64,000 nt of DNA from Alphaproteobacteria bacterium. Its GTDB lineage: Bacteria > Pseudomonadota > Alphaproteobacteria > Rhizobiales > Rhizobiaceae. The stretch lies in the NCBI GenBank assembly GCA_018823835.1, contig JAHJHT010000002.1:1612001-1676000 (forward strand), read 5' to 3'. The stretch's first letter is position 1. Each line of letters starts with the position of its first letter. Below, piece by piece: positions 1-64,000 of this stretch. Both the position numbers and the translations under genes were made by a program. The notes beneath the pieces were generated by a model. The model was not told where the DNA came from and ran no database searches. It saw nothing but the letters and a program-made list of their open reading frames with translations.

Positions 1-1894
1 CGCGGGCCTTCAGTGCTTCCGAGATCTCGTCGAGGACCGCGGGATCGTCGATCGTCGCCGGCATCTTCCAGTCCTCGCGATCGGCGATCTTTTGCATGGT
101 ACCGCGCAGTATCTTGCCCGAGCGGGTCTTCGGCAGGCGCTTAATTGTGACGACGATCTTGAACGCGGCGACAGGGCCGATGCGCTCGCGCACAAGGGCG
201 ACGATCTCGCGCTCGATCTCGGCGACATCGCGCGAGACGCCGGAGTTCAGCACGACGAAGCCGCAGGGCGCCTGGCCCTTCAGCGCATCGGCCATGCCGA
301 TGACGGCGCACTCGGCGACGTCCGGATGCTCGGCCAGCACTTCCTCCATGCCGCCGGTCGACAGGCGGTGTCCGGCGACGTTGATGATGTCGTCGGTGCG
401 GGCCATGATGAAGAGGTAACCGTCATCGTCGATATAGCCCGCGTCGGCTGTCTTGTAGTAGCCGGGGAACTCGTCGAGATAGGCCTGCCGGAAGCGCTGG
501 TCGGCGTTCCACAGCGTCGGCAGGCAACCGGGCGGCAGCGGCAGCTTCAGAACCACATTTCCGAGCGTTCCCCTTTCCACCGGATGGCCGGCATCGTCAA
601 GAACCTGGACGTCGTAACCCGGCATCGGCACGCAGGGCGAGCCATACTTGACCGGCAGGATGCCGAGTCCGACCGGGTTCTGCGAGATCGGAGCGCCTGT
701 CTCGGTCTGCCACCAGTGGTCGATGACCGGGACGCCGAGGTGGCGCTCAGCCCACTTGATGGTTTCGGGGTCGGCGCGTTCGCCGGCGAGAAACAGCGTG
801 CGGAACTTCGACAGATCGAATTTCGGCACGAATTCGCCCCGCGGATCCTCCTTCTTGATGGCGCGGAAGGCGGTCGGCGCCGTGAACAGCGATGCCACGC
901 CGTGCTCGGCGATGACGCGCCAGAAGGTGCCTGCGTCAGGCGTGCCGACCGGCTTGCCCTCGAACAGCACTGTGGTGCAGCCGGCGAGCAGTGGCGCATA
1001 GACAATGTAGGAGTGGCCGACGACCCAGCCGACATCGGAGGCCGCCCAGAAGACCTCGCCCGGATCGATGCCGAACTCGTTCTTCATCGACCAGTGCAGC
1101 ATGACCATGTGGCCGCCATTGTCGCGCACCACGCCCTTGGGCTGGCCGGTGGTGCCGGAGGTGTAGAGGATATAGAGCGGGTCTGTTGCGGCGACCGGCA
1201 CGCAATCGATCTTGCGTCCGGCGGCTTTTGCCGCCGCGACGCCCTGCGCGTAGTCGACATCGCGGCCCGGCACGAGTTCGCAGTCGAGCTGCGGTCTTTT
1301 CAGGATGATGGTGCGCTCGACCTTGTGGCGGGCAAGATCGATGGCACCGTCGAGCAGCGGCTTGTAGGCCACGGTGCGGCCGGGTTCGAGGCCGCAGGAG
1401 GCCGAGATGATGAGCTTTGGCGTCGCGTCGTCGATGCGGGTGGCGAGCTCGCGCGCGGCAAAGCCGCCGAAGACGACCGAATGGATCGCGCCGATGCGGG
1501 CACAGGCGAGCATGGCGAAGGCGGCCTCTGCCACCATTGGCATGTAGATGATGACGCGGTCGCCTTGTCCGACGCCCTGGTCGACGAGCACGGCGGCAAG
1601 TGCGGTGACTTCGGCCTGCAGTTCGGCATAGGTGAATTTCCTGACCGTGCCGGTCATGGCGCTGTCGTGGATCAGCGCGAGCTGATCGGCGCGGCCGTTC
1701 TCGACATGCCGGTCGACGGCGTTATGGCAGGTGTTGCAGAGCGCGCCGGGGAACCAGCGACCATAGATGCCCGCCGTTTCGTCAAAAACCTTGTCGGCAG
1801 GTTTCACCCAGTCGATGGCTTTCGCGGCTACGGCCCAAAATCCTTCCGGATCGCGTTTCCAGCTGTCGTAGACGTCGTGATAGCGCGATGCCAT
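1..1894 (-). CDS. prpE: propionyl-CoA synthetase (3' end beyond window)
   Basis: Adenylate-forming ligase making propionyl-CoA from propionate, ATP and CoA in the cytoplasm. 631 residues are visible before the window edge, close to the full family length of about 630-640, so only the last residues are missing. The early CNTCHNAVDRH segment is typical of PrpE/ACSS3 rather than acetyl-CoA synthetase. The phosphate-binding loop TSGTTGQPKG lies near residue 245, and the C-terminal KTRSGKILRG carries Lys594, equivalent to the lysine whose acylation switches off this enzyme family. The start is ATG 1894, with GGGAGGA about 7 bases upstream. A 646-codon open frame on the opposite strand is a GC-driven shadow. 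An acetyl-CoA synthetase specificity cannot be fully excluded. Confidence 0.93.
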   Translation of the reverse strand, partial: MASRYHDVYDSWKRDPEGFWAVAAKAIDWVKPADKVFDETAGIYGRWFPGALCNTCHNAVDRHVENGRADQLALIHDSAMTGTVRKFTYAELQAEVTALAAVLVDQGVGQGDRVIIYMPMVAEAAFAMLACARIGAIHSVVFGGFAARELATRIDDATPKLIISASCGLEPGRTVAYKPLLDGAIDLARHKVERTIILKRPQLDCELVPGRDVDYAQGVAAAKAAGRKIDCVPVAATDPLYILYTSGTTGQPKGVVRDNGGHMVMLHWSMKNEFGIDPGEVFWAASDVGWVVGHSYIVYAPLLAGCTTVLFEGKPVGTPDAGTFWRVIAEHGVASLFTAPTAFRAIKKEDPRGEFVPKFDLSKFRTLFLAGERADPETIKWAERHLGVPVIDHWWQTETGAPISQNPVGLGILPVKYGSPCVPMPGYDVQVLDDAGHPVERGTLGNVVLKLPLPPGCLPTLWNADQRFRQAYLDEFPGYYKTADAGYIDDDGYLFIMARTDDIINVAGHRLSTGGMEEVLAEHPDVAECAVIGMADALKGQAPCGFVVLNSGVSRDVAEIEREIVALVRERIGPVAAFKIVVTIKRLPKTRSGKILRGTMQKIADREDWKMPATIDDPAVLDEISEALKAR

Positions 1895-1988
1895 GGCTTC
1901 CTCCCAGAATGCCATGCTGTTTTAAGCCCGCCCGACCATGCCGTCCATGCGACGAACGACCTGTGCGGCAGAATGCGCGACTTGCGCC

Positions 1989-2543
1989 CTATTGCGGGCG
2001 TCGGGATGCGTTCAGAGCGGCCAGCGCTTTGATGCGCGCACGGTCGAGCGTGGCCTGCAGGCCGTCGCTGCCGAAGGGTGACTTGAAGTCGAAAGCGTGC
2101 GGGCCCGGCCGGTGGTCGGCGAGATGCTCAAGGCGGGCGACCGCCTCGGCCCAGTCGGGGATGTGGGCATCATCAACCCACCAGAGGACGTAGGGAGGCC
2201 ATTCAGGCTTCACCATCCATAGGCGGCCGTGCTTCAGCGCTTCCGCATGCTGTCCGCTGTAGGAGAAGGCCATCGCGGACTCTATGTCGGTCCAGAGCGA
2301 GATCGTCGAGGGCGACCAGCCGTCGCCGCGCTCGACGTAGAAGCGCGGGTAGACCTGCGGGCCCCAGCTTGCCGGGCCGAGCTCGTCCTCGTAACCGGAA
2401 CGGGCGATGTAGCCCTCGGCCGTCTCGGCAGCTGCGAAGGCGGCATCGTTGCGGTCGTGGAAGCCCTGGTTGGCGTTATCATCGGCGCTGCCTTGGAACA
2501 TGCCGAAGGTGTAAAGGGCAAGGCGCCTGCCGGTCATCGTCAT
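1989..2543 (-). CDS. DUF3291 domain protein
   Basis: 184-residue soluble protein matching the DUF3291 family, whose function is unknown. Family-typical features are LALYTFGMF near the N-terminus, a conserved FHDRND stretch, WGPQVYPRFY in the middle and a SLWTDIES segment followed by HAEALKHGR. No signal peptide or membrane segment is visible. The start could be either of two in-frame ATGs 6 bases apart; neither has a strong Shine-Dalgarno. It lies between prpE and a tiny membrane-protein gene on the opposite strand, with no obvious operon partner. DUF3291 proteins are sometimes related to dimeric alpha/beta-barrel monooxygenase folds, but no function is claimed here. Confidence 0.8.
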   Translation of the reverse strand: MTMTGRRLALYTFGMFQGSADDNANQGFHDRNDAAFAAAETAEGYIARSGYEDELGPASWGPQVYPRFYVERGDGWSPSTISLWTDIESAMAFSYSGQHAEALKHGRLWMVKPEWPPYVLWWVDDAHIPDWAEAVARLEHLADHRPGPHAFDFKSPFGSDGLQATLDRARIKALAALNASRRPQ

Positions 2544-2650
2544 TTGCCGCGGTTCATGAGCCTGTCTTTATACAGCGGCGGAGCCGGGATGAAGACGCTT
2601 GGGTCGACGATCCACTTTGACAGAACGGCGCGTTGCTGGTCAAACGCGCC

Positions 2651-2812
2651 ATGAGCAAAGTCCTCGCCTTCGTGATCATCGGCCTGATGGCCGTGCAACT
2701 GATCAAGCCGCTCGGCCTGCCGGGCCTCAGGCAAAGGCGCGATTTCTGGAAGCTGGCGGTGGGCGCGCTGGCGGCCATCTCGCTGACGGTACTGGTCAGC
2801 CACGACTGGTAG
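2651..2812 (+). CDS. small membrane protein, 53 aa
   Basis: Short ORF starting MSKVLAFVIIGLMAVQLIKP and ending SHDW. It has two hydrophobic stretches (about residues 4-20 and 35-50) separated by a basic loop (RQRRDF), which fits a two-pass inner-membrane protein. It ends one base before the stop of the convergent hydrolase gene and fills its gap almost completely. No family or function is recognised. Its composition and the clean fit between neighbours argue that it is real, but it could be a chance ORF. Confidence 0.5.
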   Translation: MSKVLAFVIIGLMAVQLIKPLGLPGLRQRRDFWKLAVGALAAISLTVLVSHDW

Positions 2813-2813
2813 C

Positions 2814-3527
2814 TCACTCGCCGTCAAGGACGAAGCCGAGCATGTGTTCGGCCCAGGCCCTGTAACCGGCCTCCGAGGCATGAAAGCCATCCGACGAGAA
2901 ACCGGCCTCGGGATCGGTGATCGCGAGCCGCGTGGCGGGCACTGCGCCGCGTTCGAGGCATAAAAGCTCGCCGAGCCGGTTGATGGCATCGGCGCGGATC
3001 TCGAGAATCCGGCCAAGCATGTCAGGCAGGGCCGGCACGCGCGAAAAATCGACGACCGGCGACCAGACGATGCGGGCCTCCGGCCACTTGGCGCGAAGCG
3101 CATAGAGCAGCCCGCCGAATTCGCGCTTGAAGCGCGGCAGCGTGTGAAAATTCTTGACGTCGTTGGTGCCCAGGCTGACCACGATATGGGACCAGGCATC
3201 GGGCGACAGGTTGGGCAGGACATGGTCGCGGATCTGGCCCGACGTCGCGGAATTGAAGCCGGCGGCCCGCCACTTGACGGAGCGGCCGGTGCGTTCAGCG
3301 ATCAGCGCCGCAAGCTGCGCGGCGAGGCCGCTTTCAGAATGACCGACGCCGACCGAGGCCGCCGATGAATCGCCCAGGACCAGCAGCGAGAGCGCCGGTT
3401 CCTTTCCGGCTATGCGGTGGAGGATCGGCCCTTCGGCCGGGCGCATGCGCGTCGTGCGGCGGCGCACGCCGAGGCCCTGCCAGACATAGACCGGGAAAGC
3501 GAGCCAGGTGAGGAAGAGACGGAGCAT
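2814..3527 (-). CDS. SGNH/GDSL-type esterase
   Basis: 237-residue hydrolase of the SGNH superfamily. Block I is GDSS at residues 52-55 with the nucleophilic Ser54. Block III is GTND at 120-123, with Asn122 as oxyanion-hole donor. Block V is SDGFH at 212-216, giving the Asp213/His216 catalytic pair. The N-terminal 20 residues are hydrophobic (LFLTWLAFPVYVWQGLG) and look like an uncleaved membrane anchor or signal sequence, so the enzyme probably faces the periplasm. The substrate cannot be read from sequence; family members act on lipids, acetylated sugars or thioesters. It stands alone, convergent with the small membrane protein gene. Confidence 0.85.
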   Translation of the reverse strand: MLRLFLTWLAFPVYVWQGLGVRRRTTRMRPAEGPILHRIAGKEPALSLLVLGDSSAASVGVGHSESGLAAQLAALIAERTGRSVKWRAAGFNSATSGQIRDHVLPNLSPDAWSHIVVSLGTNDVKNFHTLPRFKREFGGLLYALRAKWPEARIVWSPVVDFSRVPALPDMLGRILEIRADAINRLGELLCLERGAVPATRLAITDPEAGFSSDGFHASEAGYRAWAEHMLGFVLDGE

Positions 3528-3709
3528 CGGCGAGTTATAGCGGCGCGGGACAAAAGGAGAAGCCCCTGCCGGAGCGGGCCATTTTCGCGGAAGCTACCCG
3601 ATCCCCATGACCATCCTGGTTGACGCTGGATGGGTCTAGGTACAACTGCCCAGATGTTATGCTCCGATCTCCGGCCGACCAGAAGTCGCGCCGGAGGGAA
3701 CACTTGGTA

Positions 3710-4600
3710 TCAGCCGGCGCGGGATGCTTCGAAGATGCTGTCGATCGCCGAAGCCAGCGCGGCGTTGAATTCTGCGTCGCTCTGGCTGGCCGACAGGCCT
3801 TCGGTCAGCGCGCGCGAAAAGCTGGCGATCATGCCAGTGTTCTGGCGCAGCCTTTCATTGGCCTCCTCTCGCGAGTAGCCGCCGGATAGCGCCACGACGC
3901 GCAGGACGCGCGGATCGGCGATCAGCGGCGCGTAGAGGTTCGCCTTCTCGGGCAGCGTCAGTTTGAGCATGATCTGCTTGCCGGCCGGCACCTTGTCGAG
4001 GTGCCTGCGGATTTCAGCGAGGAGAATGTCCTCGGCTTTCGCCTTGTCCGGGATCGAGATCGTGACCTCGGGCTCGATGATCGGGACGAGGCCGTGCGAC
4101 AGGATCTGCAGCCCGATTTGGAACTGCTGGTCAACGACCGCGGCGATGCCTTTAGGATTCGCGGCGTCGATCACCGAGCGCATCTTGGTGCCAAAGATGC
4201 CTTTCTCGACCGCACGCTTCAGAAGAGCGTCGAGTTCGGGCATGGGCTTCATGAGCTTGACGCCGTCCACTGTATCCGCCAGCCCCTTGTCGACCTTGAG
4301 GAACGGCACAACGTGGCGGTTCTCCCAGAGATACTTTGCGGTCGGCGTGCCGTCGATGTCGCGGTCCATGGTCTGCTCGAACAGGATCGCGCCCATCACC
4401 TTGTCGCCGGTGAAGGCAGGCGACTTGATGATGCGGGTGCGCATCCTGTGAACGAGATCGAACATTTCCGCTTCACTTGACCAGGCGCTTTCGTCGACGC
4501 CATAGAGCTTGAGCGCCTTCGGCGTAGAGCCGCCGGACTGATCGAGCGCTGCAATGAAGCCGTCTTTGGTCGCGGCCTGCGCAGTCATTTCCTTGTTCAT
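3710..4600 (-). CDS. fda: class I fructose-bisphosphate aldolase
   Basis: 296-residue Schiff-base aldolase that reversibly cleaves fructose-1,6-bisphosphate into dihydroxyacetone phosphate and glyceraldehyde-3-phosphate. It resembles the bacterial class I (FdaB-like) type, not the zinc-dependent class II type. Recognisable segments are [13 protein letters not shown] near residue 20, [15 protein letters not shown] near 92-106 and [12 protein letters not shown] near 210-221, where Lys213 is the probable Schiff-base residue. The C-terminal [11 protein letters not shown] is the phosphate-binding region. GGAGGATGAA precedes ATG 4600. It belongs functionally with pgk, gap and tkt further along the same strand, but a three-gene redox module now separates it from pgk. 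Confidence 0.93.
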
Positions 4601-4847
4601 TTCATCCTCCAGCGGCGACCGTTTTCCGGGCGCTCAGTACGCAAACTCGTGCCTGGACACCCCTTGCGGCGGCTGCCGTCGTCAGCCCGCCATCCAACCG
4701 AAGGTGCCCGTCAAGACCCGCACACGCCCCCTCGGGGTCATGCAGCTTGGAACGGCAATAGCAGAACAATCAGGCCTACGAAATCCCGGAAATCGGCAGA
4801 TCGGCGTCGCTGCGGAATTCAATCGATCCAAGGCCGATTGAGTCCGG

Positions 4848-5261
4848 TCAAAGCGGGAGGGCGGCTGCCTGCGGCCCGACAGCGAGCGCAGGCGAAGTGG
4901 CCTCTCGCCGTCTCGGGTGTTCCATGCCCCAACTCCGCAGAGCCTCGATCACCTCGCGGAGGCGACGGCCCTTTTCAGTCAGTCGATACTCCACACGCGG
5001 CGGTACCACGGCGAAGACTTCCCGGTGAACGATGCCATCAGCCTCGAGCTCCCGGAGTTGCTTGGTGAGGCTGCGCTGCGTGACGTTGCCGACGCGCCGA
5101 GCCAACTCGTTGAAGCGCAGCGTCTCGTCCATCAGATGATAGATCAGCAGGCCCTTCCACTTTCCGGCTATCTGCTCGAGGGCGGCCTCGACCGGACAGC
5201 CGCCACTGCAATCGTACCTCTCGAAGCGGGGAGACCTGAGCTCGTCGTCTACAGTATCCAT
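4848..5261 (-). CDS. HxlR-family transcriptional regulator
   Basis: 137-residue winged-helix regulator of the HxlR/YodB family. The N-terminus has the family CPVE motif (Cys22) preceded by Cys18. Then come GKWKGLLIYHL and the DNA-reading helix region RFNELARRVGNVTQRSLTKQ, and PPRVEYRLTEKG in the wing. HxlR proteins often sense electrophiles or oxidants through the N-terminal cysteine. It is divergent from the SDR and MDR dehydrogenase genes at 5391 and 6249, the common arrangement when the regulator represses the dehydrogenases and itself. The C-terminal 20 residues are low-complexity alanine-rich and not part of the conserved fold. Confidence 0.9.
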   Translation of the reverse strand: MDTVDDELRSPRFERYDCSGGCPVEAALEQIAGKWKGLLIYHLMDETLRFNELARRVGNVTQRSLTKQLRELEADGIVHREVFAVVPPRVEYRLTEKGRRLREVIEALRSWGMEHPRRREATSPALAVGPQAAALPL

Positions 5262-5275
5262 TTTGTACCTATAGG
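5262..5275. promoter_or_regulatory. candidate HxlR operator
   Basis: Immediately upstream of the regulator start codon is TTTTGTACCTATAGG, containing the perfect 8-base palindrome CCTATAGG at 5268-5275. A second GTAC occurs at 5289-5292. The position, between the regulator start and the divergent dehydrogenases, suits an autoregulatory operator, but an 8-base palindrome is weak evidence. Confidence 0.3.
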
Positions 5276-5390
5276 CCGAAATTGTGCGTACTTGCGATGT
5301 GTAGGCTACCCGTCCATATGCGCCTGTAGCTGAACAATGTCAAAGCAGCTCGCCGCTTCGCGCCGGTGGCTGGTACCGAGAAAACGAGAC

Positions 5391-6203
5391 ATGACGACCA
5401 TACTGATTACCGGCTCCACCGACGGCATCGGCCTGGAAACAGCGAAATTGCTGGCCAAGGGCGGTCACAGCGTGTTGCTGCACGGGCGCACCAAGGCGAA
5501 ACTTGGCCAGGTTGCCCAAACGCTCTCCCCGATTTCGGGTGGCGCGAAGGTCGAGACCTTCGTGGCTGATCTGTCGGACATGGCTGCTGTCGAGGGCCTT
5601 GCTGCAGTTGTTGCCGATCGAACCGGTCGTCTCGATGTGCTGATCAACAACGCCGGCATTTTCAAAACGCCCGATACCAGAACTGCCGACGGGCTGGATG
5701 TTCGGTTCGCGGTCAATACGATTGCACCATACCTTCTGACCATGCGGCTTCTACCGCAGCTCGAACCTTCAGGACGGGTAGTCAACCTGTCCTCCGCGGC
5801 TCAGAATCCCGTCGATCACGAGGCGCTCGCCGGTTGGACCCCGCTGTCCGACATGGCTGCCTATTCGCAAAGCAAACTCGCGCTGACGGCGTGGTCGATG
5901 CATTTGGCGCGGACACTCGGCGAGACCGGCCCCGCGATCATTGCGGTCAATCCTGGTTCGCTGCTTGCCACCAAAATGGTCAAGGAGGGCTTCGGCGTTG
6001 CCGGAAGCGATATCCGGATTGGCGCCGATGTCCTCTACAGGGCAGCGCTGTCGGAGGAGTTCGCATCAGCCTCAGGCCGCTACTTTGACAATGATTCCGG
6101 CCGGTTCGATTTACCCCACCCGGACGCTCTGGACCCCGCGAAATCCGCCGGGATTGTCCGCGCCATCGAAGCGTGTCTGGCGCGGCTGTCGATAGCAGCC
6201 TGA
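5391..6203 (+). CDS. SDR-family NAD(P)-dependent oxidoreductase
   Basis: 270-residue classical short-chain dehydrogenase. The cofactor motif TGSTDGIG is at residues 7-14, NNAG at 86-89, and the catalytic Ser134/Ser135, Tyr158 and Lys162 (YSQSK) are all present. ATG 5391 was chosen because it places the Rossmann glycine motif right at the N-terminus; an in-frame start 54 bases upstream would add an atypical basic extension. The substrate is unknown. With the neighbouring zinc-free MDR oxidoreductase and the divergent HxlR regulator it probably forms an inducible reductase module for reactive carbonyls or quinones. Confidence 0.88.
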   Translation: MTTILITGSTDGIGLETAKLLAKGGHSVLLHGRTKAKLGQVAQTLSPISGGAKVETFVADLSDMAAVEGLAAVVADRTGRLDVLINNAGIFKTPDTRTADGLDVRFAVNTIAPYLLTMRLLPQLEPSGRVVNLSSAAQNPVDHEALAGWTPLSDMAAYSQSKLALTAWSMHLARTLGETGPAIIAVNPGSLLATKMVKEGFGVAGSDIRIGADVLYRAALSEEFASASGRYFDNDSGRFDLPHPDALDPAKSAGIVRAIEACLARLSIAA

Positions 6204-6248
6204 TCATCCCACATCTGCAATCACCACCCCCAAGTCAGGAGAAGCCCA

Positions 6249-7262
6249 ATGAAAGCTGTTGGCTATAGAACACCCGGCCCGCTCGACCGCGAAGACGCAC
6301 TGATCGATTTCGAGATCGACAGGCCGACGGCAACCGGACGCGACCTGCTGGTCCGCGTCCGGGCGGTCTCGGTCAATCCGGTTGACTACAAGATTCGCAT
6401 GAACCGTCCGCCGGAAGGCGATGCGCCGGCGATCCTCGGCTGGGATGCGGTCGGCGAAGTGGTCGAGACCGGCGACAAGGCGACGATGTTCAAGCCGGGC
6501 GACAACGTCTGGTATGCCGGCGCCATCGACCGATCCGGCACCAATGCGGAATACCACCTGGTCGACGAACGCATCGTCGGCAACAAGCCAGAATCGGCAA
6601 CCAATGCAGAAGCTGCGGCGCTGCCGCTGACGACGCTGACGGCTTACGAAATGCTGTTTGACCGCCTGCGGGTGAATGACCCGGTGCCGGGCGCCGCGAA
6701 GGCTGTGCTTATCATCGGCGGTTCGGGAGGGGTCGGGTCGATCGCGATCCAGCTTCTGCGGGCGCTGACCGACCTCACTGTCATTGCGACGGCTTCACGC
6801 GGCAAAACGAAGGCCTGGGTAAGCGAACTCGGCGCGCATCATGTGATCGACCACAGCAAGCCGCTCCCGCCGCAAGTCGAGGCGCTCGGGCTCGGCCAAC
6901 CCGGCTACGTGTTTTCGACCAACCGCACGGACCTCTACATCGGCCAGGTCGCGGAACTGATAGCGCCGCAGGGACGGTTCGGGTTGATCGACGACCCCGA
7001 CACACTGGATGTCTCGCCCTTCAAGAGAAAGTCTGTCTCCACGCATTGGGAATTGATGTACACGCGCTCGCTGTTCCAGACACCCGACATGGGCAAGCAG
7101 GGCGAAATCCTGAACGAGGTCGCGGCTCTACTCGACGCGGGCAAGATCCGGTCGACCGCAACTGACGTGCTCGGCGCCGTAACGGCTGCCAACCTCAAGC
7201 GCGCTCACGCCCAACTCGAGACGGGCACGGCCCACGGAAAGCTGGTGCTCGAAGGATTCTAA
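6249..7262 (+). CDS. quinone-oxidoreductase-like MDR dehydrogenase
   Basis: 337-residue medium-chain dehydrogenase/reductase of the zinc-binding alcohol dehydrogenase family, closest to the ZADH/quinone oxidoreductase branch. The N-terminal GroES-like half contains VSVNPVDYKIR. The Rossmann glycine motif GGSGGVG is at residues 157-163, and SELGAHHVIDH follows. Catalytic zinc-ligand cysteines typical of true alcohol dehydrogenases are absent, so it is probably an NADPH-dependent enone or quinone reductase. Its start lies 45 bases after the SDR stop with AGGAGAAG as ribosome-binding site, so the two are likely co-transcribed under HxlR control. Confidence 0.9.
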   Translation: MKAVGYRTPGPLDREDALIDFEIDRPTATGRDLLVRVRAVSVNPVDYKIRMNRPPEGDAPAILGWDAVGEVVETGDKATMFKPGDNVWYAGAIDRSGTNAEYHLVDERIVGNKPESATNAEAAALPLTTLTAYEMLFDRLRVNDPVPGAAKAVLIIGGSGGVGSIAIQLLRALTDLTVIATASRGKTKAWVSELGAHHVIDHSKPLPPQVEALGLGQPGYVFSTNRTDLYIGQVAELIAPQGRFGLIDDPDTLDVSPFKRKSVSTHWELMYTRSLFQTPDMGKQGEILNEVAALLDAGKIRSTATDVLGAVTAANLKRAHAQLETGTAHGKLVLEGF

Positions 7263-7296
7263 AACCGACAAGCGATCGCCAGACCTGTCATCTGCG

Positions 7297-8496
7297 CTAG
7301 CTCCCGGACAGGACGGCGACGCCGGGAAGCTCCTTGCCTTCCATCCATTCGAGGAAGGCACCGCCGGCCGTAGAGACGTAAGTGAAGTCGTCGGCGACGG
7401 CGGCATGGTTGAGCGCGGCCACCGTGTCGCCGCCGCCGGCGACGGAGACGAGCGTGCCGGCGCGCGTGTCCTTGGCGGCGTGCCTTGCGACGGCCACGGT
7501 CGCCTTGTCGAACGGCTCGATCTCGAAGGCACCAAGCGGACCGTTCCAAACCAGGGTGGCCGCGCGGTCGACCCATTCGTTGACCGCGTCGACGGTCTTC
7601 GGTCCGACATCGAGCACCATCGCGTCAGCGGGGATGGCGCCGATGTCGACGGTCTCGTTGGCGGCGCCTGCCTTGAACTCTCGGGCGACCACACCGTCGA
7701 CCGGCAGGACGATGGCGCAGCCTGCGGTGGCCGCCTCGATCATGATCTGCCGCGCCGTCTGGGCGAGGTCGTGCTCGCAGAGCGATTTGCCGACATCGGT
7801 GCCGCGCGCGGCGAGGAAGGTGTTGGCCATGCCGCCGCCAATGACCAGGGCATCGACCTTCTGGACGAGGTTCATCAGGAGATCGAGCTTGCTCGATATC
7901 TTGGCGCCGCCGACGATGGCAACGACCGGTCGGGTCGGATTGCCGAGGCCCTTTTCCAGCGCGTCGAGCTCGGCCTGCATGGTGCGCCCCGCATAGGCGG
8001 GAAGCAGGCGGGCGAGGCCCTCGGTCGAGGCGTGGGCGCGGTGGGCGGCGGAAAAGGCGTCGTTGACATAGAGGTCGCCACTGGCGGCCAGCCGCTTGGC
8101 GAATTCAGGGTCGTTCTTCTCTTCCTCCTTATGGAAGCGGGTATTTTCCATCAGCGCGATGTCGCCGGGCATCATCGCGAAGACGGCACCTTGCGCCGCC
8201 TCGCCGACGCAATCGCCGATGAAGGCAACCGGGCGGCCGATGACGTCGCTTGTCGCGCGGGCAACAGGCTCGAGCGACATGGATGGGTCGGGGCCGTCCT
8301 TCGGGCGTCCGAAATGCGCCAGAAGGATCACCTTTGCGCCCTTGTCGGAAAGCTCCAGGATCGTCGGGGCGACGCGCTCGATGCGGGTAGCGTCGGTGAC
8401 CTTGCCGTCAGCCATCGGCACGTTGAGATCGACACGCACAAGCACGCGCTTGCCCTTGACGTCGCCGATATCGTCGAGCGTTCTGAAACCGGCCAT
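7297..8496 (-). CDS. pgk: phosphoglycerate kinase
   Basis: Glycolytic kinase that transfers phosphate from 1,3-bisphosphoglycerate to ADP. It contains the family signature [10 protein letters not shown] near the N-terminus, [18 protein letters not shown] in the hinge region and the nucleotide-site [11 protein letters not shown] near the C-terminus; the length of 399 residues is normal. I chose ATG 8496 (MAGFRTLDD) because the AAGGGA Shine-Dalgarno sits too close to the ATG three codons upstream (8505). It runs in the same direction as the upstream antiporter and gap genes, with short gaps on both sides. It converges with the MDR dehydrogenase gene. Confidence 0.96.
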
Positions 8497-8570
8497 GATG
8501 GTCATTCCCTTCGTTCAAAAAATCCGCCGGACATTATCGCGAAGCGGCCCGGATGCAAGCCACCGAGGCG

Positions 8571-10451
8571 CTAGTTGCCCCGGCTGTTGTAGGTATCCTG
8601 GTCATCGATGCGCTCGGATGTCGGTTCCACATCTTCGCCACGGCGGCGCCGGCGCCAGCCCGCGACAAGCTGGCGTATGCGGTCGGCGAACTCGGTCGGG
8701 CTGAGGAAGGGAGGGATGCTGGTGAGCTGCGGGGTGGGCTCGAAGGAAAGGCCAACACTGACGATCCTGCCGCTGTCGTCGACGTCCCGCACGATGAGTT
8801 CGATCGGGCCGATGGTGACGCGGTCTGCATATTCGGCCCGACCGCCGAGGCGCTGCAGGATCAGCTGGCCGATGTTCAGCTTCAGCTCGGGATCCGTGAG
8901 GCCGGGGCTGTAGTTGTCCTCCAGTTCGCTGGCCATATGCGTGGGATCGAGCGCGAAGGCGCCGAAGAAATCGGCGTCGTCGGGGCTGACTTCCGTCGGG
9001 CTGGCGAACAGGCGGTCGAGCAGGCGCGGATAGCGGTCGGGCACGAAGATGTAGACATGGTCGCCGGCGACCAAGCGCCCCGCATCCTGGTATTTCATCG
9101 ATCGGCCTTCGCGGACAACGAGCGACGGACGCGCCCAGCGCGGGATGCGCTCGCCGCGCGCCACCGGACTGCCGGCCACAACCGTGTAGGCCAGGAGTTC
9201 GTGATGCGCCGAGCCTGGCAATTCAAGCTCGACTTTCTCGAGCGGACCGATGCGCGGCGGAACAATCAGGCCGAGCCGCCTGGCCAGCGGGCCGATGGTC
9301 CAGCCCTGGACGATGAGCGACACCAGCACGATGATGAAGGCCATGTTGAACATGGTACGGCCATGCTCCAGATCGGCCAGCAGCGGCGTGATGGCAAGCA
9401 GGATGGAGACGGCGCCGCGTAGGCCGACCCACGAGATGAAGGCGGTCTCCTGGCGCGGGAAACGGAACGGGATCAGGCAGAGCCAGACCGCGATGGGCCG
9501 GGCTATGAAGATCAGGAACAGGCCGAGCGCGACTGACACCGGCAGAATGGGAAGGAACTGTGAAGGCGTCGCGAAGAGGCCGAGCACCAGGAACATGATG
9601 ATCTGCGCAAGCCATGAAACACCGTCCTGGAAACGCTTCAGCAGGGCCTCGCCGCGGATGGAGGAATTGCCGGCGACAAGTCCTGCAAGGTAGACAGCGA
9701 GGAAGCCCGAGCCACCGATGGCGCCGCCAAAGGCGAAAACCAGAAGCGACAGTGTCAGGACGAAAATCGGCAGCAGACCGTGTTCAAGGTTCAGCTTGTC
9801 GACCAGCCGGCTGATGGCGAGGCCGCCGAGGACGCCGACGATGGCGCCGATGCCCATATTGGCGATGAAGCCAAGGATCAGGTCGGTGATCAGCACTTCC
9901 GCGGCCGGGTCCTGCCCGAGCGCGATGATCTCGACAAAGGTTATGGTCAGGAAGATGGCGATCGGGTCGTTGGAGCCGGACTCGATTTCAAGCGTCGAGC
10001 GAACGCGGTCGCGCAGCCGGACATTGCCGACGCGCAGCAGGAAGAACACCGCAGCGGCGTCAGTCGACGCCACGGCAGCACCAAGAAGAAGCGATTCAAG
10101 CCAGTTGAAGTCGGTCAGGTAGAAGGCCGCAACGCCGAACAGGCCGGTGGTCAGGCCGACGCCGATGGTGGCCAGCGAGAGCGCGGGCAGGGCGGCTTGG
10201 CGCAACGCCGAGAGTGGCGTGCCGAAACCGGAATCGAAAAGGATGGCTGCGAGCGCTAGCGACCCTATGAAATAGGCGACGCCTGCATTGTCGAACTGAA
10301 TGCCGAGACCATCGGCCCCGGCGGCCAATCCGAGGGCGAGAAAGAGCAGCAGCAACGGCGCGCCGAAACGGAAGGCGACAAGACTCGAGAACGCGGCGGC
10401 GAGCACCAGCCCGGTACCGACCAACGTTACGAGATAGACCGTATAATACAT
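8571..10451 (-). CDS. CPA1-family K+(Na+)/H+ antiporter (NhaP2-like)
   Basis: 626-residue inner-membrane cation/proton antiporter. About the first 390 residues are a multi-pass CPA1 core, with FDSGFGTP, the ion-site motif ASTDAAAVF and ESGSNDP. A cytoplasmic tail follows: an RCK_C/TrkA_C-type domain (about residues 405-480, starting ELLAYTVVAGSP) and a CorC_HlyC-like module near 525-590. This architecture matches NhaP2/CvrA potassium-proton antiporters involved in volume and pH control. GGAGGGG precedes ATG 10451. It lies between pgk and gap, on the same strand; a terminator after gap suggests it has its own promoter. Confidence 0.88.
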   Translation of the reverse strand: MYYTVYLVTLVGTGLVLAAAFSSLVAFRFGAPLLLLFLALGLAAGADGLGIQFDNAGVAYFIGSLALAAILFDSGFGTPLSALRQAALPALSLATIGVGLTTGLFGVAAFYLTDFNWLESLLLGAAVASTDAAAVFFLLRVGNVRLRDRVRSTLEIESGSNDPIAIFLTITFVEIIALGQDPAAEVLITDLILGFIANMGIGAIVGVLGGLAISRLVDKLNLEHGLLPIFVLTLSLLVFAFGGAIGGSGFLAVYLAGLVAGNSSIRGEALLKRFQDGVSWLAQIIMFLVLGLFATPSQFLPILPVSVALGLFLIFIARPIAVWLCLIPFRFPRQETAFISWVGLRGAVSILLAITPLLADLEHGRTMFNMAFIIVLVSLIVQGWTIGPLARRLGLIVPPRIGPLEKVELELPGSAHHELLAYTVVAGSPVARGERIPRWARPSLVVREGRSMKYQDAGRLVAGDHVYIFVPDRYPRLLDRLFASPTEVSPDDADFFGAFALDPTHMASELEDNYSPGLTDPELKLNIGQLILQRLGGRAEYADRVTIGPIELIVRDVDDSGRIVSVGLSFEPTPQLTSIPPFLSPTEFADRIRQLVAGWRRRRRGEDVEPTSERIDDQDTYNSRGN

Positions 10452-10571
10452 GCGGCCCTTGCCCCTCCAATTGCCATTTCTGCGTTGTCGTTACAGTGCG
10501 GCGAAGACAAGGCGTCGCGCAACCAGACAGGGCGATTTTGTGCCGCGCCGACGAAGATTCAGCACGAACGA

Positions 10572-10597
10572 AAACGCCCGGCCGAAGCCGGGCGTTT
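10572..10597 (-). terminator. rho-independent terminator after gap
   Basis: An 11-bp perfect stem (arm AAACGCCCGGC) closes on a 4-base CGAA loop and, on the minus strand, is followed by TTTTCGTT. It sits 20 bases past the gap stop codon. Confidence 0.8.
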
Positions 10598-10617
10598 CAG
10601 AACCGATGTCGGACCGG

Positions 10618-11628
10618 TCAGGCGATGGTCTTGCCGAAGGCGACGGTGGTGTCGGCCATGCGGTTGGAGAAGCCCCATTCATTGTCGTACCAAGACAGAA
10701 CCGAGACGAAATTGCCGTCCATCACCTTGGTCTGGTCGAGCGCCATGGTGGATGAGGCCGGATCATGGTTGAAGTCGATCGAGACATTCGGGTGGTGGGT
10801 GACGGCCAGCACGCCCTTCAGCTTGCCCTTCGAGGCGGCAATCACCGCGTTGTTGATTTCCTCGACGGTGGTCGAACGCTTGGCGATGAACTTCAGGTCG
10901 ACGACCGAGACGTTCGGGGTCGGCACACGGATCGAGATGCCGTCGAGCTTGCCCTTGAGTTCCGGCAGCACCAGGCCGATGGCCTTGGCAGCACCTGTCG
11001 ACGTCGGGATCTGCGACAGGGCGGCGGCGCGGGCGCGGTAAAGATCCTTGTGCATGGTGTCCAGCGTCGGCTGGTCGCCCGTGTAGGAATGGATCGTCGT
11101 CATCATGCCCTTTTCGATGCCGACCGTCTCGTGCAGCACCGCAGCAAGCGGGGCGAGGCAGTTGGTGGTGCAGGACGCGTTCGAAATGACGATGTGGTCC
11201 TTGGTCAGCTGGTCGTGATTGATGCCGTAGACGACGGTCAGGTCAGCGCCGTCGGACGGTGCCGAGACGATGACGCGCTTGGCGCCGGCGTCGAGATGGG
11301 CGGCGGCCTTGTCGCGTGCTGTGAAGATGCCGGTGCATTCGAGCGCAATGTCAATGCCGAGCTCCTTCCACGGCAGCTGCGATGGATCCTTGATTGCGGT
11401 GACCTTGAACTTTTCCTTGCCGATGGCGATGGAGTCGCCGTCGACGGTCACTTCATGCGGGAAGCGGCCATGCACGCTGTCGTAGCGCAGAAGGTGGGCG
11501 TTGGTCTCGACCGGGCCGAGATCATTGACGGCAACGATGTCGATGTCGGTGCGGCCGGATTCGTAGATGGCGCGGACGATGTTGCGGCCGATGCGGCCGA
11601 ATCCGTTGATGGCAACTCTTACGGTCAT
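10618..11628 (-). CDS. gap: glyceraldehyde-3-phosphate dehydrogenase, type I
   Basis: 336-residue phosphorylating GAPDH, oxidising glyceraldehyde-3-phosphate to 1,3-bisphosphoglycerate. The Rossmann motif INGFGRIGR is at residues 8-16, the cofactor-site Asp36 is in VNDLG, and the active-site segment SNASCTTNC carries Cys153. GFSNRMADT lies near the C-terminus. AGGGAGAT precedes ATG 11628. It follows tkt on the same strand after about 140 bases and ends in a strong terminator, so tkt-gap is a plausible transcription unit. Confidence 0.96.
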
Positions 11629-11771
11629 GGTGATCTCCCTGGGGACGCGGGCTGGAGGGCTCGCAGCTTCATAGCGGCGCGGGCCGAAATAATCCAGCCG
11701 GGAACGCCGTTGGCCTAAATCGATTAGGTCCTTGCCTCGCTAGCAGTTGGTCGACTGCAGCGACGCCGGCT

Positions 11772-13763
11772 TCACTTCTTGTGAAGCCGTTCCTCGGCCG
11801 CCTTGACGGTCGCCTCGGCGGTAATGCCGAAGTGCGGGTAGAGTTGTTCGATCGGGGCGCTGGCGCCAAAGCCATGCATGCCGATGAAGATTCCGTCGGC
11901 CCCGATGAAGCGGTCCCAGCCCATGCGGATGGCCGCCTCGATGGCGATCTTCACAGGGGCGTCGCCCAGGGTCCCGGCCTTGTACTCGTCGCTCTGCTCC
12001 TCGAAGAGTTCGAAGGCGGGAACCGAAACGACGCGGGTCGGATGGCCGTGCTCCTGCAGCGCGGTGCGCGCGGCGAGGGCGATCTCTACTTCGGAGCCCG
12101 TGGCAAAGATCGTCACGGCAGCCTTGCCGTCTGCGGCGGCGAGTTCGTAGGCACCCTTGGCGCAGAGGTTCTCCGCGACGTATTCGGTGCGCACGGCCGG
12201 AAGGTTCTGGCGGGTCAGCGCGATGGTCGACGGCGTCTTGGTCCTCTCCAGTGCAATCTGCCAGCATTCGGCGGCTTCCATCGCGTCGGCCGGGCGGAAG
12301 ACGATGTGGTTGGGAATGGCGCGCAGCGCGGCAAGATGCTCGACCGGCTGGTGGGTCGGGCCGTCTTCGCCGAGGCCTATGGAATCATGGGTCATGACGA
12401 AGATCGACCGGATGCCCATCAGCGAGGCGAGCCGCATTGCCGGGCGGGCGTAATCCGAGAAGCACAGGAAGGTGCCGGAATAGGGGATGACGCCGCCATG
12501 CACGGCCATGCCGTTCATGGCTGCGGCCATGCCGTGTTCGCGGATGCCGTAGTGGACATAACGTTCGCCGTAGTGGCCGGGAGCGATCGGCTTGGTCTGG
12601 CTGGTCTTGGTGTTGTTGGAGCCGGTTAGGTCGGCCGAGCCGCCGATGGTCTCCGGCACCGCGCCGTTGATGACCTCTAGCGCCATTTCGCTCGACTTGC
12701 GGGTGGCGACCTTGGGCTTGTCGGCGGCGAGCTGCTTCTTGTAGTCGGCGATGACGCTGTCGAAGTTCTTTGGTAGGTCGCCGCGCATCCGGCGCTCGAA
12801 CTCGCTGCGAATGCCGGTCTCGGCTGCGGCGAGGCGCTTTTCCCAGTCGGTGCGCTTGGACACCGAGGCCTTGCCACTGGCGCGCCAGGCGTCAAGGACA
12901 TCGGCGGGCACGACGAAGGGCTCGGAATCCCAGCCGAAGAATTGTCTCGCACCGGCAATCTCGTCGGCACCCAGCGGCGAGCCATGTGCCTTGTTGGTGC
13001 CGGCCTTGGTCGGGGCGCCGAAGCCGATGGTGGTCTTGCAGGCGATCATGGTCGGCTTGTCGGAATGGCGCGCCGCCTCGATGGCGTAGGCGATCGCCTC
13101 CGGGTCCATGCCGTCGATGTGGCTGGCGTTCCATCCGGAAGCCTGGAAGCGGGCGACCTGGTCGGTGGAATCGGCAAGCGAGATGTTGCCGTCGATGGAA
13201 ATGTCGTTGTTGTCCCACAAGACGATCAGCTTGTTGAGCTTGAGATGTCCGGCAAGCGCAATGGCCTCCTGCGAGATGCCTTCCATCAGGCAGCCGTCAC
13301 CAGCCAGCACATAGGTATGGTGATCGACCAGCGCGTCGCCGAAGGAGGCGTTCAGGATGCGTTCGGCAAGCGCCATGCCGACAGCATTGGCGACGCCCTG
13401 GCCGAGCGGGCCAGTGGTCGTCTCGATGCCGGCGGCGTGGCCGTATTCCGGGTGGCCGGCGGTCTTCGAGCCAAGCATGCGGAAGTTCTTGATCTCGTCG
13501 ATGGTGATGTCTTCGTAGCCGCTGAGATACATCAGCGAATAGAGCAGCATCGAGCCATGGCCAGCCGACAGCACGAAACGGTCGCGGTCGGGCCAGTGCG
13601 GATTCTTCGGATCGTGCTTGAGAAAGCGGGTGTAGAGGACCGTCGCTATGTCGGCTGCGCCCATCGGCAGGCCGGGGTGGCCGGAGTTTGCCTTCTGAAC
13701 CGCATCCATGGAGAGGAAACGGATTGCGTTGGCCATCCGGTCATGCTGCTTGCGATCGGTCAT
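11772..13763 (-). CDS. tkt: transketolase
   Basis: 663-residue thiamine-diphosphate enzyme of the non-oxidative pentose phosphate pathway. The N-terminal part has [26 protein letters not shown] and the ThDP-binding [13 protein letters not shown] segment with [10 protein letters not shown] downstream; the pyrimidine-domain region is marked by [11 protein letters not shown] and [17 protein letters not shown] 13763 is chosen because it gives the family N-terminus; an in-frame ATG 60 bases upstream adds a non-conserved stretch. The start faces the DUF4164-zapA pair, a neighbourhood seen in other rhizobia. Confidence 0.95.
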
Positions 13764-14025
13764 GAAAATTACCGCCAATTCAGGTTTTCGGGACAAGTAG
13801 ACTGCGTCGGAAACGGGCTTCAAATAGCAGGCGGCGGGCTGCTGTCAATGAATCCAGACCGCCAAAGTAGCCGTGGCGACGTTGAATCTGCCCGCCGACG
13901 TTCGGAATGCGGGGGACAGCGTCAAGTGCTTTATTGACGCCAAATTCACACGGTGCCTAATGTTTCGCCTATAAGGCGTTCTGAACGCGAACGATTCGGT
14001 GATGGGCGGGAGCAAAACGGGTGCC

Positions 14026-14298
14026 ATGACCGGGGATGCAACATTAAAGGAAGTCATTGCCCGGCTGGGCAAGGCTATCGATGTGCTCGAGCATGCCGCC
14101 ACCGTCCGGCTGGAGCGCGAGCAGGATTATTCGGAAGCAGACGCGGAAGTGCAGCGCCTGAACGCCGACCGGGCGCGGCTGGCGCAGGAACTCGACGGCG
14201 CCGAGGCGCGCAGCGAACGTCTCGAGGACGCCAACAAGGAAGTGTCGCGACGGCTGGTGACAGCGATGGAAACCATCCGCGCCGTGCTGGACAGGTAG
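14026..14298 (+). CDS. DUF4164 family coiled-coil protein
   Basis: 90-residue, highly charged, largely helical protein (LKEVIARLGKAIDVLEHAA, then long heptad-like stretches rich in E, R and L) ending SRRLVTAMETIRAVLDR. It matches the small DUF4164 family found next to zapA in rhizobia. ATG 14026 is chosen because it gives the usual short N-terminus; in-frame GTG 13999 and ATG 14002 would add 8-9 residues. Its stop is 4 bases from the zapA start, so the two are co-translated. A role with ZapA in division-ring assembly is inferred from context only. Confidence 0.8.
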   Translation: MTGDATLKEVIARLGKAIDVLEHAATVRLEREQDYSEADAEVQRLNADRARLAQELDGAEARSERLEDANKEVSRRLVTAMETIRAVLDR

Positions 14299-14302
14299 TG
14301 AA

Positions 14303-14668
14303 ATGGCCCAGGTAACAGTCACCATCGACGGCAAGGCCTATCGCATGGCCTGTGACGAAGGCCAGGAAGAGCACCTGATGGAGCTGGCGCTGCGCTTCGA
14401 CCGCTACGTCTCGCACCTGAAGGAATCCTTCGGCGAGATCGGTGACCAGCGACTGACCGTGATGGCCGGCATCATGGTGATGGACGAACTCTCCGAACTT
14501 CAAAAGCGGATGATGGGCATGGAAAGCGAGGTGGCGACGCTGCGCAAGACGCGCGATGACGCGCTCACCAAGGCCGACAAGAACGACGCCGCGCTGACCG
14601 GCGCGCTGGGCGGACTCGCGCAGCGGATGGAAGCTCTTGCCGAGAAGCTGGCGGTAAAGGCGGGCTGA
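14303..14668 (+). CDS. zapA: cell division protein ZapA
   Basis: 121-residue ZapA family protein. The N-terminal globular part (TVTIDGKAYRMACDEGQEEHL, split over residues 4-24) and the ALRFDRYVSHLKESFG helix match ZapA, followed by a C-terminal coiled coil. ZapA crosslinks FtsZ filaments at the division site in the cytoplasm. It directly follows the DUF4164 gene. In many proteobacteria the 6S RNA gene and a 5-formyl-THF cyclo-ligase gene follow zapA; here the next gene is a Prim-Pol-like protein, so that neighbourhood is altered. Confidence 0.88.
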   Translation: MAQVTVTIDGKAYRMACDEGQEEHLMELALRFDRYVSHLKESFGEIGDQRLTVMAGIMVMDELSELQKRMMGMESEVATLRKTRDDALTKADKNDAALTGALGGLAQRMEALAEKLAVKAG

Positions 14669-14828
14669 GGCGCGGGCGCTCTTGCGGCCAGACGGTTCCG
14701 TCCCGGCCTTGTCCGTTGTACCCAGGTGCGGAGACAGTTTCGCCTGGCCCGCTCACAGTTCAGGGCGGTCGTGGCTCGCCCCTGCCTCCCGTCCCTAGGG
14801 TGGCAGGCAGCAGGTGTGAGGGGTCGGT
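14669..14828 (+). other. 160-base structured spacer after zapA
   Basis: No ORF fits here. Several inverted repeats are visible: GGCC arms around GACGG/CCGTC near 14686-14709, CCAG/CTGG arms near 14722-14747, and a TGCC-CCC/GGG-GGCA hairpin near 14786-14808. The position is where ssrS (6S RNA) normally follows zapA, but I cannot recognise a convincing 6S sequence. It may be a 6S gene, a zapA terminator region or the leader of the next operon. Confidence 0.35.
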
Positions 14829-15470
14829 TTGCAAGCTCACTTGGAACAAGCCCAGTGCCTGTTGAAGAAGGGCATAGTCTGCCTGCCGCTGCGTGCCGAC
14901 GGTAAGCATCTCGACATTGCGAGAATGGGGTATGAGCCGGTTCACCTGCAGACGATGCGCAAGGACTTGAAGGAGCTTGCCTTCAACAGCATCACATTTC
15001 ACTTCGCGCAGAAGCCGCCCGACCATGCGACGATATCGAATTGGTTCTCCGGACATCAGGGAAACATCGGTATTCTCGGCGGCGCTGGCGACCTGGTCAT
15101 CCTCGATTTCGACAGTACTGCGGATTACGACGCCTGGTGCCGCAGGCACCAGGAAGTGGCCGATGCCGCACCGCAGGCGATGACGCCTGGCGGTTGTCAC
15201 GTGTTCCTTCGCCTGCCCATGCCCCTGAAGTCTTCGAGCATGCACCTGGGATTGCGGCGCGCCGGCCACATCAAGGCGCTCGGCGGCTACGTGGTCAGCA
15301 GCCCGTCGGTCGTGCAGGGCGAAGCGTACACCTGGCTGCCCGGCAGGTCGCTTCTGGAGGTGGAGCCGCCGATGGTGGCAGACCTGACTTCCGTTTCCCT
15401 ACGCCCCGTTTCTCCCATCAAGCAGGGGTATGACCGTCTCATGCGGCGCGGTTCGTTCGAGTTGCAATGA
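14829..15470 (+). CDS. stand-alone Prim-Pol-like (AEP superfamily) protein
   Basis: 213-residue protein resembling the bifunctional DNA primase/polymerase N-terminal domain with no helicase or other domain attached. Visible family motifs are KGIVCLPLRADGK near residue 15, NIGILGGAGDLVILDFD at 79-95 (catalytic-type Asp93 and Asp95), TPGGCHVFLRLP at 119-130 (His124), and GGYVVSSPS at 152-160. The acidic residue usually found just before this last motif appears to be replaced by His147, so polymerase activity is uncertain. The start is TTG 14829 after GAGGGG, because an in-frame stop lies at 14817. Its stop overlaps the next start (ATGA), so it is translated together with a glycosyltransferase. 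Its function here is unknown. Confidence 0.75.
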   Translation: MQAHLEQAQCLLKKGIVCLPLRADGKHLDIARMGYEPVHLQTMRKDLKELAFNSITFHFAQKPPDHATISNWFSGHQGNIGILGGAGDLVILDFDSTADYDAWCRRHQEVADAAPQAMTPGGCHVFLRLPMPLKSSSMHLGLRRAGHIKALGGYVVSSPSVVQGEAYTWLPGRSLLEVEPPMVADLTSVSLRPVSPIKQGYDRLMRRGSFELQ

Positions 15471-16420
15471 CGATATCGGTGGTGATCCCCGCCAGGAACG
15501 CGGCAAGAACAATCGGCCGTACGCTGGAGAGCCTGGCCCGCGACCGGCAACTGATCTGCGAGACAATTCTGGTCGATGACGGTTCCGACGACGGGACGGG
15601 GCGTGTGGCGGTGGAGGCCGCCCGCGGGACTGGAGTGCCGCTTCGCGTCATCGCCGGCAGGTTCGGCAGTGCCGGCGCGGCGCGCAATGCCGGGCTTGCG
15701 GCACTGAAGGGCCGCCACGTTCTCCTCCTCGACGCGGATGACGAGATGGTGCCTGGCGGATTGCGCCGGCTCTGGTCGACCTTGAACGCCGACACAGTCG
15801 CCAGAATGGCGGTGGGTGCATCGGTGCGGCGAACGGCGAGGCGCCCCGACAAGATCAAGCGCCCGGTGCCATTCGGCTCGGATCTTCGACAGAATGCCCA
15901 AGACTATCTGCTCAACAAGCGACTGCCGATAGCGGTCGGAAGTGCACTGTTCATCGCCGAGGATGGCGACGGCCTGCGCTTTCCGGAATCGATCGGTCTC
16001 GACGAGGACACATGCTACTGGGCGGCACTGCTGGCGCGGCTGCCGACGGTGGCGATCTCAGAACCGGTCCTGTTCTACTATCTCGACGAAGATCGCATGA
16101 ACGAGCGCTTCGTGACGGAGCCGCGAAAACTGCTAACCGGGATCGCGCGCGAGATGAACCGGCTCGGCGCATTCGGAATCGACAAGGCGGCGCTGCAGTG
16201 GCGCAAGGCCTGGGTGGCGCTGCGCATCGCGCGGCAGTTGATCATGTACAAGGAGTATCGCGAAGCCGCATACATATTGCGCATGGCGGAAGCGCATGCC
16301 GATTTTCGCGGTAGCTGGAAGGTCAACCAGTACAAAACGCGGATTGCCGCCGGCCTCGGGCTGCAGTCGATCGGTTTGCGGCCGCCAGACAGAGCGCGAA
16401 AGGCAGGAGCATCGAAATGA
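15467..16420 (+). CDS. family 2 glycosyltransferase
   Basis: 317-residue GT-A-fold glycosyltransferase. It begins MTISVVIPARNAARTIGRTL, with the nucleotide-binding VDDGSDDGT at residues 36-44, GSAGAARNAGL at 68-78, and the metal-binding DADD at 89-92. No membrane segment is obvious, so it is a cytoplasmic or membrane-associated enzyme adding a sugar from a nucleotide donor; donor and acceptor are unknown. It overlaps the Prim-Pol gene upstream and the GT4 gene downstream by 4 bases each (ATGA junctions), a strong sign of one operon with translational coupling. Confidence 0.9.
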   Translation: MTISVVIPARNAARTIGRTLESLARDRQLICETILVDDGSDDGTGRVAVEAARGTGVPLRVIAGRFGSAGAARNAGLAALKGRHVLLLDADDEMVPGGLRRLWSTLNADTVARMAVGASVRRTARRPDKIKRPVPFGSDLRQNAQDYLLNKRLPIAVGSALFIAEDGDGLRFPESIGLDEDTCYWAALLARLPTVAISEPVLFYYLDEDRMNERFVTEPRKLLTGIAREMNRLGAFGIDKAALQWRKAWVALRIARQLIMYKEYREAAYILRMAEAHADFRGSWKVNQYKTRIAAGLGLQSIGLRPPDRARKAGASK

Positions 16421-17616
16421 GTTCCGGCAGCGCTTCGCTACGGACGCTTGTCCTGACAATCGATCCGGCCAACCCCCCCGTTTCGGGTGCAGAACTGCGG
16501 AATTTCCAGAATGCCTCGGCGGCCGCCGAATTCGGTCGAGTGACGCTGGCCTCGATGCGACCCCCGAGCGGTGCGACACCTGACGCGCGGGTGGATTCGG
16601 TGTCGCTCGTCGTCCCGGGAGAGAGGCGAAGCCGGTCCGCGACGCGTCGGACGGCCGACATTGAGGTGCGCCTGACGCAGGCGGTCCTCAGCCGCCTCTT
16701 CGGCGTCGTGCAGGAATTTCGACCGGATATCGTCCTGGTGGAGGGAATCCCGCTCTTCCCCCTGCTTGACCATATCCGGCCGCTGGTGCCGACGCTCATA
16801 CTCGACATGCACAACATCGAGTCCGACCTCGCCGTGCAGATTTCGGGACAGCCAAGGCGTGGCCTGTTCAGTCTTTCCCGGCGCAGCGAGGCCGAGAATA
16901 TCCGTGCGATCGAAGTTGCGGGTCTGGCGCTCGTCGACCGTGTCTGGGTCTGCTCCAGTGATGACCGCAAGCGGCTGCTCGCCCGGTTCGACCCGAAGAT
17001 CCCCGTTGACATTGTGCCCAACGGCATTCCCAGAATCTCGCAAATTCCGCAAAGCCTCGAAGCCCTGCCGGGCAGAGCAGAAGGCTTCCCGGTGATGATT
17101 TTCGTCGGCCACCTTTCCTACCCGCCGAATGTCGATGCGGCCGCCAGGCTGGCGTCGAACATCTTGCCCCGCGTCAGGCGATCATTCCCGGCCGCCCGGC
17201 TGGTGCTTGCCGGCCGCTCTCCTGCCCCGGCGGTGAAAGACCTCGCAAGGCGGGATATGGTCGAGGTCACCGCCGACCCGGCCGATCTGTCGGGAGTTTT
17301 TCGCCGTGGCCATCTGAGCGTCACGCCGATTTCCGCCGGCGGCGGCACGAGGATCAAGATACTCGAGGCGATGGCATGGGGCCTCCCGGTGGTGGCGACG
17401 CCGCTCGCGGCGGAAGGCCATGGCCTCGCGGAAGGCGATGAGATAGTAATTGCGCCGACCGATGAGGGGATTTCGGAGGCCATCATCACGCTGTGTTCGC
17501 AACCCGAGCGGCTCGACCGTATGAGGCGTGCCGCGCATGGACGTGTCATGCGGGATTTCGGGGTCGACGCAGTCCGCAGGGCTGTCCGCGACGGACTCGG
17601 CCTTGGCGATGGCTGA
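16417..17616 (+). CDS. family 4-type glycosyltransferase
   Basis: 399-residue GT-B-fold glycosyltransferase. The N-terminal domain has PPVSGAELRNFQNA near residue 20 and DMHNIES near 130. The C-terminal donor-binding domain has MIFVGHLSYPPNVDAA, then GGGTRIKILEAMAWGLPVV and ATPLAAEGHGL, the usual retaining GT4 nucleotide-sugar site. It is probably cytoplasmic. It is the third gene of the Prim-Pol/GT operon; 44 bases separate it from the large two-domain glycosyltransferase downstream. The polymer being built is unknown; no flippase, polymerase or nucleotide-sugar synthesis gene is next to it. Confidence 0.9.
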   Translation: MSSGSASLRTLVLTIDPANPPVSGAELRNFQNASAAAEFGRVTLASMRPPSGATPDARVDSVSLVVPGERRSRSATRRTADIEVRLTQAVLSRLFGVVQEFRPDIVLVEGIPLFPLLDHIRPLVPTLILDMHNIESDLAVQISGQPRRGLFSLSRRSEAENIRAIEVAGLALVDRVWVCSSDDRKRLLARFDPKIPVDIVPNGIPRISQIPQSLEALPGRAEGFPVMIFVGHLSYPPNVDAAARLASNILPRVRRSFPAARLVLAGRSPAPAVKDLARRDMVEVTADPADLSGVFRRGHLSVTPISAGGGTRIKILEAMAWGLPVVATPLAAEGHGLAEGDEIVIAPTDEGISEAIITLCSQPERLDRMRRAAHGRVMRDFGVDAVRRAVRDGLGLGDG

Positions 17617-17660
17617 AGTGACACCCCGTTGATCTGCCGCTAGAAGGTCCAGTCGAAGCC

Positions 17661-19238
17661 ATGATCCCGCCGATCCTCCACCAGACTTGGAAGACCGACG
17701 AACTTCCCGAACAATTCCGAGCTTGGTCCGAGACGTGGTTAGAACACAATTCCGGCTGGAGGCGGATGTTCTGGACCGACCGTACGCTTCTCGAATTCGT
17801 CGGCCGGCACTACCCGGATTTCCTCGAGACATTTTGCAGCTACCCGAACGGCATCATGCGGGCGGATGCCGCGCGCTACCTGCTGCTGCATCATTTCGGT
17901 GGCGTCTATGCCGATATCGATTGCGAGTGCGTCGCTCCGTTCGATCCGATCATGGATGAGGACCGTGTGGTCCTCTGCTTCGAGCCGGCGGCACATTTCC
18001 TGCCGCAGATCCACTATCGCCGGCTGCCCTACATGCTGTTTAACGGCACAATGGCCAGCCCGGCGGGACATCCCTTCTGGCCGCACCTCATCACCTACCT
18101 GCCGGCGCTAGTGCATGCCAAGGAAGTGCTCGACGCGACAGGGCCGTGCGTCCTGACGTCCGCCCAGCTCAGTTTTGCCGACCAGGACCTGCTCTCTGTC
18201 CGGCCATGTGCCCTGTTCGCGCCGATCGATGCGAAGGGGGTACCCGACGCCTCGGTCGTGGAGGGCAGCGAGGACACCCTGTCCATCCATCACTGGGCGG
18301 GGACATGGCTGACGCCGCCGCGCCGGAAGAACGTCCTCAGCACGTTGAAGCGTCACTATTACCGCACGAAGTATAGGCTAACGCGCGGCGCGCAGCTCAG
18401 CCTGGAGGAAGCGAAATCGATGATCGATCCCGCAGCGCTGGAGCGCTCGCCGCCGGCCGGCGAGAACGTTGCCGTGATGGTGCCGCTTCGCGACGCGGCG
18501 GAACACATAGCGTCGTTTCTCGAAGCGATCGGATCGCTCGACTATCCAAAGGATCGCCTCAAGCTGGTGTTCTGCGAGGGAGACAGCCGCGACGGCAGCT
18601 GGGAGAAGCTCAACCGGCTCGTCGAGCCGCTGAGGGACCGGTACCGCGACATTGTACTCCTGCAGCATCATCTCGGCACGCCGCTCGACCGCAAGACGCG
18701 GCAACGGCCACGGCTGCAGCGTGTCAGGCGATCCGGTCTCGCCAAAGTGCGCAACCAGCTTATCGAGAAGGGGCTGGATGAAAGCGACGACTGGGCGTTG
18801 TGGATCGACATCGACGTTTGGCAGTTTCCGGCCGACATCATCCAGACCCTCCGGGAGACCGGCCGCCGCATCGTTGTGCCCAACTGCCGGACGTGCCCCG
18901 GCGGACCGAGCTTCGACCTCAACAATTTCGTGACGATCGAAATCGGCCGCGACTATCGCTATTACCGAAACATGGTCAAAGGGCTGCACCAGCCTCCCTG
19001 GGATTTCGAGGGACGCCGCAGCCTCAGCGACCTGGGTCACCTCGAGCGGGTGGAACTCGACGGCGTTGGCGGCACCATGCTGCTGGTGGATGCGGCACTT
19101 CACCGGGGCGGCCTGGTGTTCCCCGAAGAGCCCTACAAGGACCTGGTCGAGACCGAAGGTTTCGGCGTGCTGGCAAAGGACCTCGGCGTCAGGCCTCTTG
19201 GCCTGCCGCGGGTCGAGATATTGCACGTTCCGTGGTGA
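17661..19238 (+). CDS. two-domain glycosyltransferase, GT32 (OCH1-like) + GT62 (ANP1/MNN9-like)
   Basis: 525 residues in two catalytic modules. The N-terminal module (about 1-220) has ILHQTWKT at 5-12, RADAARYLLLHHFGGVYADID at 67-87 with the metal-binding DxD (Asp85/Asp87), and the closing IHHWAGTW at 209-216, as in GT32/OCH1-type enzymes. The C-terminal module (about 268-525) has AVMVPLRDA, CEGDSRDGS, LAKVRNQL, ALWIDIDVWQFP with DxD at 383-385, IVVPNC, LDGVGGTMLLVDAALHRGG at 466-484 and ETEGFGVLAKDLG, the order and spacing of the fungal ANP1/MNN9 mannosyltransferase family. No signal peptide or membrane helix is visible. It probably elongates a mannose-like chain, but sugar and acceptor are inferred only by family. 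Confidence 0.82.
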   Translation: MIPPILHQTWKTDELPEQFRAWSETWLEHNSGWRRMFWTDRTLLEFVGRHYPDFLETFCSYPNGIMRADAARYLLLHHFGGVYADIDCECVAPFDPIMDEDRVVLCFEPAAHFLPQIHYRRLPYMLFNGTMASPAGHPFWPHLITYLPALVHAKEVLDATGPCVLTSAQLSFADQDLLSVRPCALFAPIDAKGVPDASVVEGSEDTLSIHHWAGTWLTPPRRKNVLSTLKRHYYRTKYRLTRGAQLSLEEAKSMIDPAALERSPPAGENVAVMVPLRDAAEHIASFLEAIGSLDYPKDRLKLVFCEGDSRDGSWEKLNRLVEPLRDRYRDIVLLQHHLGTPLDRKTRQRPRLQRVRRSGLAKVRNQLIEKGLDESDDWALWIDIDVWQFPADIIQTLRETGRRIVVPNCRTCPGGPSFDLNNFVTIEIGRDYRYYRNMVKGLHQPPWDFEGRRSLSDLGHLERVELDGVGGTMLLVDAALHRGGLVFPEEPYKDLVETEGFGVLAKDLGVRPLGLPRVEILHVPW

Positions 19239-19257
19239 ATCCTGCGCTCCAAACGAA

Positions 19258-19285
19258 AACCGCGCCGGGATGAACCGGCGCGGTT
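19258..19285. terminator. bidirectional terminator between the GT operon and rpoH
   Basis: An 11-bp perfect stem (arm AACCGCGCCGG) with a 6-base loop lies between the convergent glycosyltransferase and rpoH genes. On the minus strand it is followed by TTTTCGTTT, so it serves rpoH best; on the plus strand the tail is not T-rich. Confidence 0.75.
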
Positions 19286-19314
19286 GAACTATCTAGGAGA
19301 TGCCTTGGCTGGTG

Positions 19315-20226
19315 TCAGGCTGCCGGCTGCGCGTCGATGGTGCGCAGCGCCTGTGCCTGCCGCTTGGCGGCGGCCTTGACGGCGTCCTGAACCTTCTCGA
19401 AGGCGCGCACCTCGATCTGGCGCACGCGCTCGCGGCTGATGTCGAACTCGCCCGACAATTCCTCAAGCGTCATCGGGTCGTCGGACAGGCGGCGCGCCTC
19501 AAAGATGCGGCGCTCGCGCTCGTTGAGCACGTCGAGCGCGCCCGACAGCATGCCGCGCCGGTTTTCCAGCTCGTCCTGCTCGATCAGCATGGTCTCGGCA
19601 CTGTCGTGATCGTCGACCAGCCAGTCCTGCCATTCGCCGGACTCGCCCTCGGACGCACGGATCGGCGCGTTGAGCGAGGCGTCGCCCGACAGGCGACGGT
19701 TCATCGAGACGACTTCCGCCTCGCTGACGTTCAGCCTGGTGGCGATCTCGGCGATCTGGTCCGGCTTCAGGTCGCCGTCGTCCAGCGCCTGGATCTTGCC
19801 CTTGACCTTGCGGAGATTGAAGAACAGCCGCTTCTGGTTGGCGGTCGTGCCCATCTTCACAAGGCTCCACGAGCGCAGGATATACTCCTGGATCGAGGCC
19901 TTGATCCACCACATCGCATAGGTGGCCAGACGGAAACCGCGTTCCGGCTCGAATTTCTTGACGGCCTGCATGAGGCCGACATTGCCCTCGGAAATCACTT
20001 CGCCGATCGGCAGTCCGTAGCCGCGATAGCCCATGGCGATCTTGGCGACGAGTCGAAGGTGGCTGGTGACGAGCTTGTGGGCCGCGCCTGTATCCTCATG
20101 CTCCTGGTACCGCTTGGCGAGCATGTACTCTTCCTGCGGCTGAAGCATCGGGAAACGGCGGATTTCTTCCAGGTAGCGGCTGAGGCCGCCTTCGCCTGAA
20201 ACAATACTGGGTAGTGACTGGGCCAT
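19315..20226 (-). CDS. rpoH: RNA polymerase heat-shock sigma factor (sigma-32)
   Basis: 303-residue group 3 sigma factor of the RpoH family. Region 2 is shown by LVTSHLRLVAKIAMGYRGYG and FRLATYAMWWIKASIQEYIL, the RpoH box by NQKRLFFNLRK, and region 4 by ERERRIFEARRL and SRERVRQIEVRAFEKV. It directs transcription of heat-shock genes. ATG 20226 is chosen because MAQSLPSIVSGEGGLSRYL is the usual N-terminus; a 27-codon upstream extension is not conserved in type. It is downstream of rluD on the same strand; the spacer has an unusual inverted repeat. Confidence 0.95.
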   Translation of the reverse strand: MAQSLPSIVSGEGGLSRYLEEIRRFPMLQPQEEYMLAKRYQEHEDTGAAHKLVTSHLRLVAKIAMGYRGYGLPIGEVISEGNVGLMQAVKKFEPERGFRLATYAMWWIKASIQEYILRSWSLVKMGTTANQKRLFFNLRKVKGKIQALDDGDLKPDQIAEIATRLNVSEAEVVSMNRRLSGDASLNAPIRASEGESGEWQDWLVDDHDSAETMLIEQDELENRRGMLSGALDVLNERERRIFEARRLSDDPMTLEELSGEFDISRERVRQIEVRAFEKVQDAVKAAAKRQAQALRTIDAQPAA

Positions 20227-20320
20227 AACAGCGCCCTCCTCTCTCAACATTGCCCCCAAATTGTGGCGGGCATCCGTTCCGGCCGCTGAAACGCGCTTCC
20301 GGAACAACCGATATATATAG

Positions 20321-20351
20321 GAACAAAACGGGAAAAGACAGGGTTTTGTTC
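20321..20351. promoter_or_regulatory. perfect inverted repeat in the rpoH upstream region
   Basis: GAACAAAAC at 20321-20329 is repeated exactly as its complement, GTTTTGTTC, at 20343-20351, with 13 bases between. It lies 95-125 bases upstream of the rpoH start codon, beside a TATATATA run at 20312-20319 that could be a -10 region. It could be an operator or an RNA hairpin after rluD; there is no T-tract. Confidence 0.4.
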
Positions 20352-20412
20352 AATACCGAACAGTGTGTCACGCCAAAGTGAACAACAACAGTCAACTTAT
20401 CTGAATCTCAGA

Positions 20413-21441
20413 TCAAAGTTTGCGAAAGGCCACGACAAGCGCCTGCATGTCCGCCGGCATATCCGCCTCAAAACGCATGATCTCTCCCGTGACCGGATGG
20501 GCAAAGGCAAGAAGTTTCGCGTGCAGGGCCTGACGCGGAAAATCCTTCGTCATCGTTTTCAATGGTTCGGGGAGGCGATTGGCCTTAGTGCGGAAGGCCA
20601 TGCCGTAGTCCTGGTCACCGACGACCGGATGATGGATGTGCGCCATGTGAACGCGGATCTGGTGCGTTCGTCCAGTTTCCAGTCGGCATTCGACAAGCGA
20701 GGCGGTGGCGGTGTTGTCCGGCTTCGGCTCGAAGTGCTCGAGTACGGTGTAGCGCGTGACCGCATGGCGGGCGTCGTTGCGGCCCTCCGGCACCACGGCG
20801 CGCTTGACCCGGTCGGCGGCACGACCGAGCGGTGCGTCGATGGTTCCGGACTTGTTGGGGGGTGCGCCCCAGACGAGCGCGACATAGGCGCGCTCGAGCT
20901 CGCCGGACAGTCCATGATCGGCAAAGGCACGCGACAGGGCGTGGTGGGCGCGGTCGGTCTTTGCCGCCACCATGACGCCGCTAGTGTCCTTGTCGAGACG
21001 GTGGACGATACCCGGCCGCTTGACGCCGCCGATGCCCGACAGGCTGTCGCCGCAATGGTGGATCAGTGCATTGACAAGCGTGCCCGACCAGTTGCCGGCG
21101 CCTGGATGGACGACCAGTCCAGGCGGCTTGTTGACGACGATGAGTTCGGCGTCCTCGTAGAGAATGTCGAGCGGAATGTCCTCGCCCTCGGGTTCGGGCG
21201 GTTCGGCTTCGGGCAGGGCGACCTGGACGCTGTCGCCTGGCGCCAGTTTGCGCTTGGTCTCGGTGACGGGGACGCCGCCGATCGAAACTGCACCCTGGCG
21301 GATCAGCGCCTGGATGCGACTGCGCGAGTAGTCGCCGCCGAGTTCGCGCGTCAGCCACTGGTCGAGGCGCAGCCCGCCGGCATCGGCTCCGGCCTCGAAG
21401 ACTATCAATCCGTCGTCGGCTTCGCTATCAGGATCGCGCAT
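20413..21441 (-). CDS. rluD: RluA-family 23S rRNA pseudouridine synthase (RluD-like)
   Basis: 342-residue pseudouridine synthase. An S4 RNA-binding domain occupies about residues 20-80 (LRLDQWLTRELGGDYSRSRI), followed by the catalytic domain with VNKPPGLVVHPG and the signature GIVHRLDKDTSGVMV, whose Asp150 is the nucleophile. ECRLETGRTHQIRVH and VVGDQDYG follow. It likely modifies helix 69 of 23S rRNA as RluD does, though other RluA-type targets cannot be excluded. ATG 21441 gives the usual N-terminus; an upstream in-frame start would overlap the divergent gene. Only 23 bases separate it from that gene. Confidence 0.92.
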   Translation of the reverse strand: MRDPDSEADDGLIVFEAGADAGGLRLDQWLTRELGGDYSRSRIQALIRQGAVSIGGVPVTETKRKLAPGDSVQVALPEAEPPEPEGEDIPLDILYEDAELIVVNKPPGLVVHPGAGNWSGTLVNALIHHCGDSLSGIGGVKRPGIVHRLDKDTSGVMVAAKTDRAHHALSRAFADHGLSGELERAYVALVWGAPPNKSGTIDAPLGRAADRVKRAVVPEGRNDARHAVTRYTVLEHFEPKPDNTATASLVECRLETGRTHQIRVHMAHIHHPVVGDQDYGMAFRTKANRLPEPLKTMTKDFPRQALHAKLLAFAHPVTGEIMRFEADMPADMQALVVAFRKL

Positions 21442-21464
21442 CGGGCAGGACAACCGGAATGGAC

Positions 21465-21842
21465 ATGACAAAGCCGAAATTCGACGACGAAGAGGAAAAG
21501 CCGCTCGACCCCGCGGTCGAGAAGGTGCGCAGGAAGCTGGTTCGTTTCGTCGGCATCAATCTTGCCCTGCTGTTTCTCGCCCTTATGGCGGTGGTGGGAG
21601 CGGTTGTCTACAAATCGCGGTCTCTGGAGCCGGCGAGCGTCGCCGGCGGCGACATTCCTTCGCCCGAGGGAATGGTGGAAGCAGAGATCGCGCTGCCGGC
21701 CGGCGCCAGGATCGTCTCTCAATCGCTGTCGGGAAACCGGGTCGCCATCGACGCCGCGCTTGCTGACGGCAGCCGCGCGATCTTCGTCTACGATTTCGCC
21801 GAACGGCGCATGATCGGCCGGCTGGCCATCAGCCAGCCATGA
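21465..21842 (+). CDS. small single-pass membrane protein (DUF6476-like)
   Basis: 125 residues: an acidic then basic cytoplasmic N-terminus (DDEEEKPLDPAVEKVRRKLVR), one membrane segment at about residues 29-50 (INLALLFLALMAVVGAVVY), and a periplasmic domain of about 70 residues containing SGNRVAIDAALADGSRAIFV, which looks beta-rich. It resembles a small family found next to rluD in rhizobia. Its stop overlaps the start of the VOC gene (ATGA), so the two are coupled. The function is unknown. Confidence 0.75.
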   Translation: MTKPKFDDEEEKPLDPAVEKVRRKLVRFVGINLALLFLALMAVVGAVVYKSRSLEPASVAGGDIPSPEGMVEAEIALPAGARIVSQSLSGNRVAIDAALADGSRAIFVYDFAERRMIGRLAISQP

Positions 21843-22264
21843 CGAAGGCGCAGAAGTCGGGCGCAGGCACCCCGCGACGGCTAGCCACGGTTGCGCTGCT
21901 GGTTTCCGACTATGACGAGGCGATCGCCTGGTATTGCGACCGGATCGGCTTTGCCCTTGCCGAGGACGTCGATCTTGGCAGCGGCAAACGCTGGGTGACG
22001 CTTGAACCAGGCGAGGGCGGAGCGCGGCTGGTGCTTGCGAAGGCCGAAGGCGAGCGACAGGCAGCGCGCATTGGCGACCAGGCCGGCGGACGGGTGGCGC
22101 TATTTCTGGAGACCGATGATTTTTCCCGCGATCACACAGCCATGCTCGCCAAGGGGGTGACTTTCAAAGAGGAACCGCGCCGTGAGGCCTATGGCACCGT
22201 GGCGGTGTTCAGCGACCTCTACGGCAATCTGTGGGACCTGATCGAGCCGAAGCGGCGCACCTGA
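21839..22264 (+). CDS. VOC/glyoxalase-fold protein
   Basis: 141-residue vicinal-oxygen-chelate family protein. The first beta-alpha-beta unit is LATVALLVSDYDEAIAWYCDRIG, with GFALAEDVDLGSGKRWVTLEP following; the second half has VALFLETDDFSRDHTAMLAKGVTF and the closing FSDLYGNLWDLIEP with a metal-ligand-type glutamate. The family includes glyoxalases, dioxygenases and antibiotic-resistance proteins; no substrate can be assigned. It is translationally coupled to the upstream small membrane protein gene. Confidence 0.85.
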   Translation: MTKAQKSGAGTPRRLATVALLVSDYDEAIAWYCDRIGFALAEDVDLGSGKRWVTLEPGEGGARLVLAKAEGERQAARIGDQAGGRVALFLETDDFSRDHTAMLAKGVTFKEEPRREAYGTVAVFSDLYGNLWDLIEPKRRT

Positions 22265-22393
22265 GCCGCTCTTGATCGACGCCCTGATCGCGCCTTGAGG
22301 CAAAGCCGGCTGTGCACATTGTGCGGATGGCCCGGCCGCGCGGGGTAGCTGCGTCGCCAGCCCGGCGACGGCACAATTCCTCGAAAAGCGATG

Positions 22394-22422
22394 TTGCATT
22401 TGTACGCCCGCCAGCCTATATC
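22394..22422 (+). promoter_or_regulatory. promoter of tRNA-Glu
   Basis: A -35 element TTGCAT at 22394-22399 and a -10 element TATATC at 22417-22422 are separated by exactly 17 bases. The mature tRNA starts 17 bases further on. Confidence 0.7.
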
Positions 22423-22438
22423 GCCACTTCTTGCCGGC

Positions 22439-22513
22439 GCGCCCATCGTCTAGCGGTCAGGACACCGCCCTCTCACGGCGGGAACAGGGGTTCGATTCCC
22501 CTTGGGCGTACCA
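22439..22513 (+). tRNA. tRNA-Glu (anticodon CUC)
   Basis: A complete cloverleaf: the acceptor arm GCGCCCA pairs with TGGGCGT (first pair G-U), the anticodon stem CCGCC/GGCGG encloses the loop CTCTCAC with anticodon CUC, the T arm is AGGGGTTCGATTCCCCT, and the 3' end ACCA is encoded. It reads GAG codons. Confidence 0.97.
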
Positions 22514-22689
22514 ATCAATCTCTTGAAATCGTTGTATCTTGCCTTTGGACGGTGTCGCGCCGTCCGGGCGAAGCCATATCGTTCCGAACGGATGTGTCGG
22601 TTTCCTGGCTTTCCATCACGCGCGGATACGCGGTCGCTGCTGCGGTACAGGCCTTATTCCGGCGGCAGGGTCGGCTCTACCCAAGGCCG

Positions 22690-24033
22690 TCACGCCTTTA
22701 GCAGCAGATGCTCACGTTCCCAGGCCGTCACGACCGTGTCGAACGCGTCGAGTTCCCGGTCTTTCACGCGCAGGAAGATCGTCATGAAGTCCTCCCCCAG
22801 CAAGTTCCTCATGGGTCCGCAGGCGGCGAGGCGCTCCAGACCATGCAGCATCGACCGTGGCAAGGTGCTCGGCGCCAGATAGACGTTGCCAAGTGCTTCG
22901 GGTGAACGTTCCAGACGCTCTTCGACGCCGAGATAGCCGCACAGCAGCGTGGCGGCGATGGCCAGATAGGGGTTGGCGTCGGCGCCGGGCAGCCGGTTCT
23001 CGACGCGTCGTGCATCGCGCCCGGCGTTCGGCACGCGCAGGCCGCAGGAGCGATTGTCGTGCGACCATTCGACATTGGCGGGTGCGCTGTGATTGGGCCG
23101 AATTCGCCGGTAGGAATTCACACTCGGGGCAAACAGCGGCAGGGCCTCGGGAATGTATTTCTGCAGGCCGCCCATGAAGTGGCGGAACATCGGCGTATCG
23201 ATGCCGTCGGCGTCAGCGAACAGATTGTCCCCCGCCGCGTCGGTCAGCGACACGTGCAGATGCATCGCGCTTCCCGGCTGAGCGTCGGTGGGCTTGGCCA
23301 TGAAGGTGGCATGCATGCCCTGCGTCAGTGCCGCATCGCGAGCGATGCGCTTGAACATTACGACCTGGTCGGCGAGCCTGAGCGGGTCACCGTGCAGAAG
23401 ATTAACCTCGATCTGCGCGGAGCCGGTTTCGTGGCTAAGCGTATCGACGTCAACGCCGGCAATAGCGCAATGCTCGTAGATGCGTCGGGTAACCGGGCCG
23501 AATGCGGCAAGCGCCTCCATGTCGTAAGGATTCTGCGAGCGCTCCTGCCGGCCGGCCGCAGACGTCGGCGCGACGAGAGGGTCGCGCGGATCGGGATTGG
23601 GCGCTGTCAGGTAGAATTCGAGCTCCGGCGCGACGACTGCCCGCCAGCCCTTTTCGGCATAGAGCGACAGAACCGATTTCAGAAGTGTCCGGGGCAGGGC
23701 GCTCCACAAGCGGTCAGCCGGATAGCACGCATCGGCGATCACCAAGGCTCGGCGCGGCTGGCTGCCCGAAGACAGGCACAGCGAGTCGAGGTCCAGCACG
23801 ATCTGCATGTCCGGATCGCCAAACGCAAATGCCTGGTCGAGCGAACCCGAGTAGCGACCGTCGGCGCAGACCAACAGGACGCTGGTCGGCATATAGAGCT
23901 GCGCGCCGTCCACCGCCTTCAGGAACTTGTCGACGGGCAGGACCTTGCCGCGCAGGTACCCGTTCATGTCGGGGACGAGGCACTCCACCTCGCGGATGCC
24001 GTGTTGCGCCAGCCAGCCGGCAGCGTCATTCAT
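22690..24033 (-). CDS. glutamine synthetase-family ligase (PuuA-like)
   Basis: 447-residue glutamine synthetase fold enzyme of the GS-like gamma-glutamyl-amine ligase branch, ATP-dependent. It has EVECLVPDMNGYLRGK at the N-terminus, the metal-binding APELEFYL near residue 140, SAMHLHVSLTD, and NHSAPANVEWSHDNRS leading to CGLRVPN in the active site, then ENRLPGADANPYLA. Length and divergence suggest it joins glutamate to an amine instead of to ammonia, as PuuA does for putrescine. It is the last gene of the nine-gene operon, 17 bases after the aldehyde dehydrogenase. The true amine substrate is unknown. Confidence 0.87.
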   Translation of the reverse strand: MNDAAGWLAQHGIREVECLVPDMNGYLRGKVLPVDKFLKAVDGAQLYMPTSVLLVCADGRYSGSLDQAFAFGDPDMQIVLDLDSLCLSSGSQPRRALVIADACYPADRLWSALPRTLLKSVLSLYAEKGWRAVVAPELEFYLTAPNPDPRDPLVAPTSAAGRQERSQNPYDMEALAAFGPVTRRIYEHCAIAGVDVDTLSHETGSAQIEVNLLHGDPLRLADQVVMFKRIARDAALTQGMHATFMAKPTDAQPGSAMHLHVSLTDAAGDNLFADADGIDTPMFRHFMGGLQKYIPEALPLFAPSVNSYRRIRPNHSAPANVEWSHDNRSCGLRVPNAGRDARRVENRLPGADANPYLAIAATLLCGYLGVEERLERSPEALGNVYLAPSTLPRSMLHGLERLAACGPMRNLLGEDFMTIFLRVKDRELDAFDTVVTAWEREHLLLKA

Positions 24034-24050
24034 GATGGAGGACCAGCGTC

Positions 24051-25559
24051 TCAGGCATGCTTTCGTCCTCCGGATTCACGAAACCATTCGTCGGGATAGG
24101 GATACCACCATTCCTGCACCGAAGGCTTGTGGTCAATGATCACCATTTTCGAGCGGCGGAAAGCATCCAGACCCTGGCGGCCGAGTTCGCGGCCGAGCCC
24201 GGAGGCCTTCCAGCCGCCGAAGGGCAGCGCGTCGTTGTCGATCAGCGGATTGTTGACCCAGACCATGCCAGCCTCGAGCCGCTCGGCGGCCTCGTGCGCC
24301 TCGGCAAGGTCGGTGGTGAAGATCGAGGCGCCGAGCCCGAAGGGGCTGTCATTGGCAAGCCGGATCGCCTCGTCGAAATCCTTTACCCGGCAGATCGCGG
24401 CCACCGGCCCGAAGCACTCCTCCCGGCAGATCGCCATCTCGGGCGTTACGCCGGTCAGGATGGTGGGCTCGTAGAACCAGCCGACATTGTGCGCCGGCGG
24501 GATGCGGCCGCCCGTCACGGCCGTAGCGCCTTGGGCAACCGCATTGTCGACCAGCCGCATCACCTTGGCGCGCGCCGCTTCGCTGACCAGCGGGCCGATT
24601 TCCGTCTTGCCGAGACCATTGCCGATTCTGAGGGCTCGCGTCTTCTCCGCGAACAGCTCGACGAAAAGATCGTGCACGGAGTCGACGACGAAAAAGCGCT
24701 CGGCCGAGGTGCAGACCTGCCCGGTGAGATGAAAGGCGGCAGTCACGCTGCCGGCGGCGGCAACTTCGAGCGGCGCATGCGCCGAGACGATCAGCGGATC
24801 GCTGCCGCCGGCCTCGATGATGCAGGGCTTCATGCGTTCGGCGCAGGCAACCGCCACCGCTTTGCCAGCGGCGACCGAGCCGGTAAAAGCGACGGCGTGG
24901 GTGCGGTCGGACTCGACAAGCGCCTTGCCGGTTTCGGCGCCGCCCGGCAGGCAGCAGACGAGCCCTTCCGGCAGGCTGCGAAAGACGCTCATATAATCGA
25001 GCGTTGACAGCGTCGTGGCCTCCGCCGGCTTGACGATGCAGGCATTGCCCGCCGCAAGCGAGGCAGCCACCGTCCAGCACATTAAGAGGATGGGAAAGTT
25101 GTAGGGCATGACGTGCACCGAGACGCCATAGGGCTCGTAGCGCGCATACTGGAACGAGCCGGCCTGGGTCGTGCCGGCGATCTTGCCCGCCTCGTCGCGC
25201 GCCATCTCCGCGTAATAGCGGAAGATGGCGGCGCAATTGGCGATCTCGCCGATCGCCTCCGGATAGGGCTTGCCCATCTCGCGCACCATCAGTTCGGCGC
25301 AACGCGTGAAGTCGGCGGCCTCGATCGCGTTGGCGACGGCGTGCAGATGCCGCGCCCGGCTCTTTGCATCGAGCTTCTTCCAGCCCGCCTGCGCCTCCGT
25401 TGCGGCGGTCAGCGCGGCGTCGATCTCTGCCTCGTTCGCGGCCGCGGTGGCGCCGACCGTTTCCAGCGTTGCCGGATCGATCACCGGCCTCTGCGCGCCC
25501 GACATGGCGACGAAGCGGGGATTGACGAAGTAGCTCGGCTGGTCGCTTGAAAAGCTCAT
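24051..25559 (-). CDS. aldehyde dehydrogenase family protein
   Basis: 502-residue NAD(P)-dependent aldehyde dehydrogenase. The transition-state Asn154 is in MPYNFPI, the cofactor region is VKPAEATTLS and FTGSVAAGK, the general base Glu249 is in IIEAGGSDP, and the nucleophile Cys283 is in GQVCTSAERFF. All key residues are present. It probably oxidises an amino- or gamma-glutamyl-aldehyde made from the imported compound, like PuuC in putrescine breakdown, but no amine oxidase gene that would make the aldehyde is present. A paralogue of succinate-semialdehyde dehydrogenase activity is possible. Confidence 0.92.
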   Translation of the reverse strand: MSFSSDQPSYFVNPRFVAMSGAQRPVIDPATLETVGATAAANEAEIDAALTAATEAQAGWKKLDAKSRARHLHAVANAIEAADFTRCAELMVREMGKPYPEAIGEIANCAAIFRYYAEMARDEAGKIAGTTQAGSFQYARYEPYGVSVHVMPYNFPILLMCWTVAASLAAGNACIVKPAEATTLSTLDYMSVFRSLPEGLVCCLPGGAETGKALVESDRTHAVAFTGSVAAGKAVAVACAERMKPCIIEAGGSDPLIVSAHAPLEVAAAGSVTAAFHLTGQVCTSAERFFVVDSVHDLFVELFAEKTRALRIGNGLGKTEIGPLVSEAARAKVMRLVDNAVAQGATAVTGGRIPPAHNVGWFYEPTILTGVTPEMAICREECFGPVAAICRVKDFDEAIRLANDSPFGLGASIFTTDLAEAHEAAERLEAGMVWVNNPLIDNDALPFGGWKASGLGRELGRQGLDAFRRSKMVIIDHKPSVQEWWYPYPDEWFRESGGRKHA

Positions 25560-25601
25560 TTCGGTCTCGCCTTGCGTGAGTGCGTGTCCACGGAGCCCCG
25601 C

Positions 25602-25946
25602 TCAGCGGATCATGTAGACCTTCTTGATCGTCTCATGGACGGTGCAGACGCCCCTCCAGTCCTGCGGAAAAAAGGCCGCCGTGTCGGGCACGATCTCGAT
25701 TACCTCGCCGGACTCGTGGACGTAGGTGCAGCGGCCCTCGAGGAAGTGGCAGAATTCGTCGCGCGTCACGTGACACTCCCACTTGCCGGACGTGCAGACC
25801 CAAAGCCCGCATTCGGATTGCCCGTCCGGGCCCTTGTGCAGCAGCTTGCCCGAGGTACGCGACTGTCCCTCGATCATCGTCGGGATCACACCCCAGTCGA
25901 CGAGGTCGGTGATGGCGAGCGGCGATTGCATCACGGGTGTTGGCAT
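25602..25946 (-). CDS. small cupin protein (DUF861-like), copy 1
   Basis: 114-residue single-domain beta-barrel cupin. It starts MPTPVMQSPLAITDLVDWG and contains SECGLWVCTSGKWECHVTRDEFCHFLEGR, read as separate conserved strands; the core is DEFCHFLEG, with PDTAAFFPQDW and VHETIKKVYM at the end. This is the DUF861/ureidoglycine-aminohydrolase-like cupin type. ATG 25946 is preferred because AAGGAAG lies 9 bases upstream; an in-frame ATG at 25979 overlaps the stop of the neighbouring cupin (ATGA) and is also possible. It is clearly a tandem paralogue of that neighbour. Confidence 0.85.
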   Translation of the reverse strand: MPTPVMQSPLAITDLVDWGVIPTMIEGQSRTSGKLLHKGPDGQSECGLWVCTSGKWECHVTRDEFCHFLEGRCTYVHESGEVIEIVPDTAAFFPQDWRGVCTVHETIKKVYMIR

Positions 25947-25975
25947 GTCGTATGTCTTCCTTGGGTTGGTGCGGC

Positions 25976-26332
25976 TCATGCCGCCAGCATGTAGATGTTG
26001 CGCATTGTCTCATGGACGGTGCATTCGCCCGTCCAGCCGGCCGGAAACAGGACAACCGTTCCCGCTGTCACCTCGACCGTCTCGCCGGCATCCGAACGGT
26101 AGCTCGCCCGGCCGGCGACGAAGTGACAGAGTTCGTCGCGCGGTATCGTCAGCCGCCAGCGGCCCGGCGTGCACACCCAGATGCCGCATTCGGGACGGTT
26201 ATCCGGCCCCTTGTGCACCAGCCTGCCGCTCGAATGCGACGCGCCCTCCAGCGCCTCGGGCTGGACGCCCCAGTCCACAAGGTCCGAGCGCGTCGACGCC
26301 TGGTAGAGATGCGGTGCGGAAGACATGGTCAT
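25976..26332 (-). CDS. small cupin protein (DUF861-like), copy 2
   Basis: 118-residue cupin paralogous to the adjacent one: SDLVDWGVQPEALEG, ECGIWVCTPGRWRLTIPRDE, DELCHFVAGRASYRSDAG, PAGWTGECTVHETMRNIYM are matched block by block in the neighbour. Single-domain cupins of this type bind a metal and can act as isomerases, aminohydrolases or ligand sensors. It overlaps the upstream glycosyltransferase by 4 bases (ATGA) and the downstream cupin start by up to 4 bases. The two may form a heterodimer, an inference from tandem, coupled duplication only. Confidence 0.86.
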   Translation of the reverse strand: MTMSSAPHLYQASTRSDLVDWGVQPEALEGASHSSGRLVHKGPDNRPECGIWVCTPGRWRLTIPRDELCHFVAGRASYRSDAGETVEVTAGTVVLFPAGWTGECTVHETMRNIYMLAA

Positions 26333-27609
26333 GCCCTGAGCAGCCCTTCAAGCAGGCCGGCGGCCTTTTCAGGACCGTTCTGCGCCTGCATCTGTGCCGA
26401 GGTGGCGGCGAGCTTCCTCTGCATCGCCGGATCGGTCAGGCAGGTCTCGATCTTCGCGACGAGTTCGGCATCGCTCCAGTCATAGCGCGGCATCTTGAAG
26501 CCGTGTCCGGTTTCCTGGACGCGGGTGGCATTGTCGTGGCCGTCCCAGACATAGGGCATGATGATCGCCGGCTTGCCGAAATAGAGGCACTCGGTGAAGG
26601 AGTTGTTGCCGCCGTGGTGGATCACCACATCGACCTGCGGGATCACCGATGGCTGCGGAAACCAGCTGTCGATGATCACATTGCCGGGCACGTCTGAATA
26701 CTCGCCCTTGTAGTCTCCGACATTGACGAGCGCGCGGTAGCGCGTCCCGGCCAGCGCCGAGATGATGCGCTTCAGGAGCGCGGTGTCGCCGGCGCCGAGC
26801 GAGCCGAACGAGACATAGAGCAGTGGCCCGTCATTGTTCTTGGCAAAGGTCGGCACCGTGTAGGGCGCCTCCTTGCGCACGCAGCCCTCGAGATACTGGA
26901 ACTGCCCCGGATCGAGCGGTTTCCCGCGGCTGAACTTCACAGCCTCCGGATAGAGCAGCAGGTTGAGATGGGGCGACGCCTCGAAGAACTGCCCAACCGG
27001 GTAGGCCGCTTCGCCGTTTGCCATCAGGAACGCGTTGAAGTCGTCATGGATCGGCTTGATCACGGCGTTGAAGTGTTCGCGATACTTCGCGTGGCAAGCG
27101 TGATCGTGTTCGCCGCAGCCAGACAGATGCGGCGGGATGCCCTCATCCTCGATCTCGTTTTCCGAGCAGGAGATGATGCGCACCCACGGCTTGCCGTACT
27201 GCTTGATGGCCGGGAACAGGATCACGTTGTCGACGCAGATCAGGTCCGGGTCGATCTTCGCCAGCACGCCGGGCAGATCCTTCTGTGCCCATTTTGCGCT
27301 GTCGACGATCGCCGTCCAGCAGTCCTTCACGTAGTTGTCGACCTGATCGTAGGGCGACTTGCGGAAATTCGGGATATGGCCGTTGATGAAGTCCTCCCAG
27401 AATTTCGCCATCTGCTCGGCCGGCATTGGTGCGGAGAGGTTCACCGGATGGGCCTCGAAGCCGTAACCCTTGTAGACGTCGACGAAACCGGGGTCGGACA
27501 GGAACACTGCCTTGTGCCCCCGCGCCTCGACGGCCTGGGCGATACCGACCGAGTTGAGTGCCGGGCCAAAGGCCGCCTCGGGAAAGAATGCGATCGTCTT
27601 CTGGGCCAT
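26329..27609 (-). CDS. UGT/MGT-like glycosyltransferase, copy 1
   Basis: 426-residue GT-B-fold transferase of family GT1 character. N-terminal domain: IAFFPEAAFGPALNSVGIAQ, ARGHKAVFLSDPGF. C-terminal donor-binding domain: LLYVSFGSLGAGDTALLKRI, IIDSWFPQPSVIP, and VVIHHGGNNSFTECLYFGKP, which replaces the more usual THGGWNS-type signature, then MPYVWDGHDNA. Such enzymes transfer a sugar from a nucleotide donor to a small molecule. ATG 27609 is preferred over the in-frame ATG 15 bases upstream by the GGTATCC-less family start MAQKTIAFF and an AGGAGG-like stretch upstream. It sits inside the amine-uptake operon and has a paralogue at 32635. Confidence 0.85.
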   Translation of the reverse strand: MAQKTIAFFPEAAFGPALNSVGIAQAVEARGHKAVFLSDPGFVDVYKGYGFEAHPVNLSAPMPAEQMAKFWEDFINGHIPNFRKSPYDQVDNYVKDCWTAIVDSAKWAQKDLPGVLAKIDPDLICVDNVILFPAIKQYGKPWVRIISCSENEIEDEGIPPHLSGCGEHDHACHAKYREHFNAVIKPIHDDFNAFLMANGEAAYPVGQFFEASPHLNLLLYPEAVKFSRGKPLDPGQFQYLEGCVRKEAPYTVPTFAKNNDGPLLYVSFGSLGAGDTALLKRIISALAGTRYRALVNVGDYKGEYSDVPGNVIIDSWFPQPSVIPQVDVVIHHGGNNSFTECLYFGKPAIIMPYVWDGHDNATRVQETGHGFKMPRYDWSDAELVAKIETCLTDPAMQRKLAATSAQMQAQNGPEKAAGLLEGLLRA

Positions 27610-27620
27610 GGATACCTCCT

Positions 27621-28694
27621 TCAATCCTTGAAAATGCGCGTGTCGGCCGCCGACCAGCCGATCTCGACCGCGTCGCCGACGCCGATCGGGCGACGGTCGG
27701 CGGCATCGGCGGTCACCCGGACGAGGAACGGCTTGTCGTTCAGCGACGTCTGGATGTGCAGTTGCAGGTCGAGCCCATGATAGGCCAGGGCGGCGACCTT
27801 TCCGCCAGTCCGGTTCTCGATCCCTTCAGCCGGGAAGATATGGATGCGCTCCGGGCGCACTGCGGCGACTGCCGCGTCGCCGGTGGCCAAGCCCTGGGGC
27901 ATGGTCCCCTTCAGCAGGATTCCCTCGGTGGTCATCACGCCATCGGCGCCCGCCTTCCCGGGGCAGAAATTCATCACGCCGATGAAGTCGGCGACAAAAC
28001 GGTCGGCCGGGTGCTCGTAGATTTCGTGCGGCGTGTCGCATTGCAGTAGCCGGCCGTCCTTCAGCACCGCCATGCGGTCGGCCATCACCAGTGCTTCTTC
28101 CTGGTCGTGGGTCACTATGACGAAGGTGATGCCGACGTCGTCCTGCAGCCGCTTCAGTTCCAGTTGCATGGCGCCGCGCAACTTCTTGTCGAGCGCGCCG
28201 AGCGGTTCGTCGAGCAGCAGAAGGCGCGGCTTCTTTACCAGCGCGCGAGCCAGTGCCACGCGTTGCTTCTGGCCGCCGGAGAGCTGCTCGGGCTTGCGAT
28301 CCGCGAGTTCGGAAAGTTGCGTGGTGGCGAGCATTTCGTCCACCCGTCCCCGGATCTCGGCCGCCGGCAGCTTTTCCATTTCCAGGCCGTAGGAGATGTT
28401 GGCGCGCACCGACATGTGCGGAAACAGCGCATAGGACTGGAACATCAGGTTGACCGGCCGCCGGTTGGGGGGAATCCTGGCGATATCCTTGCCGTCGAGC
28501 AGCAGCCTGCCGCCGCTTGGCGCCTCGAAGCCGGCGAGCACGCGCAACAGCGTGGTCTTGCCGCAGCCCGAAGGGCCGAGCAGGGCGAAGAACTCGTTCT
28601 CGCGAATGTCGAGAGAAACTCCGTCAACGGCGACGACGCTGCCGAAATTCTTGCTGACATTGTCGATCGACAGAAGTGTTTTCGGATCGCTCAT
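27621..28694 (-). CDS. polyamine-type ABC transporter ATPase (PotA-like)
   Basis: 357-residue ABC ATPase. Walker A GPSGCGKTT is at residues 40-48, the signature LSGGQKQRVALARAL near 140, Walker B LLLLDEPLGALD near 160, and the switch histidine is in VTHDQEEAL. A C-terminal TOBE-like region (about 270-350) includes AAVRPERIHIFPAEG. It powers import by the two permeases encoded upstream. ATG 28694 overlaps the permease stop by 4 bases. The frame stays open far upstream across the permease gene, but that extension is spurious. Confidence 0.93.
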   Translation of the reverse strand: MSDPKTLLSIDNVSKNFGSVVAVDGVSLDIRENEFFALLGPSGCGKTTLLRVLAGFEAPSGGRLLLDGKDIARIPPNRRPVNLMFQSYALFPHMSVRANISYGLEMEKLPAAEIRGRVDEMLATTQLSELADRKPEQLSGGQKQRVALARALVKKPRLLLLDEPLGALDKKLRGAMQLELKRLQDDVGITFVIVTHDQEEALVMADRMAVLKDGRLLQCDTPHEIYEHPADRFVADFIGVMNFCPGKAGADGVMTTEGILLKGTMPQGLATGDAAVAAVRPERIHIFPAEGIENRTGGKVAALAYHGLDLQLHIQTSLNDKPFLVRVTADAADRRPIGVGDAVEIGWSAADTRIFKD

Positions 28695-29482
28695 GGCGCA
28701 ACCGTCCGGTTGAGCCGCTGCGACAGCGTCAGCGCGGCGATGCTCACCGCCATAACGATTGTCGCCAGCGCATTGATCTCGGGCGTGATGCCGAAGCGGA
28801 TCATCGAGTAGATCTGCATCGGCAGCGTCGTCGAGGCGCGGCCGGCGCCGGCGGTAAAGTAGGCGATGATGAATTCGTCGACCGACAGCGTGAAGGCAAG
28901 CAGCGCGCCGGCGATCACCGCGGGAAGGATGACCGGCAGTGTCACGCGCCGGAACGTTGTGGTGGCGGAGGCGCCGAGATCGCTGGACGCTTCCACGATC
29001 GACCAGTCGAAGCTCTTCAGGCGCGCCCGTACAACCGAGCAGACGAAGGCGAGATTGAATACCACATGCGCCAGAACGATCGTGTGCAGTCCCATGGTGA
29101 TGTTGAGCATCGAGAAGAAGGACAGCAGTGCGATGGCCAGCACGATGTCGGGAATGATCATCGGCGCGAAGATCAATGCCTCGAGTGCGCGCCCGTGACG
29201 GCGACGCATCTCGATACCCAGCGCCAGCAGCGTGCCGAGCAGGGTCGCGATCGCCGTGGAGACCAGCGCCACGATGAGCGTGTTCAGCGCGGCCGACAGG
29301 ATTTCGCTGTTTGCAGCGAGCGATCCGTACCATTTCAGCGAGAAACCCGACCACACGGTTGGCAGGCCACCCTCATTGAAAGACAGGGCGACAAGCACTG
29401 CGATCGGGATGTAGAGAAAGCCGTAGACCAGTGTCAGGACCAGCCAGAGCGGGCTCCTGCCGGGCTTTGGGCGGTCAGCCAT
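28691..29482 (-). CDS. polyamine-type ABC transporter permease (PotC/PotI-like)
   Basis: 263-residue inner-membrane permease with about six membrane segments and the binding-protein-dependent transport signature EASSDLGASATTTFRRVTLP, where the cytoplasmic coupling loop contacts the ATPase. VYGFLYIPIAVLVALSFN at the N-terminus is typical of the PotC/PotI branch. ATG 29482 overlaps the upstream permease gene by 8 bases; an in-frame start at 29524 would overlap by 50 and adds no membrane segment. It partners the other permease as a heterodimer. Confidence 0.92.
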   Translation of the reverse strand: MADRPKPGRSPLWLVLTLVYGFLYIPIAVLVALSFNEGGLPTVWSGFSLKWYGSLAANSEILSAALNTLIVALVSTAIATLLGTLLALGIEMRRRHGRALEALIFAPMIIPDIVLAIALLSFFSMLNITMGLHTIVLAHVVFNLAFVCSVVRARLKSFDWSIVEASSDLGASATTTFRRVTLPVILPAVIAGALLAFTLSVDEFIIAYFTAGAGRASTTLPMQIYSMIRFGITPEINALATIVMAVSIAALTLSQRLNRTVAP

Positions 29483-30362
29483 GGGCCGCATCTCCCTCGG
29501 CTGTGCGTGCGCGGCCCGATGCACGCTCGGCTGCCATCGCCTGCACGGTCAGGAGCAGCATCATGATGGCGATGAGCGCCATCGAGAGGGCCGCCCCGAA
29601 AGGCCAGTCGTTGGCGGTGAGGAACTGGTCGTAGACAAGGTTGCCGATCATCTGGAAGCGGCCGCCGCCGAGCAGGGCGGGTGTCACGAAATTGCCGATC
29701 GACAGCACGAAGACGAAGACCGCGCCGGCGGCGATGCCGGGCAGCGTCAGCGGCAGGATCACGCGCCTGAACGTCGTCATGGCCGAGGCGCCGAGGTCGC
29801 GCGAGGCTTCGCCAAGTTCCGGGTTGAGGCGCGCCAGCGGTGCATAGCAGGCCAGGATCACGAAGGGCAGGTAGTTGTAGACCAGACCGGTGATGACAGC
29901 GCCTTCGGTGTAGAGCAGCGACGGCGGCTCACCCTCGTAGCCGAACCAGCGCAGCAGTTGTGTCAGCAGCCCCTCGCGGTTGAGAAGCACGATCCAGGCA
30001 TAGGTCCGGATCAGGTAATTTGACCAGAAGGGCAGCACGGCGAAGAACAGGAACACCGGCTGCAGGCGGCGCGGTGCGGCGGCAATCGCATAGGCGGCGG
30101 CATAGCCGATCACCACGGCGATCAGTGTCGCCGTGCCGGCGATCCGCGCCGAATTGAGGAAGATGCCAGCATAGAGCGGGTCAAATGCCAGCCCGAAATT
30201 TTCCAGCGTGAAGGTGTATTCGATGCCGCCATAGATGCCGCGCCGGAAGAAGGCGAGTGCCAGCACCAGCCCGCAGGGCACCACCATCAGCGCGGCCAAC
30301 CACGCCAGCGCCGGCGCCATCAGCAGGGACGAACGGATATTTGTGTTAGACAAGCTGGACAC
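29475..30362 (-). CDS. polyamine-type ABC transporter permease (PotB/PotH-like)
   Basis: 295-residue permease with about six membrane helices. The coupling motif EASRDLGASAMTTFRRVILP is near residue 190, and FWSNYLIRTYAWIVLL near 112 is characteristic of PotB/PotH. It starts at GTG 30362 (reading MSSLSNTNIRSS), 54 bases after the binding-protein gene. With the second permease and the ATPase it forms an importer of the polyamine/opine/amine class (PotFGHI-type). Substrate specificity rests on the binding protein. Confidence 0.91.
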   Translation of the reverse strand: MSSLSNTNIRSSLLMAPALAWLAALMVVPCGLVLALAFFRRGIYGGIEYTFTLENFGLAFDPLYAGIFLNSARIAGTATLIAVVIGYAAAYAIAAAPRRLQPVFLFFAVLPFWSNYLIRTYAWIVLLNREGLLTQLLRWFGYEGEPPSLLYTEGAVITGLVYNYLPFVILACYAPLARLNPELGEASRDLGASAMTTFRRVILPLTLPGIAAGAVFVFVLSIGNFVTPALLGGGRFQMIGNLVYDQFLTANDWPFGAALSMALIAIMMLLLTVQAMAAERASGRARTAEGDAAHG

Positions 30363-30416
30363 CGCGCTGGATGCCGGCGGCGGCCTGCGCCGCCGGCGGA
30401 GCTGAAACTGCGATCG

Positions 30417-31472
30417 TTACTGCGCGGCCTTGATCTCGCTCACGATGCGGGAATAGTCGCGCTGCGCCTCCCCGACGTCGCGCAGCAGCTCGAACTTGAC
30501 CAGGTCCGCGACCGGCATGCCCATGTTCGGATACTGCTCTGCAAGCGTGGCAGGCAGGCTGTCCATGGCCGCCTTGTTCGGCACCTTGTAGAGGATGTTC
30601 TCGGCCGCCCAGGCGTGGTTCTTGGCGTCGAGCATGAAGTTGATGAACTGGAACGCCGCGTCCTTGTTTCCCGACGCCTTCATCACCACCATCGTGTCGA
30701 GCCAGAGGTCGGAGCCTTCCTTGGGGATGACGTATTTGATGTCGGCGTTCTCGCCGATGCCATAGTTGCACCAGCCGTCCCAGGCATGCACCAGTACCGC
30801 CTCGCCCGACACCAGCTTGGAATAGAAGGTGGTGTCGTCATAGGCGAGCAGGGTCTTCTTGGCCGAAATCAGCAGGTCCTTCACTTCGGCCATCTTGGCC
30901 GCATCCGTCTCGTTGACCGAATAGCCTTTGGCCAGCTGTCCGGCCGCGAGCAGCCAGCGATCGGTCGCCAGCATCGTGGTCTTTCCCTTTATTGCGTCGC
31001 TCGGCGCCAGGAGGTCGTTCCACGAAGAAGGCTCGCCCTCGACAAGGTCGGAGCGATAGCAGAGCCCGGTCGTGCCCCAGGTGTAGGGAACCGAGAAGGT
31101 GTTGCCTGAATCGTAGGAAAGCGTCGTCGCTTCCGGGTAGAGATTGGCGAGGTTGGGAACCTTGGCGTGGTCGATTGGCTCTGCCAGCCCGAGATTGTTC
31201 AGCACTTCGGCGAAGGGGGAGGAGACGAAGACGACGTCATAACCCTTGCCGCCCGAAGCGATCAGCTTGCCCATGATCTCCTCGTTGGTCGCGTGGACGA
31301 CCAGTTCGCCCGAGGCGCCCGTGGCGGCCTTGAAGGCGTCCATGGCGTCGGGCGCCATGTAGCCATCCCAGTTGGAGATGACGAGGTTCTGCGCGGCGGC
31401 GGGCGCCGCAAAGGTCAGCGCTGCGCCCAGAACGAGGGCAGGCGTTTTCCACGGATTGCGTGGTGCGGTCAT
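30417..31472 (-). CDS. polyamine-type periplasmic binding protein (PotF/PotD-like)
   Basis: 351-residue extracytoplasmic solute-binding protein. A signal peptide spans about residues 1-28 (ALVLGAALTFAAPAAAQ, cleavage after AQ). The mature part starts with NLVISNWDGYMAPDAMDAF, the usual PotF/PotD opening, followed by YDVVFVSSPFAEVLNNLGL and VPYTWGTTGLCYR. It captures the substrate in the periplasm for the PotHI-type permeases. ATG 31472 has GGGAG upstream; an open frame 87 codons further upstream is not coding. It is the first gene of the nine-gene operon, divergent from the GntR-type regulator gene. Confidence 0.92.
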   Translation of the reverse strand: MTAPRNPWKTPALVLGAALTFAAPAAAQNLVISNWDGYMAPDAMDAFKAATGASGELVVHATNEEIMGKLIASGGKGYDVVFVSSPFAEVLNNLGLAEPIDHAKVPNLANLYPEATTLSYDSGNTFSVPYTWGTTGLCYRSDLVEGEPSSWNDLLAPSDAIKGKTTMLATDRWLLAAGQLAKGYSVNETDAAKMAEVKDLLISAKKTLLAYDDTTFYSKLVSGEAVLVHAWDGWCNYGIGENADIKYVIPKEGSDLWLDTMVVMKASGNKDAAFQFINFMLDAKNHAWAAENILYKVPNKAAMDSLPATLAEQYPNMGMPVADLVKFELLRDVGEAQRDYSRIVSEIKAAQ

Positions 31473-31581
31473 GACGGACTCCCATTGTTGTTGATCGTCG
31501 AAGCAATGCTTGAGGCCGCCGCTGCCGGAGTTCCGACACTCGCCCGCCCTGTTCCCCGGCTTTTTCCCTGCCGTTTGTTTG

Positions 31582-31619
31582 GACAGTACTATTGCGGAAA
31601 AAAGTACGTCAATCCATAA
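31582..31619. promoter_or_regulatory. candidate promoter and operator upstream of the GntR-type gene
   Basis: An imperfect inverted repeat GACAGTACT (31582-31590) / AGTACGTC (31603-31610) overlaps a plausible plus-strand promoter, TTGCGG at 31592-31597 and CATAAT at 31614-31619, 16 bases apart. It sits in the 210-base region between the divergent importer and regulator genes, where the regulator would be expected to bind. Confidence 0.35.
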
Positions 31620-31682
31620 TTTGAAGAACGCTTCGCCGGGCCAAAAAAATGGGCCGGGCTGTTGGCCAACCTTGGAGATCGA

Positions 31683-32624
31683 ATGCAAGCCGCCGCGCGA
31701 AAACCCCGCACCAACCATCTCGATCTGGCGCAAAGCATCCTCGATGTCGCGCGCCAGCGGGGGTTCAAGCAGGGCGCGCGGCTGCCTGAGCAGCAGATCG
31801 CATCGCTTTGCAAGGTGTCGCGAACGCCCGTTCGCGCCGCGCTTCGCCTGCTTGCCGATCGCGGCCTGGTCGAACGCGATCCGGAAGCCGGATACCGTCT
31901 GGCAGCCGACCTGTCGTCGCAGCAGGCCGCGTTGCCCGACCTGCCGACGGCCGAGGAGGACGATCTCGCAGAGGCCGTCCTGCGCGACCGCGCTGCCCGC
32001 CGGTTAGACGAGACCGTCACCGTCAGCGGATTGGTCCGACGGTACGGCTTTTCCCGCGGCACGGTACTAAAAGCATTAAAAAGACTGGCCGACGAGAGCT
32101 TCATCGAGCGCGCGCCGGGGCAGTCCTGGCTGTTCCGTCCCGCGCCTGACGCTCCCGATGCGCTGGCGGAGAGCTATGATTTCCGACTTGTGCTCGAGCC
32201 GGCGGCGATCCTTGCGCCGGGGTTCCAGCTTGACGGCGACAGGGCGTCGGCGCTGCGAGACGCCATGGAGGCCCTGCTCGCCCTGCCCGATCCTTCCTTC
32301 GATACCCGCGAGTTCCAGCGCCTCGACCTGGAGTTTCACGCGATGGTTGCCGAGGGCTCCGCCAATCGGTTCCTCGCCGAGGCCTTGGCCGGTCACCACC
32401 GTCTGCGCCGGCTGCCCGGCACCATTCCTGGCGCAAGCGTATTCCGGCTTCGCCAGTCGATGCGGGAGCACGTGGAGATCATCGAGCAGCTCGAGGCTCG
32501 GCAGTTCGAGATCGCCGCTGATCTCATGCGCGTGCATCTCCGGCTTTCCAGAAGCCAGCGGCCGCGGGCTGCCAACCGTGGCGCGCCGGCGCTGTTCGGC
32601 AAGATCCGCCGTCCGGTGCGGTGA
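31683..32624 (+). CDS. GntR/FCD-type regulator with two winged helices
   Basis: 313-residue transcription factor. Two successive winged-helix segments are visible: RLPEQQIASLCKVSRTPVRA leading to LRLLADRGLVERDPEAGYRL (residues about 30-75), and TVSGLVRRYGFSRGTVLKAL leading to KRLADESFIERAPGQSWLF (about 110-150). A C-terminal FCD-like helical ligand domain follows (RLDLEFHAMVAEGSANRFL, and HVEIIEQLEARQFEIAADLM). ATG 31683 with GGAG 6 bases upstream is chosen over an in-frame TTG at 31662. It is divergent from the importer operon and 10 bases from the second glycosyltransferase, so it likely controls both. Confidence 0.85.
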   Translation: MQAAARKPRTNHLDLAQSILDVARQRGFKQGARLPEQQIASLCKVSRTPVRAALRLLADRGLVERDPEAGYRLAADLSSQQAALPDLPTAEEDDLAEAVLRDRAARRLDETVTVSGLVRRYGFSRGTVLKALKRLADESFIERAPGQSWLFRPAPDAPDALAESYDFRLVLEPAAILAPGFQLDGDRASALRDAMEALLALPDPSFDTREFQRLDLEFHAMVAEGSANRFLAEALAGHHRLRRLPGTIPGASVFRLRQSMREHVEIIEQLEARQFEIAADLMRVHLRLSRSQRPRAANRGAPALFGKIRRPVR

Positions 32625-32634
32625 CGGTGTCCTG

Positions 32635-33912
32635 ATGCCGAGAAGCCGTCCAACCATTGCGCTGTTTCCCGAGGCGAGCTTCGGCGCGGCTCTGAACTGC
32701 GTCGCCATTGCTCAGGGCCTGGCCGCGCGCGGCGCAAGACCGGTCTTCATCTGCCACCCGGGCTTTTCGGGCGTGTTTGCAGACTATGGATTCCAGGAAT
32801 ATCCTCTGCCGACCGACGAGGCTTTGACCGAAAGCGAGCGGCAGACCTACTGGCAGAGCTTCGTCAATCGCCACCTGCCGCATTTCCGCCTGTCGCCGAT
32901 CGACCAGATCGAAACCTATGTCGCGCCGACATGGGAGGCGATCGTCGACACCGCCATCAAGGCCGAGGCGCCGCTCAGGCAGTTGCTGCCGCGGCTGAAG
33001 CCGGACGCCATCGTGCTGGACAATGTCGTCATGTTCCCGGCCATTGCCGCGGCGGGCGTGCCATGGATCCGCGTCGTTTCCTGCGCCGAAACTGAATTGC
33101 CCGATGCGGCAGTGCCACCCTATCTGTCGGGTCTGGCGGCCGAGAATAGCGCTGGCCGCGCAGATTTCGATGCGCGCTACCGTGCCGCCATGGCGCCGGC
33201 ACATGAACGCTACAATGGTTTTCGAACGGCACTCGGGCTCGCGCCGCTGCCGGCGACGCAGTTCCTCGAGGCGTCGCCCTCGCTCAACCTGCTTCTGACA
33301 CCCGAAATCGTCCGCCGGCAGCGTGCCGAACCTCTTGAGCCCGGCAAATTTGTCTATCTCGAGGGCTGCGTACGTTCCGAGGGGCCCTTCGATCCGCCGG
33401 TCTTTCCAAAGAGCGATGGCCCGCTGGTCTATATGAGCTTCGGCAGCCTCGGCGCCATGGATGTCGGCCTGATCGAGCGGATGCTCGCAGTCTTCGCGAC
33501 CCTGCCGGCGCGCTTCCTCGTCAATGTCGGGGGCTTCCGCGACACCTATCGGGCAGTGCCCGACAATGTCTATCTCGACAGCTGGTTTCCGCAGCCCTCG
33601 GTCGTGGCCAAGGCCGATCTCTTCATCCACCATGGCGGCAACAACAGCTTTTGCGAGGCGCTTCGTTTCGGCGTCCCGTCGCTCGTCATGCCCTATTGCT
33701 GGGATGGCCATGACAACGCCCTGCGAGCGGAAGAATGCCAGGTCGGCCGCAGGCTCGACCGGAACGATTGGACAGCCGAAATGCTGGGCAGCGCTATCAA
33801 TGCGCTGCTTTCCGACACTGCCATGCGAGACAGGCTTCGCGCCAATGCAAGCCGAATGGCCGACGCGCCAGGCAGCGAGCGGGCGGCAGATGCAATTCTC
33901 GGGCTGCTGTAA
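32635..33912 (+). CDS. UGT/MGT-like glycosyltransferase, copy 2
   Basis: 425-residue GT-B-fold enzyme paralogous to the one at 26329: the blocks IALFPEASFGAALN, FPAIAAAGVPWIRVVSC, FLEASPSLNLLL, VYLEGCVR, LVYMSFGSLGAMD, LDSWFPQPSV, IHHGGNNSF and MPYCWDGHDNALR are shared in order. As in the paralogue, the donor-site signature reads HHGGNNSF. It is the second gene after the regulator, 10 bases downstream of it. An open reading extension upstream within the regulator gene is not coding. Having two copies, one on each side of the divergent promoter, suggests two sequential or alternative glycosylations in one pathway. Confidence 0.86.
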   Translation: MPRSRPTIALFPEASFGAALNCVAIAQGLAARGARPVFICHPGFSGVFADYGFQEYPLPTDEALTESERQTYWQSFVNRHLPHFRLSPIDQIETYVAPTWEAIVDTAIKAEAPLRQLLPRLKPDAIVLDNVVMFPAIAAAGVPWIRVVSCAETELPDAAVPPYLSGLAAENSAGRADFDARYRAAMAPAHERYNGFRTALGLAPLPATQFLEASPSLNLLLTPEIVRRQRAEPLEPGKFVYLEGCVRSEGPFDPPVFPKSDGPLVYMSFGSLGAMDVGLIERMLAVFATLPARFLVNVGGFRDTYRAVPDNVYLDSWFPQPSVVAKADLFIHHGGNNSFCEALRFGVPSLVMPYCWDGHDNALRAEECQVGRRLDRNDWTAEMLGSAINALLSDTAMRDRLRANASRMADAPGSERAADAILGLL

Positions 33913-33927
33913 CAGGCGCGACGGCGG

Positions 33928-34551
33928 CTAGTTGCGCAGGAGCGGATCGGGTTCGGCAGCGTGGAAGGGGACCTCGTCGATGCCCCAGGACCGCTCGACG
34001 ACGTGGACGTGCGCGTCGCGGCCGCCATTGCGCTTCATGACAGCGAGCATCGCCTCGTCCCGCTTTTCGTCGGGCGCGTGCACCCACAAGAGCAAGCCGC
34101 CGGCCGCGATCTGCCGTTCGATGTAGGCGGCATGCTTCCTGCCATAAGCGCGCGCGAGCAGCGCTCCCACGCCTCCCCCGGCAAGAGTGCCGCCGGCTGC
34201 CACCGCGATGACCGGGACAAGGGCGACACCTACCGTGCTCATCACGAGCGCGGCGCCAAGACCCGCAAGAAAGGCCGGGCCACCGACGAGCGAGGCCATG
34301 CCCTCGGTGCGCGAATCCTGCGTGACGAAGTTGCCGCGCCCGGCGGAGGACTCGTCAGCCAGTTTCTCCGCGGCATGCGCTCCGGCCAGCGTTTCGGCCT
34401 GTGCGAGCACACTCATGTCGGCCTGCCGGAGCCCAAGCTGCATCAACTCGTCGACGGCATCGTTGAGCGCGGCCTCGGTATCGAAAACCGCCACGGCCTC
34501 GCGTTCGCGATAGGTGAATTCGCCATCGCCTGAGGTGTTCTTCTGGGTCAT
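33928..34551 (-). CDS. membrane protein with glycine-rich hydrophobic hairpin
   Basis: 207 residues. An N-terminal soluble part (about 12-90) contains AVAVFDTEAALNDAVDEL and GLRQADMSVLAQ, resembling the small alpha/beta fold of general-stress-protein-17M/DUF1269-like proteins. Then comes a glycine- and alanine-rich hydrophobic hairpin (about 95-150: LVGGPAFLAGLGAALVMSTV and VPVIAVAAGGTLAGGGVG) and a second soluble part with GGLLLWVHAPD and DAHVHVVERSWG. ATG 34551 has GGAG 8 bases upstream; the longer open frame upstream is not needed. The function is unknown, possibly envelope stress. Confidence 0.75.
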   Translation of the reverse strand: MTQKNTSGDGEFTYREREAVAVFDTEAALNDAVDELMQLGLRQADMSVLAQAETLAGAHAAEKLADESSAGRGNFVTQDSRTEGMASLVGGPAFLAGLGAALVMSTVGVALVPVIAVAAGGTLAGGGVGALLARAYGRKHAAYIERQIAAGGLLLWVHAPDEKRDEAMLAVMKRNGGRDAHVHVVERSWGIDEVPFHAAEPDPLLRN

Positions 34552-34776
34552 CTTGGATCTCCCGCGGTGCAGCCTGCGCTGAGGGTGAGCGGCCACATCG
34601 ACTGCAGGCAGATGCGAGGCGCCCGGCAATTGCGTACGAAAGCCTAACACCCTGAAGGTTTGAAGCAAGCTGCCGTCTCAGCGGGATGAGCGCGCGAGAC
34701 ACGTGCACGGAAGCTCGAGCATGGACGTCCCTTGGCTGTTTGGCGGAACCCGCAGACGCCTCGGGCGTTCCCGGCC

Positions 34777-35073
34777 ATGAGTGCACCGGAGTACCGCAAC
34801 GCCATGAATTACGATCAGCTGAAGACAATCGTCCGCAACAAGACTCTGAATGGCGCTGCCGCCGAGCAGTTCGCGCATATCGCAACCCGCGACGTCATGG
34901 ACGCAAGGAAGGCGAGGTTGCTGCAGCAGGAACTGGTCGTAACGCTCGGCAACGTCGCGGTCGGATATTGGCTCGAACCCAAGGTGGCAGAGGCCTTGAA
35001 GCGCCGCGCCATCGGCATCATCGACGAGATCGAGCGGATGAATGGCCATGCGGAAGGACCGCGGCTTCACTGA
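34777..35073 (+). CDS. hypothetical protein, 98 aa
   Basis: A helical, charged small protein: MSAPEYRNAMNYDQLKTIV, then NKTLNGAAAEQFAHIATRD and RRAIGIIDEIERMNGHAEG. ATG 34777 is chosen; two more in-frame starts (TTG 34732, ATG 34804) are possible, and GGCGTTCCC upstream is a poor ribosome-binding site. No family is recognised. It is divergent from the hairpin membrane protein and convergent with the lipoprotein gene. Confidence 0.5.
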   Translation: MSAPEYRNAMNYDQLKTIVRNKTLNGAAAEQFAHIATRDVMDARKARLLQQELVVTLGNVAVGYWLEPKVAEALKRRAIGIIDEIERMNGHAEGPRLH

Positions 35074-35140
35074 GCGAGGGCCCGGGCTCGACAACGACCG
35101 GGCAGCCAACCGGGCGGGCAGCCGGCATGTGCTTCTTGAA

Positions 35141-35542
35141 CTAGATGTAGACCCGGTTCTGGATGCACTCGGACTGCACCGCGACCGTCTCTTCGCTCGT
35201 GCCGCCGATGGCAGACATCTGGAACTCCCCGCCTGCAAGTACACCGATGAAAGGCGTGTCGCCGGAACGTGTGCCCGAGCCGCTGGTGACGTTTATGTAG
35301 CCGCACACCGTCACCCTGCCGTCTGCGCTGCGCGCTGCCGAAATCGTTCGGAAGGTACCGGCGCTGACATCGGGTAGCGCCGCGATCGTGTCGCGCTCAA
35401 CGGCCGATCTCTCGGCGTCGGACAGCGTCACCGGACCCGGTGGAGCCGAACGGGCGGCCTTGTTTGCGTTCGGCGTGCTCGTGCAGCCTGCCAGCGAAAG
35501 AACCAGTAACCCCGCCATGACAGGTGCTATCGATCGCTTCAT
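35141..35542 (-). CDS. putative lipoprotein, 133 aa
   Basis: A signal sequence ends in a good lipobox (VLSLAGC, Cys20), followed by a TSTPNANKAARSAP linker and a globular part with VERDTIAALPDVSAGTFRTI, VTVCGYINVTSGSG and FIGVLAGGEFQM; a second cysteine near the C-terminus (SECIQNRVYI) may form a disulphide with the first periplasmic one. It is probably anchored in the envelope. No function is known. It is 49 bases downstream of another small secreted protein on the same strand. Confidence 0.7.
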   Translation of the reverse strand: MKRSIAPVMAGLLVLSLAGCTSTPNANKAARSAPPGPVTLSDAERSAVERDTIAALPDVSAGTFRTISAARSADGRVTVCGYINVTSGSGTRSGDTPFIGVLAGGEFQMSAIGGTSEETVAVQSECIQNRVYI

Positions 35543-35591
35543 CGCGTGCTCCTCCTCTCGCCAGACCGGCCGCTGCGCAAGGGCGCCCCGC

Positions 35592-35891
35592 CTACCGGTT
35601 GCTCGGCACCTTCCAGACGCATTTCTTCACCGTGCACGACTTGTCGGCTGCCGGGACGCTGGAAAAGGTGATGATCTCGCCCGAGCGGCAGTAGCGGCGA
35701 TCGGAGACGTAGCGACCATAGAGCGGCAGGCCGGGATCACGCCTGGACCGATAGTGCAGGATGACCGAGCCATTGTCCCTGACCAGAGCCTGGACGCGGG
35801 CACAGGTCATGCCGACGATCGTATATGACGGGTCGGCTGCGGCTGGCAGGGCAGCCAGAAGCAGGGGAACAGCGAGCGAGAACCTTAGCAT
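35592..35891 (-). CDS. small secreted protein, 99 aa
   Basis: A cleavable signal peptide (residues 1-19, LLLAALPAAA) is followed by an 80-residue mature part with four cysteines (MTCARV, RYCRSG, KSCTVKKCVW), suggesting two disulphide bonds. GRYVSDRRYCRSGE is reminiscent of small rhizobial periplasmic proteins of unknown function. It likely acts in the periplasm and is probably co-transcribed with the lipoprotein gene after it. Confidence 0.65.
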   Translation of the reverse strand: MLRFSLAVPLLLAALPAAADPSYTIVGMTCARVQALVRDNGSVILHYRSRRDPGLPLYGRYVSDRRYCRSGEIITFSSVPAADKSCTVKKCVWKVPSNR

Positions 35892-36089
35892 GGCTTACTC
35901 CCGGCGGTGATCGTGCGTTGATGTTCCATTGAAACAGAACGGAGCCGGGAAGTCGATTGCGCCGTCAGGACCAGATGCCCGGCCGGCTGCCAGGCGCCGG
36001 CGGCGTCACCGTCTTTATGGTTAGTCAATCCTTAACGCCTGTTTGGCAAATTCCGACGAAGGATTCCGCGGGGGGAATCCGCCCTGCGG

Positions 36090-39000
36090 ATGCGGACGGA
36101 GCCGATGAGCGACCAGAAGAATGCGGATTTGCCGCATGGCACTGACAGAAGTACGCATGGCGTGCGGCTGGCGGCTGGCCCGTCGCGGGAGTTTTCAAAT
36201 GCCGAACTGGGCGAACTCGCCGCACTCGCTTCCGACTGGCTGTGGGAAACGGACTCCGAACTGCGCTTTTCGTGGCTGTCGGACGAGTTTGCGCAGGTCA
36301 CCGGCATGGATGCCAGCGAGGTTCTCGGTCGCCGGCGGTTCGATTTCCTTGTCCAGGTAGCGCGTGGCTCCAAGAGCGCGGCCGCCCATCTCGATGCGCT
36401 GCAGGCGCACCGTCCCTTCAGGGACTTCGTCTACAGGATGAAGGGCAGCCGCGAAGAGTGCCGCTGGGTGTCCGTCAGCGGCACGCCGCGCTTCGACGAG
36501 GACGGCAACTTCCTCGGCTATCGCGGCGTCGGACACAACGTCACCGGACTGGCGGCCTCGTTCGAGGAACTGCAGAGGTTGCACGGCCAGCTTGCCGGTA
36601 CCGCGGAACGCGACAGGATGCTCAATGACGAGCGGGCGGGCGAAAGCCATGTCGAGCGCATGATGGAAGCGCTCGACGTGATGAGCGATGCCTTCTGCTA
36701 CTACGACGCGGACGACCGGATCGTGCTCTACAACGAAGCGCTGATCTCGATGTATAGCGGCCTCGGCGACGTGATCCGGCCAGGTCTCAGCTTCGAGGAG
36801 TTCATCGACGCCGGACTGGAGCGCGGCTTCTGGGATCTCGAGGGACACCGGCCGGAAGACTGGCGCGCGGCGCTGCTCGCCGGGCGCAAGGGTACGGCAA
36901 GCTCGCGGTCGATGGTGCGGCTTGCAGACGGGCGCGGCTATGTGCACCGCGAAGTCAGGACCGCCGATGGCGGCACCATCGCCACCTGCACCGACATCAC
37001 GGAACTGGAGAACCGGCAGGCAGCACTCGCCCGGGCCAGCGAGGAATCCGGGCGCCTGCTCTCCGACTTGGAGCGTACGCTCGATTCGATGAAGATGGGT
37101 GTGGTCCTGCTCGACGCCGACCTCAATGCGCGCATCATCAATCGGGCATTCTACGACATCTGGAACCTCGAACCGGGCGAGGTAGCCGTCGGCAGTCCGT
37201 TCAGGGCGCTGATGGACGTCAACCGCTACAATGGCGTCTACGACATCGAGGCAGACCAGTGGGAGGAGTACGTCTCAGCCCGCCTCGCGGAACTCAGGGA
37301 CGGCGCCGTCGCGCCGCGCGAGTTCTCGCGCGCGGACGGCTGCACGATGGTCTACTCGGTGACCGCACTTTCGGGCGGCAAACGTCTGGTCTGCTATTAC
37401 GACATCACCGAGATGAAGGACCGCGAGGCCGAACTGGCGGCAGCGCTGGAGCGCTCCCATCTCGCCCAGTCGGTCATCAATTCCGTCAAGGACCCGATCT
37501 TCGTCAAGGACGACAATCTGCGCTTCGTGCTCGTCAACGACGCGTTTGCGGCGATGTTCGACAAACGTCCCGAGGACATGCTCGGCAAGCCTGGAAGCGA
37601 CTTCCTGCCTGCCGAGGAAGTTGCCGAATTCGAACGCGACGAGAGGCAGGTGCTGAAAACCGGTGAACGTCTGGAAGTCGAGGAAGACTTCGAATTCCAG
37701 GGCATAGGACGGTCACGCGTCGTGCAGCGGAACCGGGTGCGCATGAAAAGCGGCCGCAGCTATGTCGCCTGCGTCGTCTTCGACGTCAGCGAACTGAAGC
37801 GGCGCGAGACCGAGGCCGAGGAAGCCCGGAAGCGCCTGGCCGACGTGCTGGATGCGTTGCCTGCCGGTGTCGTCATCTACGACAGCGACGATCGCTTCCT
37901 GATGGCCAACAAGATTATTCATGAGGCCTTGCCCGGCCTCAAACCGGCATGGAAGCGGGAGTCGAGCTTCCGCGACGCAATCGTCCTCGGGCACTCGATC
38001 GGATATTTTCGCGAAAGCGGCGAGCCGGAGGTCGACGCGCTCTACGATACCGACGAGGAAGCCTGGGTCGAGGGGATGCTTGCGCATTACCGTCGACCGA
38101 GCAGCGTGTTCGAGCGGCGCAATCCCGACGGCCGGTGGTACAAGGTCTTCGACATGCGGACGGCGGACGGCACCTTCATCGGGGTTCGCGTCGACATCAC
38201 GGAGCAGAAGGAACGCGAGCGGGAACTGCGCAGGAGCATGCGCAAGATCGAGCTCTACCGCCACGTGCTCGACGAACTGCCGGTCGCTACCTACGTGAAG
38301 TCCGACGACTTGGCCTTCGAGTTCATCAACAAGGCCTGGTCCTACATGACCGGTGTCAGCAAGGACGATGCGATCGGTCATACCGACCGCGATTTCTTTG
38401 GCGAGGAGGGCGAGGGCTTTGCCGGTCGCGACGAGGAAGTCATCCGCTCTGGCGAGACAATCGAGACCGAAGAGACGCTGACCCATCTCGACGGCACGCA
38501 GCGACAGCTGATTGCCAGGAAGAGCCGCCTGATCGCCAGCGACGGCACGGTCCACCTGATCGGCTCGAGCATAGACATATCAGAGCTGAAGTCGCATGAA
38601 CGCAGCCTGCAGGAGGCGCGACAGAGAGCTGTGCTGGCGGACCGGGCGAAGTCTGAATTCCTAGCCAACATGAGCCACGAGATTCGGACACCCATGAACG
38701 GTGTGCTCGGCATGGCGGAGTTGCTGGCGAAGTCGGATCTCGACCCCAAGCAGAAGACTTTTACCGAGATCATCGTGAAGTCGGGCAACGCGCTGCTGAC
38801 GATCATCAACGACATTCTCGACTTCTCGAAGATCGACGCAGGCCAGCTGGTGCTTGATCCGGCGCCCTTCAACCTTGCCGAAGCGATCGAGGACGTCGCC
38901 ACGCTGGTATCGACGCGGGCGAAGGAAAAGGACATCGAGCTCGTCGTGCGCATCGCCCCGGAGCTCGGCGAAGCCTATGTCGGCGACGCCGGCCGCATCC

Positions 39001-40262
39001 GGCAGATCATCACCAACCTGATCGGCAACGCCATCAAGTTCACCGACGCTGGCTACGTGCTCGTTGATGTCGGTGGCGAGGCGGAGGGCGCCGAGACAAG
39101 GATTCGCATCTCCGTCACCGATACCGGCATCGGCATTCCGGCCGAAAAGCTCGGCGTCATCTTCGAAAAATTCAGCCAGGTCGACTCGTCCTCGACGCGG
39201 CGGCACGAGGGAACGGGGCTGGGACTTGCGATCACGTCGCGTCTGGTCGCGCTGATGGGCGGCGAGATCGGCGCGGAGAGCACCGAGGGCGCGGGCTCGA
39301 CCTTCTGGTTCGAGGTCAGCCTTCCCAACGCCCGGCAGACGGCGCGCAAGATAACACCGTCCGATGTCACCGGCGCGCGCGTGCTGATCGTCGACGACAA
39401 CAAGGTGAATCGTGCCATCCTCGCCGAACAGATGGCGGCCTGGTCTTTCGATGCCTGTGCGGCGTCGAGCGGCGAGGAGGGACTGCGGGTTCTGGAGGCC
39501 GCGCAGGCGAGGGGGGTCTCGGTCGACTGCATCGTGCTCGACTACCAGATGCCTGAGATGAACGGTGCCGAGATGGCGAAGATTGTTCGCCAAACCGCGG
39601 CGATCGCGGATACGCCGATCGTGATGCTGACATCGGTCGATCAGTCGCTGTCCGGCCCACTCTACCGCAACGTGGCGATCAACGCGCAACTGACCAAGCC
39701 GGCGCGATCGTCGGTGCTGCTCGAAACGCTCGTGTCGACCATACAGGCGAATCGCGGCAGATTGCCGGAAGCGGCGGAGGCCGAGAGGGCCGAAGCCGAG
39801 CCAATGACGGTGCTTGTCGCAGCGCGCCAGGAGAAAAGGGCGAGCACCGGAACGGGCGACCACGGCATCGACATTCTCGTTGCCGAAGACAACGAGGTGA
39901 ACCAGCTCGTCTTCACCCAGATCCTTGGCGAGACGGGATACAGTTTCGAAATCGTCGGCAACGGCAGGCTGGCCCTGGCGGCTTATGGCGAGATGAAACC
40001 GAGGATGATCCTCATGGATGTCTCGATGCCCGAGATGAACGGTCTGGAAGCGACCGGGGCAATACGCCGCGCCGAGGCGGAGAGCGGCGGGCACGTGCCG
40101 ATCATCGGGGTCACCGCCCATGCGCTGAAGGGCGACCGCGAGCGCTGTCTCGAGGCCGGCATGGACGATTATCTGCCCAAGCCGATCAGCCCCAAGGCTC
40201 TGGTTGCCAAGATCGAACGCTGGGCCTTGCAGGGCGGCGAGGCCGCTCGTGAAACCGGTTGA
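36090..40262 (+). CDS. multi-PAS hybrid sensor histidine kinase/response regulator
   Basis: 1390 residues with no membrane segment, so a cytoplasmic sensor. About six PAS-like segments span residues 45-840 (for example WLWETDSELRFSWLSDEF, DAFCYYDADDRIVLYNEAL, DPIFVKDDNLRFVLVNDAF, VATYVKSDDLAFEFINKAW). The phosphoacceptor region is FLANMSHEIRTPMNG with His863; the ATPase part has NLIGNAIKFTD, DTGIGIP and GTGLGLAI. Two receiver domains follow (VLIVDDNKVNR/LDYQMPEMNG near 1100-1210 and ILVAEDNEVNQ/MDVSMPEMNG near 1265-1385). The start is ATG 36090 or, five codons in, ATG 36105. It lies just upstream of pstS, but nothing shows it senses phosphate. Confidence 0.92.
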   Translation: MRTEPMSDQKNADLPHGTDRSTHGVRLAAGPSREFSNAELGELAALASDWLWETDSELRFSWLSDEFAQVTGMDASEVLGRRRFDFLVQVARGSKSAAAHLDALQAHRPFRDFVYRMKGSREECRWVSVSGTPRFDEDGNFLGYRGVGHNVTGLAASFEELQRLHGQLAGTAERDRMLNDERAGESHVERMMEALDVMSDAFCYYDADDRIVLYNEALISMYSGLGDVIRPGLSFEEFIDAGLERGFWDLEGHRPEDWRAALLAGRKGTASSRSMVRLADGRGYVHREVRTADGGTIATCTDITELENRQAALARASEESGRLLSDLERTLDSMKMGVVLLDADLNARIINRAFYDIWNLEPGEVAVGSPFRALMDVNRYNGVYDIEADQWEEYVSARLAELRDGAVAPREFSRADGCTMVYSVTALSGGKRLVCYYDITEMKDREAELAAALERSHLAQSVINSVKDPIFVKDDNLRFVLVNDAFAAMFDKRPEDMLGKPGSDFLPAEEVAEFERDERQVLKTGERLEVEEDFEFQGIGRSRVVQRNRVRMKSGRSYVACVVFDVSELKRRETEAEEARKRLADVLDALPAGVVIYDSDDRFLMANKIIHEALPGLKPAWKRESSFRDAIVLGHSIGYFRESGEPEVDALYDTDEEAWVEGMLAHYRRPSSVFERRNPDGRWYKVFDMRTADGTFIGVRVDITEQKERERELRRSMRKIELYRHVLDELPVATYVKSDDLAFEFINKAWSYMTGVSKDDAIGHTDRDFFGEEGEGFAGRDEEVIRSGETIETEETLTHLDGTQRQLIARKSRLIASDGTVHLIGSSIDISELKSHERSLQEARQRAVLADRAKSEFLANMSHEIRTPMNGVLGMAELLAKSDLDPKQKTFTEIIVKSGNALLTIINDILDFSKIDAGQLVLDPAPFNLAEAIEDVATLVSTRAKEKDIELVVRIAPELGEAYVGDAGRIRQIITNLIGNAIKFTDAGYVLVDVGGEAEGAETRIRISVTDTGIGIPAEKLGVIFEKFSQVDSSSTRRHEGTGLGLAITSRLVALMGGEIGAESTEGAGSTFWFEVSLPNARQTARKITPSDVTGARVLIVDDNKVNRAILAEQMAAWSFDACAASSGEEGLRVLEAAQARGVSVDCIVLDYQMPEMNGAEMAKIVRQTAAIADTPIVMLTSVDQSLSGPLYRNVAINAQLTKPARSSVLLETLVSTIQANRGRLPEAAEAERAEAEPMTVLVAARQEKRASTGTGDHGIDILVAEDNEVNQLVFTQILGETGYSFEIVGNGRLALAAYGEMKPRMILMDVSMPEMNGLEATGAIRRAEAESGGHVPIIGVTAHALKGDRERCLEAGMDDYLPKPISPKALVAKIERWALQGGEAARETG

Positions 40263-40458
40263 GGAACCGCTTCCGGAACTGGCCGACAGGATCGCAAGAG
40301 TTTTCCTCAGGTAACAGCTTCTGGTGCGCAGCGGGTGGACAAGGTTCCGCCGCAACCAGCCAAGCGCTTGATTCCATCGGGCATATCCGGGTCGGAGTTT
40401 TGCCCGCTGGCGCGGCTGCACAGCCGGATTGGCCGGTTACCGGTGACTCGTAACCGGA

Positions 40459-40501
40459 CTGACATCAATCTGTCATCCAGCTGTAATAAACGGAGTCTAA
40501 T
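40459..40501 (+). promoter_or_regulatory. tandem Pho box and promoter of the pst operon
   Basis: Three direct 7-base units CTGACAT, CTGTCAT and CTGTAAT start at 40459, 40470 and 40481, exactly 11 bases apart with 4-base spacers. Each adjacent pair forms an 18-base Pho box of the PhoB type, so there are two overlapping boxes. A good -10 element, TCTAAT, is at 40496-40501, 8 bases beyond the last unit, which places the boxes over the -35 region as expected for PhoB activation. Confidence 0.85.
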
Positions 40502-40558
40502 CCCTCCCCGGGCGTCGAAACCGGGCGCCGAGAAATAATTCCGACAGGAGCAGGCCCA

Positions 40559-41596
40559 ATGAAGAAATCAGTCCTTACGGCGTCGGCCGCAGCCGTCGCA
40601 CTCGCCGCGACGGTTGGCTACGCCGCAGCCCGCGACCAGATCCAGATCGCCGGATCGTCCACCGTGCTGCCCTATGCCAAGATCGTTGCCGAAAACTTCG
40701 GCGAGACCTTCCCCAACTTCAAGACGCCGATCGTCGAATCGGGCGGCTCTTCGGCCGGCCTGAAGGAGTTCTGCAAGGGCGTGGGCGAAGACACGATCGA
40801 CATTGCCAATTCCTCGCGCGCCATCCGCGAAAAGGAAGTTGCAGCCTGCGCCGAAGCCGGCGTCAAGGAAATCCAGGAAGTGCGCTTCGGTTATGACGGC
40901 ATCGTCTTCGCCACCGACATTGCCGGTCCGGACTGGGCGCTGACCCCGGCCGACGTCTACAAAGCGGTTGCCGCTCAAGTTGTCGTCGACGGCAAGCTCG
41001 TCGCCAACCCCTACAAGAAGTGGAACGAAGTCAATCCGGCGCTGCCGGACTGGGACATCGTTGCCTACATCCCCGGCGAAAAGCACGGCACCCGTGAAGT
41101 CTTCGAGGAGAAGGTCCTCATCGCCGGCTGCAAGGAGCTCGGCGGAATGGAAGCCGGCGCAGCTGCCGGCCTCGACGAGAAGGCTTCCGAGTCGGCATGC
41201 AAGGCTGTCCGCAAGGATGGCGGTTCGGTCGACATCGACGGTGACTACACCGAGACGCTGGCCCGCATCGACTCCAACAAGTCCGGCGTCGGCGTCTTCG
41301 GCCTGTCGTTCTACGAGAACAACGCCGACAAGCTGAAGGTCGCAACGATGAGCGGCATCGTGCCGAGCGTCGATACCATCTCCACCGGCGAGTATCCGGT
41401 TTCGCGTCCGCTCTTCTTCTACGTCAAGAAGGCGCATCTCGGCGTGGTTCCCGGCCTGAAGGATTATGTCGAGTTCTTCCTCGACGACCAGATGGTCGGT
41501 CCCGACAGCCCGCTGGCCGAGTACGGCCTGGTTCCGGCTCCGGACGCAGAACGCGACGCCCAGCGCGCAGCGTTCGAAGACGGACAGACCATGTAA
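40559..41596 (+). CDS. pstS: phosphate ABC transporter binding protein
   Basis: 345-residue periplasmic phosphate-binding protein. A signal peptide of about 24 residues ends at TVGYAAA. The mature protein starts RDQIQIAGSSTVLPYAKIV, with the phosphate-site pattern GSSTV and SGGSSAGLKEFC, and DIANSSRAI and GEKHGTREVFEE later; it is the PstS/SphX-like type common in alphaproteobacteria. It is the first gene of the pst operon, directly behind the Pho boxes, with AGGAGCAG as ribosome-binding site. A hairpin terminator after it should give more pstS than pstC mRNA. Confidence 0.94.
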   Translation: MKKSVLTASAAAVALAATVGYAAARDQIQIAGSSTVLPYAKIVAENFGETFPNFKTPIVESGGSSAGLKEFCKGVGEDTIDIANSSRAIREKEVAACAEAGVKEIQEVRFGYDGIVFATDIAGPDWALTPADVYKAVAAQVVVDGKLVANPYKKWNEVNPALPDWDIVAYIPGEKHGTREVFEEKVLIAGCKELGGMEAGAAAGLDEKASESACKAVRKDGGSVDIDGDYTETLARIDSNKSGVGVFGLSFYENNADKLKVATMSGIVPSVDTISTGEYPVSRPLFFYVKKAHLGVVPGLKDYVEFFLDDQMVGPDSPLAEYGLVPAPDAERDAQRAAFEDGQTM

Positions 41597-41612
41597 TCCA
41601 CTCACGCTACAG

Positions 41613-41640
41613 AAACGCGGGCGCCTGGCGCCCGCGTTTT
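41613..41640 (+). terminator. partial terminator between pstS and pstC
   Basis: A 12-bp perfect stem (arm AAACGCGGGCGC) with a 3-base loop is followed by TTTT. Lying 17 bases after the pstS stop and inside the operon, it probably attenuates read-through to favour the binding protein. Confidence 0.75.
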
Positions 41641-41692
41641 CCTGGGACATTAGCGGCGCCGATCCATCGGCGTTCGCGAAGGGTGGGCCGGA

Positions 41693-43159
41693 ATGTCGTT
41701 TTCCATTGTTCTCTTGATCGTCGTTGCCATCGGCGCCGTCGCTTTCTTCCTCGGCCGCCAGCGCGCCGCCGGGCAGCAGCGCTCGTCGTCCGAGAAGCCG
41801 CATTCGCGCGTGCATTATCACGGCTGGTGGGCCTTCCTTCTTACCGTGCTGCCCGCCCTGGCCTTCCTGGTCGTCTGGTCGATCGGCAGCAATGCCTGGA
41901 TCGAAAGCTCGACCGTTGCGAATCTGCCGCCGCAGACCGATGAAAGCGCTGTTGCAAGCCGCGGTCTGGCGCTCGGCATGGTCAAGGGGCTGGCTGACGG
42001 CATCCGCAAGCTGGAAGCCGCGGGACCGACTGAAATCCCGATGACGTTCGAAGCGCTTCGGCCGCTCCTGGCGGAGCGGGGCGTGGCACTGGCTTCCGAC
42101 ACGCAAGACTACATGATCCCCATGGCTATCGAGCTGAATGCGGCCATGGCCACGGCTGCATGGATCGGCGGTCTGGCTGCCCTGGTCCTGGCGCTCACCG
42201 GGGCCTATTTCGCCATCGCGGGCGTCAAGGTGCGCGCCCGAGCCCGCAACAATGTCGAGCGCATCGTTCTCGGCATGCTGATGGCGGCATCGACCATCGC
42301 CATCCTGACGACGGTCGGCATCGTGTTCTCGATGCTGTTCGAGACGCTGCAGTTCTTCCATTCCGTATCGCTGTCGAACTTCTTCTTCGGGACAGTGTGG
42401 GATCCGCGCTTTGCCGCTGCGGACTCTTCGGGCGCCGAAGGCCAGTTCGGCCTGATCCCGCTGCTGGCCGGCACGCTCTACATCGCCTTCGTGGCGATGC
42501 TGTTTGCCGTCCCGATCGGGCTCATGGCAGCGATCTACATGGCCGAATACGCCACGCCGCGCGTGCGCTCGATCGTCAAGCCGATGCTCGAGGTTCTGGC
42601 CGGCATTCCGACGATCGTCTACGGCTTCTTCGCGCTGGTGACGGTCGGCCCGTTCCTGCGCGATATCTCGACGGCGATCGCGGGTTTCACCTTCATCCAG
42701 GCGCAAAGCGTCCTGACCGCCGGCCTGGTGATGGGAATCATGCTCATTCCCTTCGTCTCGTCGCTGTCGGACGACATCATCACCGCAGTGCCGCGCGCCA
42801 TGCGCGACGGATCGCTCGGCCTGGGCGCGACGAAGTCCGAAACGGTGCGTCGGGTGATCCTGCCGGCGGCGCTGCCAGGCATTGTCGGCGCGCTGCTGCT
42901 CACCGCATCGCGCGCCATCGGCGAAACGATGATCGTGGTGCTGGCGGCCGGCGTGGCGGCCAACCTGACCATCAATCCCTTCGAGGCGATGACCACGATC
43001 ACCGTGAAGATCGTCAACCAGCTGACGGGCGATCTCGAGTTCACCTCGCCGCAGACGCTGGTTGCCTTCGCACTCGGCATGACGCTGTTCGTCCTGACGC
43101 TCGGCATGAACGTGTTCGCGCTCTATATCGTGCGCAAGTATCGGGAGCAGTACGAATGA
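41693..43159 (+). CDS. pstC: phosphate ABC transporter permease PstC (long form)
   Basis: 488-residue inner-membrane permease, about 170 residues longer than the E. coli protein because of an N-terminal extension with two extra hydrophobic segments (VLLIVVAIGAVAFFLGRQ, then AFLLTVLPALAFLVVWSIG) and a periplasmic stretch. The transport core has IYMAEYATPRVRSIVKPMLEV, VLAGIPTIVYGFFAL and the coupling loop DGSLGLGATKSETVRRVILP. It pairs with PstA. Its stop overlaps the pstA start codon. Confidence 0.93.
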   Translation: MSFSIVLLIVVAIGAVAFFLGRQRAAGQQRSSSEKPHSRVHYHGWWAFLLTVLPALAFLVVWSIGSNAWIESSTVANLPPQTDESAVASRGLALGMVKGLADGIRKLEAAGPTEIPMTFEALRPLLAERGVALASDTQDYMIPMAIELNAAMATAAWIGGLAALVLALTGAYFAIAGVKVRARARNNVERIVLGMLMAASTIAILTTVGIVFSMLFETLQFFHSVSLSNFFFGTVWDPRFAAADSSGAEGQFGLIPLLAGTLYIAFVAMLFAVPIGLMAAIYMAEYATPRVRSIVKPMLEVLAGIPTIVYGFFALVTVGPFLRDISTAIAGFTFIQAQSVLTAGLVMGIMLIPFVSSLSDDIITAVPRAMRDGSLGLGATKSETVRRVILPAALPGIVGALLLTASRAIGETMIVVLAAGVAANLTINPFEAMTTITVKIVNQLTGDLEFTSPQTLVAFALGMTLFVLTLGMNVFALYIVRKYREQYE

Positions 43160-44469
43160 CGGACGCTGCAACACACGTCGGAACCGCTGCCGTACCTGTG
43201 CGGCGCGACATCGGCATCAAGCGCAGGAAGGCGGCTGAGAAGCGGTTTCGCGCCTATGGCATCGCCGCGATAGCGACCGGCATATTCTTCCTGATCGCGC
43301 TCCTGTGGACGGTTTTCTCGAACGGCTATACCGCCTTCTGGCAGACCTCGATCGAGCTGCCGATCAATTTCGAGGAGAGCGTGATCGATCCCGGCGACAA
43401 GCGGGCGACCGATGTCAATGTCCTGCTGAAGGCGAATTATCCGCGCCTGGCGCAGGATGCCCTGGTCGCAAAGCTCGGGGTGGATCCGGAGGATCGCAGC
43501 AAGACGCGTGATGTCGGCCGCATGATCTCGAACGGCGTGCGGACGCAATTGCGCGACATGGTCCTTTCCGATCCGTCGATCATCGGCACGACGCAGACTG
43601 TCTGGGTTCTGGCAACGGCCGACGTCGATTCCGCGGCCAAGGGTCAGGTCGACCTGGCCGTCGCGGAAGCACGGCGCAAGGTGTCGGACGAGCAGGTCGA
43701 GTGGATGCGGACGCTGCAGAAGGACGGCGTCATGAAGGAACGCTTCAACACCGGGCTATTCACCTTCGGCGCATCGAGCCGCCCGGAGACTGCCGGTGTC
43801 GGCGTCGCGATGATCGGCTCGATCTACATGATGCTGATTGTGCTGGTGCTGGCGCTGCCGATCGGTGTCGCTGCATCAATCTATCTCGAGGAGTTCGCGC
43901 CCAAGAACAGGCTGACCGACCTCATCGAGGTGAACATCAACAATCTGGCTGCGGTCCCGTCTATCGTGTTCGGCTTGCTGGGCCTGGCTATCTTCATCAA
44001 TTTCATGCAGCTGCCGCGCTCGGCGTCGATCGTCGGCGGCCTGGTGCTGACCCTGATGACGCTGCCGACCATCATCATCGCGACCCGCGCAGCGTTGCGT
44101 GCCGTGCCGCCGTCGATCCGCTCGGCAGCGCTCGGGCTTGGCGCCTCCAAGATGCAGATGGTGTTCCACCACGTCCTGCCGCTGGCCTCGCCCGGCATTC
44201 TGACGGGCACGATCCTTGGCCTTGCACAGGCGCTCGGCGAAACCGCGCCGCTGATCCTGATCGGCATGGTCGCCTTCGTGGCCGACTATCCGACGACGCC
44301 TTTCGACCCGGCAACCGCATTGCCCGTGCAGATCTACATGTGGGCAAACGAGGCAGAGCGCGCCTTCGTCGAGCGCACCTCCGGGGCGATCATCATCCTG
44401 TTGATCTTTCTGGCCGTGATGAACGTTGGGGCAATCTTCCTGCGCAGGCGTTTTGAGCGTCGCTGGTGA
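43156..44469 (+). CDS. pstA: phosphate ABC transporter permease PstA (with DUF3333)
   Basis: 437-residue permease. The N-terminal region (to about residue 200) is the DUF3333-type extension found in alphaproteobacterial PstA: one membrane helix (IAAIATGIFFLIALLWTVF), then a large periplasmic part. The C-terminal transport core has IYLEEFAPKNRLTDLIEVNI, AAVPSIVFGLLGLAIF and SAALGLGASKMQMVFHHVLP as coupling loop. ATG 43156 overlaps the pstC stop (ATGA), giving coupled synthesis of the two permeases in equal amounts. Confidence 0.93.
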   Translation: MTDAATHVGTAAVPVRRDIGIKRRKAAEKRFRAYGIAAIATGIFFLIALLWTVFSNGYTAFWQTSIELPINFEESVIDPGDKRATDVNVLLKANYPRLAQDALVAKLGVDPEDRSKTRDVGRMISNGVRTQLRDMVLSDPSIIGTTQTVWVLATADVDSAAKGQVDLAVAEARRKVSDEQVEWMRTLQKDGVMKERFNTGLFTFGASSRPETAGVGVAMIGSIYMMLIVLVLALPIGVAASIYLEEFAPKNRLTDLIEVNINNLAAVPSIVFGLLGLAIFINFMQLPRSASIVGGLVLTLMTLPTIIIATRAALRAVPPSIRSAALGLGASKMQMVFHHVLPLASPGILTGTILGLAQALGETAPLILIGMVAFVADYPTTPFDPATALPVQIYMWANEAERAFVERTSGAIIILLIFLAVMNVGAIFLRRRFERRW

Positions 44470-44483
44470 TGGAGTAGAAAGAC

Positions 44484-45299
44484 ATGAACATGCTGACCGA
44501 AGCGGCCATCGAGGACAAGCTGACGCCTATGCTGACCGAACCTCCCATCAAGATGAAGGGCAAGGACGTTACCGTTCACTACAGCGGTAAGCAGGCCCTG
44601 TTCGGCATCGATCTCGACGTGCGCGAGAAGCAGGTCACTGCGCTCATCGGCCCGTCGGGCTGCGGCAAGTCGACCTTTCTGCGCTGCCTGAACCGGATGA
44701 ACGACACGATCGACGGCTGCACGGTCGCCGGGTCGCTGACGCTCGACGGCGAGGATATCTACGATCCGTCGATCGACGTGGTTGAACTGCGCGCCAGGGT
44801 TGGAATGGTCTTCCAGAAGCCGAACCCGTTCCCGAAGTCGATTTACGAGAACGTTGCCTACGGCCCCCGCATCCACGGCCTCGTCAAATCCAAGAGCGAT
44901 ATGGACGCGGTGGTGGAATCAAGCCTGAAGAAGGCGGCAATCTGGAACGAGGTGAAGGACCGGCTGCACGAGTCCGGCACCGGCCTGTCGGGCGGACAGC
45001 AGCAGCGCCTCTGCATCGCGCGCGCCATCGCCGTGTCGCCGGAAGTCATCCTGATGGATGAGCCGTGCTCGGCGCTCGATCCGATCGCGACCGCCAAGGT
45101 CGAGGAGCTGATCGACGAATTGCGGCAGAACTACACGATCGTCATCGTGACGCATTCCATGCAGCAGGCTGCCCGCGTGTCGCAGCGCACGGCGATGTTC
45201 CATATCGGCTACCTCGTCGAAGAGGGCGCGACGGAGAAGATGTTCACCAACCCCGACGACAAGCGCACCCAGGATTATATCACCGGCCGGTTCGGCTAA
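44484..45299 (+). CDS. pstB: phosphate ABC transporter ATPase
   Basis: 271-residue ATPase, with about 20 extra residues at the N-terminus over the shortest PstB. Walker [10 protein letters not shown] is near residue 55, the PstB-typical [11 protein letters not shown] follows, the ABC signature [16 protein letters not shown] is near 170 and Walker [17 protein letters not shown] near 190. The [16 protein letters not shown] block is family-specific. It energises phosphate import through PstC/PstA; it starts 14 bases after pstA. Confidence 0.95.
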
Positions 45300-45339
45300 G
45301 CCGCATCCTCCCAAGCGGCAGACCACGAGGACCTAGATC

Positions 45340-46047
45340 ATGGGCGAACATACCGTCACTTCTTTCGACGACGACCTCTCCGGCATCCAGAAGCTGATCA
45401 ACGACATGGGGGACCTTTCGGGGGCCATGGTCAGAGGTGCGATCCGCGCATTGCTGCAATCCGATGGGGCGCTGGCGCAGCGGGTCGTCTCGGACGACGT
45501 GATCATGGACGCGCGGCAGCGCGAACTCGACGACCGGGCAATCACCCTGATCGCCAAACGGCAGCCGATGGCTCAGGACCTGCGTGCTGTCGTTGGTGCC
45601 ATCCGCATGGCCGGCGATCTCGAGCGGATCGGCGACCTGGCCAAGAATATCGCCAAGCGCGTCAGCGCAGTCGGGCAGAGCCCGGCGCCGCGCAGCCTCG
45701 CGCATGGCATCGAGGGAATGTCCGAAATGGTGCTCAGCCAGGTCGACGGTGTCATCAAGCACTACCTGGCCCGCGACGCCGACGCCCTGCGTGACCTGCG
45801 CATCGACGATGAGAAGATCGACGTCAAGTACACGTCGGTCTTTCGCGAGCTTCTGACCTACATGATGGAAGATCCGCGCAACATCACCTCCTGCACGCAC
45901 CTCCTGTTCTGTGCCAAGAACCTCGAGCGCATCGGCGACCACGTCACCAACATCGCCGAGAACGCCTATTTCGTGGTTACAGGACAACAATTGCCGGTAT
46001 CCCGTCCCAAGCTCGACGAAACGTCGTTGTCGGTCTTGGCGGAATAG
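45340..46047 (+). CDS. phoU: phosphate signalling regulator PhoU
   Basis: 235-residue all-helical protein made of two PhoU three-helix repeats. The first carries ELDDRAITLIAKRQPMAQDLR and MAGDLERIGDLAKNIAKR, the second SCTHLLFCAKNLERIGDHVT and NIAENAYFVV, each with the metal-binding E-R-I-G-D pattern. PhoU links the Pst transporter state to the PhoB-activating kinase and restrains signalling when phosphate is ample. It lies between pstB and phoB, as usual in rhizobia. Confidence 0.94.
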   Translation: MGEHTVTSFDDDLSGIQKLINDMGDLSGAMVRGAIRALLQSDGALAQRVVSDDVIMDARQRELDDRAITLIAKRQPMAQDLRAVVGAIRMAGDLERIGDLAKNIAKRVSAVGQSPAPRSLAHGIEGMSEMVLSQVDGVIKHYLARDADALRDLRIDDEKIDVKYTSVFRELLTYMMEDPRNITSCTHLLFCAKNLERIGDHVTNIAENAYFVVTGQQLPVSRPKLDETSLSVLAE

Positions 46048-46071
46048 CGCGCTGGAAAGAGCATCAAGCCA

Positions 46072-46761
46072 ATGATTGCGCCCAAGATCATGGTCGTCGA
46101 GGACGAGGAGCCGCTCGGCGTGCTGCTCCGATACAACCTCGAGGCCGAAGGCTACCAGGTCGAGATCGTGACGCGCGGCGACGAGGCCGAAATCCGCCTG
46201 CAGGAAAATGCACCGGACCTTCTTGTGCTCGACTGGATGGTGCCTGCCATCTCGGGCATCGAACTTTGCCGCCGCTTGCGCATGCGACCTGAAACGCAGC
46301 GGCTGCCGATCATCATGCTGACGGCGCGCGGCGAGGAAAGCGACAGGGTGCGCGGGCTTTCGACGGGCGCCGACGACTACCTGGTGAAGCCGTTCTCGAC
46401 GCCGGAATTCATGGCGCGCGTGCGCGCCCTGCTGCGCCGGGCCAAGCCGGAAGTGCTGTCCAGCGTGCTCAAGGTCGGCGACATCATGCTCGACCGTGAG
46501 GCGCACCGGGTCTACCGCAAGAAGAACGAGATCAAGCTCGGGCCGACGGAGTTCCGTCTGCTGGAGTTCATGATGCGCCATCCGGGACGCGTGTTCTCGC
46601 GCAGCCAGCTGCTCGACAATGTCTGGGGCGAGACGATCTACATCGACGAGCGCACCGTCGACGTGCATGTCGGGCGCCTGCGCAAGGCAGTCAACAATGG
46701 CCGCATGCCAGACGTGATCCGCACGATCCGTGGTGCCGGCTACGCCATCCGCGAAGACTAG
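46072..46761 (+). CDS. phoB: phosphate regulon response regulator
   Basis: 229-residue OmpR-type response regulator. The receiver has MVVEDEEPL with the acidic pocket at residues 10-12, the phosphoacceptor Asp54 in LVLDWMVP, and the switch lysine in DYLVKPFSTPE. The DNA-binding winged helix has LGPTEFRLLEFMMRHPGRVF and DERTVDVHVGRLRKAV. It should bind the Pho boxes upstream of pstS and activate the operon. It is the last gene of the pst operon and converges, 5 bases away, with the FG-GAP protein gene. Confidence 0.95.
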   Translation: MIAPKIMVVEDEEPLGVLLRYNLEAEGYQVEIVTRGDEAEIRLQENAPDLLVLDWMVPAISGIELCRRLRMRPETQRLPIIMLTARGEESDRVRGLSTGADDYLVKPFSTPEFMARVRALLRRAKPEVLSSVLKVGDIMLDREAHRVYRKKNEIKLGPTEFRLLEFMMRHPGRVFSRSQLLDNVWGETIYIDERTVDVHVGRLRKAVNNGRMPDVIRTIRGAGYAIRED

Positions 46762-46766
46762 GTCTG

Positions 46767-48422
46767 CTACTCGGCCGGGTACCAGTATTTAGCGCCGGGC
46801 GCGTCGCGTCCGATGATGACGAAATTGTTGGCGAAGACCCGGTAGGGCGCGCTCCATTCGCCATCCGGCCATTTGACCCGGATCTCGGCGCGCTCCGCCG
46901 TGCCGACGCCGACGTGGACAAAGCCTGCATGTCCGGCCGCGTGGCCGCCGCCGACCTGAACGCTGCGCACATAGGTCTGGGTGCCCGATTTGACGTAGAT
47001 GAGGGCGCCCACGGCGTCGCGATTGACGTCCTTCTGTCGCAGTTCGATCCCGACGAAGTTGCCCATGGGCCGAGCCAGGTCACCGGCCACCGCACCGCAG
47101 TTGCGGAACAGGCTGGCCTTCTGGCCGCGGTTGACGACGAGCAGGTCGAGCATGCCGTCCATGTTGAAATCCTCGACGATGGCTCCGCGTCCCTTGGTGG
47201 GCAATGCGATGCCGGCGACATCGCCGCCTTCGGCGAAGCTGCCGTCCCATTGGCCGATCAGGAGGTTGTCCGGATCGTTGGCGGCGAAATCGGGCATCTG
47301 CTCGACATTGCCCTTGGCAATGAACAGGTCGAGCAGGCCATCATTGTTGAAGTCGGCGAACTCGGAATGCCATCCGGTCGACGGCTTCAGGTCGCCGCCG
47401 GTGTAGGGACGATGCGCGGTGGCACCCTTGTCCCAGGCAACGTCCGTATAGACCGGCCGGTTCTCGTCCGACTCGTCGTCGAGCTTCTGCAGCTTGGTGT
47501 CGCCCATCGACGTCAATGCGTATTCGGGCGTGCCGTCGCCGTCGATGTCGCCCTCGGCGATGCCCATGCCCCAGATCGTCAAATGCTGCCAGCCGTCCGC
47601 CTTGCCGTAGAGCCGGGGCGGATTCTCCGGCTCGACCTTCCACAGTTGCTCCTCGCCACCGCGATAATACTGGCGGTCGTTGGTGACCCTCAGCGAGGGC
47701 GTGCCAGAGCGGTTCCAGTCGGTAAACAGCATCGAGAGCGCGCAGTAGCCGGGGGTCAGCGCGGAAGGCTGCGAGTAGTCGGGTCTGTCGCCCGGTTGCG
47801 GGCGGGCGAGAACATTGTCCTCGCAGGTGCCCCAGGGCGAACCGGGAGCGGCACGGTCGACATAGTTGCCGAAGGCAAGGGTCGGGTATTTCAGGCCTGC
47901 TTCCCAGGTCGCGGCGAAGGCCGTCGTCCAGGCGCGGCCGCCTTCGAGCGAGAGCTGTCTGTTGGCCTTGGTGAAGCTACAGCCCGGACCGCCCCTCAGA
48001 ACGATGTTCTCGCCGAGCCGCAGGAGAACAAGGTCGCGGTGGCCGTCATTGTCGATGTCGAGCGCATAGGCGCCGAGCACGTTGGCGAGATCCTTGGCGT
48101 CGAGGTCGAGCGACTTTTCGGCAAAGCGCAGGTCGCCGCCCGCCGCGCTCTCGTTGACATAGAGGCCCGATGCGCCCTTGCCGCCGGCCAGGAAGACGTC
48201 CGGGCGCCTGTCGCCATTGCAGTCGAGCGAGGCGCCGCCGCCACCGACGAAGAACTCCCATGGTCCGGTGTAGGAATGATCGATGCCGGCCGCCAGCGCC
48301 TCCTCGTGCATCTGCGGGATGTCGTTGACGGGCTTGCGCGGCGCAGTGTCCTCGGCCCATGCCGGCACGGCTGCGGCCAGCGCGGCAAGGAGGGTCGCCA
48401 GCAAGTTGCGGCGCGCGCTCAC
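46767..48422 (-). CDS. FG-GAP/VCBS repeat protein with ASPIC/UnbV domain (CRTAC1-like)
   Basis: 551-residue secreted protein. The start is GTG 48422, which overlaps the stop of the upstream gene (GTGA); a 22-residue signal peptide (LLATLLAALAAAVPAWA) follows. Calcium-type FG-GAP/VCBS repeats are visible as CNGDRRPDVFLAG, DIDNDGHRDLVLL, DIDGDGTPEYAL, DFNNDGLLDLFIA and DFNMDGMLDLLVVN, suggesting a beta-propeller. The C-terminus (about 455-540) is an ASPIC/UnbV-type domain, with GNFVGIELRQKDVNRDAVGA and VKWPDGEWSAPYRV. Its partner is the di-heme cytochrome; function unknown, possibly an electron-transfer or sugar-binding complex in the periplasm. Confidence 0.85.
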   Translation of the reverse strand: MSARRNLLATLLAALAAAVPAWAEDTAPRKPVNDIPQMHEEALAAGIDHSYTGPWEFFVGGGGASLDCNGDRRPDVFLAGGKGASGLYVNESAAGGDLRFAEKSLDLDAKDLANVLGAYALDIDNDGHRDLVLLRLGENIVLRGGPGCSFTKANRQLSLEGGRAWTTAFAATWEAGLKYPTLAFGNYVDRAAPGSPWGTCEDNVLARPQPGDRPDYSQPSALTPGYCALSMLFTDWNRSGTPSLRVTNDRQYYRGGEEQLWKVEPENPPRLYGKADGWQHLTIWGMGIAEGDIDGDGTPEYALTSMGDTKLQKLDDESDENRPVYTDVAWDKGATAHRPYTGGDLKPSTGWHSEFADFNNDGLLDLFIAKGNVEQMPDFAANDPDNLLIGQWDGSFAEGGDVAGIALPTKGRGAIVEDFNMDGMLDLLVVNRGQKASLFRNCGAVAGDLARPMGNFVGIELRQKDVNRDAVGALIYVKSGTQTYVRSVQVGGGHAAGHAGFVHVGVGTAERAEIRVKWPDGEWSAPYRVFANNFVIIGRDAPGAKYWYPAE

Positions 48423-49861
48423 CGGGCCACCGCCGCCGGGTCGATGACCAGCGTCCTCAGGAAAGCAATCAAGCCGTCGCGCTCTGCATCGGAGAGCGCG
48501 ATGTAGCCGTCGCGGGCTTTCCTTCCTTCGCCGCCATGCGCCCGTATGACGCCGTCGAGCGTTGGAAGGTCGTTGCGGTGTCCGTAGGGATCGGTCGAGC
48601 CGACGCCCCATAGTTCGCTGGTCATGAAGACGTTGCGCTCGACGAAACGCTGGGCCAGCAGTTCGTTGCCGAGCGCAGCCACCTGTTCGTCGGCGATCAC
48701 GTGGCGTTTCAGGTCCCCAAACAGCGGCACCAGGACGTCACCTTTCTCGTTGCGGGGCAGGGCCCTCGCCCAGGCATAGAGCGAGAGATCGTAGACTGCA
48801 GGATCCGCTACTTCGGCGGTGCGCAGTGTGCCCGCCATGTCCGAGGGGCCGGGATCGACGAATTCCAGCGAGGCGAGCGGCAGGGACGACCTGTGGCATT
48901 CGGCGCAACCGATGGCCTCGAAGGTCGCGCTGCCGTTTGCCGCGGCGGCCTGCCATGCAGGATCAGTTGGCCGCAGGACGGTCGGCGGCGGCAGCGTCGC
49001 CTGCCAGGCCACCAGTGCCGAGATGTCGCCTACCGAGATCTCGTCCTCGTGGCCGTCGCCGTCATGGTCGCGCGTGCCTGTCCAGCGCTCGCCGAAGCGT
49101 TCCGATGCCTGCATGCCGTGGTGGTGATTGAGTGCATTGTCGGTGAACTGGCGCAGCGATGTCATGACGCCCTTCTGGCTGAAGGGGCGGATGACGAGGT
49201 CGGCGTCGACGCCCTCGACGCCGCCAAGGTCGATGACGCCGTCCGGTGCAGCAACGATCGTGCCGAAGTCGACGCCTTTTGCTGCCAGAGACGCCGTGAC
49301 CGGTTCGCCGGTCCTGCGTGCCTCTGCTGCAGCCTGGCTGCGGATGGCGCGCAGCTCTGCCGTCATTTCTCGCGCCAGGAGTTCTATCAGGCCGGCGCCG
49401 AAAAGATGGTTCGACCCGCGCTCGTTCGAGAACTGCGGGTCGAGGCTGTCGAAGTCGGCGCTCTCAAAACCCTCGGAGACGAAGACATTGGTGACGAAAT
49501 CGCCTGCTCCGCCGACGACCGGCTGGTTGTGACAGCCCGAACAGGCATTGGAATCCATGCCCGCGGTGCGGAAGAAGGGGCTTTCGGGAGCCCGCTTGCG
49601 TTTCGTCGGAATGATCGCCTGGGTGGCGAACGGCCGGCCCACGCCATCGGCTTCGGTGAAGCGGCCGGTGAACAGAATCTCGCCCTTGCTGCGGAGCGCC
49701 TCAAGGGCCTCAAGCGACAGGGTGCCGTTGATCGTCGACTGATCGACATGTTCGTGGATGACCTTTTCCGACCAGGGGCTGGCGACCGCGAGGACGGGGC
49801 TGGCGAGGATGGCGGCGATGAGGGCCGCCAAGCTTGCGCGACTGCAGCAACGCGCTTTCAT
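48419..49861 (-). CDS. periplasmic di-heme oxidoreductase (DHOR/thiol oxidoreductase-like)
   Basis: 480-residue c-type cytochrome. A signal peptide (SLAALIAAILASPVLAVAS) precedes two heme-c motifs: CSGCH with NQPVVGGAGD after it (near residue 110) and CAECH with RSSLPLASLEF after it (near residue 325). SNHLFGAGLIELLARE and RPFSQKGVMTSLRQFTDNAL place it in the DHOR/DUF1111 family. LFGDLKRHVI and YGHRNDLPTLDGVI follow. ATG 49861 with AAAGGA upstream overlaps the ROK stop (ATGA). It probably carries electrons to the respiratory chain in the periplasm; the donor is unknown. Confidence 0.87.
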   Translation of the reverse strand: MKARCCSRASLAALIAAILASPVLAVASPWSEKVIHEHVDQSTINGTLSLEALEALRSKGEILFTGRFTEADGVGRPFATQAIIPTKRKRAPESPFFRTAGMDSNACSGCHNQPVVGGAGDFVTNVFVSEGFESADFDSLDPQFSNERGSNHLFGAGLIELLAREMTAELRAIRSQAAAEARRTGEPVTASLAAKGVDFGTIVAAPDGVIDLGGVEGVDADLVIRPFSQKGVMTSLRQFTDNALNHHHGMQASERFGERWTGTRDHDGDGHEDEISVGDISALVAWQATLPPPTVLRPTDPAWQAAAANGSATFEAIGCAECHRSSLPLASLEFVDPGPSDMAGTLRTAEVADPAVYDLSLYAWARALPRNEKGDVLVPLFGDLKRHVIADEQVAALGNELLAQRFVERNVFMTSELWGVGSTDPYGHRNDLPTLDGVIRAHGGEGRKARDGYIALSDAERDGLIAFLRTLVIDPAAVAR

Positions 49862-51105
49862 GCGACATCCTTTCCGATGGATTCTCCCTGTGCGGATGCA
49901 GTTCCCGAGGCGAAAATCTCCTGATCCACGAAAGTCAGGGCGCGCATCGTGCAACCCTGGCGGATGAGCGGCAGCTCATCGGACACGGTGTCGAAGGAAA
50001 TGGCGTCCGAATGCCGCCCGCCAGCGGTGCGCGCGATCGCGGCACGGATATCCGGCTCGAGAATGTCGAAGGCCGCCGCACCGCCGCCGACAAAAGCCAC
50101 TGGGGCCGGATCGATCAGCGCGAACAGGCTGCCCAGTCCGAAGCCAATCGCCGAACCAGCCTGCCGATAGGCTTCGCGCTCCGGTCCGTCTGCTGCGCGC
50201 GCGCGTGCCGCCAGGGCCCGCATGTCGGCCTCCTCGATGCCGTCCTGGGGCGCCGAATCCTCGGGATTTCGACGGGCATTGCGCCAGATCGCATAGTTGC
50301 CGGCATAGGCCTCGACACAGCCGCGCTGTCCGCAGCGGCACAGGGCGCCGTCGGGCTGGTGCGTCATGTGGCCGAATTCGCCGCCGGAAGAGCGCGTGCC
50401 GGTGAACAGCTCGCCCTTCAGGACGAGGCCCATGCCGATGCCGTGCGAGAGCAGGATGGCGATGAAATTGTCGCGGTATCGCTGCGGGTCGCGCCAGCGA
50501 AGCGCCACGGCCATCATGTTGCAGTCGTTCTCGACCGTCGCCGGTATCGCGAACTCGCGTTCGAGCACGTCGGCGAAGGGAATGTCGAGATGGGGGGTGA
50601 TCGGCGACCAGAGCATGGTGCGCGCGCCGGCATCGGTGGTGCCCTGAACAGACAGGATGATGCGCAGCGGGCGCCGGGCGCCGGCCTGGCCGGCCATCAG
50701 CTGACGGATGGTGGCGATGAGTTCGCCAACGAGATCCGCCTGGGACAGAGTGGCGGTGCACGGCTTGCGACGCTGCTCGGCGACGACGCTGCCGGTATAA
50801 TCGACGATCGCCGCGGACAGAAAATTGAGCGACAGTCCCGCGACAATGATGGTGGCGGCATCAGGATTGAGGGTGAGCGCGACTTGCGGACGCCCGCGCT
50901 TCAGGGACGGCGTTTCGCCGCCCTTGTCCTGAACCAGGTACCCCTCGGCGATCAGGTCCGAGGAAATCGCCGAAATGGTCGAGTGGCTGAGCCCCGTCGT
51001 CGCGGCGATCTCGGTGCGGGAGGGCTGACCCGTACGGCGCACCGCAGCGATGACCATCGCGCGGTTGCGGCGCCGCAAATCGTCGTGGCGGATTCCGACC
51101 GACAT
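49858..51105 (-). CDS. ROK-family transcriptional regulator (XylR/NagC-like)
   Basis: 415-residue regulator. An N-terminal winged helix (about 15-70) has RTEIAATTGLSHSTISAISS with the recognition helix, and RGRPQVALTLNP leads to the sugar-kinase-fold ROK domain. FSGGEFGH-like SSGGEFGHMTHQ and the zinc motif CRCGQRGCVEAY are present, and NDCNMMAVALRW lies in the sugar site region. ATG 51105 gives the normal length. It is divergent from the xylose importer, so it probably represses it in the absence of sugar, and its gene is translationally coupled to the di-heme cytochrome gene downstream. Confidence 0.92.
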   Translation of the reverse strand: MSVGIRHDDLRRRNRAMVIAAVRRTGQPSRTEIAATTGLSHSTISAISSDLIAEGYLVQDKGGETPSLKRGRPQVALTLNPDAATIIVAGLSLNFLSAAIVDYTGSVVAEQRRKPCTATLSQADLVGELIATIRQLMAGQAGARRPLRIILSVQGTTDAGARTMLWSPITPHLDIPFADVLEREFAIPATVENDCNMMAVALRWRDPQRYRDNFIAILLSHGIGMGLVLKGELFTGTRSSGGEFGHMTHQPDGALCRCGQRGCVEAYAGNYAIWRNARRNPEDSAPQDGIEEADMRALAARARAADGPEREAYRQAGSAIGFGLGSLFALIDPAPVAFVGGGAAAFDILEPDIRAAIARTAGGRHSDAISFDTVSDELPLIRQGCTMRALTFVDQEIFASGTASAQGESIGKDVA

Positions 51106-51208
51106 GATTCCAGATACTTCCTCCCGGACACCGCTATCGATCCGTCTAGTGGCGGGACCGTCGGCGGCATCTGGCCAAATAGTGCCAGAAGCCGACAGGT
51201 GAGTCATG

Positions 51209-51233
51209 CATTTTTTCGGAGATCGAAAAAATG
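51209..51233. promoter_or_regulatory. probable ROK operator, distal site
   Basis: A perfect inverted repeat with 10-base arms CATTTTTTCG and CGAAAAAATG and a 5-base centre GAGAT. It is centred 72 bases from the related second palindrome and 104 bases upstream of the ROK start codon, so it may regulate the minus-strand operon. Confidence 0.75.
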
Positions 51234-51253
51234 AGTCGGCGGCTGAATCGATG

Positions 51254-51307
51254 TTGACAGCGGTGCCGGGTTGGGCCACTCTTTTTTTCGAAGCTCGAAA
51301 AAAAGAG
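51254..51307 (+). promoter_or_regulatory. xylF promoter overlapped by probable ROK operator
   Basis: A -35 element TTGACA is at 51254-51259; 17 bases further is a weak -10, CACTCT (51277-51282). Directly over it lies a perfect inverted repeat with 12-base arms CTCTTTTTTTCG and CGAAAAAAAGAG around a 5-base centre AAGCT (51279-51307). It shares the core T-tract, CG, five bases, CG, A-tract with the distal site. Binding there would block transcription of the importer genes. Confidence 0.75.
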
Positions 51308-51359
51308 TTTCGTCACGGGTTGGAGCAGTTGCGCCACTTGCGGCGCATGGGAGGAAATC

Positions 51360-52403
51360 ATGAAGAAGTTTGCAACCGCCATTTTGGCGGGCGTAGCCAT
51401 GTCTATGGCACTGAGCACTGTCGCCGAAGCTGCCGGCAAGACGATTGCAGTATCGTGGAAGACATTCCAGGAAGAACGCTGGAAGACCGACGAAGCCGCC
51501 ATCAAGTCGGCAGTCGAAGCCGCCGGCGACACGTACATCGCAACCGATGCCCAGGGTTCAGCCCAGAAGCAGGCCGCCGACATCGAAGGGCTGATCTCGC
51601 AGAAGGTCGACGTCATCCTCGTCGTTGCTTTCGACTCGGACGCGATCCTGCCCTCGATCAAGGCGATCAACGACGCCGGCATCAAGGCCATCGCATATGA
51701 CGTGCAGTTCGAGGATCCGAACGCGCTCTACATCACCTTCGACAATATCGGCGTCGGCCGCATCATGGCGCAGGAGATCCTCAAGGTTCAGCCGGAAGGC
51801 AGCTATGCCTTCATCAAGGGCGACAAGGGCGATCCGAACGCGACCTTCCTGTTCCAGGGCATGATGGAAGTTCTGAAGCCGTCGCTGGATTCCGGCAAGA
51901 TCAAGAATGTCTGCGAGACCTTCACGGATGGCTGGAAGCCGGACAATGCCCAGCGGAACATGGAGCAGTGCCTGACGTCCACCGACAACAAGGTCGATGC
52001 CGTCCTGTCGGAAAATGACGGCATGGCATCAGGCGTGGTTGCCGCGCTCGAAGCACAGGGCCTTGCCGGTTCCGTGCCGGTGACAGGCCAGGATGGCGAC
52101 AAAGCCGCCATCAACCGCGTGGCGCTTGGCACGCAGACGGTGTCTGTCTGGAAGAACTCCACCGACCTCGGCAACGTGGCGGCTGCTGCCGCTATCGCGC
52201 TTGCCAATGGCGATGAAGTCTCCAGCATCGAGGGTGTCGCCAAGTTCAGCGGCGGCAAGAACGGCGTCGAGATGGATTCCATCCTGCTCGCGCCGACCCC
52301 GATCATCAAGGACAACATCAATGTTGCCATCGAAGCTGGCCACATCACCAAGGAAGAGGCCTGCGCTGGCGTGAAGGCCGGCACCGTGGCCGCCTGCGAC
52401 TAA
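51360..52403 (+). CDS. xylF: xylose-type ABC transporter binding protein
   Basis: 347-residue periplasmic sugar-binding protein. A 24-residue signal peptide (ILAGVAMSMALSTVAEA) precedes the mature protein. It shares with E. coli XylF the blocks ERWKTDEAA, ITFDNIGVGRIMA, VLKPSLDSGKIK, DGWKPDNAQRNMEQCLT, NKVDAVLSENDG, GQDGDKAAINRVALGTQT, typical of D-xylose-binding proteins. GGGAGG lies upstream of ATG 51360. It is the first gene of the importer operon; the stem-loop after it should keep its mRNA more abundant than that of the permease. Confidence 0.88.
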   Translation: MKKFATAILAGVAMSMALSTVAEAAGKTIAVSWKTFQEERWKTDEAAIKSAVEAAGDTYIATDAQGSAQKQAADIEGLISQKVDVILVVAFDSDAILPSIKAINDAGIKAIAYDVQFEDPNALYITFDNIGVGRIMAQEILKVQPEGSYAFIKGDKGDPNATFLFQGMMEVLKPSLDSGKIKNVCETFTDGWKPDNAQRNMEQCLTSTDNKVDAVLSENDGMASGVVAALEAQGLAGSVPVTGQDGDKAAINRVALGTQTVSVWKNSTDLGNVAAAAAIALANGDEVSSIEGVAKFSGGKNGVEMDSILLAPTPIIKDNINVAIEAGHITKEEACAGVKAGTVAACD

Positions 52404-52435
52404 TACGCTTGCAGCGGACAAGGCTAGACTGACCG

Positions 52436-52473
52436 GAACCGCGCCATCGCCCGTCGGTGGCGCGGTTCTCTTT
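52436..52473 (+). terminator. partial terminator between xylF and xylH
   Basis: An 11-bp perfect stem (arms GAACCGCGCCA and TGGCGCGGTTC) with an 11-base loop is followed by TCTTTCC. Placed inside the operon, it probably lowers expression of the permease and ATPase relative to the binding protein. Confidence 0.7.
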
Positions 52474-52544
52474 CCGCTTGATTTGCCGATAATGATAAGT
52501 GGCGAGCGCATAGCAGCCGCCGCGCATGTTGACTGGGAGGGGAC

Positions 52545-53945
52545 ATGTCCAAGCAGAATGCCAGCGTGCCCGCTGCGGCGCCGGCACCATCATTCCTGAA
52601 GCGCTTTCTCTCTGCCACGGAGCTTGACACCCGCATGCTCGGGATGGTCGCCGCGCTGTTCGCCATCTGGTGCGCGTTCGACATCTACAGCGGCTTCCAG
52701 CGCCCGAATACGGGCCTGTTCGGAGGGGCCTTCCTGACGCCCCGCAACCTCTGGACACTTCTTGTCCAGACTTCATCGATTGCGGTGATGACGACCGGCA
52801 TGGTCCTGATCATCGTCATGCGCCACATCGACCTTTCTGTCGGCTCGATGCTCAGCCTCGTCGCTGTCGCCGGAGCGGTGCTCCAGGTATTCATCCTCGG
52901 CCCGGCAATCGGTGTCGGTCACCCGGTGATCTGGATCGCAGCCATCGCGGCCTGCCTGATCCTGGGCACGCTCATCGGCGCGCTGAACGGGTTCCTGACC
53001 GCCTATGCAAAGATTCCCGCCTTCATCGTCACGCTCGGCGGTCTCATCGCCTATAGCGGCGTGGCCTTCCTGCTGGCCAGCGGCGTGACCGTTGCGCCGA
53101 TGGACAAGACCTACAAGATCATCGGCGGCGGCATTCCGGAATCCTGGCTTGGCCCGACATGGAGCTGGGCGCTCGCGATTGCAGCCTGCGTTCTCATCGT
53201 CCTGGCGGTCGCTTTCGGCCGAAGGCAGAGAAAGCGGTTCGGGTTCCAGCTCCGGCCAATCTGGGCGGAAGCTGCGCTTGCGGCGCTTGGCAGTGCCGCG
53301 GTCCTGGGCGCGACCGCCGTGCTCACTGCCTATCCGTGGCCGTTCGGCCTGATCCGGCAGTATGCCGCCGACAACAATATACCGATCCCGGCCGGGGTGG
53401 AGAATTCGGACGGCGATGCCATCTGCATGGCCGGCGAAAAGATCGTCCGGTGCACCGAGGGCCTGATCTACTACACCGGATACGCCGCGCCGGTGCTGGT
53501 GGCCATCGCTGTCGGCGTTGCAATGACGTTCATCGCAACGCGGACCAAGTTCGGCCGCTACGTCTACGCCATCGGCGGCAATCCGGAGGCGGCGGAGCTT
53601 GCCGGCATTAACACCAAGATGATGACGGTGAAGGTCTTCGCGCTGATGGGTTTCCTCGTCGGCATTTCGTCGGTCATCGCCTCGGCGCGCCTTGACGCGG
53701 CAACCAATGCGCTTGGCCAGTTGAACGAGCTCTTCGTGATTGCCGCGGCCGTCATCGGCGGCACGTCGCTGGCCGGCGGCATCGGAACCATCTACGGCGC
53801 CCTTATCGGCGCGCTGATGATGCAGTCGATACAGTCCGGCATGGCGCTCCTGAACCTGCCTGCCGCCTTCCAGAACATCGTTGTCGGCACCGTGCTGGTC
53901 TTTGCCGTGTTCGTAGACCAGTTCTATCGCCGCCGCGTGAAGTGA
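52545..53945 (+). CDS. xylH: xylose-type ABC transporter permease
   Basis: 466-residue permease of the ribose/xylose (RbsC/XylH) family with about ten hydrophobic segments. [58 protein letters not shown] and [20 protein letters not shown] are family hallmarks. Its length exceeds that of E. coli XylH (393 residues), partly through an extra loop with two cysteines ([22 protein letters not shown]) likely on the periplasmic side. The start ATG 52545 has GGGAGGGG upstream. It should form a homodimer fed by XylF. Confidence 0.88.
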
Positions 53946-53955
53946 GGAGACAGAA

Positions 53956-54735
53956 ATGACAACTCCACTCGTTGAAATGCGCGACATCTCCATCGCCTTC
54001 GGTGGCATCAAGGCGGTCGATCATGCCTCCGTGGAAGTCCACCCGGGCGAGGTGATGGGCCTGCTGGGCCACAATGGCGCCGGCAAGTCGACGCTGATCA
54101 AGATCCTGTCGGGAGCCTATCGTCGCGACCAGGGCAAGATCTTCGTCAACGGCGAGGAAGCCGATATCCAGAACCCGCGCGACGCGAAGGACTACGGCAT
54201 CGAGACGATCTACCAGACGCTGGCGCTTGCCGACAATGTGGATGCGGCGGCCAACCTGTTCCTCGGTCGCGAGATCATGACGGGCTGGGGAACGCTCGAC
54301 GATGCGGCCATGGAGGCGAAGGCCCGCGAGGTGATGGGCCGGCTGAACCCGAACTTCCGGCGCTTCAAGGAGCCGGTGAAGTCGCTGTCCGGCGGCCAGC
54401 GGCAATCGGTGGCGATCGCGCGCGCGATCCTGTTCGAGGCGCGCATCCTGATCATGGACGAGCCGACAGCGGCGCTTGGGCCGCAGGAGACGGCGCAGGT
54501 TGGCGAACTGATCAAGCAACTGAAGGCCGATGGTATCGGAATCTTCCTGATCAGCCACGACATCCATGACGTTTTCGATCTCGCTGACCGTGTCTGCGTG
54601 ATGAAGAATGGCCAGGTGGTGGGTACCGCCAGGACGAGCGACGTGACCAAGGATGAGGTGCTCGGCATGATCATCCTGGGCAAGTGCCCGCCGGGCGCGG
54701 TACCGGGTCCGGGCGCGATGGACATGGCCGCCTGA
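53956..54735 (+). CDS. xylG: sugar ABC transporter ATPase, single-domain XylG-like
   Basis: 259-residue ABC ATPase with one nucleotide-binding domain; E. coli XylG is a fused double domain of about 510 residues, and the short type resembles rhizobial FrcA. Walker [10 protein letters not shown] is near residue 38, the signature [15 protein letters not shown] near 140, Walker [16 protein letters not shown] near 162 and the switch ISHDIHDVF near 195. [12 protein letters not shown]-like [16 protein letters not shown] is typical of the sugar-importer family. It starts 10 bases after xylH and would work as a homodimer. Confidence 0.9.
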
Positions 54736-54838
54736 AGGGGGCGACCACAAAAAACACATCTTGTGGCGGCATGTGGCGCACGGACGCCGAATTGAATTGA
54801 ATGCCCTCGCAGGAGCGTCGATAAAGGGTCTCCCCCGG

Positions 54839-54876
54839 AGCGGCCCGTGCCTTGAGGCATGCAGGCCGCTTCTTCC
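54839..54876 (+). terminator. probable terminator of the xylFHG operon
   Basis: A composite hairpin with outer stem AGCGGCC/GGCCGCT and inner stem TGCCT/AGGCA is followed by TCTTCCCT on the plus strand. It lies 103 bases after the xylG stop, before the kinase gene. Confidence 0.5.
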
Positions 54877-54944
54877 CTGTCGTTGCGCAAATCCGGGCCT
54901 GATCCGGTACCCGAAGCGGGTAGCGCCGCAAGCCGGACCGCCAG

Positions 54945-56549
54945 TTGAAGAAGCATTTTCCCCTCGTCGCCTTCATTGCCGTTGCCATCGCAAGCGTTGC
55001 AATGGCCACTTTCGCCTATGTCGCGGCCGAGGATGCGACGCGCATCAAGTTCGAGGCTATAGCCGACGATGCGATCAACCGGATCGAGGGTCGCATCGAC
55101 CTGCATGTTTCGCTGCTGCACACCACGCATGCGATGTTCGTCAGCCAGTCGGCCGACGTTTCCGCCGCCGAATTCCGGGCATATTTCGAGGCGCTCGATG
55201 TCCCCAAGAAGTTCGAGGGCCTGCGCGGGCTCGGCTTCCTGGGGCTGGCCCGCGCCGGCCAGGACGCGCGCCTCGAGGCCCGGCTGACCGAACTGCAGGG
55301 CGCGCCCAAACCGATATTCCCGACCGCTTCGGACGGCGACTGGCGGACGCCCGTCCTGTTGTACGAGGTCAATGACGGCGGCGACACCAAGGGCATTGGC
55401 TACGACATGTTCTCCGACCCGCTGCGTCGCGATGCCATTCTCGCGGCGCTGGAAACGGGCGAGCCTAGGGCGACCGGGCGGGTTGAGCTTGGCGCGCCGG
55501 TTGGCGCCGAGGTGAGGCCTGGCTTCCTGCTGTTCTCGAGCGTCGAAACGGTGCAATCGGGCGACGGCACCCCGGCAGGCATCCTGTTTGCGTCGTTCAG
55601 GACACAGGACCTATTCAAGGCCGCCCTCGAAAAATTCCCGGTCCTGCCGGTCCATGCCGAAGTGTTCCACGGCGAGCCGACGCTTTCGAACCGGCTGTTT
55701 GCGTCGAAGGAGCCGGCCGTGGCGGGCGGCGATCTGGTGGCGACACGCCAGATGCTTGTCGCCGGCGTGCCCTGGACCATCCAGTTCCACCCGACAGCCG
55801 ATTTCTCTCGCCCGTCTTCGCGCGCCATCCCGATCCTGCTCGGCATCTTTGGCCTCCTGCTCGCCGTCGCCATCGCGCTGGTCCAGCGCTACCAGGGGCG
55901 GGCCTACGATGCGATGTCGCAGCTCAGGGAAGCTTCCGAAACAAGCCTGCAGGAAAAAGACCTGATGCTTCAGGAGATGAAGCACCGGATCAAGAATTCG
56001 ATTTCGCGCGTGCTTGCCATCGCACGCCAGACCGCCGGAACGGCAGAGGACATCGACACGTTCTCGAAATCCTTTTCCGCGCGCCTGCAGGCTATGGCCG
56101 CCTCGCAGGACATGCTGACCCGGTCACGCTGGCAGAAGGCCGATCTTGGCGAGTTGCTGCAGATCGAGCTTGCCCAGGCGTTCGGAAAGGAACTGCCCGA
56201 AGGTATGCTCGATGGTCCGAGGGTTTTGCTTTCGGAAGCGATGACGCAGGCATTGGGTCTGACCTTCCATGAGCTGGCCACCAACGCGCTGAAATACGGC
56301 GAGGTTGGCAACTCGACGGAAACGCTGAAGGTCGACTGGAAGGTGCTGCGCAACGGGCGCGAGAAGCGGCTCGTGCTGCATTGGCGGGAAGCCAGTTCAA
56401 CGCCGATTGCAGTGCCTGAGAAGACCGGCTTCGGCACCAAGCTGATCGACATGAACATCACGCGCGAGCTTGGCGGCACGATCGAGCGCGGCTACCGCGA
56501 AGACGGCCTGGAGATCGAGATCTCGATTCCGTTGCGCGGCGAAGCCTGA
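54945..56549 (+). CDS. CHASE-domain HWE-type sensor histidine kinase
   Basis: 534 residues. An N-terminal membrane helix (about 5-28) is followed by a periplasmic CHASE domain (about 40-290) with [21 protein letters not shown] and [13 protein letters not shown], then a second membrane helix near 295-315. The cytoplasmic kinase is of the HWE class: [20 protein letters not shown] with His347, then [16 protein letters not shown] and [20 protein letters not shown]. The only fitting start is TTG 54945, as no earlier ATG keeps the membrane anchor. HWE kinases act on unlinked response regulators; none is encoded beside it. The ligand is unknown. Confidence 0.88.
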
Positions 56550-56556
56550 GCCGGTC

Positions 56557-57441
56557 TTACGCCCGCTTGTCTTTTCCGGGTGGCGTCAGGTTGCGGAACT
56601 GCACCATCGCCATCGGCTGGGACAGGCTGCGCGCATCGGTTTCGAGCTGCAGTTCGTCGGCGCCCCGCTTGGCTGTGCGCGCGAGGATCTCGTAGACGGA
56701 AGCCGTCGTCGACTGCAACGCCTTGGCGTCCGTCTGGCCAGCCAGCAACCGGGCGAGGAAAACCGCCGCGGTGAGATCGCCAAGGCCGTTCGGCGGCCCG
56801 GCGATCGCGCGGTGTTCTGCCAGCATCACTTCGAAGGGGGTGACCAGAAGATTGCCGATGCCTCCGGCGATCATTGCCGGGGCGGAGGTGACGAGCATGC
56901 GAGCGGGGCCTGCATTGCGCGCCGCGGAAATCGTGGCCTCCAGGTCGACAAGCTTCTCGCCGGTCATCCATTCGAGCTCATATCGGTTGGGCGTCGCGAT
57001 ATCGGCGACGGGCAGCAGCGTGTCGCGCATGGCCTCAGCCACGGGCTGGGGCACGTAGAGCCCGCCGGCATCGCCCATGACAGGATCGCAGACGTAGAGG
57101 GCGTCGGGATTGCGGGCCTTGACGGCGCCGACCAGCGCTGCGACGTCGGCCGCCTGCGCTGCATCGCCGAGATAGCCCGACAACACGGCGGTGACCTCGC
57201 CGAGCCATGGCGCCCGCTGCAAATCCTGCATGAAGGACCAGAACTGTTCCGGCTCCGGAACGATGCGGGTGGCCGGACCATGTCCGGGATGCCAGGGGAG
57301 GATCACGGTCGGCACGGCCCATACCGGATGCCCAAGCGTCTCAAGCGCGAAAACCGCGGCGCGGTTGCCGACGGAGCCGCGCGCAACGTGGCTGGAAATG
57401 ACGATAACCGCCCTCGGCGTTTCACCGTTCGCTGTGTTCAT
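56557..57441 (-). CDS. pdxY: pyridoxal kinase
   Basis: 294-residue ribokinase-fold enzyme of the PdxK/PdxY family, phosphorylating pyridoxal in vitamin B6 salvage. VIVISSHVARGSVGNRAAVF at the N-terminus is the family start, VCDPVMGDAGGLYVP carries the family DPVMGD block, DIATPNRYELEWMTGE follows and the anion-hole/catalytic motif is GPPNGLGDLTAAVFLARLL, with the catalytic Asp in GLGD. It lies 3 bases downstream of a small membrane-protein gene on the same strand and converges with the HWE kinase gene. Confidence 0.93.
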   Translation of the reverse strand: MNTANGETPRAVIVISSHVARGSVGNRAAVFALETLGHPVWAVPTVILPWHPGHGPATRIVPEPEQFWSFMQDLQRAPWLGEVTAVLSGYLGDAAQAADVAALVGAVKARNPDALYVCDPVMGDAGGLYVPQPVAEAMRDTLLPVADIATPNRYELEWMTGEKLVDLEATISAARNAGPARMLVTSAPAMIAGGIGNLLVTPFEVMLAEHRAIAGPPNGLGDLTAAVFLARLLAGQTDAKALQSTTASVYEILARTAKRGADELQLETDARSLSQPMAMVQFRNLTPPGKDKRA

Positions 57442-57444
57442 GCG

Positions 57445-57702
57445 CTACCCGCCCCGTACGACGAAAATGATCAGCCAGATGATCAGGCCGACTGCCAGGA
57501 AGACACCAAGGATGCGGCCGATCCGCGTGCCCCAATATTCTATCCCGTCCTCAGGGTCCACATCCGCGGCAGTGACGTGATCGTGCGCCCGCCGTGCGAC
57601 GCGGTCGACCACCGAGCGAGAACCGCTTTCGGCTTCGCGCGCCACGCGCTCGATAATGCGCCGCGATTCGCGCTGTCTTGCGTCCTGCCTGTCGTCCGGC
57701 AT
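57445..57702 (-). CDS. small single-pass membrane protein, 85 aa
   Basis: A highly charged N-terminal half (RQDARQRESRRIIERVAREA) is followed by HVTAADVDPEDGIEYWGTR and one C-terminal membrane helix (ILGVFLAVGLIIWLIIFVV), so it is a tail-anchored-like protein with the bulk in the cytoplasm. ATG 57702 gives the compact form; a longer in-frame extension upstream overlaps the divergent lemA promoter. Its stop is 3 bases before pdxY, so the two are probably co-transcribed. No family function is known. Confidence 0.7.
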   Translation of the reverse strand: MPDDRQDARQRESRRIIERVAREAESGSRSVVDRVARRAHDHVTAADVDPEDGIEYWGTRIGRILGVFLAVGLIIWLIIFVVRGG

Positions 57703-57866
57703 GTCCAGTGGGGTTTCCCAAGTCTCGACGGCAAATCTAACGGCTTCGCCGGGCCGCGAACAAGGCCGCCCTGTGATCTCCCACCGCTTTCGGGGGATCG
57801 CCGTTCCCCCATTCGCGGAATATGGTAAGCATTGCGTCGCTTCGCACGCAAATTGAGGGATTTTCA

Positions 57867-58490
57867 ATGACTGCCCTGCGCCTCATCCAGCCATCCACAG
57901 CCCGTCTGATTCGCGTTTTCGCTGCTCTGTTGCTGGCGCTGCCGCTGCTTTCGGCATGCGGCTACAACACGATACCGACGGCCGAGGAGCAGGCAAAGGC
58001 CGCGTGGAGCGAGGTTCTGAACCAGTACCAGCGACGCGCCGACCTGATCCCCAACCTGGTGGAGACCGTGAAGGGCTATGCCGCGCACGAGAAGGAAGTG
58101 CTCGAGGGCGTGGTCGAGGCAAGGGCCAAGGCGACGCAGGTGACCTTGCCGGCCGACGCGCTCACCAACCCGGAGGCCTTCAAGGCCTTCCAGGAGGGGC
58201 AGGCGGGCCTGACGAGCGCACTTTCGCGGCTGCTCGCGGTGGTCGAGAACTATCCCGACCTGAAGGCAAACCAGAATTTCCTGGCGCTGCAGGCGCAGCT
58301 CGAAGGAACCGAGAACCGGATTGCGGTAGCGCGGCGCGACTACATCGAGGCGGTTCGCGTCTACAACACTGCGCTCCGGACCTTCCCGTCTGTGCTGTGG
58401 GCGACGCTCTGGTTCACCGGAAACAAGCCGTTCGAGAACTTCACGGCGTCAGAAGGGGCGAGCGAGCCGCCGAAGGTCAACTTCAACTGA
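57867..58490 (+). CDS. lemA: LemA-family lipoprotein
   Basis: 207 residues. A signal sequence ends in a lipobox (LPLLSACG), then YNTIPTAEEQAKAAWSEVLN and QYQRRADLIPNLVETVKGYAAHE, the core LemA pattern of a long helix bundle, with QLEGTENRIAVARRDYIEAV and FPSVLWATLWF at the end. LemA proteins are membrane-linked helical proteins of unclear function, commonly encoded with TPM-domain proteins, as here. ATG 57867 is preferred to an in-frame start at 57822. Confidence 0.9.
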   Translation: MTALRLIQPSTARLIRVFAALLLALPLLSACGYNTIPTAEEQAKAAWSEVLNQYQRRADLIPNLVETVKGYAAHEKEVLEGVVEARAKATQVTLPADALTNPEAFKAFQEGQAGLTSALSRLLAVVENYPDLKANQNFLALQAQLEGTENRIAVARRDYIEAVRVYNTALRTFPSVLWATLWFTGNKPFENFTASEGASEPPKVNFN

Positions 58491-58509
58491 TGCCGCGCCC
58501 CGGCGGATC

Positions 58510-59364
58510 ATGGCAAAGCGTCCAAGCATAGGCCGAGCGGACTGCGCGCCGGGCCCAGCGCGAGTGGCACTCATGCTTGCGGGCATGGTGTTTCTCCTCC
58601 TCCCGCTCGTTGCCCTCGCCGCTTCGCTGCCCGCACTGACAGGCAGGGTGGTCGACACTGCCGGCGTGATCGATGCGGCCAGCGAGGCAGCGCTGGTGCA
58701 GAAGCTCGAGGCTTTCGAGAAAAAATCATCGGACCAGATCGTCGTCACCACGATCCCGAGCCTCGAGGGCGAGGCGATCGAACCCTATGCGAACAAGCTG
58801 TTCCGCGCCTGGGGTCTTGGACAGGCCGGCGAGGACAACGGAATCCTGCTGATTGTCGCGCCGAACGACCGCAGGATGCGCATCGAGGTGGGCTACGGCC
58901 TCGAAGGCACGCTGACCGACCTGCACTCCAAGCTGATCATCGAGAACACGATGGTTCCGGCCTTCCGCGCCGGCGACTACGCCGGCGGCATCACGCGGGC
59001 CGTGGACGACATCATCCTCGTGCTCGAGGGCAACGCAGCGGAACTCGAGGCGCGCGCGCGACGCAACCAGGATACGGGCGTGACGGGCGACGACATCGCC
59101 GTGGTGCTGTTCATCACCGTCTGGGCGCTGCTGTTCTTCGGCGGCTTCGCCTTCGCCATCCTGCCGCGCATCTTTGGCCGAAAGCTGGGGCCGGGGCGCT
59201 ATGAGTGGCTGGGCAGGACATTCCGCTACAACAACGGATCGCGCTCGTCAGGCAGGGGCTGGTCTTCGGGCAGCTCGTCCGGATGGTCCGACGGGTCGTC
59301 AGGCGGCGGCTTCTCGGGCGGCGGCGGTTCGTCTGGCGGCGGCGGTTCTTCGGGAAGCTGGTAG
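58510..59364 (+). CDS. TPM-domain protein with Gly/Ser-rich tail (YgcG-like)
   Basis: 284 residues. A signal/anchor segment (LMLAGMVFLLLPLVALAAS) is followed by the TPM domain (about 45-165: GRVVDTAGVIDAASEAALV, DQIVVTTIPSLEGEAIEPY, RRMRIEVGYGLEGTLTD), a membrane helix (about 198-222) and a low-complexity tail of glycine and serine ending GGGGSSGSW. This is the YgcG architecture usually found with LemA. The TPM domain faces the periplasm. The next gene starts immediately after its stop, so lemA-TPM-TPM form one operon. Confidence 0.9.
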   Translation: MAKRPSIGRADCAPGPARVALMLAGMVFLLLPLVALAASLPALTGRVVDTAGVIDAASEAALVQKLEAFEKKSSDQIVVTTIPSLEGEAIEPYANKLFRAWGLGQAGEDNGILLIVAPNDRRMRIEVGYGLEGTLTDLHSKLIIENTMVPAFRAGDYAGGITRAVDDIILVLEGNAAELEARARRNQDTGVTGDDIAVVLFITVWALLFFGGFAFAILPRIFGRKLGPGRYEWLGRTFRYNNGSRSSGRGWSSGSSSGWSDGSSGGGFSGGGGSSGGGGSSGSW

Positions 59365-60000
59365 ATGGCTAAAAGGGTGACGGATCAGGAACACCAGCGC
59401 ATCACCGATGCGATCCGCAAGGCCGAGACGGGCACGGCCGGCGAGATCTTCTGCGTCGTCGCACGTGCCAGCGACACCTACTTCTTTTCGGCGGCACTCA
59501 GCGTTCTGGCTGCCATCCTCGTCGTCAGCCTCGGCGTCGCGTTTCTGCTCGACGCCTGGTGGTTCGCCATCGGTGTGCCGGCCTTCGTCGCTGCGCAACT
59601 CGTCGCCACGGGCGCGGCGCTCGGCCTGATCTACTTTGTACCGGCCCTCCGGCTAAGACTTGCGCCGCGCCGCTGGCAGTTCATGCAGGCGCACGACAAT
59701 GCACTGCGGCAGTTCCTTGCCCGAAACGTTCACCTGACGAGTGAACGCACCGGCGTGCTCATCTTCGTCTCGCTCGCCGAGCGATATGCCGAGATCGTCG
59801 CCGATGCGGGGATCAACGCCAAGGTACCACAGGCGGAATGGGACGAACTGGTGGCCGGGCTTATCGAGAAAGCGCGCAGCGACGAACTCGCCGACGGCCT
59901 GGTGCTGGCGATCGAGCGCGCCGGGACCCTGCTGGCGGCGCATTTTCCGCCACGACCGGGCGATGTCAACGAACTGGACGACCATCTCGTAGAGATCTGA
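59365..60000 (+). CDS. second TPM-domain membrane protein
   Basis: 211 residues: VTDQEHQRITDAIRKAETGTAG at the N-terminus, two membrane helices (about 40-64 and 70-93), and a C-terminal TPM-type part with RNVHLTSERTGVLIFVSLAE, RYAEIVADAGINAKVPQAEW and LAAHFPPRPGDVNEL. It begins directly at the preceding stop codon (TAG-ATG) and completes the LemA-TPM-TPM set. Its cellular role is unknown; the three products probably form one membrane complex. Confidence 0.87.
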   Translation: MAKRVTDQEHQRITDAIRKAETGTAGEIFCVVARASDTYFFSAALSVLAAILVVSLGVAFLLDAWWFAIGVPAFVAAQLVATGAALGLIYFVPALRLRLAPRRWQFMQAHDNALRQFLARNVHLTSERTGVLIFVSLAERYAEIVADAGINAKVPQAEWDELVAGLIEKARSDELADGLVLAIERAGTLLAAHFPPRPGDVNELDDHLVEI

Positions 60001-60087
60001 CAGTTTCGGGCAGCCTGTGGGCCACCGGCCAAGACTGCCAATACATGCTTGCCAGAGAGTCAGACTGGCGGGTATGGTTAACAAATC

Positions 60088-60594
60088 ATGAACACAATGA
60101 CGATCGGCATCAGGAAGGCTGAACCGCAGGATGCGGAGGCGATAGCCGACGTCCATCAGCAGGCCTGGCGCGGCGCATACAGCGGCATCATCCCGCATCG
60201 CGCGCTTAATGGCATGATCAACCGCCGCGGTACGCAGTGGTGGGCAAACGCCATACGCCGTGCCGCCACAGTCCTGGTGGTGGAGATTGGCGGGAGCGTT
60301 GCCGGCTATGCCACGATCGGCCGGAATCGTGCCCGCGAGCTCAGCCAGCAGGGCGAAATCTACGAACTCTACCTGCGGCCCGAATACCAGGGCATCGGTC
60401 TCGGCAGCCGGCTGTTTGCCGCTGCACGTCAACGCCTCGCGGAGTCCGGACTGGCCGGCCTCGTCGTCTGGGCGCTTGAAGAAAATGTCGGCGCGCTGTC
60501 CTTCTACGAGGGCGCGGGCGGGCGCGACATCGCCGAGGGGGTCGAGATTTTCGACCACAAGGCCGTCAAGAAAGTCGCCTTCGTCTGGGATTGA
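60088..60594 (+). CDS. GNAT-family N-acetyltransferase
   Basis: 168-residue acetyl-CoA-dependent acetyltransferase. It starts TIGIRKAEPQDAEAIADVHQ, with WRGAYSGIIPHRAL after it; motif A is YELYLRPEYQGIGLGSRLF with the pyrophosphate loop R/Q-x-x-G-x-G/A at QGIGLGSR, and LVVWALEENVGALSFYEGAGG is motif B. The substrate is unknown. It lies between the TPM operon and ppa with its own start 87 bases after the TPM stop. Confidence 0.9.
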   Translation: MNTMTIGIRKAEPQDAEAIADVHQQAWRGAYSGIIPHRALNGMINRRGTQWWANAIRRAATVLVVEIGGSVAGYATIGRNRARELSQQGEIYELYLRPEYQGIGLGSRLFAAARQRLAESGLAGLVVWALEENVGALSFYEGAGGRDIAEGVEIFDHKAVKKVAFVWD

Positions 60595-60666
60595 GCGCGA
60601 ACTGACGCATTGCGCCCGGCGTCTCCTGCCGCTATCGCTCGGGGACAATCAGAGGACGCCCAGCCC

Positions 60667-61200
60667 ATGCGCATTGAAGCCATTCCCGTCGGCAAGAACC
60701 CGCCAGAAGACGTCAATGTCATCATCGAGGTGCCGATCGGCGGCGAGCCGATCAAGTACGAGATGGACAAGGACGCCGGCACGCTCTTCGTCGACCGCTT
60801 CCTTCACACCTCAATGCGCTACCCGGGCAATTACGGCTTCGTGCCACACACGCTGTCGGGCGATGGCGACCCGATCGACGTTCTGGTGTGCAACACGCGC
60901 GCCCTCGTGCCGGGCTGCGTGATCAACGTACGGCCGATCGGCGTGCTGGTCATGGAAGACAATGCCGGCGAGGACGAGAAGATCATCGCAGTGCCATCTC
61001 CAAAGCTGACGCTGCGCTATGAATCGGTGACGGAGTACACGCAGCTTCCCGACATCACCCGCCAGCAGGTGCAGCACTTCTTCGAGCACTACAAGGATCT
61101 GGAGCCCGGCAAGTGGGTCAAGATCGGCGGCTGGTACGATGCCGCGACCGCCAAGCGGATGATTTCCGAAGCAATCGAGCGTGCGGCTAAGGCCAGCTAG
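60667..61200 (+). CDS. ppa: inorganic pyrophosphatase
   Basis: 177-residue soluble family I pyrophosphatase, splitting pyrophosphate to phosphate with magnesium. The conserved metal-site segment is DGDPIDVLV, preceded by [32 protein letters not shown] at the N-terminus and [15 protein letters not shown] near the C-terminus fit the family. ATG 60667 was chosen over an upstream in-frame start because [18 protein letters not shown] is the usual beginning and AGAGGA lies upstream. It stands beside the GNAT gene. Confidence 0.95.
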
Positions 61201-61210
61201 CTCCCAGCCT

Positions 61211-61807
61211 CTAGTTGTCGCGCCGGAAATCCGGCATCGGCTCGCCGACCGAGACGGGCCGGTCGGCACCGCAGGCAAATCCCCGCGCCTTTGCGTCGGC
61301 GACCTCGCGGGCTTGCCGGTTGGCATCGGGATTGCCGCTTGCCAGGACGAGCCCGACAACGCAGCCATCGCGGGCATGCGGCTGGCCGACCTTCGAGACG
61401 ACGAGGACCTCGGTGGAGCTGTCGCTCTCGACGCTGTTGGAGACCTTCCGTCGATGGATCGTCGCGAAGGGAATTGCCCGCCCGCTCGACGTTTCCAACC
61501 GCCATTCGATCTTGGCGCCGGCCGCGTTGAAGGCTGAAAAACTCTCCCAGGCCGGCGCCATGTCGCCTGCGGCCGGAAAGCCGTAGAACAGCGTTTCCCT
61601 TAGGTCGCCGGCATACAGAAACACAGGGTAGCCGCGAAAGCCGGAGCAGACCAGATTGGCCCATTCGCCGTCACCTTCCTCGGCCGCGGCAAAGACCGTG
61701 CAATCCTTCCCCGTGTCGAGATCGGAATAGGCGCTTGAGATTTCGCCGGCAATTGACGAGGCACTCAAAGCGGCAAAGACGAATGCGGACGGAATGAGCC
61801 GGTTCAT
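61211..61807 (-). CDS. hypothetical secreted protein, 198 aa
   Basis: A cleavable signal peptide (SAFVFAALSASSIA) is followed by a periplasmic domain with four cysteines (DCTVFAA, VCSGFRG, DGCVVGL and FACGAD), likely two disulphides. WANLVCSGFRGYPVFLYAGD and EVLVVSKVGQPHARDGCVVG resemble uncharacterised rhizobial secreted proteins; no function is claimed. It converges with ppa, the two stops being 10 bases apart. Confidence 0.7.
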   Translation of the reverse strand: MNRLIPSAFVFAALSASSIAGEISSAYSDLDTGKDCTVFAAAEEGDGEWANLVCSGFRGYPVFLYAGDLRETLFYGFPAAGDMAPAWESFSAFNAAGAKIEWRLETSSGRAIPFATIHRRKVSNSVESDSSTEVLVVSKVGQPHARDGCVVGLVLASGNPDANRQAREVADAKARGFACGADRPVSVGEPMPDFRRDN

Positions 61808-61840
61808 CGCAACACTCCTGCCTTCTCGAAGTCTGCCAGC

Positions 61841-62182
61841 CTAGCGCGATTTCGGGGATGAGCCTAGGCCGAGGGCGCTTTCGATGGCGTGCGAGAGGAT
61901 CCCCGGCTCACCCGTAAGGCGAACCGTCTTCATGCGGGCGGTCGAGCCGGAGACAATCGAGATGCTCTGCTTTGGAACGTTCAGCCATTTCGACAACAGC
62001 TTTTCCAGCGCCGCGTTGGCGGCGCCGCTTTCCGGCAGGGCGCGAACGCGCGCAACGAGATGAGTGCTGCCGTTTGATGCTTGCCCGACGCCTTCAATGG
62101 CGTCGCGCGACGATCTTGGCGTCAGCCTGACGAAAAGGTCCAGGCCGTCAGACCGTGTCCGGAAGCAGCAACCGGTCGGCAA
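61841..62182 (-). CDS. DUF167/YggU-family protein
   Basis: 113-residue member of the DUF167 (YggU) family: DLFVRLTPRSSRDAIEGV, LVARVRALPESGAANAALEK and LLSKWLNVPKQSISIVSGS, with TARMKTVRLTG completing the fold. It is immediately downstream of the yggT-type gene, as commonly seen. No ATG is in frame between the YggT stop and the conserved part, so the start is taken as TTG 62182; this is uncertain. The function is unknown. Confidence 0.82.
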   Translation of the reverse strand: MPTGCCFRTRSDGLDLFVRLTPRSSRDAIEGVGQASNGSTHLVARVRALPESGAANAALEKLLSKWLNVPKQSISIVSGSTARMKTVRLTGEPGILSHAIESALGLGSSPKSR

Positions 62183-62187
62183 GCCGG

Positions 62188-62481
62188 TCAGGCGAGCAGT
62201 GCAGGCGCCACGGTGGTGACGATGAACTGGCGCACGAAGAACAGCAGCAGCAGCAGGATGATCGGCGAGATATCGATGCCGCCGAGGTCGGGCATCAGGC
62301 GCCGGATGGGCCGCAGCGCCGGCTCGGTCAGGCGAAACAGCATGTTGCCGATTGTGCCGACGAACTGGTTGCGCGGGTTGACCACGTTGAAGGCGTAGAG
62401 CCAGGAGAAGATGGCCGACGCGATGATGATCCACCAGTAGAGGTCGAGCGCCAGGACGACGGTCTGAATGAGGGCTAGCAT
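62188..62481 (-). CDS. YggT-family membrane protein
   Basis: 97-residue, two-pass membrane protein. The first helix is [22 protein letters not shown], then come [20 protein letters not shown] and [20 protein letters not shown], the family signature, and the second helix [20 protein letters not shown]. It is co-transcribed with the DUF167 gene after it. YggT proteins have been linked to osmotic tolerance and cell-division-site organisation, but the role here is unknown. Confidence 0.92.
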
Positions 62482-62554
62482 GCCGTTCTCCGTGTTGTTC
62501 GCGACATGTAGCCACTGGCAGGCGATGCGGCAAGTGCCGGGCCGTTCCGGAAGC

Positions 62555-62582
62555 TTGACAGGCAGAGCCAGCCGCCGATAAA
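62555..62582 (+). promoter_or_regulatory. promoter of tRNA-Ala
   Basis: A consensus -35 element TTGACA (62555-62560) and a -10-like GATAAA (62577-62582) are 16 bases apart. The tRNA begins 17 bases later. Confidence 0.65.
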
Positions 62583-62599
62583 TGCGCCATCCGCTGGAC

Positions 62600-62675
<76 letters not shown>

Positions 62676-62903
62676 GGGGACTTTTCGACCACTGCTCGTT
62701 GCCCTCCAGGATAGCGGCTGGCTGATCCAGACCGACGATCCACGGGCGCCAAGATCATTTTCGCTGGGGTACGGAAAAGCTGAAAGCGGCGGTCGGTATT
62801 AGGCCACGGCGGAAGCTGCAACCACGATGAGCCGGCAGTTGATTTCTGTCGATCAACCCGGTGGAACATCGCATTCCGCCTGGTGGGCATTTTAGAACCC
62901 CAG
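62676..62903. other. spacer without a gene, tRNA-Ala to pilin terminator
   Basis: No ORF with a usable start and no repeat is visible in these 228 bases. The only recognisable elements are the end of the tRNA on one side and the pilin terminator on the other. Confidence 0.5.
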
Positions 62904-62940
62904 ACAAAAAATAGGGGCCACTCCGGTTGGAGAGGCCCCA
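62904..62940 (-). terminator. rho-independent terminator of the pilin gene
   Basis: An 11-bp stem with one mismatch (arm GGGGCCTCTCC on the minus strand) and a 4-base loop is followed by TATTTTTTG on the minus strand. It lies 33 bases after the pilin stop. Confidence 0.85.
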
Positions 62941-62972
62941 TTCTGGTCGTTGCCGGATATGCCCGACAGCGG

Positions 62973-63146
62973 TTAGTTGGTCGCGTTCAGCTTTGTGGCG
63001 ATGGAACTGAATTTGGCGTTGAGCGAGTTGCCGACGGCGCCACCGCCGACCATGATGGCCAGAGCGATAAGAGCAGCGATCAGACCGTATTCGATAGCTG
63101 TCGCGCCGGATTCATCCTTAACGAAATGTGCAATAATGTCAGTCAT
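62973..63146 (-). CDS. Flp/Fap-type pilin subunit, 57 aa
   Basis: Short type IVb pilin. The leader MTDIIAHFVKDESG is followed by ATAIEYGLIAALIALAIMV, where the conserved Glu-Tyr follows the prepilin-peptidase cleavage site and the hydrophobic helix builds the filament core; NSLNAKFSSIATKLNATN forms the short C-terminus. AGGAG lies 8 bases upstream of ATG 63146. No tad/cpa assembly genes are in the window, so the subunit gene is isolated here. It was missed by longer-ORF searches because of its length. Confidence 0.88.
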   Translation of the reverse strand: MTDIIAHFVKDESGATAIEYGLIAALIALAIMVGGGAVGNSLNAKFSSIATKLNATN

Positions 63147-63646
63147 GTGGAAACTCCTAATCCACGTGTTACAGCACTTCCGTCAACTTCTGTGACTGGT
63201 TGATCGGAACCGGCAATTTAGGAAAAGGCGCTTTCTCTCGACTTAATGAAAGCTCTTACTGAATGCTGTCCGACTTGCGGAAAATTCGCACCAAATATCT
63301 GTCCACGTTCCGGCTCGGACCGATCGCAGCGGTCAGTCATCACGCGCACGGACGCTAGGCCGCCGCAGGCAGTGAACGACAACGAGAGAACATTGGAGGG
63401 CTTGTAGTGCCGAGATTCAGCGCACCTGACCAAGCCGTGTAATCCGAAGCAGTTCTGCCGACGTTCCGGAATTTGCTGCACGATGACGCATCGCGATCAG
63501 CTGCGACGGGCAATCTGCCGTTGCGACTGCGGAGCGTTGGACAGGCAATTTGACGGTTGCTAGCATCGTGAAATTGGCAGCCCACTGTCGATCAGTGCAT
63601 GTGCGTCGCCCGACGGAACTGCGCAGGCTCAAGGATGAGTTGAAGC
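63147..63646. other. 500-base intergenic region between pilin and SIS gene
   Basis: This divergent region contains no ORF that resembles a protein. It holds the pilin Shine-Dalgarno and presumably both promoters, and an imperfect direct repeat listed separately. Composition is slightly less GC-rich than the coding DNA around it. Confidence 0.5.
63505..63560. repeat. imperfect direct repeat upstream of the SIS gene
   Basis: GACGGGCAATCTGCCGTTGC (63505-63524) and, 35 bases on, a 21-base copy at 63540-63560 that begins GACAGGCAATTTGAC and ends GGTTGC. They differ at three bases plus a one-base insertion. Each copy contains GCAA and TTGC as a small inverted repeat. They could be regulator sites for the SIS gene 87 bases downstream. 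Confidence 0.4.
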
Positions 63647-64000
63647 GTGGCGGATACCACAGGCAATCTCTTCGGCCAAGCGCTCGGGGAACTCGGTGCC
63701 GTGCTGGACCGCGTCGATGGGCGGGCGGTCGAAGATGCTTGCCGGATGCTCGCCGGTGCCCGGCGGATCGGCGTCTATGGTTGCGGCCGTGAAGCCCTGC
63801 AAATCAACGGGTTTGCCATGCGGCTCTTCCATCTCGGCCTGCCGGTCTCTGTCGTCGGCGACATGACCATGCCGCCGCTCGGTCAGGGCGACGTGCTCTT
63901 TGCCAGATCGGGTTCGGGCGAAACGGGAACGGTGCTTACGCTGATGAAGGTCGCGCAGGCCGCCGGGGCGAAAAACCTGCTGGTCACCGCGCAGCCCGGT
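63647..64000 (+). CDS. SIS-domain sugar-phosphate isomerase (3' end beyond window)
   Basis: 118 residues are visible of a SIS-domain protein resembling 6-phospho-3-hexuloisomerase. RRIGVYGCGREALQINGFAM and RLFHLGLPVSVVGDMTMPPL carry the sugar-phosphate-binding fold start, and LFARSGSGETGTVLTLM is the SIS phosphate-binding serine/threonine loop. GTG 63647 is the only possible start, since an in-frame stop lies at 63641; AAGGA is 11 bases upstream. It would isomerise a ketohexose phosphate in the cytoplasm. The rest of the gene and its operon lie outside the window. Confidence 0.85.
   Translation, partial: MADTTGNLFGQALGELGAVLDRVDGRAVEDACRMLAGARRIGVYGCGREALQINGFAMRLFHLGLPVSVVGDMTMPPLGQGDVLFARSGSGETGTVLTLMKVAQAAGAKNLLVTAQPG

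Follow-up and report, generated by a model that had tools for sequence, protein, structure and literature searches.

A Rhizobiaceae genome encodes a single-domain Prim-Pol protein that heads a chromosomal cassette of glycosyltransferases (GTs) and belongs to a subfamily in which the third catalytic acid is replaced by histidine. Prim-Pols are known DNA enzymes. We tentatively propose, at what we judge to be just under an even chance, that the fold has been reused as a partner of the GT2 enzyme that binds a nucleotide or nucleotide sugar while surface glycans are assembled, and that canonical polymerase chemistry has probably been lost. The features on which this proposal rests are collected in Table 1; throughout, the window denotes the whole 64,000-nucleotide stretch of DNA that was analysed.

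Table 1 Features of the window discussed in the text (positions in the window).
Feature	Position	Strand	Remarks
zapA, left flank	14303–14668	+	PF05164, 1.2e-21
Four-gene cassette (Prim-Pol, GT2, GT4, GT32/GT62)	14660–19255	+	Inserted between zapA and rpoH; blastn against G038
Prim-Pol gene	14829–15470	+	213 aa, TTG start; first cassette gene; PF09250, 1e-15
24-residue insertion, residues 32–55	14922–14993	+	Alignment A2, conserved columns
Motif I, LDFD	15105–15113	+	Asp93 at 15105–15107, Asp95 at 15111–15113; invariant
Motif II, His124 (sxxGxH)	15198–15200	+	Invariant; alignment
Motif III position, His147	15267–15269	+	Catalytic Asp replaced; alignment
ATGA stop/start overlap, Prim-Pol/GT2	15467–15470	+	Sequence
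GT2, constant downstream partner of Prim-Pol	15467–16420	+	PF00535, 4e-22
GT4	16417–17616	+	PF13692, 1e-19; fused to GT2 (~700 aa) in most relatives
Two-domain GT: Gly_transf_sug (GT32-like) and Anp1 (GT62-like)	17661–19238	+	PF04488, 1.6e-16; PF03452, 9.9e-37
RpoH-like sigma factor gene, right flank	19315–20226	-	Name from sequence reading

A stand-alone protein with a Prim-Pol fold

The reading frame, which has the sequence GAGGGG upstream of its start, is a genuine gene and no chance frame, because full-length homologues occur in five genomes of the same family (38–52% identity) and dN/dS between members is 0.16–0.39. PF09250 covers residues 59–175 (59 bits against a cut-off of 22.8), the protein also matches PHROG primase families, and the genome contains no other PF09250 match. 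Pfam detected no second domain within the 213 residues, which marks the protein as a stand-alone single domain. Its AlphaFold model, computed from 17 aligned sequences, reached a mean pLDDT of 92.7 and a pTM of 0.89. Foldseek returned four significant PDB matches, each to the Prim-Pol domain of ORF904 (pRN1), with 1rni at the top (E = 2.4e-7, probability 1.00, TM 0.63–0.64). ORF904 was also recovered by sequence profile search (1.9e-8), and comparison with a viral library led to phage Prim-Pols. The predicted structure and the profile matches thus assign the protein a Prim-Pol fold. An earlier note had proposed this from three motif strings and named absence of structural similarity as grounds for abandoning it; the reading frame is as it described, all three strings are present, and both the domain families and the ORF904 matches bear the proposal out.

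The likeness to the ORF904 domain (PDB 1rni, 3m1m) extends to the fold, the positions of motifs I and II and the domain size. ORF904 differs in retaining the motif III Asp and in its fusion to a helicase and a helix-bundle domain, whereas the window protein has His147, the added stretch of 24 residues and neither of those parts. Chromosomal proteins of related alphaproteobacteria that combine Prim-Pol with PriCT_1 (L084, L086 and L087; the C-terminal PriCT_1 is shown by Pfam for L084) share PF09250 and the motifs, at 24–25% identity, but have a motif III Asp, are without the insertion and group in a clade of their own (support 100/99). The Bradyrhizobium bll5242-like family, a Prim-Pol clade family named after a rhizobial protein and mentioned in passing in PMC5862659, may also be related. 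In the Prim-Pol tree the window protein belongs to a distinct stand-alone subfamily, split from the outgroup with 100/99 support, within which the branching is not resolved.

Motif III carries a conserved histidine

Alignment A2 comprised 13 subfamily members, the window included, and four other Prim-Pols as outgroup; duplicates and the truncated L072 had been removed, and the 5' end of L066 is cut by a contig edge. Motif I agrees with the hhhDhD/E pattern as ILDFD, D93 and D95 being present in 13/13 members, and motif II (sxH) takes an SPxGxH-like form in which H124 is equally invariant, as is K26. At position 147, by contrast, 12 of the 13 members have His and only L071 has Asp, whereas all four outgroup proteins have Asp. 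The histidine aligns with the motif III Asp of these four and of ORF904, and the surrounding sequence reads GHxKAL in the subfamily versus GIDLRG or similar in the outgroup. The hD/E of motif III found in the catalytic Prim-Pol (AEP) superfamily is thereby absent from these 12 members. The residues Asp93, Asp95, His124 and His147 had been placed correctly from a single sequence, and the suspected loss of the third acidic residue proves to be a conserved family trait. Further traits of the subfamily are R143, S136 and the insertion, with the consensus AMGYxPxHxxTxRKxLKELAFT, which the other Prim-Pols lack.

Histidine is also able to bind metal. Since two His-type members, L070 and L073, moreover have no GT neighbour, the main rival to a glycan role is an altered but active DNA enzyme: a working primase/polymerase that uses His147 as an alternative metal ligand, serves DNA metabolism (repair, lesion bypass) and sits in a GT operon for reasons of regulation or gene order. 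The full conservation of motifs I and II in an intact fold, a His147 that is conserved rather than drifting, the Asp retained in L071 and the presence beside L070 of another Prim-Pol whose motif III has the usual Asp are all consistent with such an enzyme. We nevertheless regard it as unlikely. The motif III acid, of the form hD/E, is a defining catalytic residue of Prim-Pols, and a review states that mutating residues of motif I or III stops metal from binding and so abolishes catalysis (PMC10345425). For ORF904, the motif II residue His145 is reported to be essential (PMC3973330), and priming requires the helix-bundle domain (PMC8076596), an extra domain that the window protein does not have. 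Pfam detected neither a helicase partner nor a PriCT, zinc or helix-bundle domain, in cis or among the cassette neighbours (glycosyltransferases, zapA and rpoH); the earlier note had likewise seen no helicase nearby. The GT2 linkage, which is kept across many sites and in another phylum, also speaks against an active DNA enzyme.

The cassette is a discrete insert between zapA and rpoH

Blastn of the window against G038, a sister species of the same genus, revealed an alignment break at 14659 that resumes at 19256. In G038, zapA is followed directly by the rpoH-like gene, and the aligned ends lie ~80 bp apart. Nothing but the four genes was inserted or, read in reverse, lost. The terminator hairpin of the rpoH-like gene (19258–19285) is also present in the empty site, and no Rfam match explaining the zapA spacer was found. 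Within the cassette, the Prim-Pol gene stands first and shares an ATGA with GT2, as had been read from the sequence before, and GT2 and GT4 are coupled by a second ATGA (16417–16420). All four cassette genes have codon-usage scores below the average of the window genes; the values for Prim-Pol (0.07), GT2 (0.09) and GT4 (0.05) lie ~2 SD below the mean of 47 genes (0.23, SD 0.07), which fits a foreign origin.

Such an arrangement raises the question of whether Prim-Pol serves the mobility of the cassette or the exchange of glycosyltransferase alleles. That the insert consists of four genes and nothing more, that cassettes are found at several sites and also in a second phylum, and that close strains exchange GT2-GT4 alleles would all agree with this idea. 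However, neither an integrase nor convincing transposon terminal repeats were found in the window, the cassette has remained between zapA and rpoH across two genera, the catalytic triad is incomplete, and ordinary homologous recombination accounts for the allele exchange. We consider a role in mobility or diversification quite improbable.

Linkage to GT2 recurs across sites and phyla

A full-length Prim-Pol copy is present in 6 of 298 genomes of the family, and fragments in three. In the genome collection, an alignment query recovered 12 loci where a single-sequence query had returned nothing; most are from Mesorhizobium and related strains, others from Hoeflea, Pseudohoeflea and a Desulfuromonas. 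One further member comes from another family of the same order (G647). With gene calls in the relatives made by a simple coding-score script, GT2 lies directly downstream on the same strand in 10/13 members (window, L062–L069 and L083), a count that includes shared ancestry and does not represent ten independent events. The two genes are usually 5–15 nt apart or overlap by ATGA; the gap is ~90 nt in L067. The complete cassette is present in nine members; GT2 and GT4 form one fused gene in eight of these (L062–L068 and L083) and are separate genes in the window. L069 has GT2 only, and no GT partner was recognised for L070, L071 or L073.

The GT2-linked Prim-Pols occupy five or more chromosomal sites. 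The window and L065 share zapA-rpoH. The Mesorhizobium-group site is an exopolysaccharide region, where Wzy_C, Bac_transf, Poly_export and Wzz genes lie close by; for this group, site identity was deduced from gene order, and Pfam annotation covered L064 and L020. Separate sites are found in L067, L069 and L083. L067, from Desulfuromonas sp. CSMB_57, places the cassette in another phylum; this case is a single genome with a contig title that hints at the joining of assembly nodes. The locus itself showed no runs of N, and Desulfuromonas relatives carry 72–73% homologues of its flank gene.

The linkage of Prim-Pol to GT2 is not accidental. The survey of neighbourhoods that the earlier note had called for turned up repeated linkage, with GT2 directly downstream in 10/13 members, where a lack of linkage would have spoken against it. 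A decaying or selfish Prim-Pol that came to lie upstream of the glycosyltransferases by chance would accord with the loss or decay of the gene in several strains that keep the GTs, but it conflicts with purifying selection and with linkage conserved at five or more sites in two phyla. As the linkage persists over ~50% protein divergence, this reading is largely refuted and we rate it very unlikely.

No further close members emerged from class-wide and Desulfuromonadales-wide searches; a wide search gave a 6e-16 match within a 763-aa frame of G1133. Viral contigs contained no relatives of the Prim-Pol. Searches of phages and plasmids yielded distant primases only, so a recent origin from either is not supported.

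Three loci deserve separate mention. In Pseudohoeflea, the gene immediately upstream of the His-type L070 member encodes a second stand-alone Prim-Pol of 293 aa (L070:7046–7924; PF09250, 2e-10) whose motif III has the normal Asp, and the pair may act together. In Mesorhizobium tamadayense (L072:7902–8570), the Prim-Pol is truncated after motif II and the glycosyltransferases are missing. One Mesorhizobium strain, and no other, has a CAP12/Pycsar-effector TIR-domain gene (L068:6831–7757; PF10137, 5e-22) just upstream of the cassette.

Prim-Pol is an accessory part of the cassette

The Anp1 tree united all nine Prim-Pol cassettes in one clade (support 96/95), which also holds two relics (G131 and G217) and three cassettes that have no Prim-Pol (G267, G150 and G213). 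One gain of Prim-Pol followed by several losses is the simplest account of this tree, and the GT cassette probably recruited Prim-Pol once, in or near Hyphomicrobiales. Different stages of decay are visible: G131 has lost the catalytic core of Prim-Pol while its GTs are intact, in G217 GT2 is broken along with the Prim-Pol relic, and G085 retains a Prim-Pol fragment beside GT4. G267 and G150 carry the GT cassette at the same zapA-rpoH site without Prim-Pol. Together with G244, they have the same three GT families in the same order, GT2-GT4-Anp1, but no Prim-Pol. This pattern indicates that GT2 accompanies Prim-Pol in every cassette in which Prim-Pol is intact and can persist without it. Because several strains retain the glycosyltransferases after its loss, Prim-Pol is an accessory, dispensable part of the cassette. 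In four genomes of one genus (G306, G207, G142 and G346; L048–L051), only GT4 and Anp1 are present, with no adjoining Prim-Pol or GT2.

Where it is kept, Prim-Pol is under purifying selection like its GT neighbours, with dN/dS between members in the same range as for GT2-GT4 (0.25–0.30) and Anp1 (0.14–0.26).

Patchy distribution and repeated loss would also be expected of a module for phage defence or conflict, with Prim-Pol as the sensor of phage nucleic acid and the GTs changing the receptor that the phage uses, and the TIR-domain, CAP12-like gene that adjoins the cassette of L068 is of a kind with this idea. That gene, however, stands beside the cassette in one strain only, patchiness is common among surface-glycan genes, and PADLOC gave no match for the four cassette proteins. 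The defence-like component suggested in the earlier note thus found no positive support, recurring defence genes being absent from the neighbourhoods as well, and we hold such a module to be highly improbable. Roles in mobility and in defence are both less well supported.

The cassette product is probably a cell-surface glycan

By their Pfam domains, several GTs (GT2, GT4 and GT32/GT62) stand in one operon, which is the composition of a surface polysaccharide cassette. Genes for polymer export, ligation or priming are not at the window locus but lie near the Mesorhizobium cassettes: the related loci there adjoin O-antigen ligase, Bac_transf, Poly_export and Wzz genes. The cassettes of the Mesorhizobium group and that of Desulfuromonas alike have GT10 fucosyltransferase genes next to them. 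Comparison of L062 (1700–3250) with L066 further revealed that GT2 and the first part of GT4 are ~75% identical between flanks of ~97% identity, a drop that looks like recombinational allele replacement, as expected for exchange of surface-glycan alleles. The exopolysaccharide neighbours, the GT10 genes and this allele exchange together point to a cell-surface glycan as the likely product.

In Desulfuromonas sp. CSMB_57, the GT10 fucosyltransferase gene upstream of the cassette (L067:6850–7960) has a low GC content (~37%). Sequences of the type GGGGTCAT, in opposite orientation, stand on both sides of the block formed by GT10 and the cassette, and could delimit a mobile unit.

A proposed role for the Prim-Pol protein

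We tentatively favour reuse of the fold as a nucleotide- or nucleotide-sugar-binding partner of GT2; a binder of this kind had been suggested in the earlier note and is plausible. According to this model, a GT cassette would have recruited Prim-Pol once, and the two would have been kept together under purifying selection. With the third metal-ligand Asp replaced, two-metal polymerisation would be abolished or strongly altered, whereas the DxD, the motif II His and Lys26 would still form the nucleotide (E) site. Prim-Pol could then bind an NTP or NDP-sugar and, acting with GT2 or the GT2-GT4 fusion, deliver or gate the donor or modify a sugar-phosphate, with a variable cell-surface glycan as the outcome. 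The occurrence of His147 in L070 and L073 runs counter to a strict tie to glycans, the GT cassettes of G267 and G150 without Prim-Pol and of G131 beside a relic also weigh against the model, and a residual or altered polymerase activity is possible given the metal-binding capacity of histidine.

In a bolder version of the model, a DNA primase fold would have turned into a glycan-assembly enzyme whose centre, composed of the DxD and two His residues, serves the neighbouring GT2 by handling nucleotides on sugar-phosphates or NDP-sugars or transferring them there. This version is conceivable, yet we think it doubtful. In the searchable open-licence literature, no such sugar-nucleotide chemistry is reported for the Prim-Pol superfamily, and we found no paper there linking Prim-Pol with glycosyltransferase operons.

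If the proposal is true, it would represent an unusual reuse of a replication fold outside nucleic-acid metabolism, in GT operons. Annotation pipelines would label such proteins DNA primase/polymerase, and the name may mislead; position 147 could serve as a single residue predicting the loss of polymerase activity. The family offers natural presence/absence pairs at the same locus and a small protein with a clear partner, GT2. Taken as a whole, our analysis suggests that this Prim-Pol has travelled and evolved with sugar-transferring enzymes in soil and marine bacteria, and that a replication fold may have been reused there for the surface sugar coat.
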